Source: Halovivax limisalsi (GTDB lineage: Archaea > Halobacteriota > Halobacteria > Halobacteriales > Natrialbaceae). From it: a stretch of 64,000 nucleotides of DNA. Both the position numbers and the translations under genes were made by a program. This document shows positions 1 to 64,000 of this stretch, one piece after another (the stretch's first letter is position 1; each line of letters begins with the position of its first letter). The notes under the pieces are model-generated. The model saw nothing but the letters and a program-made list of their open reading frames with translations, made no database searches and was not told the origin of the DNA. The stretch covers positions 1,364,001 through 1,428,000 of the forward strand of contig NZ_CP095757.1 in the NCBI RefSeq assembly GCF_023093535.1. Reading direction: 5' to 3'.

Positions 1-1
1 C

Positions 2-559
2 GAAGTGATCCTCGCCACCGAGAGTCACGTCACCGGCGCGCACCGCAATCGCCTCCCCGACGCGGTCGGCATCTGGCGCGTCCACCGCCGGACGGGCGAT
101 GCCGGCCGCCCTCGCCTGCCGGAGATCGAGGTGATCCGCGACCCCGACGCCCTCCCGGTCGAAGCGCGCGGCGTCGAACCCCTCTCGTTCGAACCCGGCC
201 GGACCGACATTTCGATCGTCTCCCCGGCGGAGAAGGCCGACGCTCGGCGACGACTTGCCGAACGGGCCTACGGCAAGGGGTGGCGAACGTTCGGCTTCCC
301 GGGGTGTGGGGCCTGCTCGGCGCGGGACCCGGGTCGGGACGGCGACGGGCACGAAGACGGACTGCCCTCGCTCCCCCACTGTCAGTACGAGGACCGGCTC
401 GTCGACGCCGCGTCGGAGTGCGGGCCGTCCTGTCCCGGATTCGACCCCGCGAGCGAGCCGGCCGTCGACCTGGCCGGAGAGCGCGACGCGCGGACGCCGT
501 GGAACGCCGATCCGGAACGGACGCGACGGCGACAGTCCGGACTCGACCGATTCGGGTGA
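2..559 (+). CDS. C-terminal part of a DUF5787-like haloarchaeal protein (5' end outside window)
   Basis: The frame is open from the window edge to the TGA at 557-559, so only about 185 C-terminal residues are visible. The run ATESHVTGAHRNRLP, then AERAYGKGWRT, a cysteine-rich stretch (CGAC, HC, ECGPSC) and the ending RRRQSGLDRFG match my recollection of the haloarchaeal family DUF5787. The cysteines could bind a metal, but no function is known. The gene converges on the next one with about 20 bp between stop codons. A GTG at position 5 is probably an internal Val rather than the true start. Confidence 0.6.
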   Translation, partial: EVILATESHVTGAHRNRLPDAVGIWRVHRRTGDAGRPRLPEIEVIRDPDALPVEARGVEPLSFEPGRTDISIVSPAEKADARRRLAERAYGKGWRTFGFPGCGACSARDPGRDGDGHEDGLPSLPHCQYEDRLVDAASECGPSCPGFDPASEPAVDLAGERDARTPWNADPERTRRRQSGLDRFG

Positions 560-579
560 GCGCGATCGGCCGGCGCGGA

Positions 580-1407
580 TCACGAGAGGTCGTAGACTTC
601 GCCGTCGACCGCGAGCGGGTCTTCGAAGGCCTCGTCGACGGGGTAGAAGTGCGCGAGGTGGACCAGCCGCGTCTGCGTCGCGTCGAGGTCGTCCGCCAGG
701 GCGAGCGCGCCCTCGCGCGTCATGTGCTTCGTGCCGAACGTGCGCGGGACGCCGTCGGGACCCTCGTGGCGGCCGCCGAGTGGGTGGTACTCCGAGAGCG
801 ACGCGGGGACGATCGCGTCCGCCAGGAACAGGTCCGGATCGGCCAGCACCTCGCGCGATCGCTCGGGCACGTCGTAGGACGTATCGCCCGACAGCGACAG
901 TTTCGAACCCGTCTCGGGGTCCTCGATCGCGAGGCCGTAACACAGCAGCGGCGGATGGTCGACCGGGACCAGCCGCAGCTCCAGCCCGCCCACCGAGACC
1001 GGCTCGAACGGCGAGACGGGTTCGACCGTGATGGTGTCGAGGTAGTGGTAGTCCGCGGCGACCGTTTCGGCGACGCTCTGACCCGTCTCGGGGTCGGTCT
1101 CGTCCGGGGCGTAGACGTCGACGTCGTCGAGCAGCCGGTAGACGTTGCCCAGCCCGTCGAGGTGGTCGAAGTGAACGTGCGTGATCACGATGGCGTCTGG
1201 CGGCGACAGGTCCTCCCGGAGGAACTGGTACCGAAAGTCCGGACTGGCGTCGACGAGGATCGACTCGCCGGTCCGCTCGTTCTCGACGTGCACGGAAAAC
1301 CGGGTGCGCTCGACGCCGCGGTCGCGGGCGGCCTCGCAGGTCTCGCAGTCACAGCCCACGGTCGGCGTGCCGGTCGTGTCGCCGGTGCCGAGGAGGGTGA
1401 CGCGCAC
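580..1407 (-). CDS. MBL-fold metallo-hydrolase, PhnP-like
   Basis: This is a metallo-beta-lactamase fold hydrolase of about 275 residues. It starts with the family's first strand (VTLLGTGDTTGTP) and has the zinc motif THVHFDH at residues 76-82 (His77, His79, Asp81, His82). A GCDCETC cysteine cluster at 18-24 is typical of the PhnP/cyclic-phosphate phosphodiesterase branch. Later metal ligands lie in LSGDTSYD and HLAHF. I chose the GTG at 1407 because homology begins there and a purine-rich GGGGGA precedes it. The frame stays open to an upstream ATG near 1506, but the extra residues look non-coding. Likely a cytoplasmic phosphodiesterase; the exact substrate is unknown. Confidence 0.85.
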   Translation of the reverse strand: MRVTLLGTGDTTGTPTVGCDCETCEAARDRGVERTRFSVHVENERTGESILVDASPDFRYQFLREDLSPPDAIVITHVHFDHLDGLGNVYRLLDDVDVYAPDETDPETGQSVAETVAADYHYLDTITVEPVSPFEPVSVGGLELRLVPVDHPPLLCYGLAIEDPETGSKLSLSGDTSYDVPERSREVLADPDLFLADAIVPASLSEYHPLGGRHEGPDGVPRTFGTKHMTREGALALADDLDATQTRLVHLAHFYPVDEAFEDPLAVDGEVYDLS

Positions 1408-1657
1408 GCTAGGTCCCCCGTCCGCGGGAGGCCGCTCGGCGAGGGCGGGTTCGCGGTCCTCGCTCGCGGCTATCGTGCTCGCGCGCGAGCGATCACACCC
1501 CGTCATCACCTCGGCGTTCGAACCCGCGATACAAGGGTGTTTCTCGACCGCTCGGTGCCGGTGCACCTCCGGTCACGCTCGGAGGACACTCGAAACAGGG
1601 AACGGGACGGCGATCGATCAGAGCGCCGGGGTTGAGTGCGCACCGATCGTGTGCGCG

Positions 1658-3073
1658 TTAGTGCTCGTGGGTGTGCTCGTGATCGTGACCGCTCGGCTCT
1701 CCACCGTCGCTGGCCGCGCCGCTGATGTCGCCGCCCGCGACGAGGGCGTCGTGGTCGCCCTCGATCATGTCCATGTTCTTCAGGTTGTCCCGCTCCTCGA
1801 ACCCCTGGACGGCCAGCTCCAGATCGTCCTGGGTGAGCGTCGTTCGGTTCTCGGTCAGCGCCTCGAGGACGGCCTCGCGCAGCACCATCCGGAGGTCGCT
1901 GCCGGTGAGTCCCTCCGTGATCTCGGCGATTGCCTGCGGGTCGAACTCCTCGATGTCCATCGCGCGCGTGATGACCTGCAGGATGTCCCCCCGCATCCGG
2001 GTGTCCGGTTTTGGGAAGTTGACGATCTCGTCGAAGCGGCGCCAGGCGGCCGCGTCGAGCTGATCTGGGTGGTTCGTCGCGCCGATGAGGAGCACGTCGT
2101 CCTGGATGAGCGAGATGTTGTCGATGCTCTTCAGCAGGGTGTTGACCGCCCGCTTGAGCGCGGCGTGCTCGTCGCTCCGGCGGGTCTTCGCGACGAAGTC
2201 GAACTCGTCGATGAAGAGGATACACGGCGAGAGCCGCTTTGCCACCTCGAACGTCTTGTCGACGTTCTTGGCCGTCTCGCCCAGGTACTGGGAGGTGATC
2301 ATCGACAGCTTCACCTCGACGAACGGCAGGTCCATGTCCCGCGCGAGAGCGCGCGCGGTCGAGGTCTTCCCCGTCCCCGGCGGGCCGACGAAGAGCAACT
2401 TGCCGATCTCGCGCAGCCCGATGTCCGCGAGGTAGTCGCGGTGTTCGATCGCCTTCGCGATCTTGTTGATCTCGGCCTCCTGGTCGCTGGTGAGCACCAG
2501 ATCGTCGAGCGTGATGTCGACCTCCTCGGGCGCGCGCACCTCGACGAGGTCGAGCATCTCCTCTTCGTCCTCGTCTGCGAAGTACTCCTGGAGGAGGCCG
2601 TCGATCCAGACGCGATCGGCCTGGATCGGCCGGTTCCGTTCGCGGGCCGTCTCGTAGTCCGCCCCGACGCCGTCGGCGCCCTCGAAGTGCTTGGCCAGGA
2701 CCGGATTCTCGAGGAGGCGTTCGTCGTCGATCCGGTCGAGGAGCCACGATTCGGCCATCTCCCGGTCGGTGAACGATATCGACCCCGAGAAGTCGTCGCG
2801 CTCGGTGAACATCAGGCCGGAGATCTCCTTCCACGGCGCGTCGATCCCGGTCGCCTCGCGCGCCGTGGCGTTCGTCGTCGACAGTGGCCGTTCGATACCC
2901 CCGCGAGCCGATCGGTCGCGCTCGGTCGCGGCCGACGCGTCGGCGTCTCCGTCGGCGCTCCAGAAGACGCGGCGGTACGCCGGCGGGAGATCGTTCTCGT
3001 CGAGCGTGCGGTCGTCCGTGTAGACGGCCGCCGTGAGAACGAACTCCACGACGTCGACTGCCCCATCAGTCAT
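1658..3073 (-). CDS. AAA family ATPase, CDC48/proteasome-activator-like, single AAA domain
   Basis: A 471-residue protein with one AAA+ module. Walker A GPPGTGKT is at residues 230-237 and Walker B CILFIDEFD near 284-292. An asparagine sensor follows in LLIGATNHPDQLD, then the arginine-rich AAWRRFDE and a helical lid. The N-terminal 200 residues are a variable acidic domain that presumably selects clients. The extreme C-terminus is His/Glu-rich (GHDHEHTHEH), which is unusual for the family and may bind metal. It stands alone rather than in an operon. The family unfolds or remodels proteins in the cytoplasm; the specific role is not evident from the neighbours. Confidence 0.9.
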   Translation of the reverse strand: MTDGAVDVVEFVLTAAVYTDDRTLDENDLPPAYRRVFWSADGDADASAATERDRSARGGIERPLSTTNATAREATGIDAPWKEISGLMFTERDDFSGSISFTDREMAESWLLDRIDDERLLENPVLAKHFEGADGVGADYETARERNRPIQADRVWIDGLLQEYFADEDEEEMLDLVEVRAPEEVDITLDDLVLTSDQEAEINKIAKAIEHRDYLADIGLREIGKLLFVGPPGTGKTSTARALARDMDLPFVEVKLSMITSQYLGETAKNVDKTFEVAKRLSPCILFIDEFDFVAKTRRSDEHAALKRAVNTLLKSIDNISLIQDDVLLIGATNHPDQLDAAAWRRFDEIVNFPKPDTRMRGDILQVITRAMDIEEFDPQAIAEITEGLTGSDLRMVLREAVLEALTENRTTLTQDDLELAVQGFEERDNLKNMDMIEGDHDALVAGGDISGAASDGGEPSGHDHEHTHEH

Positions 3074-3240
3074 TCCCCGGAGCTTCTCGCTTTAGCGCCT
3101 TAACGGCGTCGTCTCGTCGCCCAGCGAACTGGACGGGAACGGCGGGCCACCGCCCCGCCGTCTCGATCGACAGTCCAGCCGGTCACGGGTTCTCGACCGC
3201 CAAGCAAACGAGCGGATGGTACCGGAGGCGAGATCCGAGG

Positions 3241-3732
3241 TTACTGCATCTGGATTTCGCCTTCCATCTGCGAGTGCGGGTTGCAACGATAGACGGCGAT
3301 TTCGCTGGTCGCCTCGAACTCGATGATCTGGTTGTCGGGTTCGGTGTCTCCGGTGAGGTCCGTCGCCCAGTCGTTGACGACGTCGCCGCTCTCGTTTCTG
3401 AGTTCGATGTTGTGCGTGCTGCCGTCGCCTTCCTCCCAGCCGATCGTGTAGGACTCGCCCTCTTCGAGGGCCAGCGTCGGGTTCTCCGTTCCCTCGATCG
3501 CGCTCGGGGCGCGACCCTCCCAGCCGCTCTGGCTGGCGAAGAGGCGGATGTCCTCGCCGGCCGAAATTTCGTAGGGTCCACCGTCGCCGCCGTCACCGCC
3601 GTCACCGCCGTCGCCACCGTCGCCGCCGTCGCCGCCGTCTTCGGAACTCGAACAGCCGGCGATCGCGACCGTCGCGAGCGCGCCACCTGTCGCCTTCAAC
3701 ATCGTCCGTCGCGTGGAGTCGTTCGAATACAT
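3241..3732 (-). CDS. Halocyanin-like type 1 copper lipoprotein
   Basis: A 163-residue secreted blue-copper protein. The N-terminus has a twin arginine (STRRTML, 7-12), a hydrophobic stretch and a lipobox ending IAGC (Cys27). An (Asp-Gly-Gly)n linker encoded by a 9-bp tandem repeat follows (about 31-52), then a cupredoxin domain. The four expected copper ligands are visible: His107 in STHNIE, then Cys150, His153 and Met156 in YRCNPHSQM. I infer that it carries electrons on the outer face of the membrane, as halocyanins do. The ATG at 3732 gives a proper signal; the open frame upstream is not coding. A weak box (CCTATTC) lies about 40 nt upstream. Confidence 0.9.
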   Translation of the reverse strand: MYSNDSTRRTMLKATGGALATVAIAGCSSSEDGGDGGDGGDGGDGGDGGDGGPYEISAGEDIRLFASQSGWEGRAPSAIEGTENPTLALEEGESYTIGWEEGDGSTHNIELRNESGDVVNDWATDLTGDTEPDNQIIEFEATSEIAVYRCNPHSQMEGEIQMQ

Positions 3733-3985
3733 AATCGAAGCGTCTGAGCGTACGTAGCGATGCCCGTTGAATAGGGGTTTTGATTCCCACCGCGTGGGAG
3801 CGGCGGAAACATGTTCGGGTCGACCGTCGCGCCGGGCGAGCGCGGCGGACGGCCCCGCGAGACGTGATCGGCCGAACCGCGGAGCGGCTCCGCGACCGCC
3901 CGGGGGTGCAGTGAGGCGGCGACTGGCTGGATCGAACGGTTCTGGCTGCCGAAGCGCGACGAGTCGATAGGGGGACGCCGGCCGA

Positions 3986-5968
3986 TCACTCGTCGGGCGC
4001 CGGCGCGGCGGGCCGGTTGTCGTCGCCGTCCCCCGGCGGTCCGCTCGCCCCGGATTCGCCGCCGACCCCCGTCGCCGGTGGGTCACCGGCGGGCCCGTCG
4101 CCGGTCTCACCGCCGGCGGCGACCGGGCTCGTCTCGACGGATGGATCCTCGCCCGCCTGTCGGTCCGGGTCGTCGATGTACGTCTCCCGCCAGGTCCCGC
4201 GGAGGAACCAGGCGACGCCGACGATCGCGCCCAGGACGTTGCCCAGCGCCATCCCGATCCAGATGCCGGTCTCCTCCCAGCCGAAGGCGGAGAGGGTGAC
4301 GTCGACGAGCGGGACGGTGACCGACCAGTCGAACGCCAGGACGAGCACGCTCGCGACGCGACCGACCCAGAGTGTCAGCATCGAGATGACCATCGCGGTC
4401 TTCGTGTTGCCCGCGCCGCGGAAGCCCCCGAGGATGACCTGCGAGACGCCGATGAAGGCGAACTCGACGGTCCGCGTGCGTACGTACTCCACGCCGTATG
4501 CCTCCGCGATCGCGGCGTTCGCGACGTCGGCGCCGATGAAGACCGAGACGATCGGCTCCGTGAAGGCGAGCGCGACGACGGCGACGACGAGCATCACCCC
4601 GGCCCCGGTCGAGGCCGCGAGCCAGACGGAGCGGGCCGCTCGATCGGCTCTCCCGGCGCCGAGGTTCTGGCCGACCATCGTGTCGATGGCGCGCCCGAGT
4701 CCCATCGCCGGCAGGAAGACCAGCGAGATCAGGCGATTGCCCAGGCCGTAGGCGGTGACGATCGCCGGCGAGAAGGTCACGACCATCGCCGTCAGCGTGA
4801 TCATCGCGGTCGCGGACATGGCCTGCTCGACCATGCTCGGCGTACCCAGGCGCACGATGTCGCGGATGACGTCGAGATCGAGCGCGAAGTGCTCCATCGA
4901 GATCGTCGGCCCGCGTGAAGTCGCGATGAGGACCCATACCCCGATGGCTGTCGCCACTGCCCGAGCCGCGATCGTCGCGACCGCTGCACCCTCGATGCCC
5001 CACCCGCCGAAGCCGGTCAGGTCGTACAGCGACGCCTGGAGGCCGAGGAAATCGATCGCGCCGAGCAGCGGGAGGCCGTTTAACGCGGCGAACAGCGGGT
5101 TGGCGGAGAAGCCGAAGATCAGGAACGGATCCGCGACGACGTTGAGTACCACCGAGACGAGCATGATGAGCATCGGCGTGCGTGTATCGCCGTAGCCGCG
5201 CATGAGCGCGGAGAAGACGAAAAAGCCCGAGAGTAGCGGCAGCCCGAGGAAGAACACCTCCATGTAATCTGCGGCCAGCGGGATCACGGTCGCCGCGGTC
5301 TCCGGGTCGCTCGGCAGGATCGAGAGCGCAGGGCGGGTGTAGAAGTAGCCGACGATGCCGATGCCGACCGAAAGGATGGAGACGAACGACATCGTCTGGC
5401 CGGCGACCAGGCCCGCCGATCGCTCGCCGCGCGCGCCCGTGTACTGGGCGACAAGGATCGCGCCCGCGGTGGTGAATCCGCCGGCGATCGCGATCAGGAG
5501 GAAGATCAGCGGGAACGCGAGGCTGATCGCGCCGACGGCCTCCGTCGAGAGTCGCCCCAGCCACAGCGTGTCCACGACGTTGTACGTGACCTGCAACAGC
5601 TGGATGACGACGATCGGCCACGCCAGGCGAAACAGCGGCCCGATGAGACTCCCCTCCGTGATCGACGACGTGGGCCCGATCGACTGACTTGGCGTGTCAT
5701 CCGTCTTCGGCGTGTCGTCCGCCGAGCTACCGTCGCCGCTCGCGTCGTCACTACCGGCTGCGTCGCCACTCGCGGCGGCGCCATCACGTCGGTCGGTTCC
5801 GGACGCGGGATCGTCGCCCGCCGGCGGCGAGGGCGGTTCCGCACCGTCGGAATCGGACGGCGGCGCCCCGTTCTCGCTCCCGGGTGGCGACCCGGTGCGA
5901 TCGGCATCCTCCCCCTTGCCCGGCGGTTCGCGATCCCCGTCGGATCCGTCACGGGGCTCGTCTGGCAC
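3986..5968 (-). CDS. MATE family multidrug/cation exporter
   Basis: A 660-residue membrane transporter. After a disordered N-terminal tail of about 110 residues rich in Asp, Ser, Gly and Pro, the MATE core begins at GPLFRLAWPIVVIQLLQ and repeats the two-lobe layout (NVVDTLWLGRLS in the first half, TMVGQNLGAGRADRA in the second), with twelve or so hydrophobic segments. A second acidic, Gly/Pro-rich tail of about 70 residues ends the protein. The family exports drugs or metabolites in exchange for Na+ or H+. The GTG start at 5968 is supported by a TTTTA box 25 nt upstream (5993-5997), suggesting a leaderless mRNA. Long tails on both ends are not usual in the family. Confidence 0.92.
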   Translation of the reverse strand: MPDEPRDGSDGDREPPGKGEDADRTGSPPGSENGAPPSDSDGAEPPSPPAGDDPASGTDRRDGAAASGDAAGSDDASGDGSSADDTPKTDDTPSQSIGPTSSITEGSLIGPLFRLAWPIVVIQLLQVTYNVVDTLWLGRLSTEAVGAISLAFPLIFLLIAIAGGFTTAGAILVAQYTGARGERSAGLVAGQTMSFVSILSVGIGIVGYFYTRPALSILPSDPETAATVIPLAADYMEVFFLGLPLLSGFFVFSALMRGYGDTRTPMLIMLVSVVLNVVADPFLIFGFSANPLFAALNGLPLLGAIDFLGLQASLYDLTGFGGWGIEGAAVATIAARAVATAIGVWVLIATSRGPTISMEHFALDLDVIRDIVRLGTPSMVEQAMSATAMITLTAMVVTFSPAIVTAYGLGNRLISLVFLPAMGLGRAIDTMVGQNLGAGRADRAARSVWLAASTGAGVMLVVAVVALAFTEPIVSVFIGADVANAAIAEAYGVEYVRTRTVEFAFIGVSQVILGGFRGAGNTKTAMVISMLTLWVGRVASVLVLAFDWSVTVPLVDVTLSAFGWEETGIWIGMALGNVLGAIVGVAWFLRGTWRETYIDDPDRQAGEDPSVETSPVAAGGETGDGPAGDPPATGVGGESGASGPPGDGDDNRPAAPAPDE

Positions 5969-6096
5969 TGTACGGGCAGTGACAGCCGACTAAAATCAAT
6001 ATTGTGATACCCCGTCGGGGGTTCCCCTACACGCGGGTGGAGGGGCGCGACCGATCGCGAGGCGGACCGATACCGTGTGCTGACCGAGCACTCGCT

Positions 6097-7005
6097 TCAG
6101 TCCCGTCGTGGAACCGCGTGGCGGCCGAACCCGTATCGGAGCCGGTTCGCGAGGCGCCGGGAGAATCGGCCGTCGTCGGCTCGCGACCCGAATCGTTCGG
6201 CGAGCGCGGTGTAGATGAGCGGGACCGGGACCTCCTGCTCGAGGCCCTCCTGGACCGTCCAGGTGCCGGTCGAGCCGCCCTCGACGCGGTCGGCCACGTC
6301 GCCGAGGTCGGCGCCCTCCTCGCGGAAGGCCTCCTCGCAGAGTTCGAGGAGCCACGAGCGGATGACGGCGCCGTTGTTCCAGACGCCCGCGACCGCTTCC
6401 AGATCGAGGTCGTACCGACCCTCGTGGAGGAGTTCGAAGCCCTCGCCGTAGGCCTGCATGAGCGCGTACTCGACGCCGTTGTGGACCATCTTGACGTAGT
6501 GACCCGAGCCCGACGGTCCCATCCGGGCGTGACCGTCCGGGCCGGTCGCGACGGCGTCGAAGGCCGGTTCGAGCGCCTCGTAGGCCCACTCGGGGCCGCC
6601 GATCATGAGAGAGAAGCCGAGTTCGGCGCCCGCCGGCCCGCCGGAGGTGCCGCAATCGAGGTAGGCCGCCGGACAGGTTTCGGCCCGGCGGACCGAATCC
6701 TCGAAGTGGGAGTTCCCGCCGTCGACGACGACGTCCTCGCCGGTGAGGTGCGGTTCGAGGTCGTCGAGCGCGGCGTCCACGGCTTCGCCCGCGGGCACCA
6801 TCAGCCAGATGCACGTCGGCCCGTCGCCCGCGTCGAGGCGCGTCGCGAGATCGGTCACGGAATCGGCCGGCTCGGCGCCCGCGTCGGCCGCCGCGGCGAC
6901 GGCCTCGTCGTCCAGGTCGAACGCGACCACGTCGATCCCGGCGTCGAGACACCGATCCGCGACGATCCGCCCCATCCGTCCGAGTCCGATCAGCCCGAGT
7001 TGCAT
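6097..7005 (-). CDS. gnd: 6-phosphogluconate dehydrogenase (decarboxylating), short NAD-type
   Basis: A 302-residue enzyme of the short GntZ/YqeC type. The nucleotide fold GLGRMG is at 7-12, the substrate loop SGGPAGA at 121-127 and the catalytic block KMVHNGVEY at 172-180 (Lys172, Asn176). It oxidises 6-phosphogluconate to ribulose 5-phosphate plus CO2. In haloarchaea this enzyme serves the oxidative pentose phosphate pathway (established for Haloferax). The ATG at 7005 begins exactly at the beta strand MQLGLIGLG and follows a GGAGGAG run. It is monocistronic as far as I can see. Substrate residues are intact. Confidence 0.93.
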   Translation of the reverse strand: MQLGLIGLGRMGRIVADRCLDAGIDVVAFDLDDEAVAAAADAGAEPADSVTDLATRLDAGDGPTCIWLMVPAGEAVDAALDDLEPHLTGEDVVVDGGNSHFEDSVRRAETCPAAYLDCGTSGGPAGAELGFSLMIGGPEWAYEALEPAFDAVATGPDGHARMGPSGSGHYVKMVHNGVEYALMQAYGEGFELLHEGRYDLDLEAVAGVWNNGAVIRSWLLELCEEAFREEGADLGDVADRVEGGSTGTWTVQEGLEQEVPVPLIYTALAERFGSRADDGRFSRRLANRLRYGFGRHAVPRRD

Positions 7006-7169
7006 GTCCGGGGCTCCTCGGGCGGGCGTCGTCAGGGTTCCGGTTCGCGCCTCGCGGTGACGCTCGCACACCGCGACGGCCCGCGCTCACGATCCACTGG
7101 CCTTCGAACGCGACGTGGAGAACCACCGGGGAGGCGCACCCAGGTCGACAGGACACGGGAACGCCGATC

Positions 7170-7598
7170 TCAGACCGTCTGCCCTTCGAGCTCCGCCCAG
7201 CCGACGGCGTCGACGACGACGAAGCGGTCGTCGGCTCTGACGTAGACGCCGTTGTACTCGCCGGCACAGCCGTCGTAGTACGGCAGCGCACCGCGAAGCG
7301 AGTCGACGACGGACCAGGCGTCCCGGTCGGCGAAGGTCACTTCGACCCAGCCGTCGTCGGCGCTCGCATCGACGGCGCGTTCGATCGCCCGTTTCGCCCC
7401 CGGGATGTCTCGCAGTCGATCGGAGGAGACGTCGACGACCGTCGCCGTCGACGGCACGTCCTCGACGGTGCGTGCGCCGATGCTCGCCTCGACGCGAGCG
7501 ATCGACGCGCGTGATCGACCGGAGCGAAGCACGTATCCGGCGACCGCCGCCGTTCCGACCGCCAGCAGCGAGAGGCCGATGGCCCTGCCGTTTCGCAT
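7170..7598 (-). CDS. Small membrane-anchored protein of unknown function
   Basis: A 142-residue protein. It has a single N-terminal hydrophobic segment (about residues 6-25, IGLSLLAVGTAAVAGYVL) after a basic MRNGR, then an acidic soluble domain with a hydrophilic middle and the C-terminal phrase DRFVVVDAVGWAELEG. It is probably anchored with the domain facing either side. I recognise no family. The start codon is well supported: a TTATAG box lies 28 nt upstream, so the mRNA should be leaderless, and an inverted repeat sits between box and start (see separate entry). Confidence 0.7.
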   Translation of the reverse strand: MRNGRAIGLSLLAVGTAAVAGYVLRSGRSRASIARVEASIGARTVEDVPSTATVVDVSSDRLRDIPGAKRAIERAVDASADDGWVEVTFADRDAWSVVDSLRGALPYYDGCAGEYNGVYVRADDRFVVVDAVGWAELEGQTV

Positions 7599-7599
7599 T

Positions 7600-7660
7600 A
7601 TCTCAGTACGTGAGATTTGACCTATAAGTATCTTCCGCAGAAAATTTCAAACGTGAGAAT
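7600..7660 (-). promoter_or_regulatory. Promoter with inverted and direct repeats
   Basis: TATA-like TTATAG (7623-7628 on the minus strand) lies 28 nt before the ATG at 7598. Between them is ATCTCA-GTACG-TGAGAT (7600-7616). A second copy of ACGTGAGA is at 7651, 43 bp from the first at 7608. The layout suggests an operator overlapping the transcription start. Confidence 0.5.
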
Positions 7661-7796
7661 TCCACGCCGGGTGACCCTCGAGCCCCTCACCCGCCCGAGC
7701 GGGCCGTCGAGCGGCTTCGGGGTCGGCGTGCGATGATTCACAACTGTCCCGGGGACGTGATGGTCGCCACCGATCCCGGGGGTGGACGGACGCGTC

Positions 7797-8261
7797 TCAG
7801 AGGAACCCGGCGAGGTTCCCCGAGAGCGAGCCGGCGACGACGAGGAGCGCGATCGCGACCAGCGCGCCGAGTCGAAAGAGGGTGAGCGTCTGGTGGGCCG
7901 GCTCTCGCAGTTTGTCTTCGGCCAGTCCGCGCCCGAATCGGGCCGCAGCCACCTCGACGAGCGCCGTGAGGACGAGCCACAGGACGGTCATCGTGATGAC
8001 GAGGTGCCCGTTGGGCGAGCCCCCCAGCGTTTCGACGGTGTAGAGGCGACCGGCGAGGTGGCTGCCGGTGAGGAACAACACGACCGAACTGACCCGGGAA
8101 ACCAGCTTCAGCGACCCGGTGATGGATTCGAGCGGCTGCGTCGTGCGAAACGCGCCGTCCCGGGCGAGCGGGACGACGACCAGCGCGACGAAACAGACGC
8201 TTCCGGCCCACAGCGCGGCGAAGACGAGATGCGTCATCCGGGCGAGCGCGACGTCGATCAT
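7797..8261 (-). CDS. CopD-like four-TM membrane protein
   Basis: A 154-residue integral membrane protein with four predicted helices: THLVFAALWAGSVCFVALVVV, VSSVVLFLTGSHLAG, HLVITMTVLWLVLTALVEV and the C-terminal LGALVAIALLVVAGSL. The arrangement, with a His in the first helix (HLVFAALWAG) and another in the second, fits the CopD/haem-copper-related family. Its role in copper uptake is only presumed. Its start (8261) is 101 bp from the stop of the upstream gene, in the same orientation. There are no extra domains. Confidence 0.75.
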   Translation of the reverse strand: MIDVALARMTHLVFAALWAGSVCFVALVVVPLARDGAFRTTQPLESITGSLKLVSRVSSVVLFLTGSHLAGRLYTVETLGGSPNGHLVITMTVLWLVLTALVEVAAARFGRGLAEDKLREPAHQTLTLFRLGALVAIALLVVAGSLSGNLAGFL

Positions 8262-8362
8262 ACCCGTCGGTTCGCCTATCGGGCCAAGAGCGTACCGAAA
8301 TCCGACCGGTCGCGGATCCGGACGGATCGACAATCGGTCAATTACGAACGAGGCGAATCCAC

Positions 8363-8917
8363 CTATCGATCGGGACCGGCCCAGGCGGCGATCCGGCGCC
8401 GGAGGAGGGCGTATCCGGCGGAGACGGTGATGCCGGCGAGGATCAGCCCTTCGATCCAGCGGGCCTCGAAGACGACGAGCGAGCCGAGTCCGAGGGCGAT
8501 CGCCAGTGCTGCGTCCTCCGGCGCGCCGTCGTAGCGAACCCAGCGCCGCGGCCGGAGCCACCGATCGCGGACGTGGTCGTAGACCGCCCGTTCGGTCGGG
8601 TTCGTCCACGGGTCGAACTCCGGCCCGCCGCCGATCCAGTCGCTCGCGGCGTGCGTCCAGGCGCCGACGACGAACGCGGCGACCCCGGCCGTCGCGGGCG
8701 TCGCGACGGCGAGGGCGAGAGCCGCGCCGGCTGCGGCCGGGATCGCCCCGAGCAGCGGGAAGTGAAGCGTCCGTCGGTGGACGAACGCGACGTCGAGGTC
8801 CGGCGCGAGCCCGCCCAGGATCGCGCCGACCGCCAGCGGCGTCGCGAGGTCGGGCGCGACGACCGCGACCGGCGCGACGACAGCCAGCGCGACGAAGCCG
8901 TGGGTCGTGGCCATCAT
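8363..8917 (-). CDS. YdjM-like membrane-bound metal-dependent hydrolase
   Basis: A 184-residue membrane protein. It opens MMATTHGFVALAVV and contains GGLAPDLDVAFVHRRTLHF followed by HAASDWIG, the spaced His/Asp pattern (THG, APDLD, HRR..H, H..SD) of the YdjM/DUF457 family. Three or four hydrophobic stretches alternate with these motifs. The biochemical activity of the family is not settled. Either of two adjacent ATGs (8917, 8914) could be used. It may be co-transcribed with the CopD-like gene downstream. Confidence 0.8.
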   Translation of the reverse strand: MMATTHGFVALAVVAPVAVVAPDLATPLAVGAILGGLAPDLDVAFVHRRTLHFPLLGAIPAAAGAALALAVATPATAGVAAFVVGAWTHAASDWIGGGPEFDPWTNPTERAVYDHVRDRWLRPRRWVRYDGAPEDAALAIALGLGSLVVFEARWIEGLILAGITVSAGYALLRRRIAAWAGPDR

Positions 8918-9099
8918 CCGCGCTCGACACCCGTCATACCTCCCCTAGGCGAACGAACCGGTAAAGCTCCATCCGTCGGGCGCCGGGACTCGTGGCCGGC
9001 GCAGTTGGGACACCGCTGACCCGTCGAGCGGATCGGTCGGAACGAACACTCCGTCGAATCTCCCTAAACGGCGCTCGAAACCGGTTCCGACGGCGCCGG

Positions 9100-9579
9100 C
9101 TACAGGTTCTCGCCCTGGTAGGACCCGTCGTAGACGTCCTCGTGATCCGCCTCGGCCAGCACGAGCTGGGCGATTCGGGCGCCGCGTTCGAGTTCGATGT
9201 CGTGGTGGACCTGCAACAGCCCCTCGCCGCGCCCCTGGTAGCCGGCGTCCCAGACGGCCGTGTTCAGCATGCAGGAGTTCCGCATGAGCGAGGAGCGTGG
9301 GTAGACGAAGCCGACGTGGCCGTCGGGGATCTCGATGCGCTCGCCGTATCGAGCCACGTAGACGCCTTCCGGGAGGTAGTACGTCGCGGGCGCTTTCTCC
9401 TCGAGCTCTTCGAGCGGTCGGGCGACGCGATCGCCGATCTCCTTCTCGTCGCGGGTGATGCGGCCGGGCTCGAGCTGTTCGAAGACGACGTCGAGGGTGA
9501 GGTCGACGCCGTTGGGCTGGACCTGTTCGTCGGTCGTGGGGGAGACGCACTCGGCCACGAAGGCGCCGGATCGGTACAT
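9100..9579 (-). CDS. dut: dUTPase / dCTP deaminase-like nucleotide hydrolase
   Basis: A 159-residue protein of the trimeric dUTPase/dCTP deaminase fold. The conserved motifs are PRSSLMR at 94-100, the beta-hairpin TAVWDAGYQGRGEG at 107-120 and ARIAQLVLAE at 134-143, which together build the nucleotide site. It should hydrolyse dUTP to dUMP and keep uracil out of DNA; dCTP deaminase activity cannot be excluded from the sequence alone. Start choice: the ATG at 9579 has CTTTTGC about 28 nt upstream, fitting a leaderless transcript. The longer open frame adds a basic stretch without homology. Confidence 0.85.
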   Translation of the reverse strand: MYRSGAFVAECVSPTTDEQVQPNGVDLTLDVVFEQLEPGRITRDEKEIGDRVARPLEELEEKAPATYYLPEGVYVARYGERIEIPDGHVGFVYPRSSLMRNSCMLNTAVWDAGYQGRGEGLLQVHHDIELERGARIAQLVLAEADHEDVYDGSYQGENL

Positions 9580-9656
9580 GGTGGAGAGAGTTGTCGGTAC
9601 CGGCAAAAGCGTATCGCGTTCGACCGACAGGTTCACCCGGTCGATCGGACGCCGGT

Positions 9657-10814
9657 TCAGCGCCGCGGGTAGCGGGGTGTGGCGGCCGGTACGTCGTCGG
9701 CCGGCTCGAATCGCTGGAGTGCCCTGAGGACGTCGGCCGCCGAGCCGTCCGCGATGGCCCCTCGAGCTCGCTCGACGGCCCCCGAGAGCGATCGCTCGTC
9801 GTCTCGGGCGTAGATTCGAATGCCCGCGTTGAGCGCGACGAGGTTCCGAACGGGTCCGTCGCGGTCACCGGCGACGACCTCCCGCGTCACTCGAGCGGCC
9901 GTCTCGGCGAGGTCGCCGTCCGCGGGCGTCGCCTCGATATCGTCGAGCACGCCGGGTTCCACGCCGAACGCCTCGGTCTCGATCTCCGAAATTTCGACCG
10001 AGGGCTCCTCGGCCCCGTCGTCCGGGCCGGAACTGGCCGCTTGCTCCCCGCGATCGCGCCACTCGACGAGCCGGACCGAGCCCGGGCGAACGTCGTCGGC
10101 GCCCTCCTGGCCGTGGACCATCACGACGCGGGACGCGTCGATCGTTCGACTCTCGCGGAGCGTCGCGATCACTCGTTCGGCGAAGGGGCGGTGGAAGAAC
10201 GAGCCGAGGTGGACCTCGGCCGCCGCCGGATTCGCGAGCGTCTCGACCGTATTGAGGAACGTCCTGAGGCCGAGCGCCCGACGGCGATCGAGGAGCGCGT
10301 GCACGCCGGGGTTGAACCGCGTGGCGTCGTAGAACCCGAAGCCGGTCTCGTCCACCATGGCCGCGCTGGCCGCGGGCGAGAGGTCGGTCCGGACGTCGAG
10401 TTCGTCGAGCACGTGGCGATACGTCACGCCCTCCGTCGCCGGGACCCGGTCGGCGCCGTGGGCCGCCACGGGCGTCCCGGCGGCCGCCGCGACGATCCCG
10501 CTCGCCACGCCCAGCGGTGCGGTGTCGGCTTTGCCGTCGTAGTTCGCGCCGATGTCGACGGGGTCGGCGTCCGGAACCGCGGTTTCGACGGAGACCGATC
10601 GCATGGCGTCGACGAACCCGGCCAGTTCGGTGGGCGTATTGCGCTTCCACCGGTTGGCGATCCAGAACCCGCCGAGGGCGACCGGATGAGGATCGCCGTC
10701 CAGGACGTCCTCCATGGCGGCGTGGGCCTGCTCGTAGGTCATGTCCGACGCCGATCGCGGTCCCGACCCGACGACTTCGCCCACCAGCCGATCGAGCGAC
10801 CAGTCCTCGGTCAT
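9657..10814 (-). CDS. TrpD2-like anthranilate phosphoribosyltransferase family protein
   Basis: 385 residues of the glycosyltransferase family 3 fold. Early motifs are LDGDPHPVALGGFWIANRWK, then DIGANYDGKADTAPLG with the glycine-rich phosphoribosyl loop region, and NPGVHALLDRRRALGLRTFLN. This matches the TrpD2 (YbiB-like) branch rather than the tryptophan enzyme. Bacterial TrpD2 proteins bind nucleic acids and do not make tryptophan. It is the last gene of the siroheme operon: its ATG (10814) overlaps the sumT stop by 4 bp, so translation is coupled. Its role with siroheme is not explained by what is known of the family. Confidence 0.85.
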   Translation of the reverse strand: MTEDWSLDRLVGEVVGSGPRSASDMTYEQAHAAMEDVLDGDPHPVALGGFWIANRWKRNTPTELAGFVDAMRSVSVETAVPDADPVDIGANYDGKADTAPLGVASGIVAAAAGTPVAAHGADRVPATEGVTYRHVLDELDVRTDLSPAASAAMVDETGFGFYDATRFNPGVHALLDRRRALGLRTFLNTVETLANPAAAEVHLGSFFHRPFAERVIATLRESRTIDASRVVMVHGQEGADDVRPGSVRLVEWRDRGEQAASSGPDDGAEEPSVEISEIETEAFGVEPGVLDDIEATPADGDLAETAARVTREVVAGDRDGPVRNLVALNAGIRIYARDDERSLSGAVERARGAIADGSAADVLRALQRFEPADDVPAATPRYPRR

Positions 10815-11647
10815 CGTCGACCTCCGTCCGGTACCAGCGCGCGGGACTGAGTGTCGGCTCCCTCGGCCGAGCCGGCCGATTCCGCGCGCTCGATCACCCG
10901 ATCGCGCACGGAAACGACGTCGCCGACGACGGTGACCGCCGGCGGCTCGATGCCGGCGTCGGTCGCCCGCGACACGATCGTCGACAGCCTGCCGATCACG
11001 GTGTACTCGTCGTCCCAGGTCGCCTTCTCGACCATCGCGACCGGCGTGTCGGGGGCCACCCCGTGTTCGCGAAGGGTCGCGACGTTCGCCGGCAGTCGAC
11101 CGACGCCCATGAGGACCACCAGCGTCCCACCCGCCGAGACCGTCCGGGCGAGCGCCTCCCAGTCCAGCGCGCTCTCGTCCTTCGTCGGATCCTCGTGGCC
11201 GGTGACGACCGTCAGGCTGGAGGCGTGCTCGCGGTGGGTGACGGGAATGCCCGCGACGGCCGGTCCCGCCACGGCGCTCGTCAGCCCGGGGACGACCTCG
11301 ACGTCGACGCCGGCGGCCGCGAGGAACTCGACTTCCTCGCCGCCGCGACCGAAGACGTACGGATCGCCGCCTTTCAGGCGAACCACGTCCCGCCCCGCTC
11401 GCGCGGCCCGGACCAACCGTCGATTGATCTCGCCCTGGGTCGGCCGTTCGCCGTCGGGTCCGGGTCGCTTTCCGACGTCGACGAGGGCCGTCGACGCCGG
11501 GCAGGTCTCGAGCAGCGCCGGCGTCACCAGCGCGTCGTGAAACACGACGTCCGCCTCGTCGAGGCGACGGCGAGCCTTCACCGTCAGGAGGTCTGGATCG
11601 CCAGGTCCGGCGCCGACGAGCGAGACGGTCCCCGCGTCGCTGCTCAC
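10811..11647 (-). CDS. cobA: Uroporphyrinogen-III C-methyltransferase (SumT/CobA type)
   Basis: A 278-residue SAM-dependent methyltransferase that converts uroporphyrinogen III to precorrin-2, the entry to siroheme. Visible motifs: the SAM loop GAGPGDPDLLTVKA near the N-terminus, RLKGGDPYVFGRGGEE in the middle, and GIPVTHRE with VTGHEDP. Length fits the single-domain enzyme without a CysG extension. The GTG at 11647 overlaps the upstream chelatase stop (GTGA overlap) and its own stop overlaps the TrpD2-like ATG. The product likely passes to the CbiX-type chelatase encoded just before it. Confidence 0.93.
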   Translation of the reverse strand: MSSDAGTVSLVGAGPGDPDLLTVKARRRLDEADVVFHDALVTPALLETCPASTALVDVGKRPGPDGERPTQGEINRRLVRAARAGRDVVRLKGGDPYVFGRGGEEVEFLAAAGVDVEVVPGLTSAVAGPAVAGIPVTHREHASSLTVVTGHEDPTKDESALDWEALARTVSAGGTLVVLMGVGRLPANVATLREHGVAPDTPVAMVEKATWDDEYTVIGRLSTIVSRATDAGIEPPAVTVVGDVVSVRDRVIERAESAGSAEGADTQSRALVPDGGRR

Positions 11648-13314
11648 GACTCGACACCTCCGTCGTCGGGGCCGGCGAGACCGAACTCGCGGGCCGTCTC
11701 CAGGACCTGCGAGCACGGCTCCCGGCAGGGCAGGCGTCCCGACCCGCTCGCCGCGTCGAGGGTCGCGTCCGCGTCGAACTCCCAGCACCGACGCTTCAGA
11801 CACGCGCCGTCATCACAGCAGGCGTGGGCGACCGCTTCGACGGTGTGCTCGTCGAGGGTTTCGAGGTCCTCGTAGCGGCCGGTCTGGCGCTCGGCGGTCG
11901 CGCGGAAGTGCGTGACGTCGAGGTCGTCGGTTCGATCCCGATACCAGTTCGCGATCGTCGCCGGGTAGACCGTTTCGACGGCGCGGACGAGCGTCCGCCC
12001 GTCGAGGGCGACGAAGCGCCAGCCGGTCGGGAGCGTCGGCGCCGTTCGCAGCGGGCGGAACCGTTCCTCGTCGTCGAACCGAATCGCGGTTCGCAGGTCT
12101 CGGATTCGGTCGAGGTCCCGCAGTTCGGTCCGCGAGGCCCCTCGATCGGCCTCGTGTCGGAGTTCGTATCGACACGGGTCCGACTCGCGCGGTATCGCGA
12201 TCCACAGTTGGCCCCACGTTCGGGCTCGGCGCCGATCGGAGCGTCCGCCGGGCTCGAGCGGCGGCTGGGTGTCTCCGTCTGCCGCGGTATCGGGCGCGTG
12301 GGCGTCCGTGATGCCGCCTGGAAGGGCCGCCGCACCGCCGTGGACCCATCGAACGAACGCCCGTCCGGACGCGGATCGGGGAGCGGCACCGTCCGTCCGC
12401 GCACTGCTATCCGTCGGGGTCGCCGGCGGCTCCGAGGCGCCCGTCAACGCGCGCGCTTCGCGCGCCCGGTCGAGGATCACGTCCGCGAGCAACGGGTCCG
12501 TCCCGACGGCGCCGGCGTACCGGACGCGGTGGCCGTCGAGCTCGACCGGTTCGTCGCCGGCACCGGCGGCCACGACAACGTCGCCGGCGCCGTCGAGAGG
12601 TTCGGCCGCGCCGGATTCGACCGCCCTGTCTCCGTCCACCAGGCCGATCGCGGCGGGCACGTCCGTTCGCGCGTGGGGCCCGTCGCTGACGAACAGCGGC
12701 ACGACCACCAGGTCCTCGGCCGCGAAGTGGTCCGTGAGGGCGTCGACGGCCGGCGACTCGTCGAGGTACAGCGCCCGCACCTCCTGGTATCGGCCAGCCT
12801 CCCGGAGGCGATCGGCGTGAGCGCGCGCCGCGGCCGCGCTCCCGGCGTGGCGGTCGGTCCCGTGGGCGACGATCGCGACCCCGACGTCACGCTCGCGGTC
12901 GCCGACGAGGCGGTCGACGCGATCGCCGACGACCGTCGACACCGCGGGGTGCGTGCCGACCGGCTCCGCGTACGCGACCGTCCCTCCCTCGACGGCCGAC
13001 GCGTCGTCGAGCCCCAGCTCCCGCGGGAGGACCGTTTCGGTGAAGTAGCCCGCGGCCATGAAGACCGGCACCACGACGGCGCGGGCGGTCGGAACGGTTC
13101 GACGAACCTCCCGCGGCGACGGCGATTCCTTCCAGAACGCCGTTCTGACGGCCGCGAAGGCGCCGCGGTCGCGTATCCGGTCCGCGTGCGCGTAGACGGG
13201 ATCGGCCGACCGGGCGGAGTGGTGCGAGCCGTGGCCGACGAGGACGAGCGTCGTCGCGGCGAGCGATCCGCTCGTCACTCCGTCGGTCGTCGGGGACGCG
13301 GCGCGTTCACTCAT
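11644..13314 (-). CDS. cbiX: CbiX-type sirohydrochlorin chelatase with C-terminal DR2241 Fe-S domain
   Basis: 556 residues. The N-terminal half is a duplicated chelatase: LVGHGSHHSARSADP carries the metal-binding His, and the second lobe begins AIVAHGTDRHAGS. A variable linker follows, then a DR2241-type domain with a cysteine array (ACCDD, ACLKRRCWE, PCREPCSQV) likely to hold an iron-sulphur cluster. The enzyme inserts Fe or Co into sirohydrochlorin in the cytoplasm. ATG 13314 overlaps the end of the preceding small gene by 8 bp, and its stop overlaps sumT. The divergent siroheme reductase at 14165 is the obvious consumer of the cofactor. Confidence 0.9.
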   Translation of the reverse strand: MSERAASPTTDGVTSGSLAATTLVLVGHGSHHSARSADPVYAHADRIRDRGAFAAVRTAFWKESPSPREVRRTVPTARAVVVPVFMAAGYFTETVLPRELGLDDASAVEGGTVAYAEPVGTHPAVSTVVGDRVDRLVGDRERDVGVAIVAHGTDRHAGSAAAARAHADRLREAGRYQEVRALYLDESPAVDALTDHFAAEDLVVVPLFVSDGPHARTDVPAAIGLVDGDRAVESGAAEPLDGAGDVVVAAGAGDEPVELDGHRVRYAGAVGTDPLLADVILDRAREARALTGASEPPATPTDSSARTDGAAPRSASGRAFVRWVHGGAAALPGGITDAHAPDTAADGDTQPPLEPGGRSDRRRARTWGQLWIAIPRESDPCRYELRHEADRGASRTELRDLDRIRDLRTAIRFDDEERFRPLRTAPTLPTGWRFVALDGRTLVRAVETVYPATIANWYRDRTDDLDVTHFRATAERQTGRYEDLETLDEHTVEAVAHACCDDGACLKRRCWEFDADATLDAASGSGRLPCREPCSQVLETAREFGLAGPDDGGVES

Positions 13315-13558
13315 CGTCTTCGCGATGTTCGGCGAGATGTTCCCAGATCTCGGTGCAGCCGCTGCCGACGGGCACGTCACGGAGATGGCTCCGGTCGGCG
13401 TCGGCTGTGTCGGCGGGTTCGTCGTCGACGGAGTCGGGAGCGATCGAGTCGGCTCCGGGTTCGTCGTCGGTCGTCGCAGTTCGACCGTGCTCGTTCACGT
13501 CGCCGTCGTCTTCCGGCTGTCGGTCGCTCGATCGAGCGGGACACGTTGGGTCGGTCAT
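13307..13558 (-). CDS. Small acidic siroheme-operon protein, unknown function
   Basis: An 83-residue, very acidic protein. The first 55 residues are low complexity, but the end (SHLRDVPVGSGCTEIWEHLAEHRE) looks like a folded, conserved module with one Cys and helix-forming residues. It is the first gene of the siroheme operon and overlaps cbiX by 8 bp, so it is almost certainly expressed. A CTATAGG box at about 13582-13588 lies 27 nt before the ATG, marking the operon promoter. It may be a regulator or chaperone of the chelatase, but that is a guess from position only. Confidence 0.7.
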   Translation of the reverse strand: MTDPTCPARSSDRQPEDDGDVNEHGRTATTDDEPGADSIAPDSVDDEPADTADADRSHLRDVPVGSGCTEIWEHLAEHREDDE

Positions 13559-13580
13559 ACTGCACCCCTCGAACCGAACC

Positions 13581-13588
13581 CCTATAGC
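13581..13588 (-). promoter_or_regulatory. Promoter of the siroheme operon
   Basis: CTATAGG on the minus strand, centred about 27 nt before the ATG at 13558. The spacing predicts a leaderless transcript for the four-gene operon. Confidence 0.55.
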
Positions 13589-14164
13589 CGAGTCCTCCGC
13601 GTCAGCGATTTCCGTCGGTCTGTGGTTGAATCAAGTACTGCCGGAACTGATGACGGCCGGGCGGGCCCGGCCGAAACCCGCGCGAGGCCCCTCGCGGTTC
13701 CAGACCGGTGAAACCGTCTGATTCGTTCGATACCGACCGGGGAATCACCGTCACACGTCGTCGCGTGGGACGCGGGATCGCCCTCGTTAGACGCTGTATC
13801 TGACGATGGCCGGGTCGGAATCGGTGTGGCGTATCGGTCCGGTGCGAATCGAACGCCCGATCGACTCGTCGAGCCGACGCCGCGTGCGGAACGCTCGCGG
13901 CCGCTCGACCCGATCGGGCGGCAGTGGCGGTCGTTCGGCTCGCCTTGAACGCGACGACGGACCGAGCGGACGGGGCCGCAAATATTGCCGCCGTTCTCGA
14001 GCCCCGCCAGGCCCTGCCCGGACGGAGAGCTACATGGGATGGCGCGGCGATTGCCCGCTCACGATGGACGGAGCAACACGAGCCGCGCGCCGGCCAACTC
14101 GACCGACGACTTCCGACGCGTTCGCCCGACGCGACGCGTTCACCCGAACCGAGGTGGCGCTCGC
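13589..14164. other. Gene-free divergent region between siroheme operon and reductase
   Basis: About 575 bp without a convincing gene. Open frames here are arginine-rich and look like chance. An AT-rich CAAATATTG at about 13979-13987 is the only promoter-like string on the plus strand. If used for the reductase at 14165 it would give a leader of roughly 150 nt. Confidence 0.4.
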
Positions 14165-15883
14165 GTGAACGCGGTCGAAGCGCACAAGCGAGAGAAGCAT
14201 CCGCTCGACGTGCTCGACGACGTTCGCGAGTACGCGGACGACGGCTGCTCGTTCGCGGAGATCGAGGATCGCGCCGGCGATGGCGAGTGGGAACGTCTGA
14301 AGTGGGCCGGGCTCTACGCACACGGGAAGCACGACGACTACTTCATGCTGCGGACGAAGGCGCCCGGCGGCTTTCTGACGCCCGAGCAGGCCGCGGTGAT
14401 CGGCGAGGTCGCCGACGAGTTCGCCACCGCGCCCGACGAGTTCGGCGGCGCCGACCAGAACGAGCTGTGGGGCGACGCCTTCCTCGATCTGACGACGCGT
14501 CAGGACGTCCAGATGCACTGGATCGAGATCGAGGACGTCCCCGAAATCTGGGATCGGTACGACGAGGTCGGGCTGACCACCGTCCAGGGCTGTGGCGACT
14601 CGGCCCGGAACGTGCTTGGCTGTCCCGCCGCCGGCCTCGACGACCACGAGTGCTTCGACGCGCAGCCGGTCGTCGACGCGGTGACCGACTTCTTCACCGG
14701 GAACCGCGAGTACGCCAACCTGCCCCGGAAGTTCAAGCTGACCATCACTGGGTGCGCCCACGACTGCGCGCAGTCCCAGATCAACGACGTGGGATTGACG
14801 CCCGCGAGGAAAGCGATCGACGGGGAGTCCTACTACGGCTTCCACGCCCGCGTCGGCGGCGGCCTCTCGGACGGCCCGCGGATGGCCTCGCCGCTCGACG
14901 TCTTCGTCCGGCCCGAGGACGCCGTCGAGTTCTGCCGGGCGGTCGCCCAGACGTTCAAGGAACTCGGCGACCGCGAGAACCGGGGCGTCTGCCGGATGCG
15001 CTACCTCGTCGAGCAGCTGGGCCCCGACGCGTTCGAGGAGGCGGTCCGCGACCGGTGTACGGTCGACCTCCGCGAGCGCGGGACCGACCTGACCGAGGGT
15101 TACGTCGGGGATCACGTCGGCGTCCACGATCAGCGCGAAGACGGCCTGCAGTACGTCGGCTTCAACGTCGTCGCCGGCCGCATGGGCGGCGACGAGTTCG
15201 CCGCGGCCGCGCGGGCCGCCCGCGAGTACGGCACGGACGATTCGTCGATTCGACTGGCGACGGACCAGAACTTCCTCGTCACGCACGTCCCCGAGGAGCG
15301 CGTCGACGACCTCCTCGCCGAACCGTTCGCCGCCGAGTACCAGCCCGATCCGGGCCCGTTCTCGCGCGGCGCCGTCGGCTGTACGGGCGACGAGTTCTGC
15401 AACTACGCCATCATCGAGACCAAGAAGCGCACGAAGCGCTGGGCGCGCGAACTCGACGAGCGGATCGACACGCCCGACGATCTCGACGTCGTCCGGATGC
15501 ACATGTCCGGCTGCTCGGCCTCCTGCGCCCAGCCCCAGATCGCCGATATCGGCTTCCGCGGAGAGACGGTGGCGGTCGACGGCGATGCCCTCGCGAGCGA
15601 CGTGACGACCAACGCCGAGGGCGACGCTCTCGTCGAGGGGATGGACGTCGGCCTCGGCGGGGCGCTGGGGGGCGACAACGAGTTCCTCGACTGGGTCGAA
15701 ACCGCCGTCCCGGCCGAATCCGTCGTCCCCGCGCTCGAGGAGCTCTTCGAGGCGTACGCCGACGAGCGCGCCGACGGCGAGCGCTTCTACGAGTGGACGC
15801 GCCGGATCGAGAACGACCGTCTGCGAGACGTGATGCAACGGGCTGCTGGGCCGGTCGCTTCGGGGGTGGCTCACGGTGACTGA
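14165..15883 (+). CDS. nirA: Ferredoxin-type siroheme nitrite/sulfite reductase
   Basis: A 572-residue assimilatory reductase. The siroheme/[4Fe-4S] ligands are intact in the second half: CTGDEFC (Cys-x5-Cys, near residue 405) and CSASC (Cys-x3-Cys, near 450). The first half is the family's pseudo-repeat (QGCGDSARNVLGC, GCAHDCAQSQ). It would reduce nitrite to ammonium or sulfite to sulfide using a siroheme cofactor. Position next to siroheme synthesis fits either. The GTG at 14165 precedes the conserved NAVEAHKREKHPLDVL; the open frame 5' to it has no homology. It overlaps the next gene by 8 bp, so both products are probably made together. Confidence 0.9.
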   Translation: MNAVEAHKREKHPLDVLDDVREYADDGCSFAEIEDRAGDGEWERLKWAGLYAHGKHDDYFMLRTKAPGGFLTPEQAAVIGEVADEFATAPDEFGGADQNELWGDAFLDLTTRQDVQMHWIEIEDVPEIWDRYDEVGLTTVQGCGDSARNVLGCPAAGLDDHECFDAQPVVDAVTDFFTGNREYANLPRKFKLTITGCAHDCAQSQINDVGLTPARKAIDGESYYGFHARVGGGLSDGPRMASPLDVFVRPEDAVEFCRAVAQTFKELGDRENRGVCRMRYLVEQLGPDAFEEAVRDRCTVDLRERGTDLTEGYVGDHVGVHDQREDGLQYVGFNVVAGRMGGDEFAAAARAAREYGTDDSSIRLATDQNFLVTHVPEERVDDLLAEPFAAEYQPDPGPFSRGAVGCTGDEFCNYAIIETKKRTKRWARELDERIDTPDDLDVVRMHMSGCSASCAQPQIADIGFRGETVAVDGDALASDVTTNAEGDALVEGMDVGLGGALGGDNEFLDWVETAVPAESVVPALEELFEAYADERADGERFYEWTRRIENDRLRDVMQRAAGPVASGVAHGD

Positions 15884-17420
15884 CGAACCCCTTCCAGGGG
15901 TACCCGCATCGTCGGCGGCCGGCGACTCGGCGTCGGCGGGGTGCGAGGACGGCGAGTGTCGGTGCGACGACGCCGATCGGCCGGCGGGCAGGTCGGATGA
16001 CTCGTCGGCGCCGGAGGACTCGTCGGTCGAACTCCGCGCGGACGGCGGGACACGAACCGACGGCGGCGCGCAACCGGCCAACGTCGACGAATCGGGCAGC
16101 CTCGGCGACCTCGAATTCACCGAGCCGGCGGTGGGACGGAGTCAGGACGTCGACGATCCCGACGTCGACCCGACGGCCAGACCGGGCGTCCCGGACGGGA
16201 TCGACCTCGAGACGCCCGGTTACTCGATCCGTTCGGAGATGAACGACATCGAGACGCCCGACGAGAAGACCTGGTTCATGGAGCTCGACGAGGCCGTCAT
16301 CGAGGCCGATCGTTGTATCCAGTGTGGCACCTGCGTCGCCGCCTGTCCCTCCGACTCCATCGGGATCGGCGACGACGGCAAACCCGAGCTGGTGAAGATG
16401 TGCACCGGCTGTTCGATGTGCTGGGACTTCTGTCCGCGCGGCGGGCTGCGCTACGAGCGCCAGTGGAAGATCACGGGCGGCGAGGACAACGTCTCCGGCG
16501 CCGGCGACCCCATCACGGAGTTCTCCGCGCGGGTCGCCGAGGACTGGCGCCGCGGCGCCCAGGACGGCGGCGTCGTCACGTCGATCCTCTCGCACCTGCT
16601 CGAGGCGGGCGAGATCGACGGCGCGCTCGTCGCCACCGAGTCCGAGGAGGATCCGTGGAAGGCCGAGTCCTTCCTCGCGACCTCCCACGAGGAGCTGGTC
16701 GAAAACGCCGGCTCGTTCTACAACCAGACGATGGCGCTCGGCAACCTCGACCTCTCGCAGTGGGCGCACAAGCTTCCGGACAACGACCCGGAAGACCTGT
16801 CCCTCGCCGTCGTCGGGACGCCCTGCGAGATCGAGGGGCTTCGCGCGCTCCAGGACTTCGACTGGGACCTGCAGGCCCAGGAGGCGGGCCTCAGGGCCGT
16901 CGAGTACCGCATCGCGCTGTTCTGTACGAAGAACTTCAACTACGAACGGCTCCTCGGAGAGGAACTAGCGGAGAAACGGGGTATCTCGCCGGAGGAGATC
17001 GGGAAGATGGACGTCATCGAGGGCGAGATGCGCGTCTACGACCGGGATCTGGATCCGATCCTGGCCGAAGACGTCACCGAGTTCCACGACGCCACGCTCA
17101 AGGGCTGTGACGAGTGTGCGGACTTCACCGGCTACGCGGCGGACCTTGCAATCGGCTCCGTCGGCTCCTCGGACGGGTTCTCGTCGGTCATCGTCCGGAC
17201 CGAGCGCGGTCTCGAGGCCTGGGAACACGCCGAGTCCGATCTGGAGTATCACGATCTGGAGAATCGGAGCGCCATCGGGAAGCTCCAGAGCTGGGACAAG
17301 AAGCAGGCCTTCGAATCCCTGCAGCGGCCGTTCGACCCCGATGCGCCGCGGTTCATCGAGTACGCAGAGCACGCCGAGCAGTACGGCACCGAACCGAACC
17401 CGCACGAAGCCGATCACTGA
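15876..17420 (+). CDS. FrhB-like F420 hydrogenase/dehydrogenase beta-subunit family protein with two [4Fe-4S] motifs
   Basis: 514 residues. An acidic disordered N-terminus of about 110 residues is followed by a bacterial-type ferredoxin module (CIQCGTCVAACP, then CTGCSMCWDFCP, about 147-188). After it comes the coenzyme F420-reducing hydrogenase beta-subunit N and C domains, with GTPCEIEGLRAL, CTKNFNYE and GCDECADFTGYAADLAIG. Homologues bind FAD and exchange electrons between F420 and Fe-S clusters. The GTG start overlaps the reductase stop by 8 bp. I infer that it feeds electrons from F420H2 or ferredoxin to the siroheme reductase; the pair resembles a split F420-dependent sulfite reductase. 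Confidence 0.88.
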   Translation: MTDEPLPGVPASSAAGDSASAGCEDGECRCDDADRPAGRSDDSSAPEDSSVELRADGGTRTDGGAQPANVDESGSLGDLEFTEPAVGRSQDVDDPDVDPTARPGVPDGIDLETPGYSIRSEMNDIETPDEKTWFMELDEAVIEADRCIQCGTCVAACPSDSIGIGDDGKPELVKMCTGCSMCWDFCPRGGLRYERQWKITGGEDNVSGAGDPITEFSARVAEDWRRGAQDGGVVTSILSHLLEAGEIDGALVATESEEDPWKAESFLATSHEELVENAGSFYNQTMALGNLDLSQWAHKLPDNDPEDLSLAVVGTPCEIEGLRALQDFDWDLQAQEAGLRAVEYRIALFCTKNFNYERLLGEELAEKRGISPEEIGKMDVIEGEMRVYDRDLDPILAEDVTEFHDATLKGCDECADFTGYAADLAIGSVGSSDGFSSVIVRTERGLEAWEHAESDLEYHDLENRSAIGKLQSWDKKQAFESLQRPFDPDAPRFIEYAEHAEQYGTEPNPHEADH

Positions 17421-17574
17421 TCGCGAGCAGACCGAGTGCCGAGGCCGCAACCGATCGGACGTTCGGTGTTCGACCGACTCGGCCCGCCACAACCGAATCA
17501 TTATTCGTGTAATTATTGCGACGAAGTGACCGAACGTCAAATTCTCCCTCCGTTCGATGCGACGAACACGCTGG

Positions 17575-17580
17575 TTTTAT
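17575..17580 (+). promoter_or_regulatory. Aconitase promoter TATA box
   Basis: TTTTAT centred 31 nt before the ATG at 17609. The expected transcription start lies within a few bases of the start codon, so the mRNA is near-leaderless. Confidence 0.55.
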
Positions 17581-17608
17581 GGCCCCGCGCGGCCGATTTC
17601 CGGGTGCT

Positions 17609-19582
17609 ATGGGACTAACGCTTACCGAGAAAATTCTGGACGATCACCTCGTCGAGGGCGAACTCGAGACCGGCGAGGAGATCGGGATCGAGATCGATCA
17701 GGTACTCACGCAGGACACGACGGGAACGATGGTCTGGCTGCAGTTCGAGGCGATGGGGCTGGACGAGGTCCAGACCGAGATCGCCGCCCAGTACTGCGAC
17801 CACCAGACCTACCAGTTCGACTTTAAGAACACCGACGACCACCGGTTCCTCCGGTCGGCCGCCGGGACCTACGGCGCACACTTTTCCCGACCCGGCAACG
17901 GCATCTGTCACAACGTCCACCGGGAGAACTTCGCCGCGCCCGGCAAGACGCTGCTCGGCTCCGACTCGCACACGCCGACGCCGGGCGGGCTGGGCCAGCT
18001 CGCCATCGGCGCCGGCGGGATCGACGTCACCGTCGCGATGGGCGGGGCGCCATACTACATCGAGATGCCCGAAGTCGTCAACGTCCGCCTCGAGGGCGAA
18101 CTCCCCGACTGGGCGACCGCGAAGGACGTCATCCTCGAGCTCCTCCGCCGGCTGACCGTCAAGGGCGGCGTCGGCAAGATCCTCGAGTACACGGGCCCGG
18201 GCGTCGAGACGCTCACCGCGCCCGAGCGGATGACGATCACCAACATGGGGACCGAACTGGGCGCGACCTCGTCGCTCTTCCCGACCGACGAGCAGACGAA
18301 GGACTACCTCGAACGCGTCGGCCGCGGCGAGGCGTACACCGAACTCCAGCCGGACGACGACGCCGAGTACGACGACGAGATCGTCGTCGACCTCTCGGAG
18401 CTCGAGCCGCTGATCGCCGAGCCGTCGATGCCGGACAACGTCGTTCCCGTCCGCGAGGTCGCGGGCACCGATGTCGACCAGGTCATCGTCGGCTCCTGTA
18501 CCAACGGCGCCTACGAGGACGTCCTCCCGGCCGCGAAGATGCTGGAGGGCCGCCAGGTCGACCGCAAGACCGAGATGATCGTCGCGCCCGGTTCGAAGCA
18601 GGCCTCCGAACTGCTCGCCCGCCAGGGCTGGGTCGCCGAGCTGATGGCCGCCGGCGTCAACTTCTCGGAGGCGACCTGCGGCGCCTGCATCGGCATCGGT
18701 CACGTCCCCGCCTCGGACTCCGTCTCGCTGCGGACCTTCAACCGCAACTTCGAGGGCCGGTCCGGCATCGAGGACGACAACGTCTACCTCTGCTCGCCCG
18801 AGGTCGCCGCCGCGGCCGCCCTCGCGGGCGAGATCGTCGACCCGCGGGACCTGGCCGACGAACTCGGCGATCTCGAGGCGCCCGGCTTCGAACTCGCCGA
18901 GGCGTACGACGCCTCGAAGGCCGACCTCATCACCCCCGATCAGGCCGTCGACGACGACCTCATCAAGGGGCCCAACATCGGCGAGGTGCCGCTGCGAGAG
19001 GGGATCGACGAGGATATCGCGGGCGAGGTCCTGCTCAAGATGGGCGACAACATCACGACGGACCACATCATCCCAGCGACCCAGGACATCCTGATGTACC
19101 GCTCGAACATCGACAAACTCTCCGAGTTCACGCTGAGCCGCGTCGACGAGACGTTCGCCGACCGGGCGGCCGAAGCCGACGGCGGCGTCCTGCTCGCCGG
19201 CGAGAACTACGGCCAGGGCTCCTCGCGCGAACACGCCGCGATGTGTCCGATGCACCTGGGCGTCGAGGCGGTCCTCGCCCGGAGCTTCGCCCGGATCCAC
19301 CGCGCGAACCTCTTTAACTTCGGGATCGTCCCGCTGGTCATCGACGAGGCCGCCTACGACTCGATCGACCAGGGCGACGAGGTCGAGATCGTCGAGGACG
19401 TCGAGACGGGCGTCTCCGAGGGGCGCTCGGAGTTCACCGTTCGCGTCAACGGAACCGACGAGTACATCGCGACGCTCGACGCCTCCCAGCGCGAGCGCGA
19501 CATCCTCGCCGCCGGCGGCAAGCTCTCCTGGACGAAGGCCCAGGCGCAGGACGGCGGCACCGAAGCGCCTGCGGACGACTGA
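17609..19582 (+). CDS. acn: Aconitate hydratase
   Basis: A 657-residue aconitase that isomerises citrate to isocitrate in the TCA cycle. The [4Fe-4S] ligands are visible in GSCTNGAYED (near residue 297) and TCGACIGIGH (near 357 and 360). The C-terminal swivelling domain carries GDNITTDHIIPA and GENYGQGSSREHAAM with the substrate-binding Ser/Arg. Length matches the archaeal type (about 655), shorter than bacterial AcnA. The ATG at 17609 gives the conserved MGLTLTEKILDDHL. It is monocistronic with its own promoter. Confidence 0.96.
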   Translation: MGLTLTEKILDDHLVEGELETGEEIGIEIDQVLTQDTTGTMVWLQFEAMGLDEVQTEIAAQYCDHQTYQFDFKNTDDHRFLRSAAGTYGAHFSRPGNGICHNVHRENFAAPGKTLLGSDSHTPTPGGLGQLAIGAGGIDVTVAMGGAPYYIEMPEVVNVRLEGELPDWATAKDVILELLRRLTVKGGVGKILEYTGPGVETLTAPERMTITNMGTELGATSSLFPTDEQTKDYLERVGRGEAYTELQPDDDAEYDDEIVVDLSELEPLIAEPSMPDNVVPVREVAGTDVDQVIVGSCTNGAYEDVLPAAKMLEGRQVDRKTEMIVAPGSKQASELLARQGWVAELMAAGVNFSEATCGACIGIGHVPASDSVSLRTFNRNFEGRSGIEDDNVYLCSPEVAAAAALAGEIVDPRDLADELGDLEAPGFELAEAYDASKADLITPDQAVDDDLIKGPNIGEVPLREGIDEDIAGEVLLKMGDNITTDHIIPATQDILMYRSNIDKLSEFTLSRVDETFADRAAEADGGVLLAGENYGQGSSREHAAMCPMHLGVEAVLARSFARIHRANLFNFGIVPLVIDEAAYDSIDQGDEVEIVEDVETGVSEGRSEFTVRVNGTDEYIATLDASQRERDILAAGGKLSWTKAQAQDGGTEAPADD

Positions 19583-19680
19583 GCGACGAGCGTCCGCGAC
19601 GCGTCTCGACGGTCTTCGACGGCCGGCCCGATCGGTCACGATCAACACTTCCGGGACGGATCGACGGGCGTGTGGTTTCC

Positions 19681-20292
19681 TTACTGCAACAGCCTATCCC
19701 GAGAATCGTCGTCGATGAGTGGCGGATCCTCGTCGATTCCAAGTCGACTCCGTCGTGCGAGAAATCGGTGAGCGAGCGACGAGACGGCGAAGGAAACGAC
19801 GACGAAGACGGTCACCGCGTGCGGGGGAAGGGTCGACACTGGATAGATCGAGAGCACGGATGCGACGAGTACGATCGCCGACACCGCGGCCAGTCCCAGA
19901 TAGTACTCGTTCCACGGTAATTCGTGCCCTCGGACGACGTCGATGTAAATCTCGACGTCCGACAGCGCCGCCGTCGGTTCGACGGTCCCCCGGTCGCGGT
20001 CGAAGTTGACGACGCCACTCTGATCCATCTTCGGCAGGTGTGACTGCTGGAGCGCCGTGTAGACGCGTTTTCGATCCTTGCTCGAAACCTCCTCGTAGTC
20101 GAGTCCGTCCTCCCAGGCGGCGATCCGCTGGGAGAGATCACCGATGGTCAACGTCTTTCCTTCGCACATGAGCGCGTAGAGCACCTGTCGCCGTCGCTGA
20201 TTCGCCAGGAGCTCAAAGAGTTCGTCTTCCGTCAGTTGTACACCCTGTTCGCTCACCCGCGCCCCCGTTCCCTTGCCGTGCGCTGTCGCCAT
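19681..20292 (-). CDS. DUF7344-like winged-helix regulator with two TM segments
   Basis: 203 residues. A winged-helix domain (about 20-110; LFELLANQRRRQVLYAL, RIAAWEDGLDYEEVSS, RKRVYTALQQSHLPKMDQSG) is followed by DVEIYIDVVRGHELPW and two hydrophobic segments (AAVSAIVLVASVLSIYPV, AVTVFVVVSFAVSSLAHRF). This is the haloarchaeal DUF7344 layout: a DNA-binding domain tethered to the membrane. TTTTAA 29-34 nt upstream supports the ATG at 20292. It borders the surface-protein locus and faces away from the first fibre-like gene, so it may control that locus. Two paralogues lie at 21958 and 32252. Confidence 0.82.
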   Translation of the reverse strand: MATAHGKGTGARVSEQGVQLTEDELFELLANQRRRQVLYALMCEGKTLTIGDLSQRIAAWEDGLDYEEVSSKDRKRVYTALQQSHLPKMDQSGVVNFDRDRGTVEPTAALSDVEIYIDVVRGHELPWNEYYLGLAAVSAIVLVASVLSIYPVSTLPPHAVTVFVVVSFAVSSLAHRFLARRSRLGIDEDPPLIDDDSRDRLLQ

Positions 20293-20320
20293 CCGTGCCA
20301 CGAACACAACGACGACACAA

Positions 20321-20326
20321 TTAAAA
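20321..20326 (-). promoter_or_regulatory. Promoter of the DUF7344-like gene
   Basis: TTTTAA on the minus strand, 29-34 nt before the ATG at 20292; predicts a near-leaderless mRNA. The adjoining region (20327-20465) is strongly AT-rich and gene-free. Confidence 0.5.
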
Positions 20327-20487
20327 GTATTCCATCACTTATCGCCAAAATAAATATCACGGAAGAGCTATCGAAAGTTATGGAAGCGCAAAGTTCGAAC
20401 AGTTCTTCCCGCAGAGTATCTGCATTTGCTCGCGGTGAAATTTATATTAATATTACATGTAATGCGGACGGTGGTTCACAGTATACC

Positions 20488-20588
20488 GTTGACCGGCGGT
20501 CAACCTTCGGAATACGCGTGTGGATGGCCGTTGACCGGCGGTCAACACTCGGAACACCTGTGTGGGAGGTTGTTGACTGCTGGTCAAA
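20488..20588. repeat. Three tandem 17-bp palindromes at an exact 42-bp period
   Basis: GTTGACCGGCGGTCAAC occurs at 20488-20504 and 20530-20546, and a degenerate third copy GTTGACTGCTGGTCAAA at 20572-20588. Starts are 42 bp apart, four helical turns, so all sites face the same side of the helix. The first two units also share spacer sequence (CGGAA.AC..GTGTGG). The array ends just before an ATTACGATATAC promoter (about 20617-20628) and 82 bp before the ATG at 20670. It reads as a cooperative regulator-binding array. A continuous frame crosses it because 42 is divisible by 3, but I do not regard that as a gene. Confidence 0.75.
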
Positions 20589-20669
20589 CCGACGGTGAAC
20601 GGACGCCACGTCTGTATTACGATATACCCGCTTCGGATAGTACCGCGTGCCCCTCGGGGGCGAGATAGC

Positions 20670-21182
20670 ATGCAGCGACGAAAGTTCATCATCGGTACGG
20701 GCGCACTGGCAACGGCAACGGCGGCGGCAGTGGGGACGGGGGCGTTCTCTTCCGTCACCGCCGCGCGAAACATCGACGTCGCGGTCGCGGACGACGCGAG
20801 CGCGTACCTGAAACTGAAGGGAACGGATTCACATTACGTCGTCGACGACGGGGACGGCGGCACCCTCGCCATCGACATGAGCGACTCCAACCCGACGAAC
20901 GCGGGCGGAACGGGTGTCAACCCCAACGCGGTGACCGAGTTCGACGACCTGTTCGTCGTCGCGAATCACGGAACCCAGCCCGTCTCCGTCGGGATTTCGA
21001 AATCCGGGCAGCACCCGGACGCCGTGACGTTCGAGGATAGCAACGGCAACTCGCTGTCGAACGGGATCGACCTGGACGTCGGCGAACAGGCGAGCATCAG
21101 CGTCGTCGTGGACACGACGGCCGGATCCATCTCGGTGAACGAAGAACTGCTCGACAGCGTCGTCATCCAGGCGCTGGCCTAA
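20670..21182 (+). CDS. Secreted DUF1102-like (TasA/camelysin-like) fibre-type protein 1
   Basis: 170 residues. The twin-arginine start MQRRKFIIGTGAL leads into a hydrophobic stretch ending GTGAFSSV (about 21-29). Then comes a beta-rich domain with the family phrase VAVADDASAYLKLK and the core motif DLFVVANHGTQPVSVGI (93-109), a Phe-x-x-x-Asn-x-Gly beta pair as in TasA-type subunits. It is the shortest of six paralogues here. The downstream paralogue starts 13 bp after its stop, so the two form an operon behind the palindrome array. I infer an exported structural subunit of the cell surface; no enzymatic residues are seen. Confidence 0.82.
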   Translation: MQRRKFIIGTGALATATAAAVGTGAFSSVTAARNIDVAVADDASAYLKLKGTDSHYVVDDGDGGTLAIDMSDSNPTNAGGTGVNPNAVTEFDDLFVVANHGTQPVSVGISKSGQHPDAVTFEDSNGNSLSNGIDLDVGEQASISVVVDTTAGSISVNEELLDSVVIQALA

Positions 21183-21195
21183 CGGTGTTCGATCA

Positions 21196-21765
21196 ATGCA
21201 ACGACGAACATTCGTCCTGAGCGGCGGTGCGATCGCCACCTGTGGCGCGCTCGCGCTCGGAACCGGCGCGTTCTCGAGCGTCGAAGCCGAGCGCGACGTG
21301 ACGATCGATGTCACGGACGACGCGAACGCCTACCTGAGCATCCGTCCGTACAACGGGCCGAACGGCAACTACGCCACCATGACCGACGGCGAGATGGCGG
21401 TCGACCTGACCGGCGATAACGGCAACGTCGCCGGCAAGGGGGTGAATACGAACGCCCTGACGGGAATCGCCAACCTGTTCACGATCGAGAATCAGGGGAC
21501 CCAGGCGGTCGACGTGGGCGTCTCGCCGATCGCGTTCCTCGACGTCGACGGCAGCATCTTTCCCCCGTCCTTCGACGGCGTCCTCGCCGTCTTGCTCGTT
21601 CCACAGGGCAGCTGGGGTATCCAGCCCGGCGGCGGGATTTCGATCCCGGACGTCGGGCCCGGCGAGGCGATTCACTTCAGCCTGCTGGCCCTCGCGTTCC
21701 CCGAAAGTGCGATCGACGGTCCCGAAATCGACGATCAGATCGAAATCACGGCGGAGGTCCCATGA
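21196..21765 (+). CDS. Secreted DUF1102-like fibre-type protein 2
   Basis: 189 residues, paralogous to the preceding gene. The signal is MQRRTFVLSGGAIATCGALA with GTGAFSSVEAERDV following. The core motif NLFTIENQGTQAVDVGV is at 93-109. The C-terminal half has extra hydrophobic beta segments (GVLAVLLVPQGSWG and HFSLLALAFPES). Two closely related subunits in one operon could co-assemble as major and minor or cap subunits. The stop codon overlaps the ATG of a 42-codon ORF. Confidence 0.82.
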   Translation: MQRRTFVLSGGAIATCGALALGTGAFSSVEAERDVTIDVTDDANAYLSIRPYNGPNGNYATMTDGEMAVDLTGDNGNVAGKGVNTNALTGIANLFTIENQGTQAVDVGVSPIAFLDVDGSIFPPSFDGVLAVLLVPQGSWGIQPGGGISIPDVGPGEAIHFSLLALAFPESAIDGPEIDDQIEITAEVP

Positions 21766-21890
21766 TGGCTCCTGACAGTCCAACGCTCGAAGACTACGAG
21801 GAAGCGGTCGGCATCGATGTCGATCTCGGCGACGTCGAGGTCGATAGAGAATCGATCAACGCCGAACTGGAGCGGCTCTTCGACGGGTAG
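21762..21890 (+). CDS. 42-residue acidic micro-protein coupled to the fibre operon
   Basis: This short frame begins ATGATG, its first ATG overlapping the TGA of the preceding gene (ATGA), and ends TAG at 21890. The product is MMAPDSPTLEDYEEAVGID plus 23 further residues, acidic and helix-prone, with no signal peptide, so it would stay in the cytoplasm. Codon third positions are G/C-rich like real genes. The 4-bp overlap argues for translation coupled to the secreted subunits. It could be a chaperone or regulator of the operon; no homologue is recalled. Confidence 0.5.
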   Translation: MMAPDSPTLEDYEEAVGIDVDLGDVEVDRESINAELERLFDG

Positions 21891-21957
21891 TCGGGTCTGC
21901 CCCGGCACCGACGGCCGAGCCGGGGCCTCACACGCGACGATTCCCCGTTCGTGACCG

Positions 21958-22584
21958 TCACTCGAGCTCCGGCGGTGGTGCGTCCGCACCCCTCGCTCGC
22001 CGTCGAACGTCGTGCCACTGACCGAGGGCCAGGAGGCCGAACGCGACGACGATCACCGTGGCGACGGCGAGGGGCGACAGCGCCGCCACCGGCCAGATCC
22101 CTAGCCACCCGAGCGCGAGGACCCCGATCGACGCGGCGGCGAGTCCGAGCGTGCGCGCGGACCAGTCCGTCGAGTCCCCGGTATCGGTCGTCGGGTAGCA
22201 CTCGATGGTCGCCAGCGCCTCGGTCGGTTCGACGAACCGGCGGTCCTCGTCGTAGGTGACGATCGACGCCTCCTCGAGCGAGGGCAGGTGCGATTGCTGG
22301 AGCGCGGTGTAGACGCGCTTTCGCTGTTCGGAGGAGACGTCCTCCGGCGTACAGCCGTCCTCCCAGGCGGCGACTCGTTCGGTCAACTCGCCGAGCGTGA
22401 CGCCCTCGGGATGGCGTTTGAGATAGTACAGCGCGAACCGACGTCGCTGGTTCGCGAGGACGTCGTACAGCCGATCGACGTCGACGACCTGCCCGCTCGG
22501 CTCGCGCGGGAGCCCTCGCTCGTCCGCCCCTGGTAGGCCCCCTGGCGATTCACCGTCCCGTCGTGGTACTCCCTTTGCCCCCAT
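21958..22584 (-). CDS. DUF7344-like winged-helix regulator with two TM segments
   Basis: 208 residues, second copy of the regulator type at 19681. The winged-helix region runs DRLYDVLANQRRRFALYYL to RKRVYTALQQSHLPSLEEAS, then FVEPTEALATIE, two membrane segments (ARTLGLAAASIGVLALGWLGI, LSPLAVATVIVVAFGLLAL) and a basic tail. The N-terminal 35 residues are variable, so a start nearer VVDVDRLYDVL is possible. It converges with the two-subunit fibre operon and is 155 bp from the next minus-strand fibre gene. An AT-rich CATTTATTTG lies about 40 nt upstream. Confidence 0.8.
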   Translation of the reverse strand: MGAKGVPRRDGESPGGLPGADERGLPREPSGQVVDVDRLYDVLANQRRRFALYYLKRHPEGVTLGELTERVAAWEDGCTPEDVSSEQRKRVYTALQQSHLPSLEEASIVTYDEDRRFVEPTEALATIECYPTTDTGDSTDWSARTLGLAAASIGVLALGWLGIWPVAALSPLAVATVIVVAFGLLALGQWHDVRRRARGADAPPPELE

Positions 22585-22738
22585 TAGACCACCCGATTAC
22601 ATCGGAGCGAACGGGCTGACACCAAATAAATGCAGGGTATATCTATTCGAATTATTGTAAGTAATGGGGGTCAGCGATCCCGGCCCGGGTTATCGTGGCC
22701 GTGGTCGCGGGGTGCAGACGGATTGCACGATCCCGGTC

Positions 22739-23674
22739 TCATTCGACGGTGGGCACGACGTCGGCGTGCACTGCGAGCACGATCGTCTCGGCGCTTGCAG
22801 CCGACCCGTCGATCGCGTCGAGCGGGATCGTGTACGTCGAGGTCGAGGGATCGTACGTCGCGCTCGCGCTGTCGTGCTGGAAGCGACCGGGTGCGGCGTT
22901 GACGGCGGCGAGGCGGTCGGTTCCGACGGCCGCGTAACAGTGGCTCTTCCGGAGCATCGTCCCCTCGTTCGATTGCAGCGAGACGGTCACCGCGTCGCCG
23001 TCGTCGTCGAACTCGACCGACCCGACCTGCTCCCCGTGGTCGAGATCGTTCTGGCCCGCTCCGCTCCAGAGCTGGCCGTCGACGGGACCGGCGCCGAGCT
23101 CGTACGGCAGGTACCAGCCCCAGCGATTGGCCCGTATTCCCTCGAGTTCGTTGAGTCGGTTGGCCGTCGGATCCGGTGTTCCGTCCGGTCCCTCGCGGAT
23201 CGCCCACGCCGTCTCCGACGGACAGTGACACGCGATCGAAATCTCGTCGGTCCGGTGGGCGTGAACGCTCAGATCGGGCCCCGACACCTCGATCTCGAAG
23301 TTGACGGGTCGGGTTCCGTCCCCGTCGAGGCAGGATAGTCGGGCGCGCACCTCGGCAGTCTCGCCGACGTCGATCGAGTCGGGCAACGCGAGGAGTTCGA
23401 CCCCGATCTCCTCGTCGGCACCGACGGCGTCGAACGAGAACGACTCGATCGGCGCTTTGAGTTGATTGGTGACCCACAGCAGCGTCTCGACGGCTTCGCA
23501 GTCGAACTCGATCGTATCGTTGTACTGCAACCGAAGATAGGCCTCGTCGTCGCCGACGGTCTCGATGGAGACGTCGCGAGTCGCGTCGACTCGCGAGTAC
23601 GCACCGGAGCCGATGACGACGCTACTTCCGATCGAGGCCGTTCCCATTCCCAGAACGAACGTTCGTCGTTTCAT
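22739..23674 (-). CDS. Secreted DUF1102-like protein 3 with long C-terminal domain
   Basis: 311 residues. The signal is MKRRTFVLGMGTASIGSSVV, then IGSGAYSRVDATRDVSI and DDEAYLRLQ, with the paralogous core at LLWVTNQLKAPIESFSF (65-81). Here the usual Gly of the Asn-x-Gly pair is replaced by Leu. The C-terminal 150 residues are not shared with the others; they include CHCPSE and a Trp-rich stretch (ANRWGWYLPYELG). It looks like a divergent accessory subunit. It stands alone, with about 650 bp gene-free upstream. Confidence 0.78.
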   Translation of the reverse strand: MKRRTFVLGMGTASIGSSVVIGSGAYSRVDATRDVSIETVGDDEAYLRLQYNDTIEFDCEAVETLLWVTNQLKAPIESFSFDAVGADEEIGVELLALPDSIDVGETAEVRARLSCLDGDGTRPVNFEIEVSGPDLSVHAHRTDEISIACHCPSETAWAIREGPDGTPDPTANRLNELEGIRANRWGWYLPYELGAGPVDGQLWSGAGQNDLDHGEQVGSVEFDDDGDAVTVSLQSNEGTMLRKSHCYAAVGTDRLAAVNAAPGRFQHDSASATYDPSTSTYTIPLDAIDGSAASAETIVLAVHADVVPTVE

Positions 23675-24322
23675 TGTAGAGTCTCGTGCTGCGTTCGCGC
23701 TACGTCTCGAATCCCATTGTCCACCGATCGTCGATCTCGTCGGCCTTGTCGCCGCCACGTTGTCGGCGAAGCGGCTGGCCGCCGACCCGACGAGGGGCAA
23801 CCGCCCGGCACGGTCCCCGTTGACGGCATCGATCCCCGGCAACGACTTAGTAGTGCGCCGATAGCGGTGTCACAGAGCGGTCCTGAACCAGTTCAAAGCG
23901 ATCGTTTATCGCGCGAAGGGTGAGCAAGATCGGGGGACTGCGCGGCCACGGCCACCACCGAACTGTTCCGGGTTACGTGATATCGCGGAGCCGGGGCTAT
24001 CGGCTGCCGACCACGGTGTTCGGGCGGACGGCTGCCGACTACTCGAGTCGTGGTAGCGGCGATCGCGACGGTCGTCGTGGCCAGGACGAGTCTGGGCCAG
24101 TCGACGAGCCGGTCATCGCGCTGCCGGGAGAAGAGAGGTATCGACGGGCGAGTAGCCCGTGCCGGTTCGGCTGTTCGTCTCGTACGCGAAGTGCGCGCCG
24201 GCGACCCGTTCTGCAGTCGTCGGCCGTGGGTGGGCGCCTCGATCGCGTTCGACGGCCCTCGGGGTCGATCCGATCGGACGACGCTGCGGTCGTTCGGATC
24301 GATTCGAAGCGACGGTCAGAGG
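23675..24322. other. Gene-free stretch
   Basis: About 650 bp between two minus-strand surface-protein genes. Open frames exist on both strands but have arginine/serine-rich composition and no motif I recognise. I see no clear promoter box within 40 bp of 23674, so the downstream gene probably has a leader. Confidence 0.4.
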
Positions 24323-25423
24323 TCAGTGCTGTTCGTCGCAGGTGCGCCAGCCCTGTGCCGACGCCTCGTCGCTCATTTCGGGATACTGTTCCGGCGAGAT
24401 GGTCTCGTCCGGCTCGCCCTCCGCGGGGAGGTCAACCTCGACGACGAGCAGGTCGTCGTCGACGTCGGACGGCGCCTCCGCGGGTACGCCGTGACCCTCC
24501 GTCGAGTACCAGTCGGCGAGGTCCTCGAGACCGTTCTCCGTCTTGTACTGCGCCCACGTCTGTGCGAGCGGGTTGCACTCCGATCCCGACTCCCAGAAGA
24601 GGAGTCCTGCCAGCGGGACGCTCGCGTCGCCGGAGCGGATCTCCGACGTCGACGATCCGAGCGAGTGATCCGAACGGAACTCGCCGGGCGAGTCGGCGAT
24701 GGCGAGGTCGTAGGTGACGCTCGCGCCGGAGCCCGCGCCGTCGTTCCCGACGGTGTACTCCGTGCCCGTTCGCTTGTAGCCGTCACCGTCCTGCTCGTAG
24801 GTCGTACAGACGTATTCACCGTAGAGATGCGGACACGTCGGCGTCTGGCCGCAGTCGCCGTCGACGTCGGCGACGATGGTGACGTCGTTGTCGAGCGCGT
24901 CGAGGAGCATATCGCCCTCCTCGAGGCCGTAGCTCTTGGTGCGGATGCCGACGCAGATACACTCGCCGACGTCGAGCGAGACGGCGTTACCCTCGCCGAC
25001 GACCGAGGCCTCGTCGTCGGCGCCGAGGTAGAATTCGACGCGGCGGTCGCCCTCGTACGTGGGCCAGTTATCGTCGTCCTGGATCCAGATGCAGGCCGAT
25101 TCCTTGCCCTGGTTACAGATCTGGAAGACGTTGTGGAACCAGCTCGTGGAATTCGAGTTGATTCCGGCACCCAGCGGGGTCGAGTCCCGCGTGGGGTTGT
25201 CCTCGTCCATGTAGATCTTGAGGTGGCCGTTGTCGTCGAGGTGGGCGTAACTGCCGTTTGGCGAGTCACACTTGTCCAATCCGAGGTAGGCGTTCGGGTC
25301 CTCCGCCACCGCGATGGAGACGGCCCGGTCCGATTCGACGCGACTGAACGCGCCGGTTCCGACGAGCGCGCTCGCACCGATGGTGGTGCTACCGACGCCC
25401 GCGAGGAATGTTCTTCGTTGCAT
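24323..25423 (-). CDS. Secreted DUF1102-like protein 4, mosaic with protein 6
   Basis: 366 residues. The signal is MQRRTFLAGVGSTTIGASAL, then GTGAFSRVESDRAVSIAVAE. The core is VFQICNQGKESACIWIQ (99-115), and GECICVGIRTKSYGLEEGD (153-171) follows. Residues of about 27-191 are almost identical to protein 6 (26874-28547), because the DNA is duplicated. After Cys191 the C-terminus is unique: CPHLYGEYVCTTYEQDGDG, LLFWESGSECNPLAQTWAQY and WRTCDEQH, rich in Cys that may form disulphides outside the cell. Its ATG is only 21 bp downstream of the preceding gene's stop, so the two are co-transcribed. Confidence 0.83.
   Translation of the reverse strand: MQRRTFLAGVGSTTIGASALVGTGAFSRVESDRAVSIAVAEDPNAYLGLDKCDSPNGSYAHLDDNGHLKIYMDEDNPTRDSTPLGAGINSNSTSWFHNVFQICNQGKESACIWIQDDDNWPTYEGDRRVEFYLGADDEASVVGEGNAVSLDVGECICVGIRTKSYGLEEGDMLLDALDNDVTIVADVDGDCGQTPTCPHLYGEYVCTTYEQDGDGYKRTGTEYTVGNDGAGSGASVTYDLAIADSPGEFRSDHSLGSSTSEIRSGDASVPLAGLLFWESGSECNPLAQTWAQYKTENGLEDLADWYSTEGHGVPAEAPSDVDDDLLVVEVDLPAEGEPDETISPEQYPEMSDEASAQGWRTCDEQH
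24852..25354 (-). repeat. 503-bp segment duplicated at 27976-28478
   Basis: Aligns without gaps to 27976-28478 at an offset of 3124 bp. I count nine mismatches (about 98% identity), six of them clustered at about 25137-25172. It encodes the N-terminal fibre-like domain of two proteins that differ on both sides, indicating recent duplication or gene conversion. Confidence 0.9.
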
Positions 25424-25444
25424 GCTAGATGAAACGTCGATCGA

Positions 25445-26089
25445 TCAGCTCTGAACCTCGCCCGCGCCCGGCGCGTCGGCGACGATCGTGACGCTGCCGT
25501 CGATGAGCGGTTCGTCGGCCGTCGCGTCGACGCCGTAGGTCTTCGTGACGATGCGCATCGTCTCGCACTCGCCGACCTCGAGTTCGAGCGGCTCGTAGCC
25601 GGGCGCCTCCCAGTCGTCCTCGCTGTCCATCACGATCGAGTTGCCGTCCTCGTCCTGCACGTCGACGATGGGCGACCCCTCTTCGTTGATGCCCTCGGGC
25701 GCGGACGGGTGGAAGTCGAGATCCGTGACGTCGATCGAGATCGTCGCCGTGTCCTTGCCGTTGTTACAGATGTCGAACATCCCCTCGAAGTACGTCGTCG
25801 AGTCGGAGTTGACGCCTTCGCCGAGGTTGGGTTCCTCTCCCGAGTTCCCCTGCTGGTTACCCTCGCCGTCGATCTGGACGTAGAGGTGTCCGTTCTCGTC
25901 GAGCGCGACGTAGTTCTCACTGTTCTTCGTATCGAGCGGGACGAGCCCGAGGTAGGCCTCGTCGTCGGGCGCGACCTCGATGCTGACCGCACGATCCGAT
26001 TCGACGCGGCTGAACGCGCCCGAACCGATGAGCGCGCTGCCGCCAAGTGCTGTACCGCCGATGCCGACCAGGAAGTTGCGTCGTTTCAT
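25445..26089 (-). CDS. Secreted DUF1102-like protein 5
   Basis: 214 residues. The signal is MKRRNFLVGIGGTALGGSAL, then GSGAFSRVESDRAVSIEVAP and the core MFDICNNGKDTATISID (104-120). The C-terminal part continues as beta strands (ECETMRIVTKTYGV) without a fused domain. It is probably the plain subunit of this operon, with protein 4 encoded 21 bp downstream. The ATG at 26089 is the one that yields the twin-arginine signal; a TTG 36 nt upstream only lengthens it. A perfect 7-bp hairpin lies 51-68 nt upstream. Confidence 0.83.
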   Translation of the reverse strand: MKRRNFLVGIGGTALGGSALIGSGAFSRVESDRAVSIEVAPDDEAYLGLVPLDTKNSENYVALDENGHLYVQIDGEGNQQGNSGEEPNLGEGVNSDSTTYFEGMFDICNNGKDTATISIDVTDLDFHPSAPEGINEEGSPIVDVQDEDGNSIVMDSEDDWEAPGYEPLELEVGECETMRIVTKTYGVDATADEPLIDGSVTIVADAPGAGEVQS

Positions 26090-26873
26090 GGTTGATCTCC
26101 GTGTCGCACGGGTCCAGACCGGCAATCCCCAGCCCCCGTGCCTGGTTCAGACCAGGCGTGTACCCCCCGTAAGAAATTGCACGTAGATGGACCACCAACG
26201 ACCGAGTGGTATCCAGAACACTCCGGATGGTTTCGGCTGAACCCCGCCTGAATGGCAACAATATTCGGTTAGTTGTCCGATTTGAGGCGGATGGAGTAAC
26301 GCTGTCGACGCGGATGGCATCGATCGGCGACGACCGATCCTCGAACGCGATCACGATCGCGCTCGTTTCGGCCCGATCGTCACGGCAACTGTCCTGGACG
26401 AGGCTTCACCGCCCTGGTTGCGACTCTACCGTCAGTTCCGCTGTTCACGTGTCACAGTCCGTTCGTTGTTTCACGTGCGTGCGGGACTGAGGCCGGGGCG
26501 CGTAGCGTCCCGCCGTCTCTCCGACGGGATCCATCCCACACTCCCTCGAGTCACGGACTGTTCGGGCGATCCGACGGCGGTTGCCGGGAAACGACACCGG
26601 TTCTGTTCGACACCGAGCCAGTTCATCCCCATCACGTCGCCGCCTCGTCCCACCGCTCCGTATCGGGTGACGGAGATATCGTAATAGACGCGACCAACTG
26701 CACGACGGACGCGGTCAGCATTCATCCGCACCGCGGCCGATCTGCGAACCCGATCGGGTGGGTGAACCGTCGGTCCACCGGTTCGAGTTGCAGATCGGCC
26801 GGTCGGACAAGCCGCCGAACGGGACTGCCGGACGAATCACCGACCGTTCTCGAACGGACGACCGGCCCGGCTC
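26090..26873. other. Gene-free stretch with a perfect inverted repeat
   Basis: About 780 bp between surface-protein genes. GCCTGGT-TCAG-ACCAGGC (26140-26157) lies in the probable leader of the 26089 gene. Its loop complements poorly, so it could act as an operator or an RNA hairpin. An AT-rich patch (CAACAATATTCGG) is at about 26259-26271. Short frames here have no recognisable product. A string close to GTCTATTACGATATC (about 26678-26692, minus strand) resembles the promoter region of the 20670 operon. Confidence 0.45.
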
Positions 26874-28547
26874 TCAACAGAGGCCCGGGTCGGCCGGAAT
26901 GCACTCGACGTCGACGACGATCGAGGTGATCTCGGAGCCGTCGGTCCCGACGACCGAGAGCCCGATCTCGTGGACGCCGGGGTCGGTGCACTCGAGGCTG
27001 AACTCGTAGGAGCCGTCGTAGCCGTCGACGAGTTCGAAGGGGTCGTCCGGGAGCGAGTCGGCGACGACGACGCCGTCGGGGTCGTCGACCTGGATCTCGA
27101 CCTCGCCTTCCGATTCCTCGCCCTCGTTGGACAGCGAGACGGCGTACGACTGGGTATCGCCGACCTCGACGATCGACGCGCCGGTCGCCTCGAACGAGAC
27201 GACCCGCGGGATGACGACCGCGCTCCCGCCGATCGCGCCGGCCTCGCCGTCACCGAGCCCGCCGTCGTCGCGCGTGAGTAACACGTCGAAGAAGTCGGGG
27301 TACTCGGGGAACGTCTCGTGGTAACAGCACCAGCCGCTCATGCCGTTCTGGGTGAGCCCCATGTCCAGCCCGGCCTGTTCGACCGTGACCGAGTCGTACT
27401 GATTCCAGCCCATCTCCCGGTTCTGCAACTCGCCGAACGGATCGGCGTAGGCCCACGGTTCGTCGAGGTCCTCCTGGGTTTTCCCGAGGAGGCCGCCCCC
27501 GTTGTTGACGAAGTCGGAGATGTCGTCCGCGCGGCTCTTGATCGCGGCGTTCTGGGCGTTCGTCACGCCGGCAGTGATCTCGAAACAGCTGCTCGGGATC
27601 CCGAGCATGGCGTACCCGTCGAAGTCGACCGACTCGATCTCGGAGCTCTCGGAGACGAACGTGACGGTCTCGTCGACGTTCGGCGCGTTCCCGAGATCGC
27701 CCTCCCAGTAGTCGTCGACCAAGCTGCCCGAGGCGTCCGGGTCGCCGCCGAGGACGAGAATCCCATCGCCGCCGTTGGTCACGTCGTCGAGGATGGATTC
27801 GACCATCGAGGCGTGATCCGCCGGATCGCCGTGGCCGCCCGTCCCGGCGCCGTCCTCGGAGTCGAGTCCCATGAGGACGACCGGGCCGCCGCCTTCTTCT
27901 TCGTCGACGAGGTCGGACCACGTCTTCTCCTTCGGTTCGGTACATTCGGGTGGTTCTTCGCCGCCGTCGTCGCTACAGTCGCCGTCGACGTCGGCGACGA
28001 TGGTGACGTCGTTGTCGAGTGCGTCGAGGAGCATATCGCCCTCCTCGAGGCCGTAGCTCTTGGTGCGGATGCCGACGCAGATGCACTCGCCGACGTCGAG
28101 CGAGACGGCGTTACCCTCGCCGACGATCGAGGCCTCGTCGTCGGCGCCGAGGTAGAATTCGACGCGGCGGTCGCCCTCGTACGTGGGCCAGTTATCGTCG
28201 TCCTGGATCCAGATGCAGGCCGATTCCTTGCCCTGGTTACAGATCTGGAAGACGTTGTGGAAGTAACTCGTGGAATTCGAGTTGATTCCTGCCCCGAGCG
28301 GGGTCGAGTCCCGCGTGGGGTTGTCCTCGTCCATGTAGATCTTGAGGTGGCCGTTGTCGTCGAGGTGGGCGTAACTGCCGTTTGGCGAGTCACACTTGTC
28401 CAATCCGAGGTAGGCGTTCGGGTCCTCCGCCACCGCGATGGAGACGGCCCGGTCCGATTCGACGCGACTGAACGCGCCCGATCCGACGATGGCTCCGCCG
28501 CCGAGGGAGGCAGAGCCGGCGCCGATCAGGAAGTTTCGTCGTTTCAT
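26874..28547 (-). CDS. Secreted DUF1102-like protein 6 fused to amidotransferase-like and Ig-like domains
   Basis: 557 residues. The signal and fibre-like N-domain (1-191; VFQICNQGKESACIWIQ) are nearly identical to protein 4. After an acidic Pro/Glu linker comes an alpha/beta domain of about 230 residues: GPVVLMGLDSEDG, GDGILVLGGDPDASG, YAMLGIPSSCFEI and FVNNGGGLLGKT. It resembles the ThuA/DUF4350-type amidotransferase-like fold used in surface proteins. The last 110 residues form a CARDB/Ig-like beta domain (SLSNEGEESEGEVEIQV) ending CIPADPGLC. I infer a large functional or tip subunit. The next gene upstream (DUF5305-like) ends 388 bp away in the same orientation. Confidence 0.82.
   Translation of the reverse strand: MKRRNFLIGAGSASLGGGAIVGSGAFSRVESDRAVSIAVAEDPNAYLGLDKCDSPNGSYAHLDDNGHLKIYMDEDNPTRDSTPLGAGINSNSTSYFHNVFQICNQGKESACIWIQDDDNWPTYEGDRRVEFYLGADDEASIVGEGNAVSLDVGECICVGIRTKSYGLEEGDMLLDALDNDVTIVADVDGDCSDDGGEEPPECTEPKEKTWSDLVDEEEGGGPVVLMGLDSEDGAGTGGHGDPADHASMVESILDDVTNGGDGILVLGGDPDASGSLVDDYWEGDLGNAPNVDETVTFVSESSEIESVDFDGYAMLGIPSSCFEITAGVTNAQNAAIKSRADDISDFVNNGGGLLGKTQEDLDEPWAYADPFGELQNREMGWNQYDSVTVEQAGLDMGLTQNGMSGWCCYHETFPEYPDFFDVLLTRDDGGLGDGEAGAIGGSAVVIPRVVSFEATGASIVEVGDTQSYAVSLSNEGEESEGEVEIQVDDPDGVVVADSLPDDPFELVDGYDGSYEFSLECTDPGVHEIGLSVVGTDGSEITSIVVDVECIPADPGLC
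27976..28478 (-). repeat. 503-bp segment duplicated at 24852-25354
   Basis: Partner of the segment at 24852-25354, gap-free with nine mismatches counted. It encodes residues of about 24-190 of protein 6, stopping just short of the linker to the amidotransferase-like domain. Confidence 0.9.
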
Positions 28548-28935
28548 GGTTGGTGAGGACGTGTCGCTGCGCTTGCCGCACGACACGACTCGTTCGAGAA
28601 CCCACGTGATTCGACCCGGTATGTATAGACTCGTTTCTCCGCGGCCCGTTCGCACCATCGAGCCGTTGTCGTCGGACAGGGTCGCCCACCGCCGAGCCGA
28701 GCGTCCGCGCTGCCGCGAGGGAACGAACCACCGAAAATCGGCAACAACGCCGTTCGTTCGGCGCTGGCGGCACCGACAACGTCGGATTGGTCGGCTACTG
28801 ACTCACCCTGTGCGGTGCGGAGCCGGCCAGTCTCCAGCTGGTGAAGGGCGCGGTCGAAGTGGATTCGAGTCGACGGAGCCGTCGGATTCGTGCCAGCGGC
28901 GATCGGTCGGTTCGGGTGGGTGTCGACCGACCGCG
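28548..28935. other. Gene-free stretch upstream of protein 6
   Basis: About 390 bp. TCTATACATA (minus strand, about 28619-28628) is a plausible TATA box 72-80 nt before the ATG at 28547. This would give protein 6 its own promoter with a leader of about 50 nt. Nothing else recognised. Confidence 0.45.
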
Positions 28936-30402
28936 TCAGCCGTGATCGGTCGCGTCGGGCTCCGTTCCGCCATCCGGCTCCATGGGCGGACTGGCCGCAT
29001 TCGACGAGTCGGAGTCGCCGCCGGACGACGCCCCGTTCGCGTCGGGCGTCACGAGTTCGTCTTCCCACGTTTCGACGTCCGCGAAGAGCGCCTCGAGTGA
29101 CGCCTGGTCCGCTCCGGGGCCGTCGACGGCGACCCGACTGCCCGCGGCCGGAGCGCTGTCCCGGCGGGCTCGATCCGACTCCACGTCGTCGAGGATCGCC
29201 TCGGGCTCGGCTTCGACCGGTTCGTCCAGGGTCGTCTCGGGATCGATCTCGATCGGTTCGGCGTCGTCGGCGGGGGCCGGCAGCGCCTCGTCGGCTCCCG
29301 GGAACTCCGCCGGTTCGTAGACGTAGACGGCGCCGCGATCCGCCACGTAGTAGGCCTCGGCGGTCGGATCCTCGATCACGCGCCGGTCGCTGTCGATCGC
29401 GACGTCGACGATGTCCTCGAGCGACTCGACCTCGATCGTCGGGCCCTCCAGCTCCCCGACGGGGATCCGCCCGCGGCTGACCCACTCGTCGTACTCGGCG
29501 CGTTCCTGCGCGAGTTCCAGCGCGGCGAGTTCCTCCCGCGAGGGGCCGAGCGTTCCCGTCCGACGGCCGTGGACGACCCAGGCGAGGGCGCCGACGCCGA
29601 ACAGCAGCGCCGCGAGCGAGCCGAACGAACGGAGCGGTCCGTACGTCCGCTCGGTCGTGACCGTCCGCGTAAACTCCCCGCCGCCGAGACCGCTCGTCTC
29701 CGTCGTAACGGCGTAGCTACCGTCGTTGCGCTCGATGCTGTAGGTCGCCTCGTGGGCGTTGGCCACCTGCTTGCCGTCGATCGTTCCGGAGGCGGTCGTC
29801 TTGACGACGACCGACGTTTCCGTCGTTCCGGGATCGGCCCCGAGATCGGCGACGATCGATCCGATCCGCGCGTCGAGTTCCGAGACGTTGACCGTGAACG
29901 AAAGCGGGACGGCCGCTCCGGGTTCGACGCCGTCGACCGACGTCGTCTCGAGCCGTTCGCGTTCCTGCCAGAGCGTCTCCTCGCCGTCGACGGCGCGGAT
30001 CACGAGGTAACTGGTCGCCTCGACCGAGAGCGACCCGTCGGTCACGGACCCGTCGTAGGCGTACGCGTAGAGCCCCTCCAGTTCCGGCATCAGCCGCGTG
30101 AAGTACAGCGGGCGATCGGCGCGCACCGTTCCCGTCTCGAAGACGGGGTTGTCCGCCTGGACGCGCGCCTGGTGGCTCAGCTCGGGTTCCTCGGACCAGG
30201 ATCCGACGACCGCCGTCGTCTCCTCGGTCCCCGGGTCGACGTGCGTGTTGTAGGCGACCCAGCCACCCCCGAGTACGACGAGGCCGAGGAGGACGACGAC
30301 GGCGAGAAATCGTCGATCGAGGACCTCTCGAAGTCGTATCTCCAGTCGTCTCGTCGCCGACACGCCCTGCACGTCCTGTCGATCACGTTCCCTTGTAGTC
30401 AT
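28936..30402 (-). CDS. DUF5305-like two-TM membrane protein, signal-peptidase partner
   Basis: 488 residues. TM1 is at about 32-51 (FLAVVVLLGLVVLGGGWVAY) and TM2 at about 260-278 (GSLAALLFGVGALAWVV). Between them is a 205-residue extracellular beta-rich domain with regular Thr/Ser strands (FTVNVSELDARIGSIV, TSVVVKTTASGTIDGK). A 210-residue cytoplasmic tail is acidic and low in hydrophobics. DUF5305 proteins are found beside archaeal signal peptidases; no activity is known. Its ATG overlaps the signal peptidase stop by 4 bp, so the two are translated together. I infer a membrane scaffold or assembly platform for the exported fibre-like subunits. Confidence 0.8.
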   Translation of the reverse strand: MTTRERDRQDVQGVSATRRLEIRLREVLDRRFLAVVVLLGLVVLGGGWVAYNTHVDPGTEETTAVVGSWSEEPELSHQARVQADNPVFETGTVRADRPLYFTRLMPELEGLYAYAYDGSVTDGSLSVEATSYLVIRAVDGEETLWQERERLETTSVDGVEPGAAVPLSFTVNVSELDARIGSIVADLGADPGTTETSVVVKTTASGTIDGKQVANAHEATYSIERNDGSYAVTTETSGLGGGEFTRTVTTERTYGPLRSFGSLAALLFGVGALAWVVHGRRTGTLGPSREELAALELAQERAEYDEWVSRGRIPVGELEGPTIEVESLEDIVDVAIDSDRRVIEDPTAEAYYVADRGAVYVYEPAEFPGADEALPAPADDAEPIEIDPETTLDEPVEAEPEAILDDVESDRARRDSAPAAGSRVAVDGPGADQASLEALFADVETWEDELVTPDANGASSGGDSDSSNAASPPMEPDGGTEPDATDHG

Positions 30403-31553
30403 GATTGTAACCAGTCGAAAAGGCTCGACGATCGCGAACGCCGCCGCGACCGGATCCGGTCGCTCCCGTCCCCGAAGACCCGCCAGAAGAGCCAGAGCGG
30501 GCCGGAAAGCACCGCATAGATGGCCAGGTACGGCACCCACGGGTGGATGGCGTACAGCGAATCGATCGCCCCCGGCGGAAGCGCGATCAGGTAGCGATGT
30601 TCTCGCATGGCTTCGACGTGATAGCCCGTCTCGTCGGCGGCGTGTAACGTGACGGTCGCGTTCGCGCCCTCCCCCGGCCCGAGCTCGAACCGCGATGGCT
30701 CGGCGTCGAGTCCGTTCGTCTCCGGTTCGAGGTAGCTGACGATCGGGACGACGCCCCCGTTGTGGATCTGGTACTGAAACGAGTCCGTCTCGCCGACCGG
30801 AATGATCGTCGGACTCGAGGAGTTGCCCTCGGAACTTACGATCCCGTAGGTCTCTCCGCCCGCCGGGAGGACCATGGCGAGCGTCGCCGCCAGGCAGACC
30901 AGACCGATACAGGCGACCAGCAGGTACCGTTCGTCGAAACCGGTGTCCCGGGTCCGATCCCTGCCTTTCGCCTCACTTCTCCCGTCCTCCCCGCCACCGT
31001 CGAAGACGCCGAGGACGAGCGTCACGAGGCCGACGCCGAAGAGCACGACCATGAGCTGGGACGGGCCGAGGCGTTCGGTGCCGAAGAGCGAAGCCACGAC
31101 TCCCTCGACCCAGCCGATCGCAGACCCGGTCGTCGAGGCGAAGACGCCGAGTTTCGGGATCGTCACCACCTCGCCGTCGACCGAGAGGGCGACGGCCTCG
31201 ATCTGCCCGTCCGTGATCGGCGGTTCGCCCTGGCTCTGGTCGACGAACGGGTTCGCGTCCCCTTGCGTGACGTACCCGGTCGGTCGTTCGTCGACGACCC
31301 GATGGGTCGTCAGGGAACCGCCGTGAACCGACTCCGACTCGAACGCCACCACGTCCCCGGTCTCGACCTCGCCGGCCAGCGCGGCGGGGATCGCGACGTA
31401 GCCGTCGCCCGGCTCGAGCGTCGGCGCCATGCTCCCCGTCTCGACGTACGCGAAGAGTACCGGCTGTCCGAGTACCGAGCCGAGGACGAGCGAGAGGACG
31501 AGAATCCCCCCGAGCGCGAGCAACCCGTATTCGATCGCATCTCGTAGTGTCAT
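30399..31553 (-). CDS. Signal peptidase I (S26B type) with Ig-like ectodomain
   Basis: 384 residues, about twice the usual archaeal length. TM1 (about 9-29) precedes the catalytic region: Ser41 in ETGSMAPTL, His84 in LTTHRVV and an Asp in GDANPF (about 99), the Ser-His-Asp set of archaeal/SipW-like peptidases. The extension has TM2 (SQLMVVLFGVGLVTLVLGVF), TM3 (LLVACIGLVCLAATLAMVL), an exported Ig-like domain containing FQYQIHNGGVVPIVSYLEP, and TM4 near the end. The domain's Asn-Gly-Gly strand pair echoes the core of the fibre-like proteins nearby. I infer that it matures those subunits, as SipW does TasA in Bacillus. Confidence 0.88.
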   Translation of the reverse strand: MTLRDAIEYGLLALGGILVLSLVLGSVLGQPVLFAYVETGSMAPTLEPGDGYVAIPAALAGEVETGDVVAFESESVHGGSLTTHRVVDERPTGYVTQGDANPFVDQSQGEPPITDGQIEAVALSVDGEVVTIPKLGVFASTTGSAIGWVEGVVASLFGTERLGPSQLMVVLFGVGLVTLVLGVFDGGGEDGRSEAKGRDRTRDTGFDERYLLVACIGLVCLAATLAMVLPAGGETYGIVSSEGNSSSPTIIPVGETDSFQYQIHNGGVVPIVSYLEPETNGLDAEPSRFELGPGEGANATVTLHAADETGYHVEAMREHRYLIALPPGAIDSLYAIHPWVPYLAIYAVLSGPLWLFWRVFGDGSDRIRSRRRSRSSSLFDWLQS

Positions 31554-32251
31554 CGATTCTTCGGTGATCGAGGCTGTCGAACCGGCCACTGGCACCCCAC
31601 GGGTCCGAGAACGGCCCAGCCCCACACGCGATACGATAACTACCGGGGGAGAGATTTAAGGTTACTCGACAGTTCACGGGAACAAAACGTTTCTGGCCGT
31701 CCGATACGCTGTTGCAGTGAGTAAAATGCCTATTTTACCATACCGCTGCCTGATAAATATCGGAATAATTCCCTCGAACTAGGGACCGTCTCGTTCGAAG
31801 CTCGCAGTAACCGGACGAATTCCGACCACCGACCACCGGCCCCTCCTCGCCGATGGCGGTCGATACCGTTCGAACCACTACTGGAAGTATCGTCCGCCAA
31901 TCACGAGATCCAACAGTATATTGCCGATGCGTGTTGTCGATAGCCACCGATATTAGTGTACCGATCCGCTTCGTCGGCTTGGAGTCGTTCTGTTCACGAC
32001 CTTTTACCGCTCAGTTCGCACCTGATCGCGTTCAGTTTGGACAATCCGCGCCAACAAACCTCGTATATTTAATTAACTAAAGGATAAAATAAAGATGTGT
32101 ATATGATGATTCGATCATCGAGCGACGTGCCGATCGAGTCGGCCGCTCGGCCGGGGCGCGAACGAGTCGGGTCTCGCAGGCTCGCCTGCGTTGAACCGTT
32201 CCAATCGACCGTCCGGTTCGGGTCGACTCGAGAACAGGCGGAGGGATCGGC
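31554..32251. other. AT-rich divergent regulatory region, no gene
   Basis: About 700 bp between the signal peptidase operon (minus) and a regulator (plus). GTAAAAT-GCCT-ATTTTAC (31721-31738) is a perfect inverted repeat. CCTTAAATC (minus, about 31656-31664) is a candidate TATA box with a leader near 75 nt. An AT-rich run (about 32064-32110, including TATATTTAATTAACTAAAG) and GATGAT-TCG-ATCATC (32105-32119) precede the plus-strand regulator. Small frames here lack support. Confidence 0.5.
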
Positions 32252-32839
32252 GTGAGCTCGCTTTCGAGCGAACTTCCCGATCGGAGCAGCCGATCTGGGA
32301 CCGACGCGGAGATCAGTCGCGATCAGGTCTTCGACGTCCTGAGCAACCATCGTCGGATCTGCACCATCCGATATCTGAAAGAAACCGACGAAGAACTGGT
32401 CTCGCTCCGCGACGTCGTCGACTACGTCGCAAAGACCGAACACCCCGAGGCGGAGGGCCAGGTCGAGTACAACGATCGAAAGTCGGTCTACACCGCGCTT
32501 CGACAGACGCACCTCCCGAAACTCGACGAACTCGGGATCATCGAGTTCGACAAGTCCCGCGGCGTGATGCAGTTGACCGATCGAGCGAACCACGTCCAGA
32601 TGTACCTGGAGTACGTCCCGGAGAACGACATTCCGTGGCACGCCCACTACCTCGGTGTCACGGCCCTCAGCGGCGTCCTCGTGGCGACGACGTTCTTCGA
32701 CCTGTATCCGCTGGCCGTCGGCTGGCAGACGGTCTCGATCGTCTGCTTTCTGATGCTCGCAGTCTCGGCGCTCGCACACGCCTACTACCAGCACGGGAGT
32801 CGTCTCGCGGATACCGATTTCGTGCCCGTGGAGGACTGA
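32252..32839 (+). CDS. DUF7344-like winged-helix regulator with two TM segments
   Basis: 195 residues, third regulator copy, at the far edge of the surface-protein locus. The winged-helix domain runs DQVFDVLSNHRRICTIRYL through RKSVYTALRQTHLPKLDELG. DRANHVQMYLEYVPENDIPW then leads into two membrane segments (GVTALSGVLVATTFFDLYPL, VSIVCFLMLAVSALAHAYY). The GTG start has GGAGGGAT 6-13 nt upstream, a good Shine-Dalgarno, unlike most genes here. It is divergent from the signal peptidase operon, which makes that operon a likely target. Confidence 0.83.
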   Translation: MSSLSSELPDRSSRSGTDAEISRDQVFDVLSNHRRICTIRYLKETDEELVSLRDVVDYVAKTEHPEAEGQVEYNDRKSVYTALRQTHLPKLDELGIIEFDKSRGVMQLTDRANHVQMYLEYVPENDIPWHAHYLGVTALSGVLVATTFFDLYPLAVGWQTVSIVCFLMLAVSALAHAYYQHGSRLADTDFVPVED

Positions 32840-32936
32840 TTCTGGCGGCCGACCGGCACCGTCGGCGCTCGTCGACCGCCGTGGCGGGACGGACCGGATG
32901 TGGACCGGGCCGCCGATGGTCAGCACCCTGTCGCAG

Positions 32937-34211
32937 TCACGATTCCACCCCGTCGGCGATCCGAATTACATCCCCGAGCGCGGGGGCTGCGGCGTCGAAT
33001 CCGTCGGCGCCGAGGCGTTCGGCGAAGGCCTCGCAGCGATCGCCGTGGACGCACAGCACCCTCGCATCCCGGTAGGGCTCGAGGAACGTCCGGAGGCCCT
33101 CGCGGTCGGCGTGGGCGGAGAAGTCGTACGCTTCGACGCGCGCGCTGACCGGGCGAACCGTGCCGTCGAGGTCGACCCGCCCGGTGTCGAGTAACTCGCG
33201 GCCGGGCGAGCCCGCGACCTGATAGCCGGTGAAGGCGATCTTGTTGATCGGATTCGAGCGGATCGCGGGCACGTACGTCATCGCTGGGCCGCCGTGGAGC
33301 ATCCCGCTCGTCGTGACGATCACGTTCGACCCCTCGGCGATCCGTCGCCGTTGCCCGTCCCGGCCGTCGACCACGCGGGCGTTGGCGCTCGCGCGGGCGA
33401 GCTCGGCCGAATCGCGGAGGAACGGTTCGTTCGCCGGCCGTCGAAGGAGTTCCGTGACGCGCGTCCCCATCCCGTCGACGTAGCAGTCGATTCCGTGTGC
33501 GGCACAGCTGGCGAGGACCTCCTGGGTGCGCCCGATCGCGAACGCGGGGACGACGACGGTGCCACCCTCCCAGATCGTCTGTTGCACCGACTCGACGAAG
33601 TCGGCTTCGACGGTCTCGCGTGCCGCTCGCGTCGTCTCGGCGTAGGTCGACTCGGTGATCACCGCGTCCGCGTCGGGTCGGGCGCTCGTCCCGGCGAGCA
33701 GGCGCTGGTCATCGGTGTTGAAATCGCCCGCGTAGAGCAGCCGTGTCTCGCCGTCGTCGACGAGGACGTGCGCGCTCCCGGGAATGTGGCCCGCGTCGTA
33801 GAACGTCACGTCGTACCCCTCGCCGTCCGCGCCGCCGAGGATCGAGAACGGCTCCCGGTAACCGTGAACCGTCGATACCTGGGTGAGTCGGGCGATTTCG
33901 GTCCGCGTGAAGGGACAGTCGTACGTCCCGCCGCGCAGCTTCAGGGTGTCCCTGAGAACCAGCAACGCCAGATCACGGGTCGGCGGCGTCCAGTGAACCG
34001 GCGGTCGGTCCGCGCCCGAGAGCAGCGTCGGGATCGACCCGACGTGATCGAGGTGGCCGTGACTGACGACGACGGCGTCCGGCTCGGGATCGCCGATCGG
34101 ATACTTCGGGGGGTTCCCCGAGTCGGCGCCGAAGTCGAGCAGGAGTCGATCGTCGACGCAGATCGCACTCCGGCCCACCTCCCGCGCGCCGCCGAGAAAC
34201 CGCAGTTCCAT
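32937..34211 (-). CDS. Beta-CASP MBL-fold RNA nuclease
   Basis: A 424-residue ribonuclease-type metallo-beta-lactamase. Zinc motifs: SHGHLDHVG, then AGHIPGSAHVL, AGDFNTDD and the late SAHADREGL. The beta-CASP insert includes ESTYA, PAFAIGRTQEVL and TTSGMLHGGPA. Proteins of this class process or degrade RNA in the cytoplasm (CPSF/RNase J relatives). It lacks the KH domains of the large archaeal aCPSF1, so it is one of the shorter paralogues. ATG 34211 begins exactly at MELRFLGGAREVG; the frame upstream is not conserved. Confidence 0.9.
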   Translation of the reverse strand: MELRFLGGAREVGRSAICVDDRLLLDFGADSGNPPKYPIGDPEPDAVVVSHGHLDHVGSIPTLLSGADRPPVHWTPPTRDLALLVLRDTLKLRGGTYDCPFTRTEIARLTQVSTVHGYREPFSILGGADGEGYDVTFYDAGHIPGSAHVLVDDGETRLLYAGDFNTDDQRLLAGTSARPDADAVITESTYAETTRAARETVEADFVESVQQTIWEGGTVVVPAFAIGRTQEVLASCAAHGIDCYVDGMGTRVTELLRRPANEPFLRDSAELARASANARVVDGRDGQRRRIAEGSNVIVTTSGMLHGGPAMTYVPAIRSNPINKIAFTGYQVAGSPGRELLDTGRVDLDGTVRPVSARVEAYDFSAHADREGLRTFLEPYRDARVLCVHGDRCEAFAERLGADGFDAAAPALGDVIRIADGVES

Positions 34212-34299
34212 CGATACTCGATTGGGCCGAGCGGGGTTTGGGTTCGTCGGTTCGCCCGCACGGAGAACCCGACAGTCGCCCAACGGCCGAAACAGATTT

Positions 34300-34581
34300 C
34301 TACTCGGTCCGATACCGCTGGATCCCGAACTGGCCGTACCCGCCGTAGGCGACCTCGAGCGCCCCTACCCACCAGTTCCACCGATCCGCGGGCGACCCGT
34401 CGGGCGCGTCGGCGAGTTCGTCGACGAGCAGGTCGTTCGAGAGGGCGACGCCGACGTCGGCCTCGTACTGCCCGCTATCGGCGAGGTCGATCGCCTGCCG
34501 GACTACGACGCGGGACTCGCCGACCGTCCCGCCGAACGACTCGCGCAGGCGAAGTTCGAGCCGACCGGGTTCGATGGGCAC
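34300..34581 (-). CDS. Conserved haloarchaeal small protein, unknown function
   Basis: 93 residues, mixed helix. RLELRLRESFGGTVGESRVV is followed by ADRWNWWVGALEVAYGGYGQF, a Trp/Tyr-rich end that I recall as conserved among haloarchaea next to eS6 or nuclease genes. There is no signal, TM or metal motif. It is transcribed away from eS6 across a palindrome-rich spacer. Function unknown. Confidence 0.7.
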   Translation of the reverse strand: MPIEPGRLELRLRESFGGTVGESRVVVRQAIDLADSGQYEADVGVALSNDLLVDELADAPDGSPADRWNWWVGALEVAYGGYGQFGIQRYRTE

Positions 34582-34925
34582 GACCGGTCGTAGGGCCCGC
34601 GGTCACTTGGATGGATCGGCAAACTCTCGTTTGTTCTCGGCCGGGAGCACGGTTCGTACGTTGGTGAGAACCGTGCTCCCCGGGGAACGGCTGACGGCCG
34701 TTACGATTGCTCACCGCGAGCGAGGCCAGCGGCCGAGCGAGCGGGCCGACGACAGACCGAGAAGCCGCGCTTCGCGCGGCTGGCGGGGAGGGAGGAGCGC
34801 TTTTCATCAAAGTTTTGCCGAGCGTCTGCGGACCGTGCGCCAGCGATGCTGGCGCCGGTCCGGCAGAGCGCAGCGCAAAAGTTTGTTCCGATTGGTTTTT
34901 GAGCGCCGACCGAGTTGCTCCGGGC
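34582..34925. repeat. Cluster of three strong hairpins upstream of eS6
   Basis: GGGAGCACGGTTC (34643-34655) pairs perfectly with 34668-34680. AGCCGCGC-TTC-GCGCGGCT is at 34763-34781. A large imperfect palindrome at 34808-34885 has arms of about 37 bp beginning CAAAGTTTTGC and ending GCAAAAGTTTG around a 3-nt centre. A GGTTTTTGAG box (about 34894-34903) is 28 nt before the eS6 ATG. The hairpins therefore lie upstream of that promoter and outside the leaderless eS6 mRNA. They may be a mobile palindromic element or act on DNA structure between two divergent promoters. Confidence 0.65.
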
Positions 34926-35324
34926 ATGGCTACGTTCAGCGTCGTCCTCGGCGACCCCGAGTCGGGACGGGCGTATCAGCTCGAAGCGGACGGACAGGAC
35001 GCGAATCGATTCATCGGCAAGTCGGTCGGCGAGGAGGTCGACGGCGGCGCGCTCGGCCTCGACGGCTACACGCTCGAAATCACGGGCGGCTCCGACGAGA
35101 CGGGCCGGCCCCTGCACGAATCCGTCGCGGGCACCAGCCTCAAGGCGGTCTTGATGCACGGGACCGAGACCGGCTACCGGCAGCGTCGCGACGGCGAACG
35201 GCGTCGGATCACCGTCCGCGGGCGCGAGATCGCCGACGACGTGAGTCAGATCAACGTCTCCGTGGCCGAGGCCGGTTCGACGCCGATCGACGAACAGCTC
35301 GGCGCGGCCGAGGACGAGGACTGA
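34926..35324 (+). CDS. rps6e: 30S ribosomal protein eS6
   Basis: 132 residues, the usual archaeal length. Conserved phrases are VVLGDPESGRAYQLEADGQD, GKSVGEEVDGGALGLDGYTL, ITGGSDETGRP and RRDGERRRITVRGREIADDV. It is a component of the small subunit body, as in eukaryotes, without the phosphorylated C-terminal helix. The start is the ATG at 34926, supported by a TTTTT-containing box 28 nt upstream. It is followed 15 bp later by another gene on the same strand. Confidence 0.95.
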   Translation: MATFSVVLGDPESGRAYQLEADGQDANRFIGKSVGEEVDGGALGLDGYTLEITGGSDETGRPLHESVAGTSLKAVLMHGTETGYRQRRDGERRRITVRGREIADDVSQINVSVAEAGSTPIDEQLGAAEDED

Positions 35325-35339
35325 TCCGGGGACGGGTTC

Positions 35340-35792
35340 GTGACCGATCGAATTTCGAGCGATCACCCGTCGATCGAGACCGTCAGAGCGACCGTCGTCG
35401 AGACGCCGACCGGCCGGCGGATCGAACTGCCGGGCGACGAGCGATCGCGATTTCCCGACGACGAGGTGATTCGCATCGTCCTCGACGGCACCGAACGGTT
35501 CGCGCGCGTCGATCGCGCCCTCACCGGCGACGATCTGCGGATCGCCGGCGTCTACGACTCGCCGTCGACGGCCCGCGATCCCGGCGGTGAACCGGATCGC
35601 CTCGACGAGTGGCTCGACGTGCACGACGTCGACGGCGGGTCGGTGCTGCTCGACGTCGTGGAACCCGACTTTCTCTACGGCGCGAGAGCCCCCGGCGAGT
35701 CGGCCGTCTACGCGGCGAAATCGCCGCCCGACGACTCGCTCTCCCGGATCGCCGACCGGCTGGACGGCGCCGCGTCGAATTCCGATTCCTGA
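35340..35792 (+). CDS. Conserved haloarchaeal protein (DUF7112-like)
   Basis: 150 residues, acidic and soluble. It appears beta-barrel-like: VRATVVETPTGRRIELPGDE, EVIRIVLDGTERFARVDRAL, then VDGGSVLLDVVEPDFLYGARAPGE. I recall this pattern as DUF7112, not characterised. The GTG at 35340 lies 15 bp after eS6, so the gene is probably in the same transcript, hinting at a translation-linked role. No catalytic motif is seen. Confidence 0.7.
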   Translation: MTDRISSDHPSIETVRATVVETPTGRRIELPGDERSRFPDDEVIRIVLDGTERFARVDRALTGDDLRIAGVYDSPSTARDPGGEPDRLDEWLDVHDVDGGSVLLDVVEPDFLYGARAPGESAVYAAKSPPDDSLSRIADRLDGAASNSDS

Positions 35793-35991
35793 CGCGGACG
35801 TGTCGTCGAGTCCCGTTTCGATGTCGGGCGATCTCCGGTCCGGTCGCCGAACCTATCGGAATCGAGGCGGACCGAGATTGCGGAGTCGGTCCTGGCGGAG
35901 CCGGACGCAGGGCACTGAGTGGATTCAGTAGCCCTACGGGGTACGGCAGTCGCTCGTCTGATGGGTCGCGTCGGGCGAAAAGGCGACGGCG

Positions 35992-36495
35992 TTACAGTTC
36001 CGGCAGGAACGCGTAGAGCAGGAGTCCGAACGCGAGGTGCTGGACCATCGTGCGCTCGACGCGGCCTCTGACGGCCTCCTCGTCGTCGATCGCGTACTCC
36101 TTGGTCCGGACCTTCGCGTGCATCGAGAGCACTTCCTCGTCCTCGAGCGCGTGGAGGCTCGGGTAGACGGTCCCGGGGCTCAGCTGGGTCCCGAAGTGTT
36201 TGCTGAGATCCGAGAGGAGCTCCTTCCCGTGGGTTTCGCCGTGCAGCGAGATCAGCATCAGGAGGACTTCCTCCAGGTTCTCCTTGACGATCGCCTCGTC
36301 GAACTGGACGTCGTCGGTCGGGAGCGCCGCCCGGACCTGGGTCATGAGTTCCTCGAAGTCCGCCTCGATGTCCTGGGTCGCGTCGTCGACGCTGCCGATC
36401 GAGATTTCGTACGAGCTGTCCGCGTCATCGCCCGCACGCTCGGCCTGAAAGCCGTCGAGCACGGACGTCGTTTCGTTGGGGGTTGTGTCACGCAT
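35992..36495 (-). CDS. PadR family transcriptional regulator
   Basis: 167 residues. The N-terminal 55 residues are acidic and variable. The PadR winged helix follows (NLEEVLLMLISLHGETHGKELLSDL, LSPGTVYPSLHALEDEEVLSMHAK, KEYAIDDEEA), and the C-terminus ends in a hydrophobic helix (VQHLAFGLLLYAFLPEL) suited to dimerisation. ATG 36495 lies 80 nt from a TTTATACC box (36576-36583). It is next to the archaellum locus in the same orientation, about 280 bp downstream of arlD, so a role in motility control is possible but unproven. Confidence 0.85.
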   Translation of the reverse strand: MRDTTPNETTSVLDGFQAERAGDDADSSYEISIGSVDDATQDIEADFEELMTQVRAALPTDDVQFDEAIVKENLEEVLLMLISLHGETHGKELLSDLSKHFGTQLSPGTVYPSLHALEDEEVLSMHAKVRTKEYAIDDEEAVRGRVERTMVQHLAFGLLLYAFLPEL

Positions 36496-36776
36496 GTTCC
36501 GATCACCTGTCGGGCGAGGCGGAGAGTGGGGGTCCGGCGCTCGTCCCGCGTATGGTGCCCCGAGGAACCGATCAGGTATAAAGAACGTGGCCATTCCCAC
36601 CACCGATCGTCCATTGATACCTCGAGTACGCTGCGAAATTATTAAAAGTTCCCTGAAATACCCGCAAACGGTTGGTTACAAGTCCGATTTTCGACGATCA
36701 ATACAGGCATTCCGACAGAATCCCTGTCTGTCAGGAAAAATTCGTCAATTGAGCGGACGGATAGCGCGGGTCACGG

Positions 36777-37241
36777 TCAGTCCGAAACCGGCGGTTCGTC
36801 GCGAATGATGCTCACGAGTTCGCCGCCGTCCGACTCGTCCGCATCGTCTCCGTCGATCCGTCGATCGACCCGCCGCTCGGCCATCCGCGCGACCATGACG
36901 TGTTCCTCGAGGTCGTCGTCGTTGATCCGGGAGATGTACTCGAGCGACTGTGCGTGTGCCCCGAAGAGCGTGCCGCTGAGCGATTCCAGGGGATACTCGA
37001 GCGTCGTCGGCTCGTCGTATCGTTTGTTGTGGATCTCGCTCATCGAGAGGCCGCGGAGGTAGGAGGTCATCTGCTCGCGGACCAGCGGACTGATCCACCC
37101 CAGATCCTGATAGTAGCGCAGGCAGTTGAGCGCGCCGGTCGTTCCGAACGTCTCGCCGAGAAAGCGAGCCCACTGGATCGTCGCATCTGTGCGCCCGACC
37201 GCCTGTTCGAGTGATTCGAGGTGATAGCTGTCCTGGCTCAT
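36777..37241 (-). CDS. arlD: Archaellum accessory protein ArlD
   Basis: 154 residues. The FlaD/E domain is clear: QWARFLGETFGTTGALNCLRYYQDLGWISP and YPLESLSGTLFGAHAQSLEYI, followed by an acidic tail. With ArlC/E it forms the cytoplasmic ring that connects the archaellum motor to the chemotaxis adaptor CheF. It lies 263 bp downstream of arlJ, separated from the arlCE fusion by the whole operon. Length is that of the stand-alone haloarchaeal ArlD. Confidence 0.82.
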   Translation of the reverse strand: MSQDSYHLESLEQAVGRTDATIQWARFLGETFGTTGALNCLRYYQDLGWISPLVREQMTSYLRGLSMSEIHNKRYDEPTTLEYPLESLSGTLFGAHAQSLEYISRINDDDLEEHVMVARMAERRVDRRIDGDDADESDGGELVSIIRDEPPVSD

Positions 37242-37504
37242 CGTCGAAGCTCCACTCGTCTGCTACTTGGATGGGCCGATGAAGTAGGTTCGCGTCGTAT
37301 CGAACGCTGAGTCGGGCGCTGAACCGGGACCTCTCCCGTCGGTCGAGGCGCCATCGCACTCGGCCGACGGCCCCGGCGGTCGACGCCGCGGTGCCGGGCC
37401 AGCGTATCGGTGGCACGGTGAGGTGTCAGCGGTGTCGCCAGGTGAGTCGGGAGCTCGCCGATCGGGAACGGCCCTGGGAGAGCGGTCCCGAGATCGGCGC
37501 GGGT

Positions 37505-39226
37505 TCACACGCTGATGACGCCGCCGACGACGTACTCCGTGATGACGGCGACGACGGCGCCGAGCCACGTCAAGAAGACGAAGTTGACGAGCCCGGAGAT
37601 GAGGTGGCCGCGGTCGGTCAGCCGGATCATGACCGCCGAGAGGGCGGCGTTGATGAGGATCGTCGCGATCAGCAGGTACTCGATGACGGCGAGGTTGTAC
37701 TGGCCGGTTTGCAGGAGGCCGCCCGGCATCCCCTGGGAGACGTCCAACTCGGCCGTGATGTCCATCATGATCTCGACGACCTCGAGGCCGATGAAGAACG
37801 AGAAGACCGACGCCGCCGTGATGCCGTAGAGGACGCCGGTCAGCGTCGTCGTCGCCTGCTGGCGCTGCTCGCGGACCTTCAGGACGTGGCTCTGGTTGGT
37901 GCTGATGAGTTGGCCGAGCAGTCGCGGGTTGCCCCCCATCTGCCGGCCCATGACGTACATGTCGCCGAACTTCTGGATGAGGTACGACCCGGTCTCGGCC
38001 GCGAAGAGGCGCCAGGAGCGGACGTCGTCGACGCGCATGTGCAGTCGCTTGTAGAGCGCGTCGACGTTCTTCGTCAGCGCGCCGAAGTCCTTCGACCGGA
38101 GCGACTCGAGGACGTTCGACGTCGAGGTCTGCTTGACGCTCTCGACGGCGCCCAGCGCCCGGATGAACGACGGAAACTCCTGGTCGCGCTCTTTGACCTT
38201 CTTCTCCTCGCTTCGCATCTTCCAGCCGGGATACAGGAGCGGCGTCACGGGGATGGCCGCCAGCACCGGCCGCGGAATCTCGTTCGGCGTGATCGGCGTG
38301 ACCCCGATCAGGATCGCGAGGACGACGACGCCGAGCAGCAGACAGCCGCCGAAGCCGACGATCAGCGCCTGCGGGATGCGCTCCGTCGGGCCGCCACCCT
38401 CCGTCTTCTTGATGTACCACAGCGGGTCGTACGGCGAGACGACGTGGATCGCGTAGACGAACGCGCCCTGGACGATCGTGAACATCAGGATCGTCGCGCC
38501 GATGAGGAGCGTCGGGCTCATTCCGATGAGGATCGGCAGGACGATCGCGAAGACCAGGATGAACGCGACGGACAGCATCATCGACATGTAGAGTTCCTTC
38601 ATCACGTCGAGCTTCGCCAGATCCGACTCGTAGCGCGTGACGAACTGCTGGATCATCGTGTCCTGCTCCTCGACGAGGAACTCGCTGATCTCCTGGCCGG
38701 CGCCGACGGTGTAGGCCAGCCGCTCGAAGAAGTCCGACAGCAGCGGGCTCGAGACCTCCTTCGCACGCATCCGGCAGGCGTCGTCGAGACTCTGGTTCCA
38801 GGTGTCGATCAGCGCCACCAGGTAGCCCATCTCCTCTGCCAGCGCCTGGTACTCCTCCTCTTCGGCCAGGATGCGAAAGATCTCGACGCGGTTCATGTTC
38901 GCCATCGAGAGGACGGTGATGTGGGTCAGAAACAGGTGAAAGCGCTGCCTGACTTGTTTGCGTCGGCGATCCTGTGACAGCTTCGGGTAGAAGATCGCGA
39001 TGGCGATCGCGAGCAGGCCGAGCCCCGCCAGCGGGCCGGCGACGATGAAGGGGGCGCCGACGAGAAACGGAGCGAGCAACGACCCGACGAAGAGCAGCAC
39101 GCCCGGGAGGATGACGACGAGGAGGTACCGACGGATCGACATCCCCATCGTCTCGTAGGCACGCAAGAGCGAGGCAAACATCGAACGCGCGCCGAAGTCC
39201 GGCTTGTTCTGGTCGGCCGTAGACAT
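37505..39226 (-). CDS. arlJ: Archaellum membrane platform protein ArlJ
   Basis: 573 residues with two GspF/TadC-type domains and about nine hydrophobic segments. Examples are RRYLLVVILPGVLLFVGSLL near the N-terminus, SVAFILVFAIVLPILIG and LLLGVVVLAILIGV in the middle, and FVFLTWLGAVVAVITEYVVGG at the end. Cytoplasmic loops (TVGAGQEISEFLVEEQDTMI) contact the ArlI ATPase. It starts 2 bp after the arlI stop. The 263 bp between its stop and arlD contain no gene. Confidence 0.93.
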   Translation of the reverse strand: MSTADQNKPDFGARSMFASLLRAYETMGMSIRRYLLVVILPGVLLFVGSLLAPFLVGAPFIVAGPLAGLGLLAIAIAIFYPKLSQDRRRKQVRQRFHLFLTHITVLSMANMNRVEIFRILAEEEEYQALAEEMGYLVALIDTWNQSLDDACRMRAKEVSSPLLSDFFERLAYTVGAGQEISEFLVEEQDTMIQQFVTRYESDLAKLDVMKELYMSMMLSVAFILVFAIVLPILIGMSPTLLIGATILMFTIVQGAFVYAIHVVSPYDPLWYIKKTEGGGPTERIPQALIVGFGGCLLLGVVVLAILIGVTPITPNEIPRPVLAAIPVTPLLYPGWKMRSEEKKVKERDQEFPSFIRALGAVESVKQTSTSNVLESLRSKDFGALTKNVDALYKRLHMRVDDVRSWRLFAAETGSYLIQKFGDMYVMGRQMGGNPRLLGQLISTNQSHVLKVREQRQQATTTLTGVLYGITAASVFSFFIGLEVVEIMMDITAELDVSQGMPGGLLQTGQYNLAVIEYLLIATILINAALSAVMIRLTDRGHLISGLVNFVFLTWLGAVVAVITEYVVGGVISV

Positions 39227-39228
39227 GG

Positions 39229-40908
39229 TTATCCGAACTGGTGCATTCCGGTGAGCTGGATCGGAAGGCCCTCGATCCCGTCGCGCTGGAAGTCGGCGAT
39301 CGCCTTGTTCGACTCGTGATAGCCGACGATGTCGGCGTCGATGAGCTGGCGGATGATCTCGGCGCGGCGATCGAGTTCGTCGTAGATCTCGCGCGTGTCG
39401 GCGTAGCCGAGCAGCGTCGCGATCTGCTCTTCGAGGACGAAGGAGTTGTTCCGGCCGGTGAAGACGACCTCGTCGTCGCGGGGGTCCCAGCGGAACGCCT
39501 GCCGAGTGACGACGCCGCCCTCGTAGTCGGAGTAGCCCTCGATCTCCTGAACGGAGGTCACCCGGCGGAGGACGTCGTCGCCCTGTTTGACGCGGTTCTG
39601 GAAGAGCGCGACGTCGCAGTTGTCCATGAACGTCTCGGGGACGTTGATCGGCGCGCCGGTGAACCGCTGGATCATCGACACGATGTCGCTCGCGTGGAAG
39701 GTCAGCATCACCGGGTGCCCGGTCTGGGCCGCCTGGAACGCCATCTGCCCCTCCGCTCCGCGGACCTCACCCACGACGATGTAGTCCGGGCGCGATCGAA
39801 GCGCGGCCGCGACCAGGTCGAACATGTCGACGTCGGCCGACTCGTCGCCGGAGCCCTCCCGGGTCAGGAGTTGCTGCCAGGTGTCGTGGGGCGGGACGAC
39901 CTCCGCGGTGTCCTCCGCCGTGTAGATCTTCGAGTCCCGCGGGATGAACGACAGCGCGGCGTTGAGCGTCGTCGTCTTGCCCGACGCCGTCTCGCCGACG
40001 ACGAAGACGGTCTGCTCGTTCTCCAGGCAGAGCCAGAGGTAGGCAGCCAGTTCCGGGCTCAGCGTCCCCCACTTCGTGATCTGGAAGACCGACAACGGGA
40101 TCTCCTCGCCCTGTCGGATGGTCAGCGAGGGTCCCTGCACCGAGACGTCGTCGGAGTAGATGATGTTGATCCGCGAGCCGTCGGGCAGCGTGGAGTCGAC
40201 GATCGGATCGGAGTCGGAGATCGGGTGGTTCATCCGTTCGCCCATGTTGCGCAGCCACTGTTCGAACTCCTCGGGCGTGCCGAAGTCGACCGTCGCTCTG
40301 ATCATCCCGTAGGTGCCGTGATCGAGGTAGCACTGCTTGGGCCCGATGACGTGGATGTCCTCGTTGGCCGTGTCGGCCATGACGGGTTCGAGCGGGCCGA
40401 GGCCGACGATGTCGCGCTGGAGCTGGTAGCGCAGGCGATCGAACCGTTCGCTCGAGATGGAGAACTTGGTCGAGCCGAGCGCTTTGAGGCGGCCGATCGA
40501 TTGGCCGGTGATGCCCGAGGTGATCTCGACGACCTCGTCGAGCAGTTCGTCCAAGTGTTCCTCGAACTCCTCGTCGTTGGTCGGCGCCGGTCGGGTGACG
40601 CTCTTGTCGAGAATGCGCTGGCGGATCCGGTTGTAGAGTTCGCTGTCGTTCTCGCCGAGCGTGGGTTCGACGCAGTAGTAGGTCGTGTCGATCCCGACGT
40701 CACCGTAGACGTGACAGAAGATCGGCGCCTCGGCCTCGTAGATAACGTTCGGCCGGTGGGACTCCCACTCCTCGGTCGGTTCGTCGATGAGCGCGGGGTA
40801 CTCGGTGTACTCGCCGTAGAACCACTCCAGGTGCTCCCGGAGGTGCGGGTGTTCGCGGGCCAGTTCGTCGAGGTCGTTCGAGAGTCGAGTCGAGCCGAAG
40901 TCCGCCAT
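39229..40908 (-). CDS. arlI: Archaellum motor ATPase ArlI
   Basis: 559 residues, type II/IV secretion ATPase. Walker A GETASGKTTT is at 305-314, the Walker B region DYIVVGEVRG at 374-383, and the His-box phrase MLTFHASD follows. The N-terminal 130 residues are the acidic ArlI-specific region. It drives assembly and rotation of the archaellum by ATP hydrolysis at the membrane with ArlJ and ArlH. One base separates its start from the stop of arlH. Confidence 0.95.
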   Translation of the reverse strand: MADFGSTRLSNDLDELAREHPHLREHLEWFYGEYTEYPALIDEPTEEWESHRPNVIYEAEAPIFCHVYGDVGIDTTYYCVEPTLGENDSELYNRIRQRILDKSVTRPAPTNDEEFEEHLDELLDEVVEITSGITGQSIGRLKALGSTKFSISSERFDRLRYQLQRDIVGLGPLEPVMADTANEDIHVIGPKQCYLDHGTYGMIRATVDFGTPEEFEQWLRNMGERMNHPISDSDPIVDSTLPDGSRINIIYSDDVSVQGPSLTIRQGEEIPLSVFQITKWGTLSPELAAYLWLCLENEQTVFVVGETASGKTTTLNAALSFIPRDSKIYTAEDTAEVVPPHDTWQQLLTREGSGDESADVDMFDLVAAALRSRPDYIVVGEVRGAEGQMAFQAAQTGHPVMLTFHASDIVSMIQRFTGAPINVPETFMDNCDVALFQNRVKQGDDVLRRVTSVQEIEGYSDYEGGVVTRQAFRWDPRDDEVVFTGRNNSFVLEEQIATLLGYADTREIYDELDRRAEIIRQLIDADIVGYHESNKAIADFQRDGIEGLPIQLTGMHQFG

Positions 40909-40909
40909 C

Positions 40910-41638
40910 TCAGGCCACCGTCCTGCTGACGATCGACAGGCCGCGGCCCTGCTGGACCGTGTAGCCGATCGAGTCGTCGACCGGGTCCTTCATGTGCTGG
41001 TAGCGACGCACGCGAACGCTGCGCCTGATCTCCTGACCGGCCTCCTTCGTCTCCAGCTGGAAGTAGACGTCCGCGACGTTTCGAAGCGGCCGGAGCGCGT
41101 CGTCGGAGACGCTGGTGGGGTCGACCGTGAAGACGACCGTCTTGTCGCGCTCGGTGACGCCTTTGAGGAACGAAACGAGGCGCTGGAGGACGTGATCCTC
41201 GTTCCCAGTTCCCTCGACCGACTCGTACCGCGGATCGTTTCGGAGCAACGCCGAGAGGCTGTCGACGTAGATGACGTCCGCCAGCCAGAGCGTCTTCGCC
41301 TCGGTAAATCGGGTGAGCAACTCGCGCTGTGGGCCCTCGTCGTGGGTGTCGACGTCCGCGTGGAGGAACAGCAGTTGTTCACCGAGCAGGTGTTCGACGA
41401 CGTCGTACGACAGCGAGTGCATCTGCTGGACGAACTCCCAGGATGCCAGCTCCGTCGAGATGAACGTGACGTAGACGTCCTCTTCGGCCATCCCGTATGA
41501 GAATCGCTGGGAGAGCGCGCTCTTCCCCGCGCCGTCCTCGCCCTCGATCAGGACGATCGACCCATCCGGAATCCCGCCGCCGAAGGCGGACTCGACGCGA
41601 TCGCGTTCCGTCAGGCCGAGCGGATAGTACTCCGTCAT
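40910..41638 (-). CDS. arlH: Archaellum regulator ArlH (KaiC-like)
   Basis: 242 residues, RecA/KaiC-like. Walker A GEDGAGKS is at 33-40 and Walker B in LADVIYVDSLSALL. The C-terminus RRYQHMKDPVDDSIGYTV is typical. It binds ATP and docks on ArlI inside the ArlC/D/E ring. ATG 41638 abuts the arlG stop directly. Nothing unusual in the motifs. Confidence 0.94.
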   Translation of the reverse strand: MTEYYPLGLTERDRVESAFGGGIPDGSIVLIEGEDGAGKSALSQRFSYGMAEEDVYVTFISTELASWEFVQQMHSLSYDVVEHLLGEQLLFLHADVDTHDEGPQRELLTRFTEAKTLWLADVIYVDSLSALLRNDPRYESVEGTGNEDHVLQRLVSFLKGVTERDKTVVFTVDPTSVSDDALRPLRNVADVYFQLETKEAGQEIRRSVRVRRYQHMKDPVDDSIGYTVQQGRGLSIVSRTVA

Positions 41639-42106
41639 TCAGGGGCCTCCGTAGTAGAACTCGAACAGTTCCTCCGATCCGCCGGCCGTCAGATGGACCC
41701 GGTGTTCGCCCGTGCCGATCGGCCCGTCGAGCGCGAGTTCGACCGCGGCGACGGATCCCGTTCGCCAGGTGTTCGATTCGTAGACGGTGACGCTAATGTT
41801 CCCGTTCGCGACGTAGGAGCCATCGACGAGGAACTCGAGTTCGCTCCCGTCGGTCGGTAACGTCCGGGCCCCGGTGTTTTTCACGAGCACCGTCACCGTC
41901 TCGTTATTGTCGCCGACGACGGCGTCACTGCCTGGATCCGAGATGATTTCGACCTCGGTGTCGATGTCGTCGCTGACCGACCCGCTCACCGAGTCGAGCG
42001 AGCCGCTGAGGTCGCCCACGCCGGCGACGAGCGTGCCGGCGACCCCGACCGCGACGAGCATCGCCGCGATGAACAGGATCAAACTCGAGATCGCCTCACC
42101 GGCCAT
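41639..42106 (-). CDS. arlG: Archaellum stator protein ArlG
   Basis: 155 residues. One N-terminal TM (ISSLILFIAAMLVAVGVAGTLVAG) is followed by an extracellular beta-sandwich (VTVLVKNTGARTLPTDGSELEFLVDG). With ArlF it anchors the motor to the S-layer. Start at 42106. A 26-codon frame bridges the 62-bp space to arlF and stops inside this gene's first codons. Confidence 0.9.
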   Translation of the reverse strand: MAGEAISSLILFIAAMLVAVGVAGTLVAGVGDLSGSLDSVSGSVSDDIDTEVEIISDPGSDAVVGDNNETVTVLVKNTGARTLPTDGSELEFLVDGSYVANGNISVTVYESNTWRTGSVAAVELALDGPIGTGEHRVHLTAGGSEELFEFYYGGP

Positions 42107-42176
42107 CGTCGCTCACCTCCGCCGCCGAGACGTCGATACCCCGCGACCGACGCCGCGACGCGATTCGGTCACGCAT
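42096..42176 (-). CDS. 26-codon bridging ORF between arlF and arlG
   Basis: Starts at an ATG that overlaps the end of arlF (the TATGCGTGA string) and ends at a TGA within the first codons of arlG. The product is basic (MRDRIASRRRSRGID then an acidic end) and unlike a folded protein. Its main effect may be to keep ribosomes moving from arlF into arlG. It could be chance in GC-rich DNA; see findings. Confidence 0.25.
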   Translation of the reverse strand: MRDRIASRRRSRGIDVSAAEVSDDGR

Positions 42177-42621
42177 AGACGGGCACCTCCGTGATCGTCT
42201 CCGCGACCCCGAGACCCGTGACCACCTTCACGCGATCGGGCGGTTCGGTCACGTTCGAGACTGTCAGCTGCACCCGCTCGCCGGGCTGGACCAGCGATCG
42301 CTCCGTGCCATCGCTTCCGACGACGGTGGTGTAGTTCGACTCGACGACGTAGGCGCCGTCGACGAGCAGGTCCATGTCTTCGACCGAAATCGTCGTCGAG
42401 CCGACGTTCGTCGCGTTCACCGTGAGTTCGTCGGCCGTCTCGTTGTAGCTGGCGTTCGCCTCGATGGCAGTGTTTCGCACGTCGAGTGCGCGATCCTCAC
42501 GGTCGTCGAACGCCTCCGTCTGGCGATCGTACGCGGTCTCGAACGCCGGGAACGCGATCCCGATCGCGACGAAGAGGCCGATGAACAGAATCACGGTTGC
42601 GGCGCTGGTGCTAAATCCCAT
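42169..42621 (-). CDS. arlF: Archaellum stator protein ArlF
   Basis: 150 residues. The N-terminal TM (TVILFIGLFVAIGIAFPAF) is followed by a coiled stretch (DRQTEAFDDREDRALDVRN) and a beta-sandwich (LTVNATNVGSTTISVEDMDLLVDG). Several Asn-x-Ser/Thr sites are present. It binds S-layer protein and forms the stator with ArlG. ATG at 42621; the upstream small frame overlaps this start. Confidence 0.9.
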   Translation of the reverse strand: MGFSTSAATVILFIGLFVAIGIAFPAFETAYDRQTEAFDDREDRALDVRNTAIEANASYNETADELTVNATNVGSTTISVEDMDLLVDGAYVVESNYTTVVGSDGTERSLVQPGERVQLTVSNVTEPPDRVKVVTGLGVAETITEVPVYA

Positions 42622-42715
42622 CTCCGATCACCTCGGCGGCGAGGGGTCCGTTCGTCGCCGGCGAACGACCGACGAGCCGATCGATCCGGGCTGCCGTCGG
42701 TTTCGAGTCCCCCAT
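42611..42715 (-). CDS. 34-codon bridging ORF between arlCE and arlF
   Basis: Its ATG overlaps the arlCE stop (TAATG), and its TAG lies 8-10 nt inside arlF. The product MGDSKPTAARIDRLVGRSPA plus 14 residues has no signal or motif. As with the 42096-42176 frame, the double overlap suggests translational coupling rather than a functional peptide. Confidence 0.3.
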   Translation of the reverse strand: MGDSKPTAARIDRLVGRSPATNGPLAAEVIGDGI

Positions 42716-43947
42716 TAGCCGGTCACCTCGGCGCGAGCTTCGTGGACTTCCGCGAGTTTCATGATGTATTCGTAGCTGTCCGCGTGGTCCGCCGCGGTCA
42801 GTTCCTCCGGCGTGCGCTCGGGATCGACGTGAATGTCGAGATCCGGCCCGCTGAGCACGGCCTCGAGGTGGGTTCTGACATCCTCGTCGATCCAGCCGAT
42901 CTCGTGGTAGTAGGAGATGGCCCGGAGCGTCGCCGACGGCCCGCCCGTCCGGACCATCTCCGTCAGCCACTCGAAGATCAGGACGTCCGTTGCGTACGAG
43001 TCGGCGAGGGTCGCGAGCGTGACGTCGTCGTCCGACGCCGCTGTCGGGGACTCGTCCGCCTTCGTCGCGTCGGCCTCGTCCTCCGCACCGTTCGACGGTC
43101 CCTCGTTCGTCGCGTCGGCCGAGTCGGTCGCCTGCACTTCGACCGACGAATCGGCGTCCCCGTCACCGCTCCCGGCGCCTCCCGCCGTCGGCTCCGCCGC
43201 GTCGTCAATTTCGTCCTCGAAGGGGATTCGCCGCGCCTCGCGCGAGCCGTCTCCCTCCTCGACGGCCGCGCGAAGGTCTTCGAAGGAGACGCCGTCGGAG
43301 GACCGATCGTTGGAGTCCTCGAGGCCGAACCCCTCGTGGTGGTTCTCGCCGAAGACGCCGAACCCTTCCGCTTCCTCGCCCGCGCCCGAGAACGGGTTGA
43401 CGGGCTGGGTGAGCTTGTCGTAGACGCCGAGGAGCCGGCGGACGGTGTCGTTGACCTCCTCGATGTCCGACGAGACGCTCTCCTGGGCGTCGCGGATCGA
43501 GCCCAGCTGGTTGCCGTTTCGTTCGAGTTCCTCTTCGAGCGTCTCGATCCGGTGGTAGAGGTCGTCGACGACCTCGTCGTCGTCCAGCTCCTCCGGGTCG
43601 GGGCGCTCCTGATCGAACGCCGGACCGGCCTGGTTTCCGCCGGCTGCACCCGCCGTCGCACTACCCTCTGCGCCCGCTTGGCCGCCATCGCCTCCCGCTC
43701 CACCGCCTCCCGCTCCGCCGCCAGCCGAGTCGCCGGGAATCGACCCGTCACCGGCCTGTGCGCCGTCCGGCTGGCCCTGACCGTCGATGGGCGGTTGCTG
43801 GCCGCGTTCACCGACGCCGCCTGCGTTTCCGGGCCCTTCCCCGGACTCGGCCTGTCGCGCTTGCTCTCGCTCGCGGCCGCGCCGGCCGCCGGTGTTACCG
43901 AGCAAGTTTTCGAAGAGCTCGCGGAGACTGTCTAGGCTGAGATCCAT
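42715..43947 (-). CDS. arlCE: Archaellum ring protein ArlCE fusion
   Basis: 410 residues. After a short N-terminal amphipathic stretch and a long Gly/Ala/Gln-rich low-complexity linker (about 20-110) comes a coiled-coil ArlC domain (DLYHRIETLEEELERNGNQLG). A second acidic linker leads to the ArlD/E domain at the end (DVLIFEWLTEMVRTGGPSATLRAISYYHEIGWIDEDV). C and E are fused as usual in haloarchaea. It forms the cytoplasmic collar of the motor. First gene of the minus-strand arl operon; a TTTTAGG box is about 110 nt upstream. Confidence 0.9.
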   Translation of the reverse strand: MDLSLDSLRELFENLLGNTGGRRGREREQARQAESGEGPGNAGGVGERGQQPPIDGQGQPDGAQAGDGSIPGDSAGGGAGGGGAGGDGGQAGAEGSATAGAAGGNQAGPAFDQERPDPEELDDDEVVDDLYHRIETLEEELERNGNQLGSIRDAQESVSSDIEEVNDTVRRLLGVYDKLTQPVNPFSGAGEEAEGFGVFGENHHEGFGLEDSNDRSSDGVSFEDLRAAVEEGDGSREARRIPFEDEIDDAAEPTAGGAGSGDGDADSSVEVQATDSADATNEGPSNGAEDEADATKADESPTAASDDDVTLATLADSYATDVLIFEWLTEMVRTGGPSATLRAISYYHEIGWIDEDVRTHLEAVLSGPDLDIHVDPERTPEELTAADHADSYEYIMKLAEVHEARAEVTG

Positions 43948-44424
43948 TGCAGGGAGGCGAGACGCCGACGGGGTGGCGCTGCGCCGAATGTGGGCGGCGT
44001 CGTCCCTGACTCGCGAGACGGAATCATCTACCCATCTGTACCCACAGTCATCCTAAAACTCTACTCGCGAATTCGCCGGCCGATTCGGCCCGCGTTTCGA
44101 AGCCTGAGTCGAACCTCGAAACGCCGTCTGAGGGGATACGGAGCTTAATGGCTGTACTAGTCCACGTCTCCGCCGGGGTACATCCCCAGATACTGTGATG
44201 CCAATCGACGCACCCGCTCTCGCCGATCGACGGGACGACCGCCGTCCCGTCGCCACCTCCGCGACCGATCCGACCGCCACCGCGGCGGTCGATCCTCGCG
44301 GACGCGACGGGAGCCGCCCGTCGACGCGGGCTGTCCGCACGCGCGGCAGGAACGCGCGGTCGACACTCACCGCAGCGGTGGGACGACCGCTTCGGGTGCG
44401 TCTCGCACGCAGGGTGTACACATA
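43948..44424. other. Divergent region between arlCE and archaellin genes
   Basis: About 480 bp. On the plus strand a frame from 44195 (GTG, next codon ATG) to 44425 ends TAATG, overlapping the archaellin start. Its product is arginine-rich and probably not a protein, but the overlap is noted. CTTAATGG (about 44145-44152) is a possible archaellin promoter. TTTTAGG (minus, about 44053) may serve arlCE. Confidence 0.4.
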
Positions 44425-44997
44425 ATGTTCGAAAAACTAACAGAACAGGAGGAACGCGGTCAGGTGGGTATCGGTACCCTGATCGTGTTCATCGCGATGG
44501 TGCTCGTAGCCGCCATCGCAGCAGGCGTATTGATCAGCACCGCCGGGGAACTACAGGCCCAGGGGGAAGCGACCGGGGAGGACTCGCAATCCCAGGTCTC
44601 AGATACCGTTAACGTCGTTCACGCGGTTGGGGAAATTGATAGCAACCAGAACGTTTCGCTGCTGAATCTGACGGTAATGAAGTCGCCGGGCGCGGAAACG
44701 ATCCAGCTCGAGGAGACGACGATTCACTTCACCTCTTCGGACGTATCGCAGACGTTGACGTACAACGATACGCTGAACAGTGGTAACTTCAACGTCTCAC
44801 GGTCCGTCCTCTCGGAGTCCGGACAGGAGTCGGTCATAACGATCGATCTGTCGAGTACGAACTTCGCTAGCAGTGCGAAGCTCGAGGAGGGCCAAGACGC
44901 CGTGTTGAACATCATCGATCAGTCCGGGGCGACGACGGTCTTCGTTGCACAGCCCCCGGAGGGTATAACCAGCAGCGATAGTTACGTGGCGGTGTGA
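44425..44997 (+). CDS. arlA1: Archaellin A1
   Basis: 190 residues. The class III signal [12 protein letters not shown] is cut before [19 protein letters not shown] by the prepilin peptidase (expected after Gly12). The hydrophobic helix packs the filament core. The beta-rich remainder carries several Asn-x-Ser/Thr sites (NVS, NLT, NDT), likely N-glycosylated. Its 5' part is almost identical to arlA2. Four bases separate the two genes. Confidence 0.95.
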
Positions 44998-45001
44998 TAG
45001 T

Positions 45002-45595
45002 ATGAAACGAGATACACAATCGACTATCGGATTCGATCGCGGTCAGGTGGGTATCGGTACCCTGATCGTGTTCATCGCGATGGTGCTCGTAGCGGCCATC
45101 GCAGCAGGCGTATTGATCAGCACCGCTGGGGAACTGCAGGCCCAGGGTGAAGCAACTGGATCGGAGTCCCAATCGCAGGTGTCCGACAACATTCAGGTGC
45201 TGACGAAGACGGCCTCGGTCGACGAGGTTGGCGACAACGTGAGTAGTCTCGATCTCGTGGTCGGACCGGCAGCTGGTGCCAATACCATCGACCTGACCGA
45301 GACGACGATCCACGCTCTGAGTAGCGACGCCAGTGAAAGTCTGGATTGGGCAAGTACAGCCAGCTCGTCTGAGTTCGAGACATCGAACGTCTACGGGACC
45401 ACTAATGGTAACACGCTCACCAGCACTGGTGACCGAGCCATGATCACGATTAAAAACACTACCTCATCCGTCGTCGATAACCTCGTCTCGGGTGACAGTG
45501 CGACGCTCGAGATCGTCGATCAGTCGGGTGCGACGACGTATGTCGAAGTTCGTTTGCCCTCGTCCTTCGCCGACAAGAACGAAGTGACGGTCTGA
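45002..45595 (+). CDS. arlA2: Archaellin A2
   Basis: 197 residues. The signal [14 protein letters not shown] is followed by the same mature N-terminus [15 protein letters not shown]. The outer domain differs from A1 (VTVTKT-like strands, [17 protein letters not shown]). About 113 bp (45041-45153) match A1 (44458-44570) with about four mismatches. Tandem archaellins in haloarchaea commonly form major and minor filament subunits. A hairpin with a T run follows the stop. Confidence 0.95.
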
Positions 45596-45624
45596 TCACC
45601 GGTTCTCCGTTACCGGGTGATTTT
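45596..45624 (+). terminator. Terminator after archaellin operon
   Basis: TCACCGGT pairs with ACCGGGTGA (one bulge), followed by TTTT at 45621-45624, immediately after the arlA2 stop. The next 270 bp hold no recognisable gene. Confidence 0.5.
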
Positions 45625-45897
45625 CTTCGGCAGGTTTTGGATACCGTGAGCGGCGCGTTCTCTCGTGGATGAAGACGGCCAACGACTGGGGCTTTTTGTG
45701 GCGCCGTTTTCCACCACAATCAGGGGCCGTTGACCCCGTATTGGCATCTGAGCCATTACCGAGTTTTCCCCTCTGGCTTTCACTGTACAGGATCTATCCG
45801 CCGGAACCGCTTGGAGGGCCAGCATGCATATCGAGTCCCGAAACGAAATCCGACACGAACCGAGTGTCTTTAGCCCGTCAATACTATTTCTTTTTCA

Positions 45898-46239
45898 ATG
45901 CCAGCAACACGCCGACGCCTCCTCGCCGGAGCAGGGGTCGCCTCGATCGCATCCGTCGCCGGCTGCATGGGAGACGCCGCCGAGATCTCCGTCCAGTCGA
46001 GCAACATTCGATTCGACGACGAGAACCCGGACGGACCCGCCGAAATGATGTTCACCGTCGAGACCGACTCCGCGCCGCTCGACGTCGAGGTCGAAGTGAC
46101 GACGTACGACGAGGACGGCAACGAGGTCGACAGCTTCACTCGCGAGGCGACGATCGAAGAGGAGACGGACCTGATCCGGTTCGAAGTCGACACCCCCTCG
46201 GAGTTCGACCGCTACGAGTACCGGATCACCGAACAGTAA
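45898..46239 (+). CDS. Small secreted lipoprotein
   Basis: 113 residues. The twin-arginine MPATRRRLLAGAGVASIASV and lipobox VAGC (Cys24) are followed by a compact beta domain (MMFTVETDSAPLDVEVEVTTYDED, FDRYEYRITEQ) resembling a small Ig-like fold. It is an exposed lipoprotein of unknown role. A CTTTAG box 27 nt upstream fits the ATG at 45898. Confidence 0.8.
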   Translation: MPATRRRLLAGAGVASIASVAGCMGDAAEISVQSSNIRFDDENPDGPAEMMFTVETDSAPLDVEVEVTTYDEDGNEVDSFTREATIEEETDLIRFEVDTPSEFDRYEYRITEQ

Positions 46240-46285
46240 TCTCGAACCCGGTACCGTTTACCGGGCGCTTCCCCCATTCACCGCT

Positions 46286-46786
46286 ATGACCCCCGATCGA
46301 ACCGACGACGGCGTGCTCGAACCCGAGGACCTCACCCTCGACCCCGAGCACGTCGACCGCATCGACGACAACCGCTTCGTCGTCAAACCCGACGAGTCGG
46401 GCGAGCCGACGCGCGCGTCCGACCCGTCCACTGCGCTCGGCCCGGCCGAAACCGTCCGCGTGCCGGACGACGAGCCGTCCGGGCAGACGACCCAGACGGA
46501 TCTGACTTCGGCCTTCGACGACGAGCATAGCGGCCAGTCCGACGCGACCCAGGCTCGGGAGCCCAGCCCGACCGACGTCCTCGCTGCCGATCCCGCCCCG
46601 CACGGCGTCGATATCAGCCTGAAAACCGACGGCGAGGTAGCCCGCCACCGGGGCACGTCGAGCGATATCCGCGAGGTCTTCGCGGACATGATGGCCTGGT
46701 ACGCCTCCCAACTCGACGAGGAGGTCACCCCGATGCAGGCGCTTGAAGTGCTCGTCGCGACGACGGATCTGGACGAGCGCGCTTGA
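46286..46786 (+). CDS. Haloarchaeal DUF7500-like protein
   Basis: 166 residues, very acidic, without signal or TM. It begins DDGVLEPEDLTLDPEHVDRID, has a disordered middle and a C-terminal helical segment (IREVFADMMAWYASQLDEEV). The ends match my recollection of DUF7500; function is unknown. CGTTTACC about 28 nt upstream supports the ATG at 46286. Confidence 0.7.
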   Translation: MTPDRTDDGVLEPEDLTLDPEHVDRIDDNRFVVKPDESGEPTRASDPSTALGPAETVRVPDDEPSGQTTQTDLTSAFDDEHSGQSDATQAREPSPTDVLAADPAPHGVDISLKTDGEVARHRGTSSDIREVFADMMAWYASQLDEEVTPMQALEVLVATTDLDERA

Positions 46787-46915
46787 ACCCATTCGAAGAA
46801 GGGGATATGAGATCTACCGGTATTTAGACATACAACGAGACCGGGCACGGTCAACAGAGCAATTTTCTCGCGAAGACACCAGGAGGCAGTCAGAACGTCG
46901 GTCTTCGGGAAACTC

Positions 46916-47153
46916 TTACGGATCTATCCACTCGCGAGAGACGTCCTCGAGATCGATTTCGTCTTGATCAATGTAAACCGATATCTCGTGGACGATATCA
47001 CCAATACCGCGAGAACTGATTGTCTGATCCCGCTGGTAGAGGACACCAGCCGTCTCTGCGGGATCGAACTCGGTGATGAATCTGTCCGAGCTTCTGCAAA
47101 TATTGGATTGTGGCGAGTTCGATGTTTTCGTCCGCCAGCAGGCGAAACGGCAT
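46916..47153 (-). pseudogene. Broken DUF5615 PIN-like toxin
   Basis: Reading the minus strand, MPFRLLADENIELATIQYLQ (the DUF5615 N-terminus) is intact for about 23 codons. The frame then shifts and continues as FITEFDPAETAGVLYQRDQT to DLEDVSREWIDP and a TAA at 46916. The central 40-45 residues of the family, with its acidic centre, are missing. The first frame meets a stop soon after the junction. The gene starts 2 bp after the DUF433 antitoxin stop. This is a toxin inactivated by an internal deletion plus frameshift near 47087. Confidence 0.75.
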
Positions 47154-47155
47154 TC

Positions 47156-47434
47156 TTATTTTACGTCCGTGGGGTCAGTCGTCTGACCGGCCATCGACTC
47201 GGTTGCTTCGTGTCGTTTGCGTTCTATCTCTCGCATTTCGGACGGATGTTCGTGATAGTACGTTAACGCGTTGTAAACGGTTGCGATATCAAGATCGTGC
47301 CGGCCGGCCACAGTCCGTGGGGCTAGTCCTCGATCTTCGACCTGGGATTTGATGAACTGAACTATCAACCGTCGGCCTTCTATGTGTGGTTCATCGTGAA
47401 CCTCGCGGACGATCCGGCGGACGGACTGACTCAT
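47156..47434 (-). CDS. DUF433 antitoxin
   Basis: 92 residues. The DUF433 domain is SVRRIVREVHDEPHIEGRRL and APRTVAGRHDLDIATVYNALTYYHEHP, a helix-turn-helix-like antitoxin usually paired with a DUF5615 toxin, whose remnant follows. The frame is intact. A start at 47464 would add ten residues; the ATG at 47434 is where similarity begins. With the toxin dead it may survive as an orphan repressor or anti-addiction factor. Confidence 0.8.
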   Translation of the reverse strand: MSQSVRRIVREVHDEPHIEGRRLIVQFIKSQVEDRGLAPRTVAGRHDLDIATVYNALTYYHEHPSEMREIERKRHEATESMAGQTTDPTDVK

Positions 47435-47582
47435 ACCATCGCTACGATATGCAGATTCTTCCACGCTTCGCTGAAAGAAACCCCTCAGGGGAGCTCAAGT
47501 CGATCGTTCTGCTGAGACTACCTGATATCCGTCGCTTCGGCGTGCCGAGATGCTTCCGGACTGAATGCGGCGACCCGATATT

Positions 47583-48026
47583 CTACACGTCGACTGGAAC
47601 GCGTTGTAGCCCTAAGGTCGCAAAATCCGAATCGAACGCGAAGATGTGCTCGATATCGTACTCGTCAGCCAGGACGGCGTTCGTATGATCGACGAACGAG
47701 ATTTCGTGATCGTCGTATCGCTCGAATTGCGAGACGGTTCGGTCGAACAGCGCGGTATCGACCTCCAGAACGTTGATCGACGGTGATTCACTGACCGTCG
47801 CCAACGCTTCCACGGCTGCACGGTGATCGATTCCCACGACCATCGTCGTCGCAGTCTCGGAAAGCACGTATCGACTGGTGAAGAGCGGTCCGTATCGGAG
47901 GTCGCCTCGCTGGATGCCGTCGAACACGGCTGTCGCCGACTGGTGGTGATGATCGTCCTCGTCGAAGAGAGCGACGAGGGCGTTCGTATCGATGAAGAGT
48001 GGGTCGGCGTTCTCGTTCGCTGTCAT
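47583..48026 (-). CDS. VapC-type PIN-domain toxin
   Basis: 147 residues. The PIN acidic residues are present: Asp13 (FIDTNALVAL), Glu57 (LSETAT), Asp113 (SFVDHTNAV) and Asp132 (AFDSDFATLG). It should be a Mg-dependent endoribonuclease. The ATG overlaps the stop of the upstream winged-helix gene by 4 bp, giving an antitoxin-toxin pair. Composition here is a little more AT-rich than the core genome. Confidence 0.88.
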   Translation of the reverse strand: MTANENADPLFIDTNALVALFDEDDHHHQSATAVFDGIQRGDLRYGPLFTSRYVLSETATTMVVGIDHRAAVEALATVSESPSINVLEVDTALFDRTVSQFERYDDHEISFVDHTNAVLADEYDIEHIFAFDSDFATLGLQRVPVDV

Positions 48027-48379
48027 GCGTCACTGCCGTACAGTAGCTCGTCGACGCGGGACGAAAGGTCGCCGCTGCCCGAGGAAAACGTGGGTCGATC
48101 GACGAAGATTGGATCGGTGGGATCGATCGACGTCGCGTCAGTGTCGCCAGACCGCCAGTAGACGATCCGGCCGGCGGTCTCTCGGCTTTCGACCAGTCCC
48201 TGGCGTTCTAACTGTGCGAGCTTTCGCCGTGCTGTATCCCTAGAGCACCCCGTTCGTTCGGCAACGTCGCCGGACGTGAGAACTGGACCCGTGATCTCGT
48301 CGAAGATCCCGATAACGTCCACCGGAGAAACTGCCTCCGTGAACCGACCCCGGTCATTCCGTTCCTGACTATTGTCCAC
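48023..48379 (-). CDS. Winged-helix antitoxin paired with VapC
   Basis: 118 residues from a GTG at 48379. An HTH domain (FTEAVSPVDVIGIFDEITGP, TSGDVAERTGCSRDTARRKLAQLERQGLVESRETAGRIVYWR) is followed by a tail that likely wraps the toxin. The open frame reaches an ATG at 48547, adding 56 residues with two CxxC-like Cys. I prefer the short form because homologues begin near DRGRFTEAV. The choice is uncertain. It overlaps vapC by 4 bp. Confidence 0.75.
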   Translation of the reverse strand: MDNSQERNDRGRFTEAVSPVDVIGIFDEITGPVLTSGDVAERTGCSRDTARRKLAQLERQGLVESRETAGRIVYWRSGDTDATSIDPTDPIFVDRPTFSSGSGDLSSRVDELLYGSDA

Positions 48380-48684
48380 TCTTGGACGGGCCGGCAGTTC
48401 ACCCTTACGGTGTTCGCCGCATGGCAAACAACGAATGGAACTGCCCATGGAAAGCCCATTCTGGTCGCATTCGAACGCCATCGCTTCGATCTTCTCGATA
48501 ATTACGTCACTCGCTGTCGTTTCTTCGGTCTGAGGTCGGTCAGTCACGAGTCTGCAGATCGCTTTGCAGGACGCAATTCGAACACAAACGGCCGGTTATC
48601 GACCGACGAGCGAGCGATTTCGATCTCGAATCGGCGCTCGATATCGAGCGGATCGCTTTGTACGACGAGCCAGAACCACAAGCT

Positions 48685-49290
48685 ATGACGGAATTCGACG
48701 CCGATTCGCGCGTCCGGTGCCGTCGAACCCTCCTCGCGGGGATCGGCGGGTCGGGCGTCGCCGCCCTCGCCGGTTGTCTCGCTCTCGGGGACGACGGCAG
48801 TGACGGCCGCGAAGCTATCCAGCCCGCGACGGAACCGATCGAGCGCGAGGGGACGCCCGCGGAGTTCTACTACTTCCTCGAAGAGAACGGGATCACGGTC
48901 GAATCGCTCGAGCGCGGCGGCGACGTCCTCTATCTCACGTACCGGTCGTCGGCGGAGAACCGCCCCCAGTCGAACGACGAAATCGGCATCATTTACCAGG
49001 TGTACCGGAGCGGCCTCATCCTCCGGGGCTCGAACGTGACGTTTCTGGACTGCGAGATCGCAAATCCGTTCGACGATCAGGCTCGCGGTTGGTCGCTGGA
49101 TACCGACTGGATTTACGAGTACGACGACGGTGACGATGACGAGAGTGCTGACGGCGAGGCGGCCGAGAGCGACGATTCCGACGCCGAGAACGAGAGCGAC
49201 AATCAGACGGCCGCGGGTGGGACCGATCCCGACCTTCGGAAACTGTGGAATCTGATCCAGGGGACGAAGGTCTACGAAGAGGAGACGTAG
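48685..49290 (+). CDS. Haloarchaeal lipoprotein, unknown function
   Basis: 201 residues. CRRTLLAGIGGSGVAALAGC (lipobox Cys29-30 region) precedes a 90-residue domain (FYYFLEENGITVESLERGGD, EIGIIYQVYRSGLI), a long acidic spacer and a helix (LRKLWNLIQGTKVYEEE). It is anchored outside the membrane. It is divergent from the antitoxin gene. I do not recognise the domain. Confidence 0.75.
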   Translation: MTEFDADSRVRCRRTLLAGIGGSGVAALAGCLALGDDGSDGREAIQPATEPIEREGTPAEFYYFLEENGITVESLERGGDVLYLTYRSSAENRPQSNDEIGIIYQVYRSGLILRGSNVTFLDCEIANPFDDQARGWSLDTDWIYEYDDGDDDESADGEAAESDDSDAENESDNQTAAGGTDPDLRKLWNLIQGTKVYEEET

Positions 49291-49370
49291 CGGCGTCGAC
49301 ACCGTTCGTCCTCGCCCCCTGCCGGACGGATGACGCGTGCTTTTTCCGCGTCGGGAACCCAGTCCTCAGT

Positions 49371-49805
49371 ATGCCAACCGACCGCGAGGAATTTCTGGCG
49401 GGCGACCGGCCCGACGACGTCGTCATCTACATCACCGACGACGCGATCGACGACGCGACGAAACTCGAGACGTACGGCGAACGGGTCGACGAGGGAACGC
49501 TGCTGGTCATCGAGGGCGAGAACGGCCGCAACGCATTTCGGGCGGCGACCGGCATCGACGCGATGGCCTTCGCGAAGGAGGCGATGGGCACCGACGGCGA
49601 GATCGGTGGCGACCTGACCGACGGCACCTGCCCGGAGGCGGGCGACGGGGACGACCACGACTTGCAGTTCGTCTTCGCGTTCTCGGAGGCGCAGAACGAG
49701 GACGTCGGCGGGCTCTACGCCGAGGGCGACGTCGTCCACGCCTACGCCCGGTGTGACTGCGGGACGGCCTACGCGGACAAGTGGGTCGTCGCGGAATCCG
49801 CCTGA
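49371..49805 (+). CDS. DUF5807-like haloarchaeal protein
   Basis: 144 residues, acidic and soluble. REEFLAGDRPDDVVIYITDD, FRAATGIDAMAFAKEAMGTD, GGLYAEGDVVHAYARCDCG and TAYADKWVV are the phrases I recall for DUF5807. The Cys pair (RCDCG) and one further Cys (GTCPE) might bind metal. GCTTTTTCC, 28 nt before the ATG, indicates a leaderless mRNA. Function unknown. Confidence 0.75.
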   Translation: MPTDREEFLAGDRPDDVVIYITDDAIDDATKLETYGERVDEGTLLVIEGENGRNAFRAATGIDAMAFAKEAMGTDGEIGGDLTDGTCPEAGDGDDHDLQFVFAFSEAQNEDVGGLYAEGDVVHAYARCDCGTAYADKWVVAESA

Positions 49806-49937
49806 CGGGCCCGCCGGGCCTTGCGTCGACGATCGAGCGGTCGGCTCGATCGGCGGTGTTCTCCAAAGCGGTCAAACGTGTTTATCACGAATCAGTTGGC
49901 CTTAACTGTTAACTCGACACCGTCGCAACCCAGCCGC

Positions 49938-51833
49938 ATGTCATCCGAAGAGTCGCCGGCCGTCGACCCGGCGATGCTGGCTCGATTACCCGAGTTCTAT
50001 CATCCGGCCGTCTCGCCGGACGGCTCGCAGGTCGCCTTCTACTACGACGCGCACGGCCGGAACGACCTCTACCTACTCGAGACGGAGACCGGTCGCTACG
50101 AGCGAGTCACCGACGGCGAGGCCCCGCGGAGCGCGCGCTGGCACGTCCGCTGGGGCCGGGACGGCGAAACCGTCTACTTCCACCACGACGACGCTGGCGA
50201 CGAGCAAAACGACATCCTCGCCTGGACGCGTGCGGGAGTCGAGACGGTCGTCGATGTCGACGGGCAGGCCAGCTTCAGTGACACGACGCGGGACGGGGCG
50301 TCGATCCTGTACGCTAGCGACGCGGGCGAGCAGCTGAATCTCTATCGCTACGATACGGACAGCGGCGAACGCGCCCGGCTCACCGCGTACGACCGGCCGA
50401 CGCGGGGTGGCCGCTTCGGTCCGGACGACGAGCGGATCACGTACGTCACCAACGAGTCCGACGCCCTCGAGAACCGCGACGTCTACGTGATGGACGCCGA
50501 CGGGAGTGAGAAGCGTCGACTCGGCATCGGGGAGGAGGGGTCCGAAGCGAGCGTTACCGCCTGGTTTCCGGACGGCGACCGACTGCTCGTCTCGGATAAC
50601 GCCGACGACCTTCGCCGGGCCGGGATCTACGACCTGACGACGGACGAAATCGAGTGGCTCGGCGCCCACGAAGCCGAGGAAACCCCCGCGGCGATCTCGC
50701 CGAACGGCCGGTTCGTCCTCGTCTCGCGCAAGCGCCGGGGTGCGACGATGCCGGTCTGTTACGACCGTCGGACGGGCGAGTCGCGCGAACTCGACGTGGC
50801 CGACGGCGTCGCCCGAATCCCAGGGGGGCGCGACGCCGCGTTCGTCGACGAGACGACCGTCGTTTTCTCTCACTCCCGCCCCGACGCCCGCAAGGAACTC
50901 TACGCCTACGACCTGGACACCGACGAGTACGACGTCTTGCTCGAGGCCGCCTACGAGGGCGTCCCAGCGGGCAGCGAGGGGAGCCGCGCCTCACCTGACG
51001 GTCGGAGTGACACGGACCGCGTCTCCCCTGACTCCTTCGTCGACGCCGAGTACGTCACCTACGAGAGCGAGGACGGGCTCGAAATCGGCGGGCTCCTGTA
51101 CGATCCGCGGGCGGGCCCGGCAGTGGCCGACGACGCCGCCGACGTCCCGGCGGTCGTCGTGGTCCACGGCGGTCCCCACGCTCGCTCCTCGAAGGCCTTC
51201 TCCCTGACAGCCCAGGTTCTCGCCACTCGCGGCTACGCGGTATTCATGCCCAACTACCGCGGGTCGACCGGGCGCGGGCGCGCGTTCAAGCAGGCCATCC
51301 ACGGCGACTGGGGCGGGAAGGAACAGGCGGACATCGCGGCCGCCGGGCGCTGGCTCGGAGCCCGCGAGTGGATCGATGCCGATCGCATCGCGGTCTACGG
51401 CGGCAGTTACGGCGGCTACTCCGTCTACACGCAACTGACGCGGTATCCCACCCTGTGGACGACGGGGATCGCCTCGGTCGGCATCACGGACTTGCACGCC
51501 CTCTACGAGGAGAGCATGCCCCACTTCCAGCACAGCCTCCGCGAGCAACTCGGCGACCCGGACGAGAACGAGGCCCTGTGGCGCGAGCGCAGCCCCATCG
51601 AGCACGTCGAGCGCATGGAACGGCCGATCTACATCGTCCACGGCGTCAACGATCCGCGCTGCCCGATCTCGCAGGCCCGGCTCTTCCGGAACGCGCTCGA
51701 AGATCGGGGCTGGGTCGAGGGCGAAGACTTCGAGTACACGGAGCTCGGCGAAGAGGGTCACGGCTCGACCGACATGGCACAGAAGGTCGAGAAATTCCGC
51801 CTGCTGGAGGACTACCTCGATCGGCGACTGTAG
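49938..51833 (+). CDS. S9 family prolyl oligopeptidase-like peptidase
   Basis: 631 residues. An N-terminal beta-propeller of WD40/TolB-like blades (repeated SPDGSQVAFYY, WFPDGDRLLVS, SPNGRFVLVS) gates a C-terminal alpha/beta hydrolase. The triad is visible: Ser in GGSYGGYSVY (near 489), Asp in NDPRCP (near 570) and His in EEGHGS (near 605). No signal peptide, so it acts in the cytoplasm on peptides. ATG 49938 begins the conserved protein; the upstream extension is basic and non-homologous. Confidence 0.93.
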   Translation: MSSEESPAVDPAMLARLPEFYHPAVSPDGSQVAFYYDAHGRNDLYLLETETGRYERVTDGEAPRSARWHVRWGRDGETVYFHHDDAGDEQNDILAWTRAGVETVVDVDGQASFSDTTRDGASILYASDAGEQLNLYRYDTDSGERARLTAYDRPTRGGRFGPDDERITYVTNESDALENRDVYVMDADGSEKRRLGIGEEGSEASVTAWFPDGDRLLVSDNADDLRRAGIYDLTTDEIEWLGAHEAEETPAAISPNGRFVLVSRKRRGATMPVCYDRRTGESRELDVADGVARIPGGRDAAFVDETTVVFSHSRPDARKELYAYDLDTDEYDVLLEAAYEGVPAGSEGSRASPDGRSDTDRVSPDSFVDAEYVTYESEDGLEIGGLLYDPRAGPAVADDAADVPAVVVVHGGPHARSSKAFSLTAQVLATRGYAVFMPNYRGSTGRGRAFKQAIHGDWGGKEQADIAAAGRWLGAREWIDADRIAVYGGSYGGYSVYTQLTRYPTLWTTGIASVGITDLHALYEESMPHFQHSLREQLGDPDENEALWRERSPIEHVERMERPIYIVHGVNDPRCPISQARLFRNALEDRGWVEGEDFEYTELGEEGHGSTDMAQKVEKFRLLEDYLDRRL

Positions 51834-51930
51834 GGCCGGATACTGGTCGAACCCGAACCGGCAAGGGAGGCGGGTCCGGTATCCCGCAGCTTCCCAGACC
51901 GTTCTGACTGCGGAGACGCTGTATGCGTGC

Positions 51931-52332
51931 TCACGTCGGGTCGTACGCGACGACGTCGACCCGCTCTCGAACGGGATCGAGCAGGAGCGTCTCGTCGCCC
52001 GTCGCGAAGGGTCCGCCGGCCTCGTCGGACGCTGCGAGTAACACGGCGTCGACGAACCCGAGTTCCACGCCGTCAGCTTTCACCGATTCCTGGAGCCGTG
52101 CCGCCCGTAGCGCGGTCTCGTCGGTGATGGGAAGGACTTCGAATCCGCGCGTCGCCTCGTATACATCGTCGATCGACCCGCGGGGACGACCGTAGAGCGC
52201 TCCCATATAGGCCTCGAACACCGCGAGGCTCGGAACGGCCCACGGGTGATCCTCCCACTCTTCGAGAAACGATTTTGCGGCCGGCACCCCGTCCAGATAG
52301 TCGGCGAGCAGCGAGTTGTCGAAACAGAGCAT
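51931..52332 (-). CDS. PIN-domain toxin VapC
   Basis: 133 residues. Acidic centre: Asp5 (CFDNSLLADYL), Glu40 (AVFEAYMGAL), Asp95 (GFVDAVLLA) and Asp113 (ATGDETLL). Ribonuclease toxin of a type II pair; the antitoxin gene ends 3 bp upstream. All catalytic positions are intact, so this pair is probably active. Confidence 0.88.
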   Translation of the reverse strand: MLCFDNSLLADYLDGVPAAKSFLEEWEDHPWAVPSLAVFEAYMGALYGRPRGSIDDVYEATRGFEVLPITDETALRAARLQESVKADGVELGFVDAVLLAASDEAGGPFATGDETLLLDPVRERVDVVAYDPT

Positions 52333-52335
52333 CCC

Positions 52336-52560
52336 CTACGTCTCCTTTCGACTGGTACCGTCTCGAAGTTCGTCCTCGAACTGCGTCCGGACGGCCTCCA
52401 TCTCCTCGGCGGCCCTGGTTTCCGACAGCGCGCCGAAGCCACGCCACTTGTCGCTGGTCGTGAGGCGGGTGACGAGGTCGTCGAAGGACTCGTCAGAGCG
52501 CTTGAGATCGCGCAGTCGCTCCCAATTCTCCTCCGAGATACGAATTGTCTTGCTCGTCAT
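52336..52560 (-). CDS. VapB-type antitoxin
   Basis: 74 residues. The ribbon-helix-helix start MTSKTIRISEENWERLRDLK is followed by ESFDDLVTRLTTSDKWRGF and a charged tail that would bind VapC. The ATG at 52560 lies 17 bp from a palindrome that covers the TATA position, suggesting autorepression. Another ATG at 52587 is inside the palindrome and unlikely. Confidence 0.85.
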   Translation of the reverse strand: MTSKTIRISEENWERLRDLKRSDESFDDLVTRLTTSDKWRGFGALSETRAAEEMEAVRTQFEDELRDGTSRKET

Positions 52561-52565
52561 GCACG

Positions 52566-52588
52566 TTTGTATACGCCTTGTATACAAG
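52566..52588 (-). promoter_or_regulatory. vapB promoter/operator with paired GTATAC palindromes
   Basis: CTTGTATACAAG (52577-52588, perfect palindrome) and a second GTATACAAA (52566-52574) flank the expected TATA position 20-25 nt before the vapB start. A repressor bound here would block TBP/TFB. Confidence 0.65.
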
Positions 52589-52732
52589 ATTCTTCGGGTG
52601 CGTCCGATCGCAAGCGGATTCGTGACGGCGACGAGGAGTAGCGGACGGTCCGCGGAAACGATTAATTCGACAGGGCGGCCCGTTCAGACGCCCGGTCCGA
52701 CTGTACCGTACGCCACGGGCGTCCGTGCGCAC

Positions 52733-53953
52733 TCACTCGGCGTCAGTCTCGCCGTCGGCGACGACGTTCTCGAACGCCTGCAGAATCACGCGCTTGGTGA
52801 CGGCGCCGCGGGTCGTCCAGTGAGTCGCGTAGTCGAGCATGTCGTCGTAGATGTCGGGTTTGCAGCCGGCGGCCTTCGGGTGGCCGCCGCCGCCCACGCG
52901 GCCGGCGACCTCGTGACAGCGCTCGAACGTCTCGGTGCCGCGGATCGAGGCGCTGCCGGCGGGTTTGACGATCACCGCGGCGTCGGCGCCCCGCTCGCGC
53001 AGCCCCTCCGCGACCTCGTTCTGCGAGCACCGGCCGTACGTGACGCCGACGGTGTAGGGGCCGACGTCGTGGAACTCCGCGCGGTCGATTGCGAACTCGA
53101 TCAGGCGCTCCTTCTCGACGCGCTGCTCCGCGAGAAAGTCCTGGACCCACGCGGGAAGGTCCGCACCGTACTCGCGGACGACCTCGACGTACTCGCCGGG
53201 ATCGGCCCAGTACGCGTAGTCCGCGAGGTCGTCGCTCCGCGGATCCTCGCGGATCCAGAGGTCGTGATCCCGCGTCGCCGCCACGAGGTCGACGTGACGG
53301 TCGACGAAGGCGTACTCGAGCGAGCGCGCGACCACGTCGGCGCTACACTCGGCCTCCGAGTCGCCGACGACGAGCTCGACGCCCGCGTCGCGAACGGCGG
53401 CGGCGACGTCGTCGTCCCACTGGTGGTGGTCGAACCAGCGGACGGACGACGCGACGTTCACGGCGGCGTCGAGTTCCGCCTCGACGTACTCGTAGCGATC
53501 CGGCGCCAGGTCGCACACGAAGAGGTCGATCCCCGGCTGGGCCGTCCCCGCGACGCGGCCGAGCGCGTCCTCGACGTCGTGCGGACTCGCCGGGACGAGG
53601 ACGACCTCGTGCGGTCCCGGCTCCGGGACGTCGATCGCGTCGTCGAGCTCGGCGGCGGCGGCCGATTCGCTCTCGTCGGCAGTCCCCTCGTCGCGCGCGT
53701 CCGGTTCGTCACCGTCGGTCGGCGGGTCTGGCAGGACGAGGGCGTCGCCGTAGGCCTCGCGGAGCAGCGCCACGCAGGCGAGGCCGTCGGCGTCGGGGTC
53801 GGCCACGACGACCGCCTCGGCGTCGGCCACGGCGGCTTCGATGCGCTCGGCTTCGAGGTCGTCCTCGACGTCGTCGGGGAGAAAGAAGCCGGCGCCGGGG
53901 AGCAGGCTCCGCCGGACCGGATCGAGGTCGCTCGTGTCGAATACGTCGTCCAT
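52733..53953 (-). CDS. DHH family phosphoesterase
   Basis: 406 residues. The DHH domain has VVVADPDADGLACV (48-61) and RWFDHHQWDDD (172-182). The DHHA1 domain near the C-terminus has VGGGGHPKAAGCKP. An acidic insertion (about 78-110) is species-specific. The family hydrolyses nucleotides or short oligonucleotides (RecJ or nanoRNase type) with Mn. ATG 53953 is the first Met before the conserved N-terminus. No partners nearby. Confidence 0.88.
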   Translation of the reverse strand: MDDVFDTSDLDPVRRSLLPGAGFFLPDDVEDDLEAERIEAAVADAEAVVVADPDADGLACVALLREAYGDALVLPDPPTDGDEPDARDEGTADESESAAAAELDDAIDVPEPGPHEVVLVPASPHDVEDALGRVAGTAQPGIDLFVCDLAPDRYEYVEAELDAAVNVASSVRWFDHHQWDDDVAAAVRDAGVELVVGDSEAECSADVVARSLEYAFVDRHVDLVAATRDHDLWIREDPRSDDLADYAYWADPGEYVEVVREYGADLPAWVQDFLAEQRVEKERLIEFAIDRAEFHDVGPYTVGVTYGRCSQNEVAEGLRERGADAAVIVKPAGSASIRGTETFERCHEVAGRVGGGGHPKAAGCKPDIYDDMLDYATHWTTRGAVTKRVILQAFENVVADGETDAE

Positions 53954-54161
53954 GGACCGCGTTCGAGGGGGAGCGGGAAGAACCCGCCGATCCGTCGCGT
54001 CGATCCGGATTCGACGGTACGGCCGGCCGGTTCCGACGTCGCAGCCGACCCGGACGGAGTGATACTGATCCAACCCGAACGGACCGACGTCGCGCCCGAA
54101 ATCGACGGACCGACGCTGGTCCGACCCGGTCACCGTCGATCGAATGCGACGCCGTCGACGC

Positions 54162-54605
54162 TCACGTGGAGGCCTCGCCGTCTTCCAGCTGGCGCACGGT
54201 GAGGACGGGAACGGACGCGCTTCGAACGAGGTGCTCCGCGACGCTGCCGAGCAGCGGCCGGTGCTCGCCGTGGCGGCCGCGGGTGCCCGAGACGAGCAGG
54301 TCGGCGTCGACCTCGCGCGCGTAGCTGCGAATCTCGGTTTCCGGCCGTCCCTCCCGGATCGCCGTCGTGATCGCGGGATCGTCGGCCCGCGAGGAGAAGC
54401 GGTCAAGCGCCGCCTCCGCCTGGCTCTCGAGCGCGACGCGATACTCGTCGCGAAGCGTCTCCGGCGCCGTCTCGACCTCGGTCGTGTCGATCACGGTCAC
54501 GGCGTGGACCTCCGCGTCGAACCGGTCGGCGACGTCGAGGCCGACGTCGATCGCTCGCTGGACGCTCTCCGATCCGTCCGTCGCGACGACCACGCGGTCG
54601 AACAT
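54162..54605 (-). CDS. Universal stress protein, ATP-binding type
   Basis: 147 residues. UspA fold with MFDRVVVATDGSESVQRAID and the nucleotide motif GTRGRHGEHRPLLGSVAEHL near the end (G-x2-G-x9-G-S), complete. CTTATG 26 nt before the ATG at 54605 supports a leaderless start. It diverges from a second Usp gene across 131 bp, so the two promoters are close. Confidence 0.9.
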   Translation of the reverse strand: MFDRVVVATDGSESVQRAIDVGLDVADRFDAEVHAVTVIDTTEVETAPETLRDEYRVALESQAEAALDRFSSRADDPAITTAIREGRPETEIRSYAREVDADLLVSGTRGRHGEHRPLLGSVAEHLVRSASVPVLTVRQLEDGEAST

Positions 54606-54736
54606 GCCCGGTGCTTCGAAGCGGACCGACATAAGTCCCGCCGACGCGACCGGCGGCGGGGTCGAACGTCCACGGGTCGAACGGCCGCCGCCCGTCGGAG
54701 TGAGGTTTTTTGCCCGCGCCCGACAGACGCTGGGAC

Positions 54737-55186
54737 ATGGACGACTCCCTCGCGGTCGAGACGGTCCTGGCGCCGGTCGACGGTAGCGACGCGTCGACGT
54801 CGGCCATCGACTGTGCGATCGAACTCGCAGAGCGCTACGACGCGTCCGTCCACGCGCTGTTCGTCCTCGGTCGCGAACTGATGCTCGGCATCGACGCCGA
54901 CGCCGTCGACGAGGATACCGTCGCCGAGTCCGTCCAGACCTACCTCGCGGACGTTCGCACCCACGCCGAGCGCGAGGGCGTTCCGGTGACGTCCTCGACC
55001 GTCCACGGCTTCTCGCCGGCCCAGTTGACCCACCATCCCGGCAGCGTCGTCCTCGACGCGGCCGACGAGATCCACGCCGACTTCATCGTCCTCCCACAGA
55101 CCCGCGTCGACGAGCCCGCGACCGTCCTCGAACGGGTCGCCGAGTACGTCCTCGGCTACGCGAGCCAGCCCGTACTCTCGGTGTGA
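54737..55186 (+). CDS. Universal stress protein, degenerate nucleotide site
   Basis: 149 residues. The N-terminus TVLAPVDGSDASTSAIDCAI is typical, but the ATP loop is replaced by LPQTRVDEPATVLERVAEYV, lacking the G-x2-G-x9-G-S pattern. It probably does not bind ATP and may pair with another Usp. GGTTTTTTGCC about 28 nt upstream supports ATG 54737. Confidence 0.88.
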   Translation: MDDSLAVETVLAPVDGSDASTSAIDCAIELAERYDASVHALFVLGRELMLGIDADAVDEDTVAESVQTYLADVRTHAEREGVPVTSSTVHGFSPAQLTHHPGSVVLDAADEIHADFIVLPQTRVDEPATVLERVAEYVLGYASQPVLSV

Positions 55187-55224
55187 GATCGGTTTCGGAG
55201 GGATCGCCGGACGACTGTCAGTCG

Positions 55225-57165
55225 TTACTCGACCGACGGATCAGTCCCCGTCTCCCGATCGCGCTGGATCCGGACCGTGAGGATCTCGCCCGGTTCCAGC
55301 TCGACGTCCTCGAGCGGTTTGAGTACCCGGTCCGGACCGCCGCCGAGGACGCGAGCCGGCAGCCGCTCGCCGTCGAGTCGCCGCTCGATCGATTCGAGTC
55401 GGTCGAGCACCTCGATCGAGAGGGGCTCGGTCGGGAGCGCGTCGGCTCCTTCCGCGGACTCCCCCGGGCCCGCTCTCGAGGTCCCCACGGAGAGCGGGAT
55501 GCCACCGTCACCCACGGTAACGAAACTGGATTCGGTCTCGGCCGAAAGCCACGCCGCCACGTCGGCGCGTCCGGCCGTCTCCGCGTCCGAACGCCGCTCC
55601 GGGGCGTGCCCGCCGTCTGGATCGCCGTCCGGGACGAAGCCATCGCCCGAATCGACGGCATCGGTCTCCCCGTCGCCTCCGTCGTAGCGGATCGGAAGCG
55701 GGCTCGAACCGGGCGCGTCCGAACTGGCCGCCCCCGAACCGGCCGCCCCGCCGTAGGGATCCGCGATCGGACCGGCGAACGCTGCGGCGAGCGAATCGAG
55801 ATCGAGTCCTTCGGCCGCGAGATCGACCGGGCCGGGATCGAGCGGGGGCAGCGATTCGGCGCGTTCGACCCCGGGTTCCTGGAGCCGTTCGCGACGCCCG
55901 CTTCTGATCGAGCGGACGGCGGCTTCGCTGATCCAGGGCGGTTCGAGCCACTCGCCGTCGGCGTAGAGCCGGTGGACCGCCTCGTCGCCGCTCCCCCAGA
56001 CGAAACAGTGATCCAGATCCCGCTGAAAGCGCTTCATCGTCGACCGACCGGCGTGCTTGACGATCACCTGCTGTGGAACGAGCGCTTCGACGACGGACAG
56101 GACGGTCTCGCGCGTCGGGTGGTTGCCGAGATCGAACGTCCGCGTCGTGCAGCCGCCCCGCGGGGCGTCCGGCGGATCGCCGCCTGCCGTCTGAACGAAC
56201 AGCGCGCCCGAATCGGCCGCGATCGCGTCGAAGAGCCGCTCGGCGCTCCCGCGGGTGGGGCTCGCGGGGCCGGCGACCGTGACCGTTCCCGGTTCGAGCA
56301 CCTCGGCGGGGTCGTCGAAAACGGGCCACGGTTCGAGTCGGCCGTCCGCGAGCAGGGCGTCGAGTTCCCAGCGGTCGCCAGGGACTTCGTCGCGGAGGGC
56401 TTCGAGCAGTTTCGCGGTCTGGCCGACGACGCGGATCCGAAGCGTGCGTCCGAGGCGATCGGCGACCGCGCCCAGAACCGTGGCCAGATGGACGCCGGAG
56501 AGCGAACCGCCGGCGAGGACGACTCGCGAGCCGGCGAAGGCCCGTTCGAGGACCGTCCTGACGGCCGTCCGGAGGGTAGATTCGTACGAGTCGTTCGTCG
56601 CCACGTTGCAGAGGAGCGCGTCGACCTCGAACGGGTAGGCGGTCGGGAAGCCGGGAAATCCGCCGCAGGGACGTCGCGAGAAGTCACCGGTGACGAGCAG
56701 GTGGTGCTCGCTCGCGATGGCGCCGGCGTCGTCCGTCACCCGAACGGCAAAGCCCGTCGCACCCGGCGCGTGGCCGGCGGGGACGGGTCTGACGGCCACC
56801 TCGGGCAGGACGTCGGTCCAGTCCGCGATCGGCTCGAGCGCGTCGAGTGCATCCTCGACGGGACCGACGTTCGAGTCCTTTCGCGCCTCGGGCAGCGCCC
56901 GTTCGAGGACCGCCGCGGTCGCCGGTGCAGCGTAGACGGATGCACCGTGGACGACGTTGCGGGCGAGCGAGCGGTAGTGGTCGATGTGGGCGTGCGTGAG
57001 CAGGATCGCCGTCAGGTACTCGTCCTCGTCGAGCATGGCTTCGACGTCGACGCCGTCCCCCGCGTCGACGAGCACGCAGGCCCGCCTCCCATCAGCCGCG
57101 GTGAACCGAAGCAGCGTCGACTCGTTGCCCCGGGTGACGTTCGCGTGCTGATAGGAAATTTGCAT
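55225..57165 (-). CDS. Large MBL-fold protein with acidic linker
   Basis: 646 residues. The MBL core: LLTHAHIDHYRSLA, PAGHAPGATGF, VTGDFSRRPCGGFPG and HAGRSTMKRFQRD, comparable to beta-CASP exonuclease-like proteins but with a modified central insert. From about 440 onward comes a low-complexity acidic linker, then a C-terminal helical/beta segment (IEVLDRLESIERRLDGERLP, LEPGEILTVRIQ). CTATTTTTACC (minus, about 57187-57197), 28 nt before the ATG, fixes the start at 57165. Its substrate is unknown; nucleic acid is likely. Confidence 0.82.
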   Translation of the reverse strand: MQISYQHANVTRGNESTLLRFTAADGRRACVLVDAGDGVDVEAMLDEDEYLTAILLTHAHIDHYRSLARNVVHGASVYAAPATAAVLERALPEARKDSNVGPVEDALDALEPIADWTDVLPEVAVRPVPAGHAPGATGFAVRVTDDAGAIASEHHLLVTGDFSRRPCGGFPGFPTAYPFEVDALLCNVATNDSYESTLRTAVRTVLERAFAGSRVVLAGGSLSGVHLATVLGAVADRLGRTLRIRVVGQTAKLLEALRDEVPGDRWELDALLADGRLEPWPVFDDPAEVLEPGTVTVAGPASPTRGSAERLFDAIAADSGALFVQTAGGDPPDAPRGGCTTRTFDLGNHPTRETVLSVVEALVPQQVIVKHAGRSTMKRFQRDLDHCFVWGSGDEAVHRLYADGEWLEPPWISEAAVRSIRSGRRERLQEPGVERAESLPPLDPGPVDLAAEGLDLDSLAAAFAGPIADPYGGAAGSGAASSDAPGSSPLPIRYDGGDGETDAVDSGDGFVPDGDPDGGHAPERRSDAETAGRADVAAWLSAETESSFVTVGDGGIPLSVGTSRAGPGESAEGADALPTEPLSIEVLDRLESIERRLDGERLPARVLGGGPDRVLKPLEDVELEPGEILTVRIQRDRETGTDPSVE

Positions 57166-57433
57166 ACGTTTTCCTTCGTTCATCCACGGTAAAAATAGTA
57201 TCTATCAAAGGAATGTTAGAACGGCCCGAGGAAGAAATAAATAAATTGAAATGACCGTGGAACGGGGGTGGCGCCCCCTCCGTTGTCGAGACGGCACCGT
57301 CGGCGCTCCCGGGGCATCGTCCGGGAAGTTGGGGGCAGCGATCGTGGGACGACGCTGGCCGTGGACCGGTCGTCGGTCGCGGCACCGTCGTCGGCCGCAG
57401 AAGCGACGTCGGCACTGCCCATCGCCGACTTCC

Positions 57434-58018
57434 TCACCGCTCTCCGTCGAGGCGGATCGCCATCTCCAGGTCGAAACTCTCGCGGCCGACCGTTTCGAAG
57501 CCCGTCCGTTCGTAGAGCGTGATGGCCGCGCTGTTCCATCGTTCGACGGTGAGCCAGACGTGCTCGATTCCGCGCGTTTCGGCTTCGCCCAGCAGGTGCG
57601 CGAGCAGTTCGGTCCCCACGCCGGCGCCCTGGTACGCTCGCAGCACGAAGATCGCCAGTTCCCACTCGTGATCGCCGGGGTCGGTGCCCTCCGGATCGTC
57701 GGTGTCCGGCACCAGGACGGCGTGGCCCACGTACGGCGGGGCGTCGTCGCTCGAAACCGGCCGGACGCCGACGTTCACGCCGTCGTCGACGAGCGGCGCG
57801 AGCCACTCGCGGATGCGGTCCTCGCCGGTCGGCGGGATGCCCTGCGCGCGATCGGCCGGGTGAAAGCGGTCGTACATCGCCGTCAGCGCGTCGGTCACTG
57901 CCGCGTCGCTATCGAGGGCCTCGACCTGCATGCGTCGACCCTCGTCGTCGACGAACGTCGCCGGCGGTGCGGGAAACGGGTCGGCCGGCTCGTCCGGGTA
58001 GCGTCGTGTCAGTTGCAT
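57434..58018 (-). CDS. GNAT family N-acetyltransferase
   Basis: 194 residues. The acetyl-CoA loop is AYQGAGVGTELLAHLLGE, followed by HVWLTVERWNSAAITLYERTGFETVG, the last motif of the fold. The N-terminal half is variable. It follows a Usp gene with 2 bp between stop and start, so the two are co-transcribed. Substrate cannot be read from sequence. Confidence 0.88.
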   Translation of the reverse strand: MQLTRRYPDEPADPFPAPPATFVDDEGRRMQVEALDSDAAVTDALTAMYDRFHPADRAQGIPPTGEDRIREWLAPLVDDGVNVGVRPVSSDDAPPYVGHAVLVPDTDDPEGTDPGDHEWELAIFVLRAYQGAGVGTELLAHLLGEAETRGIEHVWLTVERWNSAAITLYERTGFETVGRESFDLEMAIRLDGER

Positions 58019-58020
58019 CG

Positions 58021-58389
58021 TCACCGCACCAGTTTGACCGTCATCGAGGCGTTGAGCAGGACGAACTCCGTGATCGGGCCGAGTCGAATCTTGCCCATCG
58101 GCGTCTCCGTCCCGCCGCCGATGACCACCTGGTCGAAGGCCTCGGACTCGGCCAGCTCGACCAGCGCGGGCCCCGGCTCGCCGTCCAGCCGTCGCACCTC
58201 GGCGTCGAGGCCGGCCGAGTCGACCGCCGACCTGGCCGTCTCGAGCATCTCGTCGGCGCTTCGCGGCGAGTCGCGGTTCTCGAGGACGGCGATCACGAGG
58301 TCGTCGCCGATCGTCGCGGCGCGATCGACCGTCTCCGCCAGGGCCCGGATCGACTCGTCGGTCCCACCGAGACCCAGCAATACGTCCAT
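58021..58389 (-). CDS. Short universal stress protein-like protein
   Basis: 122 residues. It begins MDVLLGLGGTDESIRALAET and ends QVVIGGGTETPMGKIRLGPI followed by TEFVLLNASMTVKLV, a compact UspA fold with a partial nucleotide loop. The AAATATTTT box (58414-58422, minus), 29 nt upstream, supports the ATG at 58389. A frame to 58626 is open but crosses an intergenic tandem repeat and lies upstream of the promoter. Confidence 0.82.
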   Translation of the reverse strand: MDVLLGLGGTDESIRALAETVDRAATIGDDLVIAVLENRDSPRSADEMLETARSAVDSAGLDAEVRRLDGEPGPALVELAESEAFDQVVIGGGTETPMGKIRLGPITEFVLLNASMTVKLVR

Positions 58390-58493
58390 ACCGTCCGTTC
58401 GCCCGAGACCGGGAAAATATTTGTGGAGCGACCGATCGATCCGTCCGCCCTGCTCGCACGTCGACGGGCGGGCGGTCCCTGGCCCGACGCCGA

Positions 58494-58625
58494 TCACGCC
58501 GCGAGGCGGTGGCGGGACCGTAGTCCTCGCGCCAAGAAGCGATGCCGGGATCGTAGTCCGTGCGCTACGAGGCGGTGCCGGGTGTGTACCTATCACGCTC
58601 CGAGACGGTGTCGGAACCGCGCTCA
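58494..58625. repeat. Four imperfect 33-bp tandem repeats
   Basis: Four 33-bp units fill the space directly before the lipoprotein stop codon. The conserved core is GAGGCGGTGSCGGG-like with GTAGTCC at the end of units 1 and 2. The period preserves reading frame (11 codons). A possible fifth, more decayed unit lies at 58461-58493. Confidence 0.7.
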
Positions 58626-59840
58626 TCAGTCGACGAGATCGAACGCGACGGCGATCGAGTCGGCCCCCTCGACCGACCAGAACCGGAAGCGATACCGGCC
58701 CGTCTGGAGGTCGGGACAGACCGACAGCTCGCCGGCTCGCACCGAGTCGGCGACGACGCCCGACTCGTCGAACGCGAACGACCACTCGTACCCGTCGCCC
58801 GGCTGGTGAGCGTAGGCCTCGTCGGTGTACCCGAACCCGTCACCGTCGGCGACCCCCCGCACGTCCTGCCAGCCCGCGGCCGTTTGCACCTCGAAGTTGT
58901 ACTTCGCGGCGTTCCCGGCGTGTAGTTCCCGGTTCGAGACGTTTCGCAGGACGATCTCGACCGCGTCGCCGCGCTCGAACGCGAGGGCATCGTCGGCGTC
59001 CGCGTCGGAGGAATCGACCGCGGGGTTCACGACCCGCATCGCGTACAGCGGCCGGCCGTCCTCGTCGACGGTCTCGCCGTACACTGTCTCGTCGTCGCCC
59101 GTGGACGGCAATCGCTCGAACGTCTCGTCCGGACACGACAGCGCGTCGGGGATTGCAGGCGGATCGCCGGAGGGCCGGACGAATCCGGGCAGGTCCGACG
59201 GCGAGACGATCCCGCGGACCGAGTTCTCGGTGCTCGCCTCGCCCCAACCGTCGACGATCTCGAACTGCGCGATCGACGGGAGGTCGGCGTCGCCATCGTC
59301 GGGCGTAATCCGGACGACGGCGGCCGGATAGCTGATCAACTGGCCGCAGGCCTCGTTCGCCCCGCTCGTATCGATCGCTTCGACGGTGCCCGCGATGACC
59401 TCGCGCTCCCCGCCGAGGCGATCGATCGTCGCGGTCTCGACGCGCACGTCGGCGACGGCGACCTCGGTGTAGCAGGTGTTCGGAGCGACGGTCTCGACGT
59501 AGCAGACGACCGAACTGTCGAAGTCTGTCGCTTCGAGCCACGACCGCAGGTCGTCCCGTCGCTCCGAGGACCCGCCACCCTCGAACCGGCCGTGCCACGG
59601 TCTGTCTCTCGACGAGTCGACCACCGTCACCGCACCGCGCCGGTCGTCGTCGCGATACCAGATCGGTCGCTCCCCCGTCGCGCCAAGCTGGAAGACGTCG
59701 ACCGTCAGATCGCTCCCGTCGCCCCCGTCATCGCCACCGTCGCCGCTTCCGGACGAGAAGTCGCTCAAACAGCCGGCGAGCGAGACGCCGAGACCGCCGG
59801 CACCGTAGCGGAGGACGGATCGTCGATCGAGCGCGTTCAT
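58626..59840 (-). CDS. Secreted lipoprotein with C-terminal Ig-like (BsuPI-like) domain
   Basis: 404 residues. MNALDRRSVLRYGAGGLGVS and the lipobox LAGC (Cys24) are followed by a Gly/Asp spacer, a middle domain with several Cys (VVCYVETVAPNTCYTEVAVA, EACGQLISYPAAVV) and a C-terminal beta domain (AVEIVLRNVSNRELHAGNAA, GYEWSFAFDE, GRYRFRFWSV) like BsuPI-type Ig folds. It is anchored outside the cell. Role unknown. The stop is directly followed by the repeat array. Confidence 0.8.
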   Translation of the reverse strand: MNALDRRSVLRYGAGGLGVSLAGCLSDFSSGSGDGGDDGGDGSDLTVDVFQLGATGERPIWYRDDDRRGAVTVVDSSRDRPWHGRFEGGGSSERRDDLRSWLEATDFDSSVVCYVETVAPNTCYTEVAVADVRVETATIDRLGGEREVIAGTVEAIDTSGANEACGQLISYPAAVVRITPDDGDADLPSIAQFEIVDGWGEASTENSVRGIVSPSDLPGFVRPSGDPPAIPDALSCPDETFERLPSTGDDETVYGETVDEDGRPLYAMRVVNPAVDSSDADADDALAFERGDAVEIVLRNVSNRELHAGNAAKYNFEVQTAAGWQDVRGVADGDGFGYTDEAYAHQPGDGYEWSFAFDESGVVADSVRAGELSVCPDLQTGRYRFRFWSVEGADSIAVAFDLVD

Positions 59841-60024
59841 AGCACCACGTACGTCCCCGGCACTTATCTCGCCTTCTCACGGTGAAAGACTCGTTGTACC
59901 TACGGCAACCCGCGCAGATCGCTCTCTGCGGTGTTATTCTGTCGACGTGCTATTGATTGAACGCCAACAAATATCGATTTCAGGAATCGCTTTTCCGGGT
60001 GTCGGACCACAGTTCGAACGTCGC

Positions 60025-60627
60025 ATGACCGACTACGAACTGCCACCGCTGCCGTACGACTACGACGCACTGGAACCGCACCTCTCCGAACAGGTCCTGA
60101 CCTGGCACCACGACACCCACCACCAGGGCTACGTCGACGGCTGGAACGCCGCCGACGAAACCCTGGCCGAAAACCGCGAATCGGGTGACGTCTCCGATTC
60201 CTCCGGCGCGATCCGAAACGTGACTCACAACGGGTCGGGCCACATCCTGCACGACCTCTTCTGGCAGAACATGTCCCCCGAGGGCGGCGATGAGCCCGCT
60301 GGCGCCCTGGCGGATCGCATCGCGGCCGATTTCGGCTCGTACGAGGCCTGGAAGGCCGAGTTCGAGGCCGCGGCCGGCGACGCGGGCGGCTGGGCGCTGC
60401 TCGTCTACGACAGCTTCTCGAACCAGCTCCGCAACGTCGTCGTAGACAAGCACGACCAGGGAGCCCTCTGGGGTGCGCACCCGATCCTCGCTCTGGACGT
60501 CTGGGAACACTCCTACTACTACGATTACGGTCCCGCTCGCGGCGACTTCGTCGACGCCTTCTTCGCCGTCGTCGACTGGGACGAGCCGGCGCGGCGCTAC
60601 GACCAGGCCGTCGACCGGTTCGAATAA
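60025..60627 (+). CDS. sod: Superoxide dismutase (Mn/Fe family)
   Basis: 200 residues. Metal ligands fit the family: His in LTWHHDTHHQGYVDG (about 28), His76 in ILHDLFWQN, and Asp/His in LDVWEHSYYYDY (about 160-164). It converts superoxide to hydrogen peroxide and oxygen in the cytoplasm; haloarchaeal members use Mn. ATG 60025 precedes the conserved YELPPLPYDYDALEPHL. The 184-bp region upstream has an AT-rich CAAATATCG at about 59969. Confidence 0.95.
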   Translation: MTDYELPPLPYDYDALEPHLSEQVLTWHHDTHHQGYVDGWNAADETLAENRESGDVSDSSGAIRNVTHNGSGHILHDLFWQNMSPEGGDEPAGALADRIAADFGSYEAWKAEFEAAAGDAGGWALLVYDSFSNQLRNVVVDKHDQGALWGAHPILALDVWEHSYYYDYGPARGDFVDAFFAVVDWDEPARRYDQAVDRFE

Positions 60628-60727
60628 CGCTTCGGCTCGGAGAGCGCGCGATCGGGCGACGCTGACTTGTTTGCGACCGGACCAGCACTGAGACAGCTGC
60701 CATCGGACCGGCGCTGAGACACTCGCG

Positions 60728-60734
60728 TTTTTAT
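60728..60734 (+). promoter_or_regulatory. Promoter of the SHOCT gene
   Basis: TTTTTAT centred 27 nt before the ATG at 60758; a leaderless-type promoter. Confidence 0.55.
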
Positions 60735-60757
60735 GCCAGGGGCTTGAAGGGTCGACT

Positions 60758-61150
60758 ATGGGTTCGACGGACGACGGCGGCGAGTTCAGCCTGATGGAAC
60801 TGTTCGTCGTCAAGTTCGTTCTCGCGGACGTCATCATCATCGCCGCTCTGGTCTTTGCCGGCCCGCTCTACGCGCTGGCCATCACGGCGCTGCTCGTGCT
60901 GAGCGTCGTCCTCGTCTGGTATCTCACCGAGCACGTCGGGTCGAGCGACGAGACGGCGGTCGACGAGGCCGAGCGGACGGCGGCCGCGATCGAGGCGGTC
61001 GATCCGGTGACGACGCTCCAGGAGCGCTACGCCAGCGGCGACCTCTCGGAGGACGAGTTCGAGCGCCGCCTCGATCGGCTGCTGGACGCCGACGAGCGCG
61101 CCGCCGACGCCGACGTAGAGACGAAGCAACTCTCACTCGAACGCGAGTAG
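60758..61150 (+). CDS. SHOCT-domain two-TM membrane protein
   Basis: 130 residues. Two TM segments (FVVKFVLADVIIIAALVFAG, LYALAITALLVLSVVLVWYL), then a SHOCT motif near the C-terminus (TLQERYASGDLSEDEFERRL). Such proteins are short membrane regulators or oligomerisation adaptors; no activity is known. The start is fixed by the promoter 27 nt upstream. Confidence 0.85.
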   Translation: MGSTDDGGEFSLMELFVVKFVLADVIIIAALVFAGPLYALAITALLVLSVVLVWYLTEHVGSSDETAVDEAERTAAAIEAVDPVTTLQERYASGDLSEDEFERRLDRLLDADERAADADVETKQLSLERE

Positions 61151-61250
61151 CGGCGGCCGGGACCCACCGGTGACCGCCGGAATCGACGGCGACGCGGGTG
61201 GTCCGTCAAAGTACCAACCTATTTGTTCCGGGCCCTCGAAGCCACAGGTA

Positions 61251-62240
61251 ATGAGCGTCACCCGCGAATCCGGCCTCGATATCGACGTCGACGGTCGTCC
61301 GGACGTCGGCTGGACGACGGGTATCGGCGTCTACGTCGGGATCGTCGTCGCGACGGTCGGCGGGACGATCGCCACCGCGGCGGGCGTCAGTTTCCCGACG
61401 GTCGTCGGCAGCCTCTCGACGGCCTTCACGTTCGGCCTCATCGGCGGCGCCCTCGCCGCGCGGCGCGCGAACGCCCTCCCGGTACGCTTCGCGCGCGACT
61501 GGCGCTGGCTCGCCGCCCCGTTCGTCGTGCCGGCCGGTCTCGCCCTCCTGACGGGTGGCATCCTCCGGTCCGGCGTCGTCGACACCGCGGCGATCACGAG
61601 CAGCCTCGGCGCGGTCGGGTCGGGACTGTTCGCCCTCGCGCTCACGAACATGGCCCGGACGCGCTACGCCCGACTCATGGCCCCGAACGAGCCGATCGCG
61701 GCGGCCGACTTCGTCTCGGCTACCCAGCCCAGAAACTTCGCCGCCTTCGGCCTCCTCGTGCTGGGTCTGCAAGGGATACTGCTGCCCGCGGTCGATTATC
61801 TCAGCTTTCACCTCTCGTTCATGGGTGTCGCGTTCCTCCTCATGGGCTATTGGATGCACGAGAGCCTCCGACCGGCGGACGAACCGGGCCTGGCATCGCG
61901 CGTTCCCCCGATCCGCTGGCTCAGTCGTATTCTGCCGTTTACGAAGCGTCGATCCGTCCTCGGTTCAACGTTCGAGTACGATCCGTACTCGTTCGAACCC
62001 GCCGGAACGAGTGAACTCAGAGTCCACGAAGAGGGACTCGTCCTCCGCCAGCCGCTGCGGCGTCGGTTCGTCCCCTGGAGCGACGTCGAGGACGTGACGC
62101 TGACCGAGACGGAACTGCGTATCGAGCGCTCCGGAATCCGGAACCTGCGGTGTCACCGCGAGGTCATCGATGACGCCGTGAGCGTCCGCGACGCGATCGA
62201 CTCGGCGAGACAGCGCGCGCGAGAAACCGTTTCCGAGTGA
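61251..62240 (+). CDS. Multi-TM protein with C-terminal PH-like domain
   Basis: 329 residues. Six hydrophobic segments (GIGVYVGIVVATVGGTIATA through LSFMGVAFLLMGYW), then a soluble domain of about 100 residues with strands ELRVHEEGLVLRQPLRRRFV and PWSDVEDVTLTETELRIE, resembling the bacterial PH (bPH) fold. Function unknown. A CCTATTTG box (61219-61226) lies 28 nt before the ATG at 61251. Confidence 0.8.
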   Translation: MSVTRESGLDIDVDGRPDVGWTTGIGVYVGIVVATVGGTIATAAGVSFPTVVGSLSTAFTFGLIGGALAARRANALPVRFARDWRWLAAPFVVPAGLALLTGGILRSGVVDTAAITSSLGAVGSGLFALALTNMARTRYARLMAPNEPIAAADFVSATQPRNFAAFGLLVLGLQGILLPAVDYLSFHLSFMGVAFLLMGYWMHESLRPADEPGLASRVPPIRWLSRILPFTKRRSVLGSTFEYDPYSFEPAGTSELRVHEEGLVLRQPLRRRFVPWSDVEDVTLTETELRIERSGIRNLRCHREVIDDAVSVRDAIDSARQRARETVSE

Positions 62241-62281
62241 CGGCAGCTCTTCGCTCGAATTCCACCACACGGTGACGTCGC

Positions 62282-62473
62282 TCACTGTTCGGGTTCAGAC
62301 TCGAGCGGGCGGACCAGATCGAGCGTCACTACCAGACCGAGATAGATCCCCGCGACGAGCGCCAGGACGGCCGGGTCGATGTCGGACAGCACGAACTGTA
62401 CCACGGCGAGAATCGCGAGCACGATCGCCGTATTGACGAGGTGATACCGCAGTCGGATCGACGACAGGTCCAT
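62282..62473 (-). CDS. 63-residue two-TM membrane protein
   Basis: A tiny protein with two TM segments (LVNTAIVLAILAVVQFVLSD and PAVLALVAGIYLGLVVTLDL) and a short acidic tail ending ESEPEQ. Convergent with the preceding gene. There is no recognised family. Start at 62473; longer frames are not supported. Confidence 0.65.
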   Translation of the reverse strand: MDLSSIRLRYHLVNTAIVLAILAVVQFVLSDIDPAVLALVAGIYLGLVVTLDLVRPLESEPEQ

Positions 62474-62768
62474 ACCCGTCCGTGGGCCGGCCGACTCATG
62501 ACGGTTTGGCCCGCAACTAGCCGGGCCGTCGCTGCACTGTCGATCGTCGGGTACCAGTCCGTTTCGATTAGTGCGTGCGGAAGATACCGCTTGAATTTCA
62601 CACTCTGTTGAAAACGATGCCCGGTTTCTGGCGAATATTGCGTCTCGATGCGCAACGGCTAAGTGGCCGGAACGAATCCTCTCCGTCAATGACGACCCTC
62701 GCTCGCGAGCGAACCGAGGCGCACGCGAGCGGCGCCGATGGCGGCCGATCGGCGGGTATGCGCACTTC

Positions 62769-62956
62769 TTTTACAGCGATCAAAAAACGCCGGTGATCGC
62801 GCTCGGAGCGGGACTGGCGATCCCGTTCCGGGTGCATCCGGATTCGGCGCACAGACAGCATCCACCGACGTGGATGCACCGTACCCGACCCGGCGGGGTC
62901 GGCCCCGTTGACGGACCACCGTCCGTTCCCGCCGCGACTCACCACACCCAGACCAG
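62769..62956 (+). promoter_or_regulatory. dapA promoter and structured leader
   Basis: TTTTAC (62769-62774) is the candidate TATA box, putting transcription start near 62798 and leaving a leader of about 160 nt. It contains GCATCCAC-CGAC-GTGGATGC (62858-62877), whose right arm can instead pair with GGTGCATCC at 62831-62839 through 62872-62880. CCGACCC-GGCG-GGGTCGG is at 62885-62902. GCGATCA/TGATCGC (62776-62800) sits at the start site. The remaining 62474-62768 holds no gene that I can see. Confidence 0.5.
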
Positions 62957-63883
62957 ATGACACACGACGACCCCTTCACCGGCGTCTACCCGGCGATGTG
63001 TACGCCGTTCGACGCCGACGACCGCATCGACTTCGAAACGCTGCGCGCCGACGCCCGACGGCTCGAGGCCGCCGGCGTGGCCGGACTCGTCCCCGTGGGA
63101 TCGACGGGCGAGTCCGCGACGCTCTCGCACGACGAACACGTCCGCGTCGTCGAGGCCGTCGTCGACGCCGTCGACGAGGTGCCCGTGATCGCGGGCAGCG
63201 GCTCGAACAACACCCGCGAGGCGCTTGAACTCTCCGAGCGCGCCGCCGACGCCGGCGCGGACGCGCTCCTCCTGATCTCGCCGTACTACAACAAGCCCGA
63301 ACAGCGCGGCCTGCGCGAGCACTACCTGACGATCGCCGACGCCGTCGACCTGCCCCAGATCGTCTACAACGTCCCCTCGCGAACGGGGCGGACGATCGAC
63401 CCCGATACCGTCGTCGACCTGGCCGCCCACCCGAACGTCCGGGGCTACAAGGCCGCGGAGGGCGACCTGAACGCGATCGGCGAGATCGCCGAGCGAACCC
63501 GCGACGAGACGTTTTCCGTTCTCTCGGGCGACGACGGACTCACCCTCCCGATCTGCTCGGTTGGCGGGACGGGTGCGATCAGCGTCGCCGCGAACGTCGA
63601 ACCGGACCGCACCGTCGCGATGGTCGAGGCGGCGCGCTCGGGCGACTACGCCCGCGCTCGCGCGCTCCACCACGAACTCGGCCCGCTCGTTCGCGAACTG
63701 TTCGTGGAGACGAACCCGATCCCGGTCACGGAGGCGCTCGCGATCCGCGAGGGGTATCCGCCCCACCTCCGATCGCCGCTGACCCGGCTCGCACCCGAAC
63801 ACAGGGATGACCTCGAAGCGGTCCTCGATTCCTACGCCCCGTTCGACGGGGATGCGGCCACCGCGCCGGTGGGCGAGCGATGA
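62957..63883 (+). CDS. dapA: 4-hydroxy-tetrahydrodipicolinate synthase
   Basis: 308 residues, TIM-barrel lyase condensing pyruvate with aspartate semialdehyde in diaminopimelate/lysine synthesis. Motifs: VPVGSTGESATLSHDEH, ISPYYNKPEQRG with the catalytic Tyr, IVYNVPSRTGRTID, and the Schiff-base Lys in VRGYKAAEGD (about 160). ATG 62957 fits the family N-terminus GVYPAMCTPF. Its stop overlaps the dapB start by 4 bp. Confidence 0.95.
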   Translation: MTHDDPFTGVYPAMCTPFDADDRIDFETLRADARRLEAAGVAGLVPVGSTGESATLSHDEHVRVVEAVVDAVDEVPVIAGSGSNNTREALELSERAADAGADALLLISPYYNKPEQRGLREHYLTIADAVDLPQIVYNVPSRTGRTIDPDTVVDLAAHPNVRGYKAAEGDLNAIGEIAERTRDETFSVLSGDDGLTLPICSVGGTGAISVAANVEPDRTVAMVEAARSGDYARARALHHELGPLVRELFVETNPIPVTEALAIREGYPPHLRSPLTRLAPEHRDDLEAVLDSYAPFDGDAATAPVGER

Positions 63884-64000
63884 CGGACGCGAGCGACCTC
63901 CGGCTGGGCGTCACCGGCGCGACCGGCCGGATGGGTCGCGAGGTTCTCGAAGCGGTCGACGACCGCGAGGGCTGCGACGCCGTCTTCGCGGTGAACCGGT
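63880..64000 (+). CDS. dapB: 4-hydroxy-tetrahydrodipicolinate reductase, N-terminal part
   Basis: The first 40 residues of DapB, cut by the window end. The NAD(P)H loop LGVTGATGRMGREVLEAV is complete. It reduces the DapA product. The ATGA overlap with dapA indicates coupled translation of the two lysine-pathway enzymes. Confidence 0.93.
   Translation, partial: MTDASDLRLGVTGATGRMGREVLEAVDDREGCDAVFAVNR

Follow-up and report, generated by a model that had tools for sequence, protein, structure and literature searches.

A probable Tat-fimbria-type locus of Halovivax limisalsi, a hybrid of two cassettes with near-identical subunit heads

Tat-fimbriae ('tafi'; TafA/C/E/F) are recently described hair-like surface fibers of haloarchaea (Galeva et al. 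2025 iScience 28:111793, via PMC12687288). Other fibers to which the locus described here can be compared are the archaeal bundling pili of Pyrobaculum calidifontis (AbpA, 7ueg), the chaperone-usher pili (FimA, Caf1M, PapD) and the TasA-SipW system of Bacillus. SipW belongs to the signal peptidases with the archaeal Ser-His-Asp catalytic set. In TasA, an aromatic residue directly follows the presumed cleavage site (PMC10269814).

Positions 19681-32839 of the window, a stretch of 64,000 nucleotides of H. limisalsi DNA, encode six secreted paralogues together with a SipW/Sec11-type signal peptidase, a DUF5305 protein and three DUF7344 proteins. Judged by sequence and predicted structure, this is very probably a Tat-fimbria-type locus, a hybrid of two cassettes (A and B); its closest relative appears to be the Tat-fimbria and not TasA, so that the kind of fiber is one already known.

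Locus organization and subunit family

The features of the locus are as follows.

19681..20307, minus strand: W1, DUF7344 winged-helix membrane protein of cassette A (Pfam PF24035, 1.5e-28), two TM segments; 66-72% identical to W1 in G001, G002 and G004
20670..21182, plus strand: S1, fimbrial subunit of cassette A, 170 aa, RR signal, GTGAFSS junction (DUF1102 5.9e-7; TafE 62.5 bits; 9p0a 4.3e-10); 72% identical to S1 in G001, G002 and G004
21196..21765, plus strand: S2, secreted fimbrial subunit of cassette A, 189 aa (TafE 58.2 bits); 69-71% identical to S2 in G001, G002 and G004
21958..22584, minus strand: W2, DUF7344 winged-helix membrane protein of cassette B (PF24035, 1.5e-30); 60% identical to the G003 orthologue
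22739..23674, minus strand: S3, TafC-like secreted subunit, 311 aa (TafC 45.5 bits; TafE 48.6 bits); 62% identical to the G003 orthologue
24323..25423, minus strand: S4, secreted subunit, 366 aa, a head plus a 175-aa tail (DUF1102 4.1e-6; 9p0a 1.3e-11); 68% identical to the G003 orthologue
24851..25351, minus strand: mature head of S4 (residues 25-191), a shared module with 98% DNA identity to the S6 and S7 heads
25445..26089, minus strand: S5, single-domain secreted subunit, 214 aa (TafE 71.2 bits); 75% identical to the G003 orthologue
26874..28547, minus strand: S6, secreted subunit, 557 aa, an S4-type head plus a 366-aa tail (TafE 77.3 bits); tail 69% identical to its counterpart in G003 S6 and 45% to that of L052
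27975..28475, minus strand: mature head of S6, apparently replaced by an S4-type head (99% aa identity to the S4 head)
28936..30402, minus strand: DUF5305 protein, 488 aa (PF17231, 2.4e-48), TM segments 32-50 and 259-277 with an extracellular domain between; overlaps the stop of the signal peptidase gene by ATGA
30399..31553, minus strand: fimbrial signal peptidase, 384 aa, Ser-His-Asp type (TIGR02228, 7.3e-12)
30588..30857, minus strand: MSP/PapD-like beta-sandwich of the signal peptidase (residues 233-322), between TM3 and TM4
32252..32839, plus strand: W3, DUF7344 winged-helix membrane protein of cassette B (PF24035, 4.2e-26); 74% identical to the G003 orthologue

All six secreted proteins have twin-arginine signals, judged by motif (MQRR or MKRR starts), and contain a G-[ST]-G-A-[FY]-S junction, in agreement with an earlier sequence-only reading that described six secreted paralogues with a twin-arginine signal and a shared junction. 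The Phe-x-x-x-Asn-x-Gly core that it assigned to all six is found in five, and is absent from S3 (22739-23674) because the sequence there reads VTNQL. A SipW-like signal peptidase, a DUF5305-like protein with two TM segments and three membrane-tethered winged-helix regulators had also been named and are all borne out, the last as DUF7344 proteins in which hydropathy predicts two C-terminal membrane segments each for W1 and W2 and one clear segment for W3. The proposed micro-ORF fared less well, as comparison of the window with G003 and L052 shows no convincing conservation of the small ORFs between the genes, and a stretch upstream of S5 conserved at ~75% (26104-26206) has no frame that is clearly coding-like. 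The near-identical S4 and S6 heads, the hybrid make-up of the locus and a second fimbrial locus in the genome (see below) are new beyond that reading.

All six subunits match the NCBIfam models TafE (48.6-77.3 bits, curated cut-off 155) and TafA (26-37 bits, curated cut-off 190), and no protein of the window reaches the curated cut-offs for TafA, TafC, TafE or TafF. We therefore treat them as relatives of the named Taf proteins rather than as their strict orthologues, and give none of these names to proteins here. Pfam DUF1102 is matched above its cut-off by S1, S4 and S6 and below it by S2 and S5, and a profile of the head (A2) finds the solved Tafi pilin of Natrinema sp. J7-2 (9p0a) with an E-value of 8.5e-22. 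Two loci with TafA above the curated cut-off (L138 and L140) have the same parts list as the window, with several subunits, DUF7344, a signal peptidase and DUF5305. The locus thus shares with Tat-fimbriae homologous subunits, RR signals and this parts list, but differs in having six paralogues, none with a C-terminal membrane segment, in matches that all fall under the equivalog cut-offs, in a head copied between subunits and in its two-cassette composition. The match to the solved pilus and the parts shared with TafA-positive loci argue well for a predicted surface-fiber system that combines subunits of several types with a signal peptidase of its own, as had been proposed.

The predicted S4 head (pLDDT 78.9, with low confidence for the first residues, the would-be donor strand) matches 9p0a with Z 8.5 over 131 residues and the jelly-roll head of AbpA 7ueg with Z 8.2 over 124 residues, the latter with 14% identity in the structural alignment. 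The Sulfolobus thread 7pnb is among the best three PDB matches by Foldseek E-value, and self-complemented FimA gives Z 7.1. The expected likeness to AbpA is therefore present, whereas the TasA fiber 8aur is a weak match (rank 32, E 0.15); the camelysin/Peptidase_M73 model PF12389 finds nothing in the genome (genome-wide statements are from profile searches of the genome), its control matching in Bacillus subtilis. On these grounds we retain the fiber part of the TasA/camelysin-like assignment and reject membership of that family. The window subunits share with TasA an aromatic residue just past the presumed cleavage site, and the two systems share a dedicated signal peptidase of the Ser-His-Asp type; they differ in the RR signals of the window versus the Sec-type signals of TasA-SipW.

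Cassettes, distribution and copied heads

Comparison of five congeners at the site between the aconitase and a nuclease gene shows cassettes exchanged at one position, with cassette A in three relatives, cassette B in one, and half of A together with a complete B here. A gene-neighborhood survey of haloarchaea, proposed along with the earlier assignment, finds the same parts near the signal peptidase in most of 64 loci with enough flank (the secreted family in 63, DUF7344 in 59 and DUF5305 in 55); the association therefore exceeds chance, and by sequence the combination appears to be a widespread haloarchaeal locus, not one peculiar to this genome. The gene set is also found in other archaea, there with non-Tat signals, suggesting an older fimbria whose export was shifted to Tat in haloarchaea. 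The H. limisalsi genome contains a second fimbrial locus (L018, with subunit S8), and only two DUF5305 genes, one per fimbrial locus.

The S4, S6 and S7 genes, the last located 284 kb from the locus, have in common a 501-nt mature head that is ~98% identical, attached to unrelated tails. The S6 head is only 63% identical to that of S6g, its orthologue by position, whereas S6g is 82% identical to N6 of Natronosalvus; at 4-fold degenerate sites the S6 head differs by 5% from S4 versus 47% from S6g. At the sequence level, S6 and the remote S7 have thus received copies of the S4-type head, which in S6 replaced the original one; S6g and N6 show that this original head was different. Strong purifying selection on the protein could also produce heads with 98-99% amino acid identity and would make recent copying unneeded, but it is extremely improbable as an explanation when silent 4-fold sites differ by just 4-9% among the three heads versus 44-52% between same-genus orthologues for the heads and the tail of S4 and 40% for that of S6, and S6g and N6 reveal a different earlier S6 head. 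Self-comparison of 87 related loci, within each locus stretch such that distant copies would escape, revealed no comparable head-length block of at least 95% identity between two subunit genes, and recent homogenization of heads as a general habit is rejected. Alternatively, the proteins of the locus could be secreted or S-layer-associated monomeric adhesins with a fimbrial-type beta domain, leaving L018 to build the sole fiber. S8 of L018 is the closest to 9p0a of three single proteins tried (7.9e-15), and a C-terminally membrane-anchored subunit is present in L018 and absent from the locus here (locus B). We consider this unlikely, since locus B retains its own signal peptidase and DUF5305 as fimbrial loci do, the single-domain S1, S2 and S5 are 69-75% conserved in congeners, and three of the four invariant subunit positions (A1, F2 and R9) fall in the junction and donor-strand region.

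A signal peptidase with a beta-sandwich domain

The signal peptidase of this probable fimbrial locus matches TIGR02228 (about 7e-12) and a SipW model (1e-4), and scores 21.9 bits against the SipW equivalog NF046067, below its 190-bit cut-off. S41, H84, D99 and D105 are invariant across 38 relatives, giving a Ser-His-Asp catalytic set in place of Ser-Lys, and the predicted fold is that of SPase I/SEC11 (Z 9-10.6). The extra beta-sandwich is modeled with pLDDT of about 91-96 over most of its length and matches MSP/VAP (Z 7-8.2) and Caf1M (Z 6.6), values of Z 6.5-8 being reached also by common beta-sandwiches. The subunit head resembles these same folds, and common descent of the two is rejected (hhalign probability 5%). 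Our hypothesis is that this PapD-like domain may act as a chaperone for new subunits. An even chance attaches to the alternative that it plays no part in chaperoning and serves as a spacer, structural or sensory, as expected if its middling Z scores reflect the commonness of MSP/Ig-like folds and consistent with its lack of a sequence link to the subunits; a chaperone role is favored by the domain being kept with the fimbrial peptidase in distant archaea, by its invariant residues, R320 and Y321 among them, and by its absence from the housekeeping signal peptidase. The likeness to chaperone-usher pili is twofold, the head resembling self-complemented FimA and the peptidase tail the PapD/Caf1M fold, but in the window a membrane signal peptidase carries the chaperone-like domain as a fused part, and no usher or free chaperone gene was recognized among the locus genes.

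Proposed assembly and implications

In the proposed working of the locus, the DUF7344 membrane regulators would control expression and the subunits, given their RR signals, would be exported via Tat. The Ser-His-Asp peptidase would cut the conserved GSGA/FS junction and release the N-terminal donor strand, and the predicted fold is consistent with polymerization by donor-strand complementation between subunits, with the PapD-like extracellular domain of the peptidase, perhaps together with DUF5305, possibly holding fresh subunits at the membrane and passing them on. S1, S2 and S5 are single-domain subunits, whereas S3, S4 and S6, with extra C-terminal domains, are probably minor, adhesive or decorating ones. 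Since S1 and S2 of cassette A are here without a peptidase and DUF5305 of their own, those of cassette B would have to serve them. Subunit tails fall into 26 unrelated groups, with recognized domains including LamG, VWA, beta-helix and Ig/PKD/CARDB; the S3, S4 and S6 tails match no Pfam family over cut-off (S6 has a sub-threshold filamin-like match), and a specific ligand is therefore not claimed. The copying of the S4-type head is seen in the sequence, and would allow different tails to plug into one assembly interface.

A broader and more doubtful reading, which we offer tentatively, is that of a one-piece machine in which a peptidase with its own PapD-like chaperone domain assembles archaeal donor-strand fimbriae and, as it carries that domain, couples cleavage and strand capture at the membrane, and in which haloarchaea vary what their fibers recognize in two ways, joining copies of one constant head to different adhesive tails and swapping entire fimbrial cassettes at a set place in the chromosome. 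The thread-filament study could identify no gene definitively as a chaperone or an usher (PMC9715654), and chaperoning and initiation of archaeal donor-strand fibers appear unsettled; a signal peptidase with a fused PapD-like domain offers a concrete and testable chaperone candidate. Recent head transfer and cassette exchange provide a route to diversify archaeal adhesins, and with a fiber domain copied between subunits that have different attached domains, this cluster illustrates how an archaeon could alter what its fibers bind while the assembly part stays constant.

Composition and kind of the locus

The window locus contains 11 genes, flanked by genes for aconitase and for a metallo-beta-lactamase-fold nuclease (flank names were read from their sequences). 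Six encode secreted subunits (S1-S6), and the remainder one signal peptidase, one DUF5305 protein, whose start lies inside the peptidase stop codon (ATGA overlap), and three DUF7344 winged-helix membrane proteins (W1-W3). All six subunits have RR signals and a GTGAFS, GSGAFS or GSGAYS junction, and match the NCBIfam Tat-fimbria models TafE and TafA, each time under the curated cut-off; S1, S4 and S6 pass that of Pfam DUF1102. The F-x-x-x-N-x-G motif, assigned to all six by the sequence-only reading, does not extend to the TafC-like S3, from which it is absent, and the micro-ORF proposed for the locus is unsupported. Window positions 26104-26206, upstream of S5, hold a ~75% conserved stretch common to the congener G003; a convincing ORF is absent and it is probably a promoter or leader.

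In the PDB, a profile of 63 mature heads (the N-terminal fimbrial domains) finds 9p0a as its single clear solved relative (E = 8.5e-22), entitled 'Structure of Natrinema sp. J7-2 Tafi pilus'; Galeva et al. 2025 (iScience 28:111793, cited in PMC12687288) described these fimbriae. For the predicted S4 head (pLDDT 78.9), Foldseek places 9p0a, AbpA bundling pili (7ueg) and the Sulfolobus thread (7pnb) in the top three, and realignment gives Z scores of 8.5 for 9p0a, 8.2 for 7ueg and 7.1 for self-complemented FimA. TasA itself ranks much lower among the Foldseek matches.

The comparison covered three loci, each around a TafA that exceeds its cut-off. Two (L138 and L140) have TafA and TafE-like, TafC-like and TafF-like subunits (labeled by order and likeness), together with DUF7344, the same kind of signal peptidase and DUF5305; the third (L139) has similar parts, but DUF5305 was not found within the 19 kb examined. 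On these comparisons, the window locus is homologous to Tat-fimbriae and would work like them, although its subunits, being below the curated cut-offs, do not count as strict orthologues of TafA, TafC, TafE or TafF. The predicted surface fibre was right in kind, the subunits being homologous to the Tafi pilin. The genome has a second such locus, conserved in G003 at a second site (L045):

G000:C1:1031000-1046000 (genes L018:3814-9594), second Tafi-type locus, L018

Its genes encode DUF5305, a signal peptidase, a C-terminally anchored TafF/CARDB-like protein, subunit S8 (E = 7.9e-15 to the Tafi pilin), DUF7344 and secreted S9.

Distribution, age and the signal peptidase

With the signal peptidase as query, species genomes yielded 235 relatives; 80 loci were retained, and neighborhoods were counted in the 64 with enough flank. 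Subunit genes are nearby in 63 of these, DUF7344 in 59, DUF5305 in 55 and all three in 49. At least two subunits are present in 59/64 loci, at least four in 21 and at least six in one, so multiplied subunits beside the peptidase, as the earlier reading had them, are usual, with six at the top of the range. Individual loci include a 1443 aa subunit-family ORF with several HYDIN/ASH-type Ig and PKD domains beside the peptidase (L100:12351-16679), two Natronomonas loci (L105 and L111) with one peptidase amid three DUF7344 genes and several subunit-family matches, one L105 tail carrying a VWA domain, and a tandem duplication inside a subunit gene (L120:4371-4584; perfect 142-nt repeats, 72-nt offset).

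Non-haloarchaeal genomes also carry this fimbrial gene set, there with signal peptides of a non-Tat type:

L150:5956-11180, gene set with non-Tat signals
L151:5762-11590, gene set with non-Tat signals
L152:4544-9919, gene set with non-Tat signals

In two non-haloarchaeal families (f21 and f41), DUF7344, three DUF1102-like subunits, a signal peptidase that shares the window enzyme's tail domain and DUF5305 are clustered with one further secreted or membrane protein; the signals lack the RR motif, and several keep a GTGADF-like junction. From these sequences, the system seems to be older than its Tat export, which would be a haloarchaeal modification.

In the modeled signal peptidase (pLDDT 81.4), TM1 is followed by the catalytic domain, TM2 and TM3; a confidently modeled beta-sandwich (residues 233-322) then precedes TM4. 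The catalytic domain resembles SPase I and SEC11 (Z 9-10.6), and the sandwich resembles MSP/VAP and PapD-like domains, a common fold; the pilus chaperone Caf1M is among them (Z 6.6), and its Foldseek matches include PapD, SfaE and CupB2. The sandwich is conserved, with invariant residues, and at E 1e-5 is present in 56/295 genomes of the phylum; this genome's housekeeping peptidase lacks it. Common as the fold is, the modeled domain may capture freshly cut subunits.

A hybrid of two cassettes

All five genomes compared within the genus have a Tafi-type locus between the aconitase and nuclease genes. Cassette A (W1, S1, S2, signal peptidase, DUF5305) occupies the site in G001, G002 and G004, and cassette B (W2, S3, S4, S5, S6, DUF5305, signal peptidase, W3) in G003. 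In the window, W1, S1 and S2 of cassette A adjoin aconitase and are followed by a complete cassette B in the same order as in G003, and on gene content the locus is a hybrid of the two; alternatively, A and B were formerly whole, side by side, and parts have since been lost. For the hybrid locus as it stands, S1 and S2 would depend on another locus's enzyme, because DUF5305 is encoded just twice in the genome (window and L018), and the TIGR02228 model recognizes three type I signal peptidases (window, L018 and one housekeeping). Most simply, they would be served by the peptidase of the adjoining cassette B.

Exchange of heads and tails

The mature heads of S4, S6 and a further subunit, S7, are 98% identical across 501 nt:

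L017:6275-7213 (G000:C1 about 1104274-1105212), minus strand, S7, a lone gene 284 kb from S4/S6

S7, far from any assembly gene, consists of an S6-like signal peptide, an S4-type head, an Asp/Gly-rich linker and an unrelated tail (the C-terminal part). For S4 the near-identical block starts near the cleavage junction, whereas S6 and S7 share it from the start codon; it stops at the head end, and tails and upstream sequences of the three are unrelated. At 4-fold degenerate sites the heads differ by 4-9%, versus 40-52% for orthologues in G003. The S6 tail has orthologues in G003 (69%) and in Natronosalvus hydrolyticus (45%). The S6 heads of those two are 82% alike, whereas the window's S6 head is 99% like that of S4 and only 61-63% like theirs, so an S4-type head has replaced the S6 head. 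Conversely, a Natronosalvus gene joins an S4-type head to a different tail.

Ninety tails from related loci, including this genome's three, fall into 26 groups without detectable likeness between groups; recognized domains are LamG lectin, VWA, beta-helix, Ig, PKD or CARDB. Since tailed subunits keep the N-terminal donor-strand region, tails could lie at the fibre end or along the shaft. The best fit is an assembly part that stays constant, combined with exchangeable parts that are probably adhesive. Tat-fimbriae are already known as a kind, and the interest of this variant lies in head transfer, cassette exchange and the chaperone-like tail of the signal peptidase.
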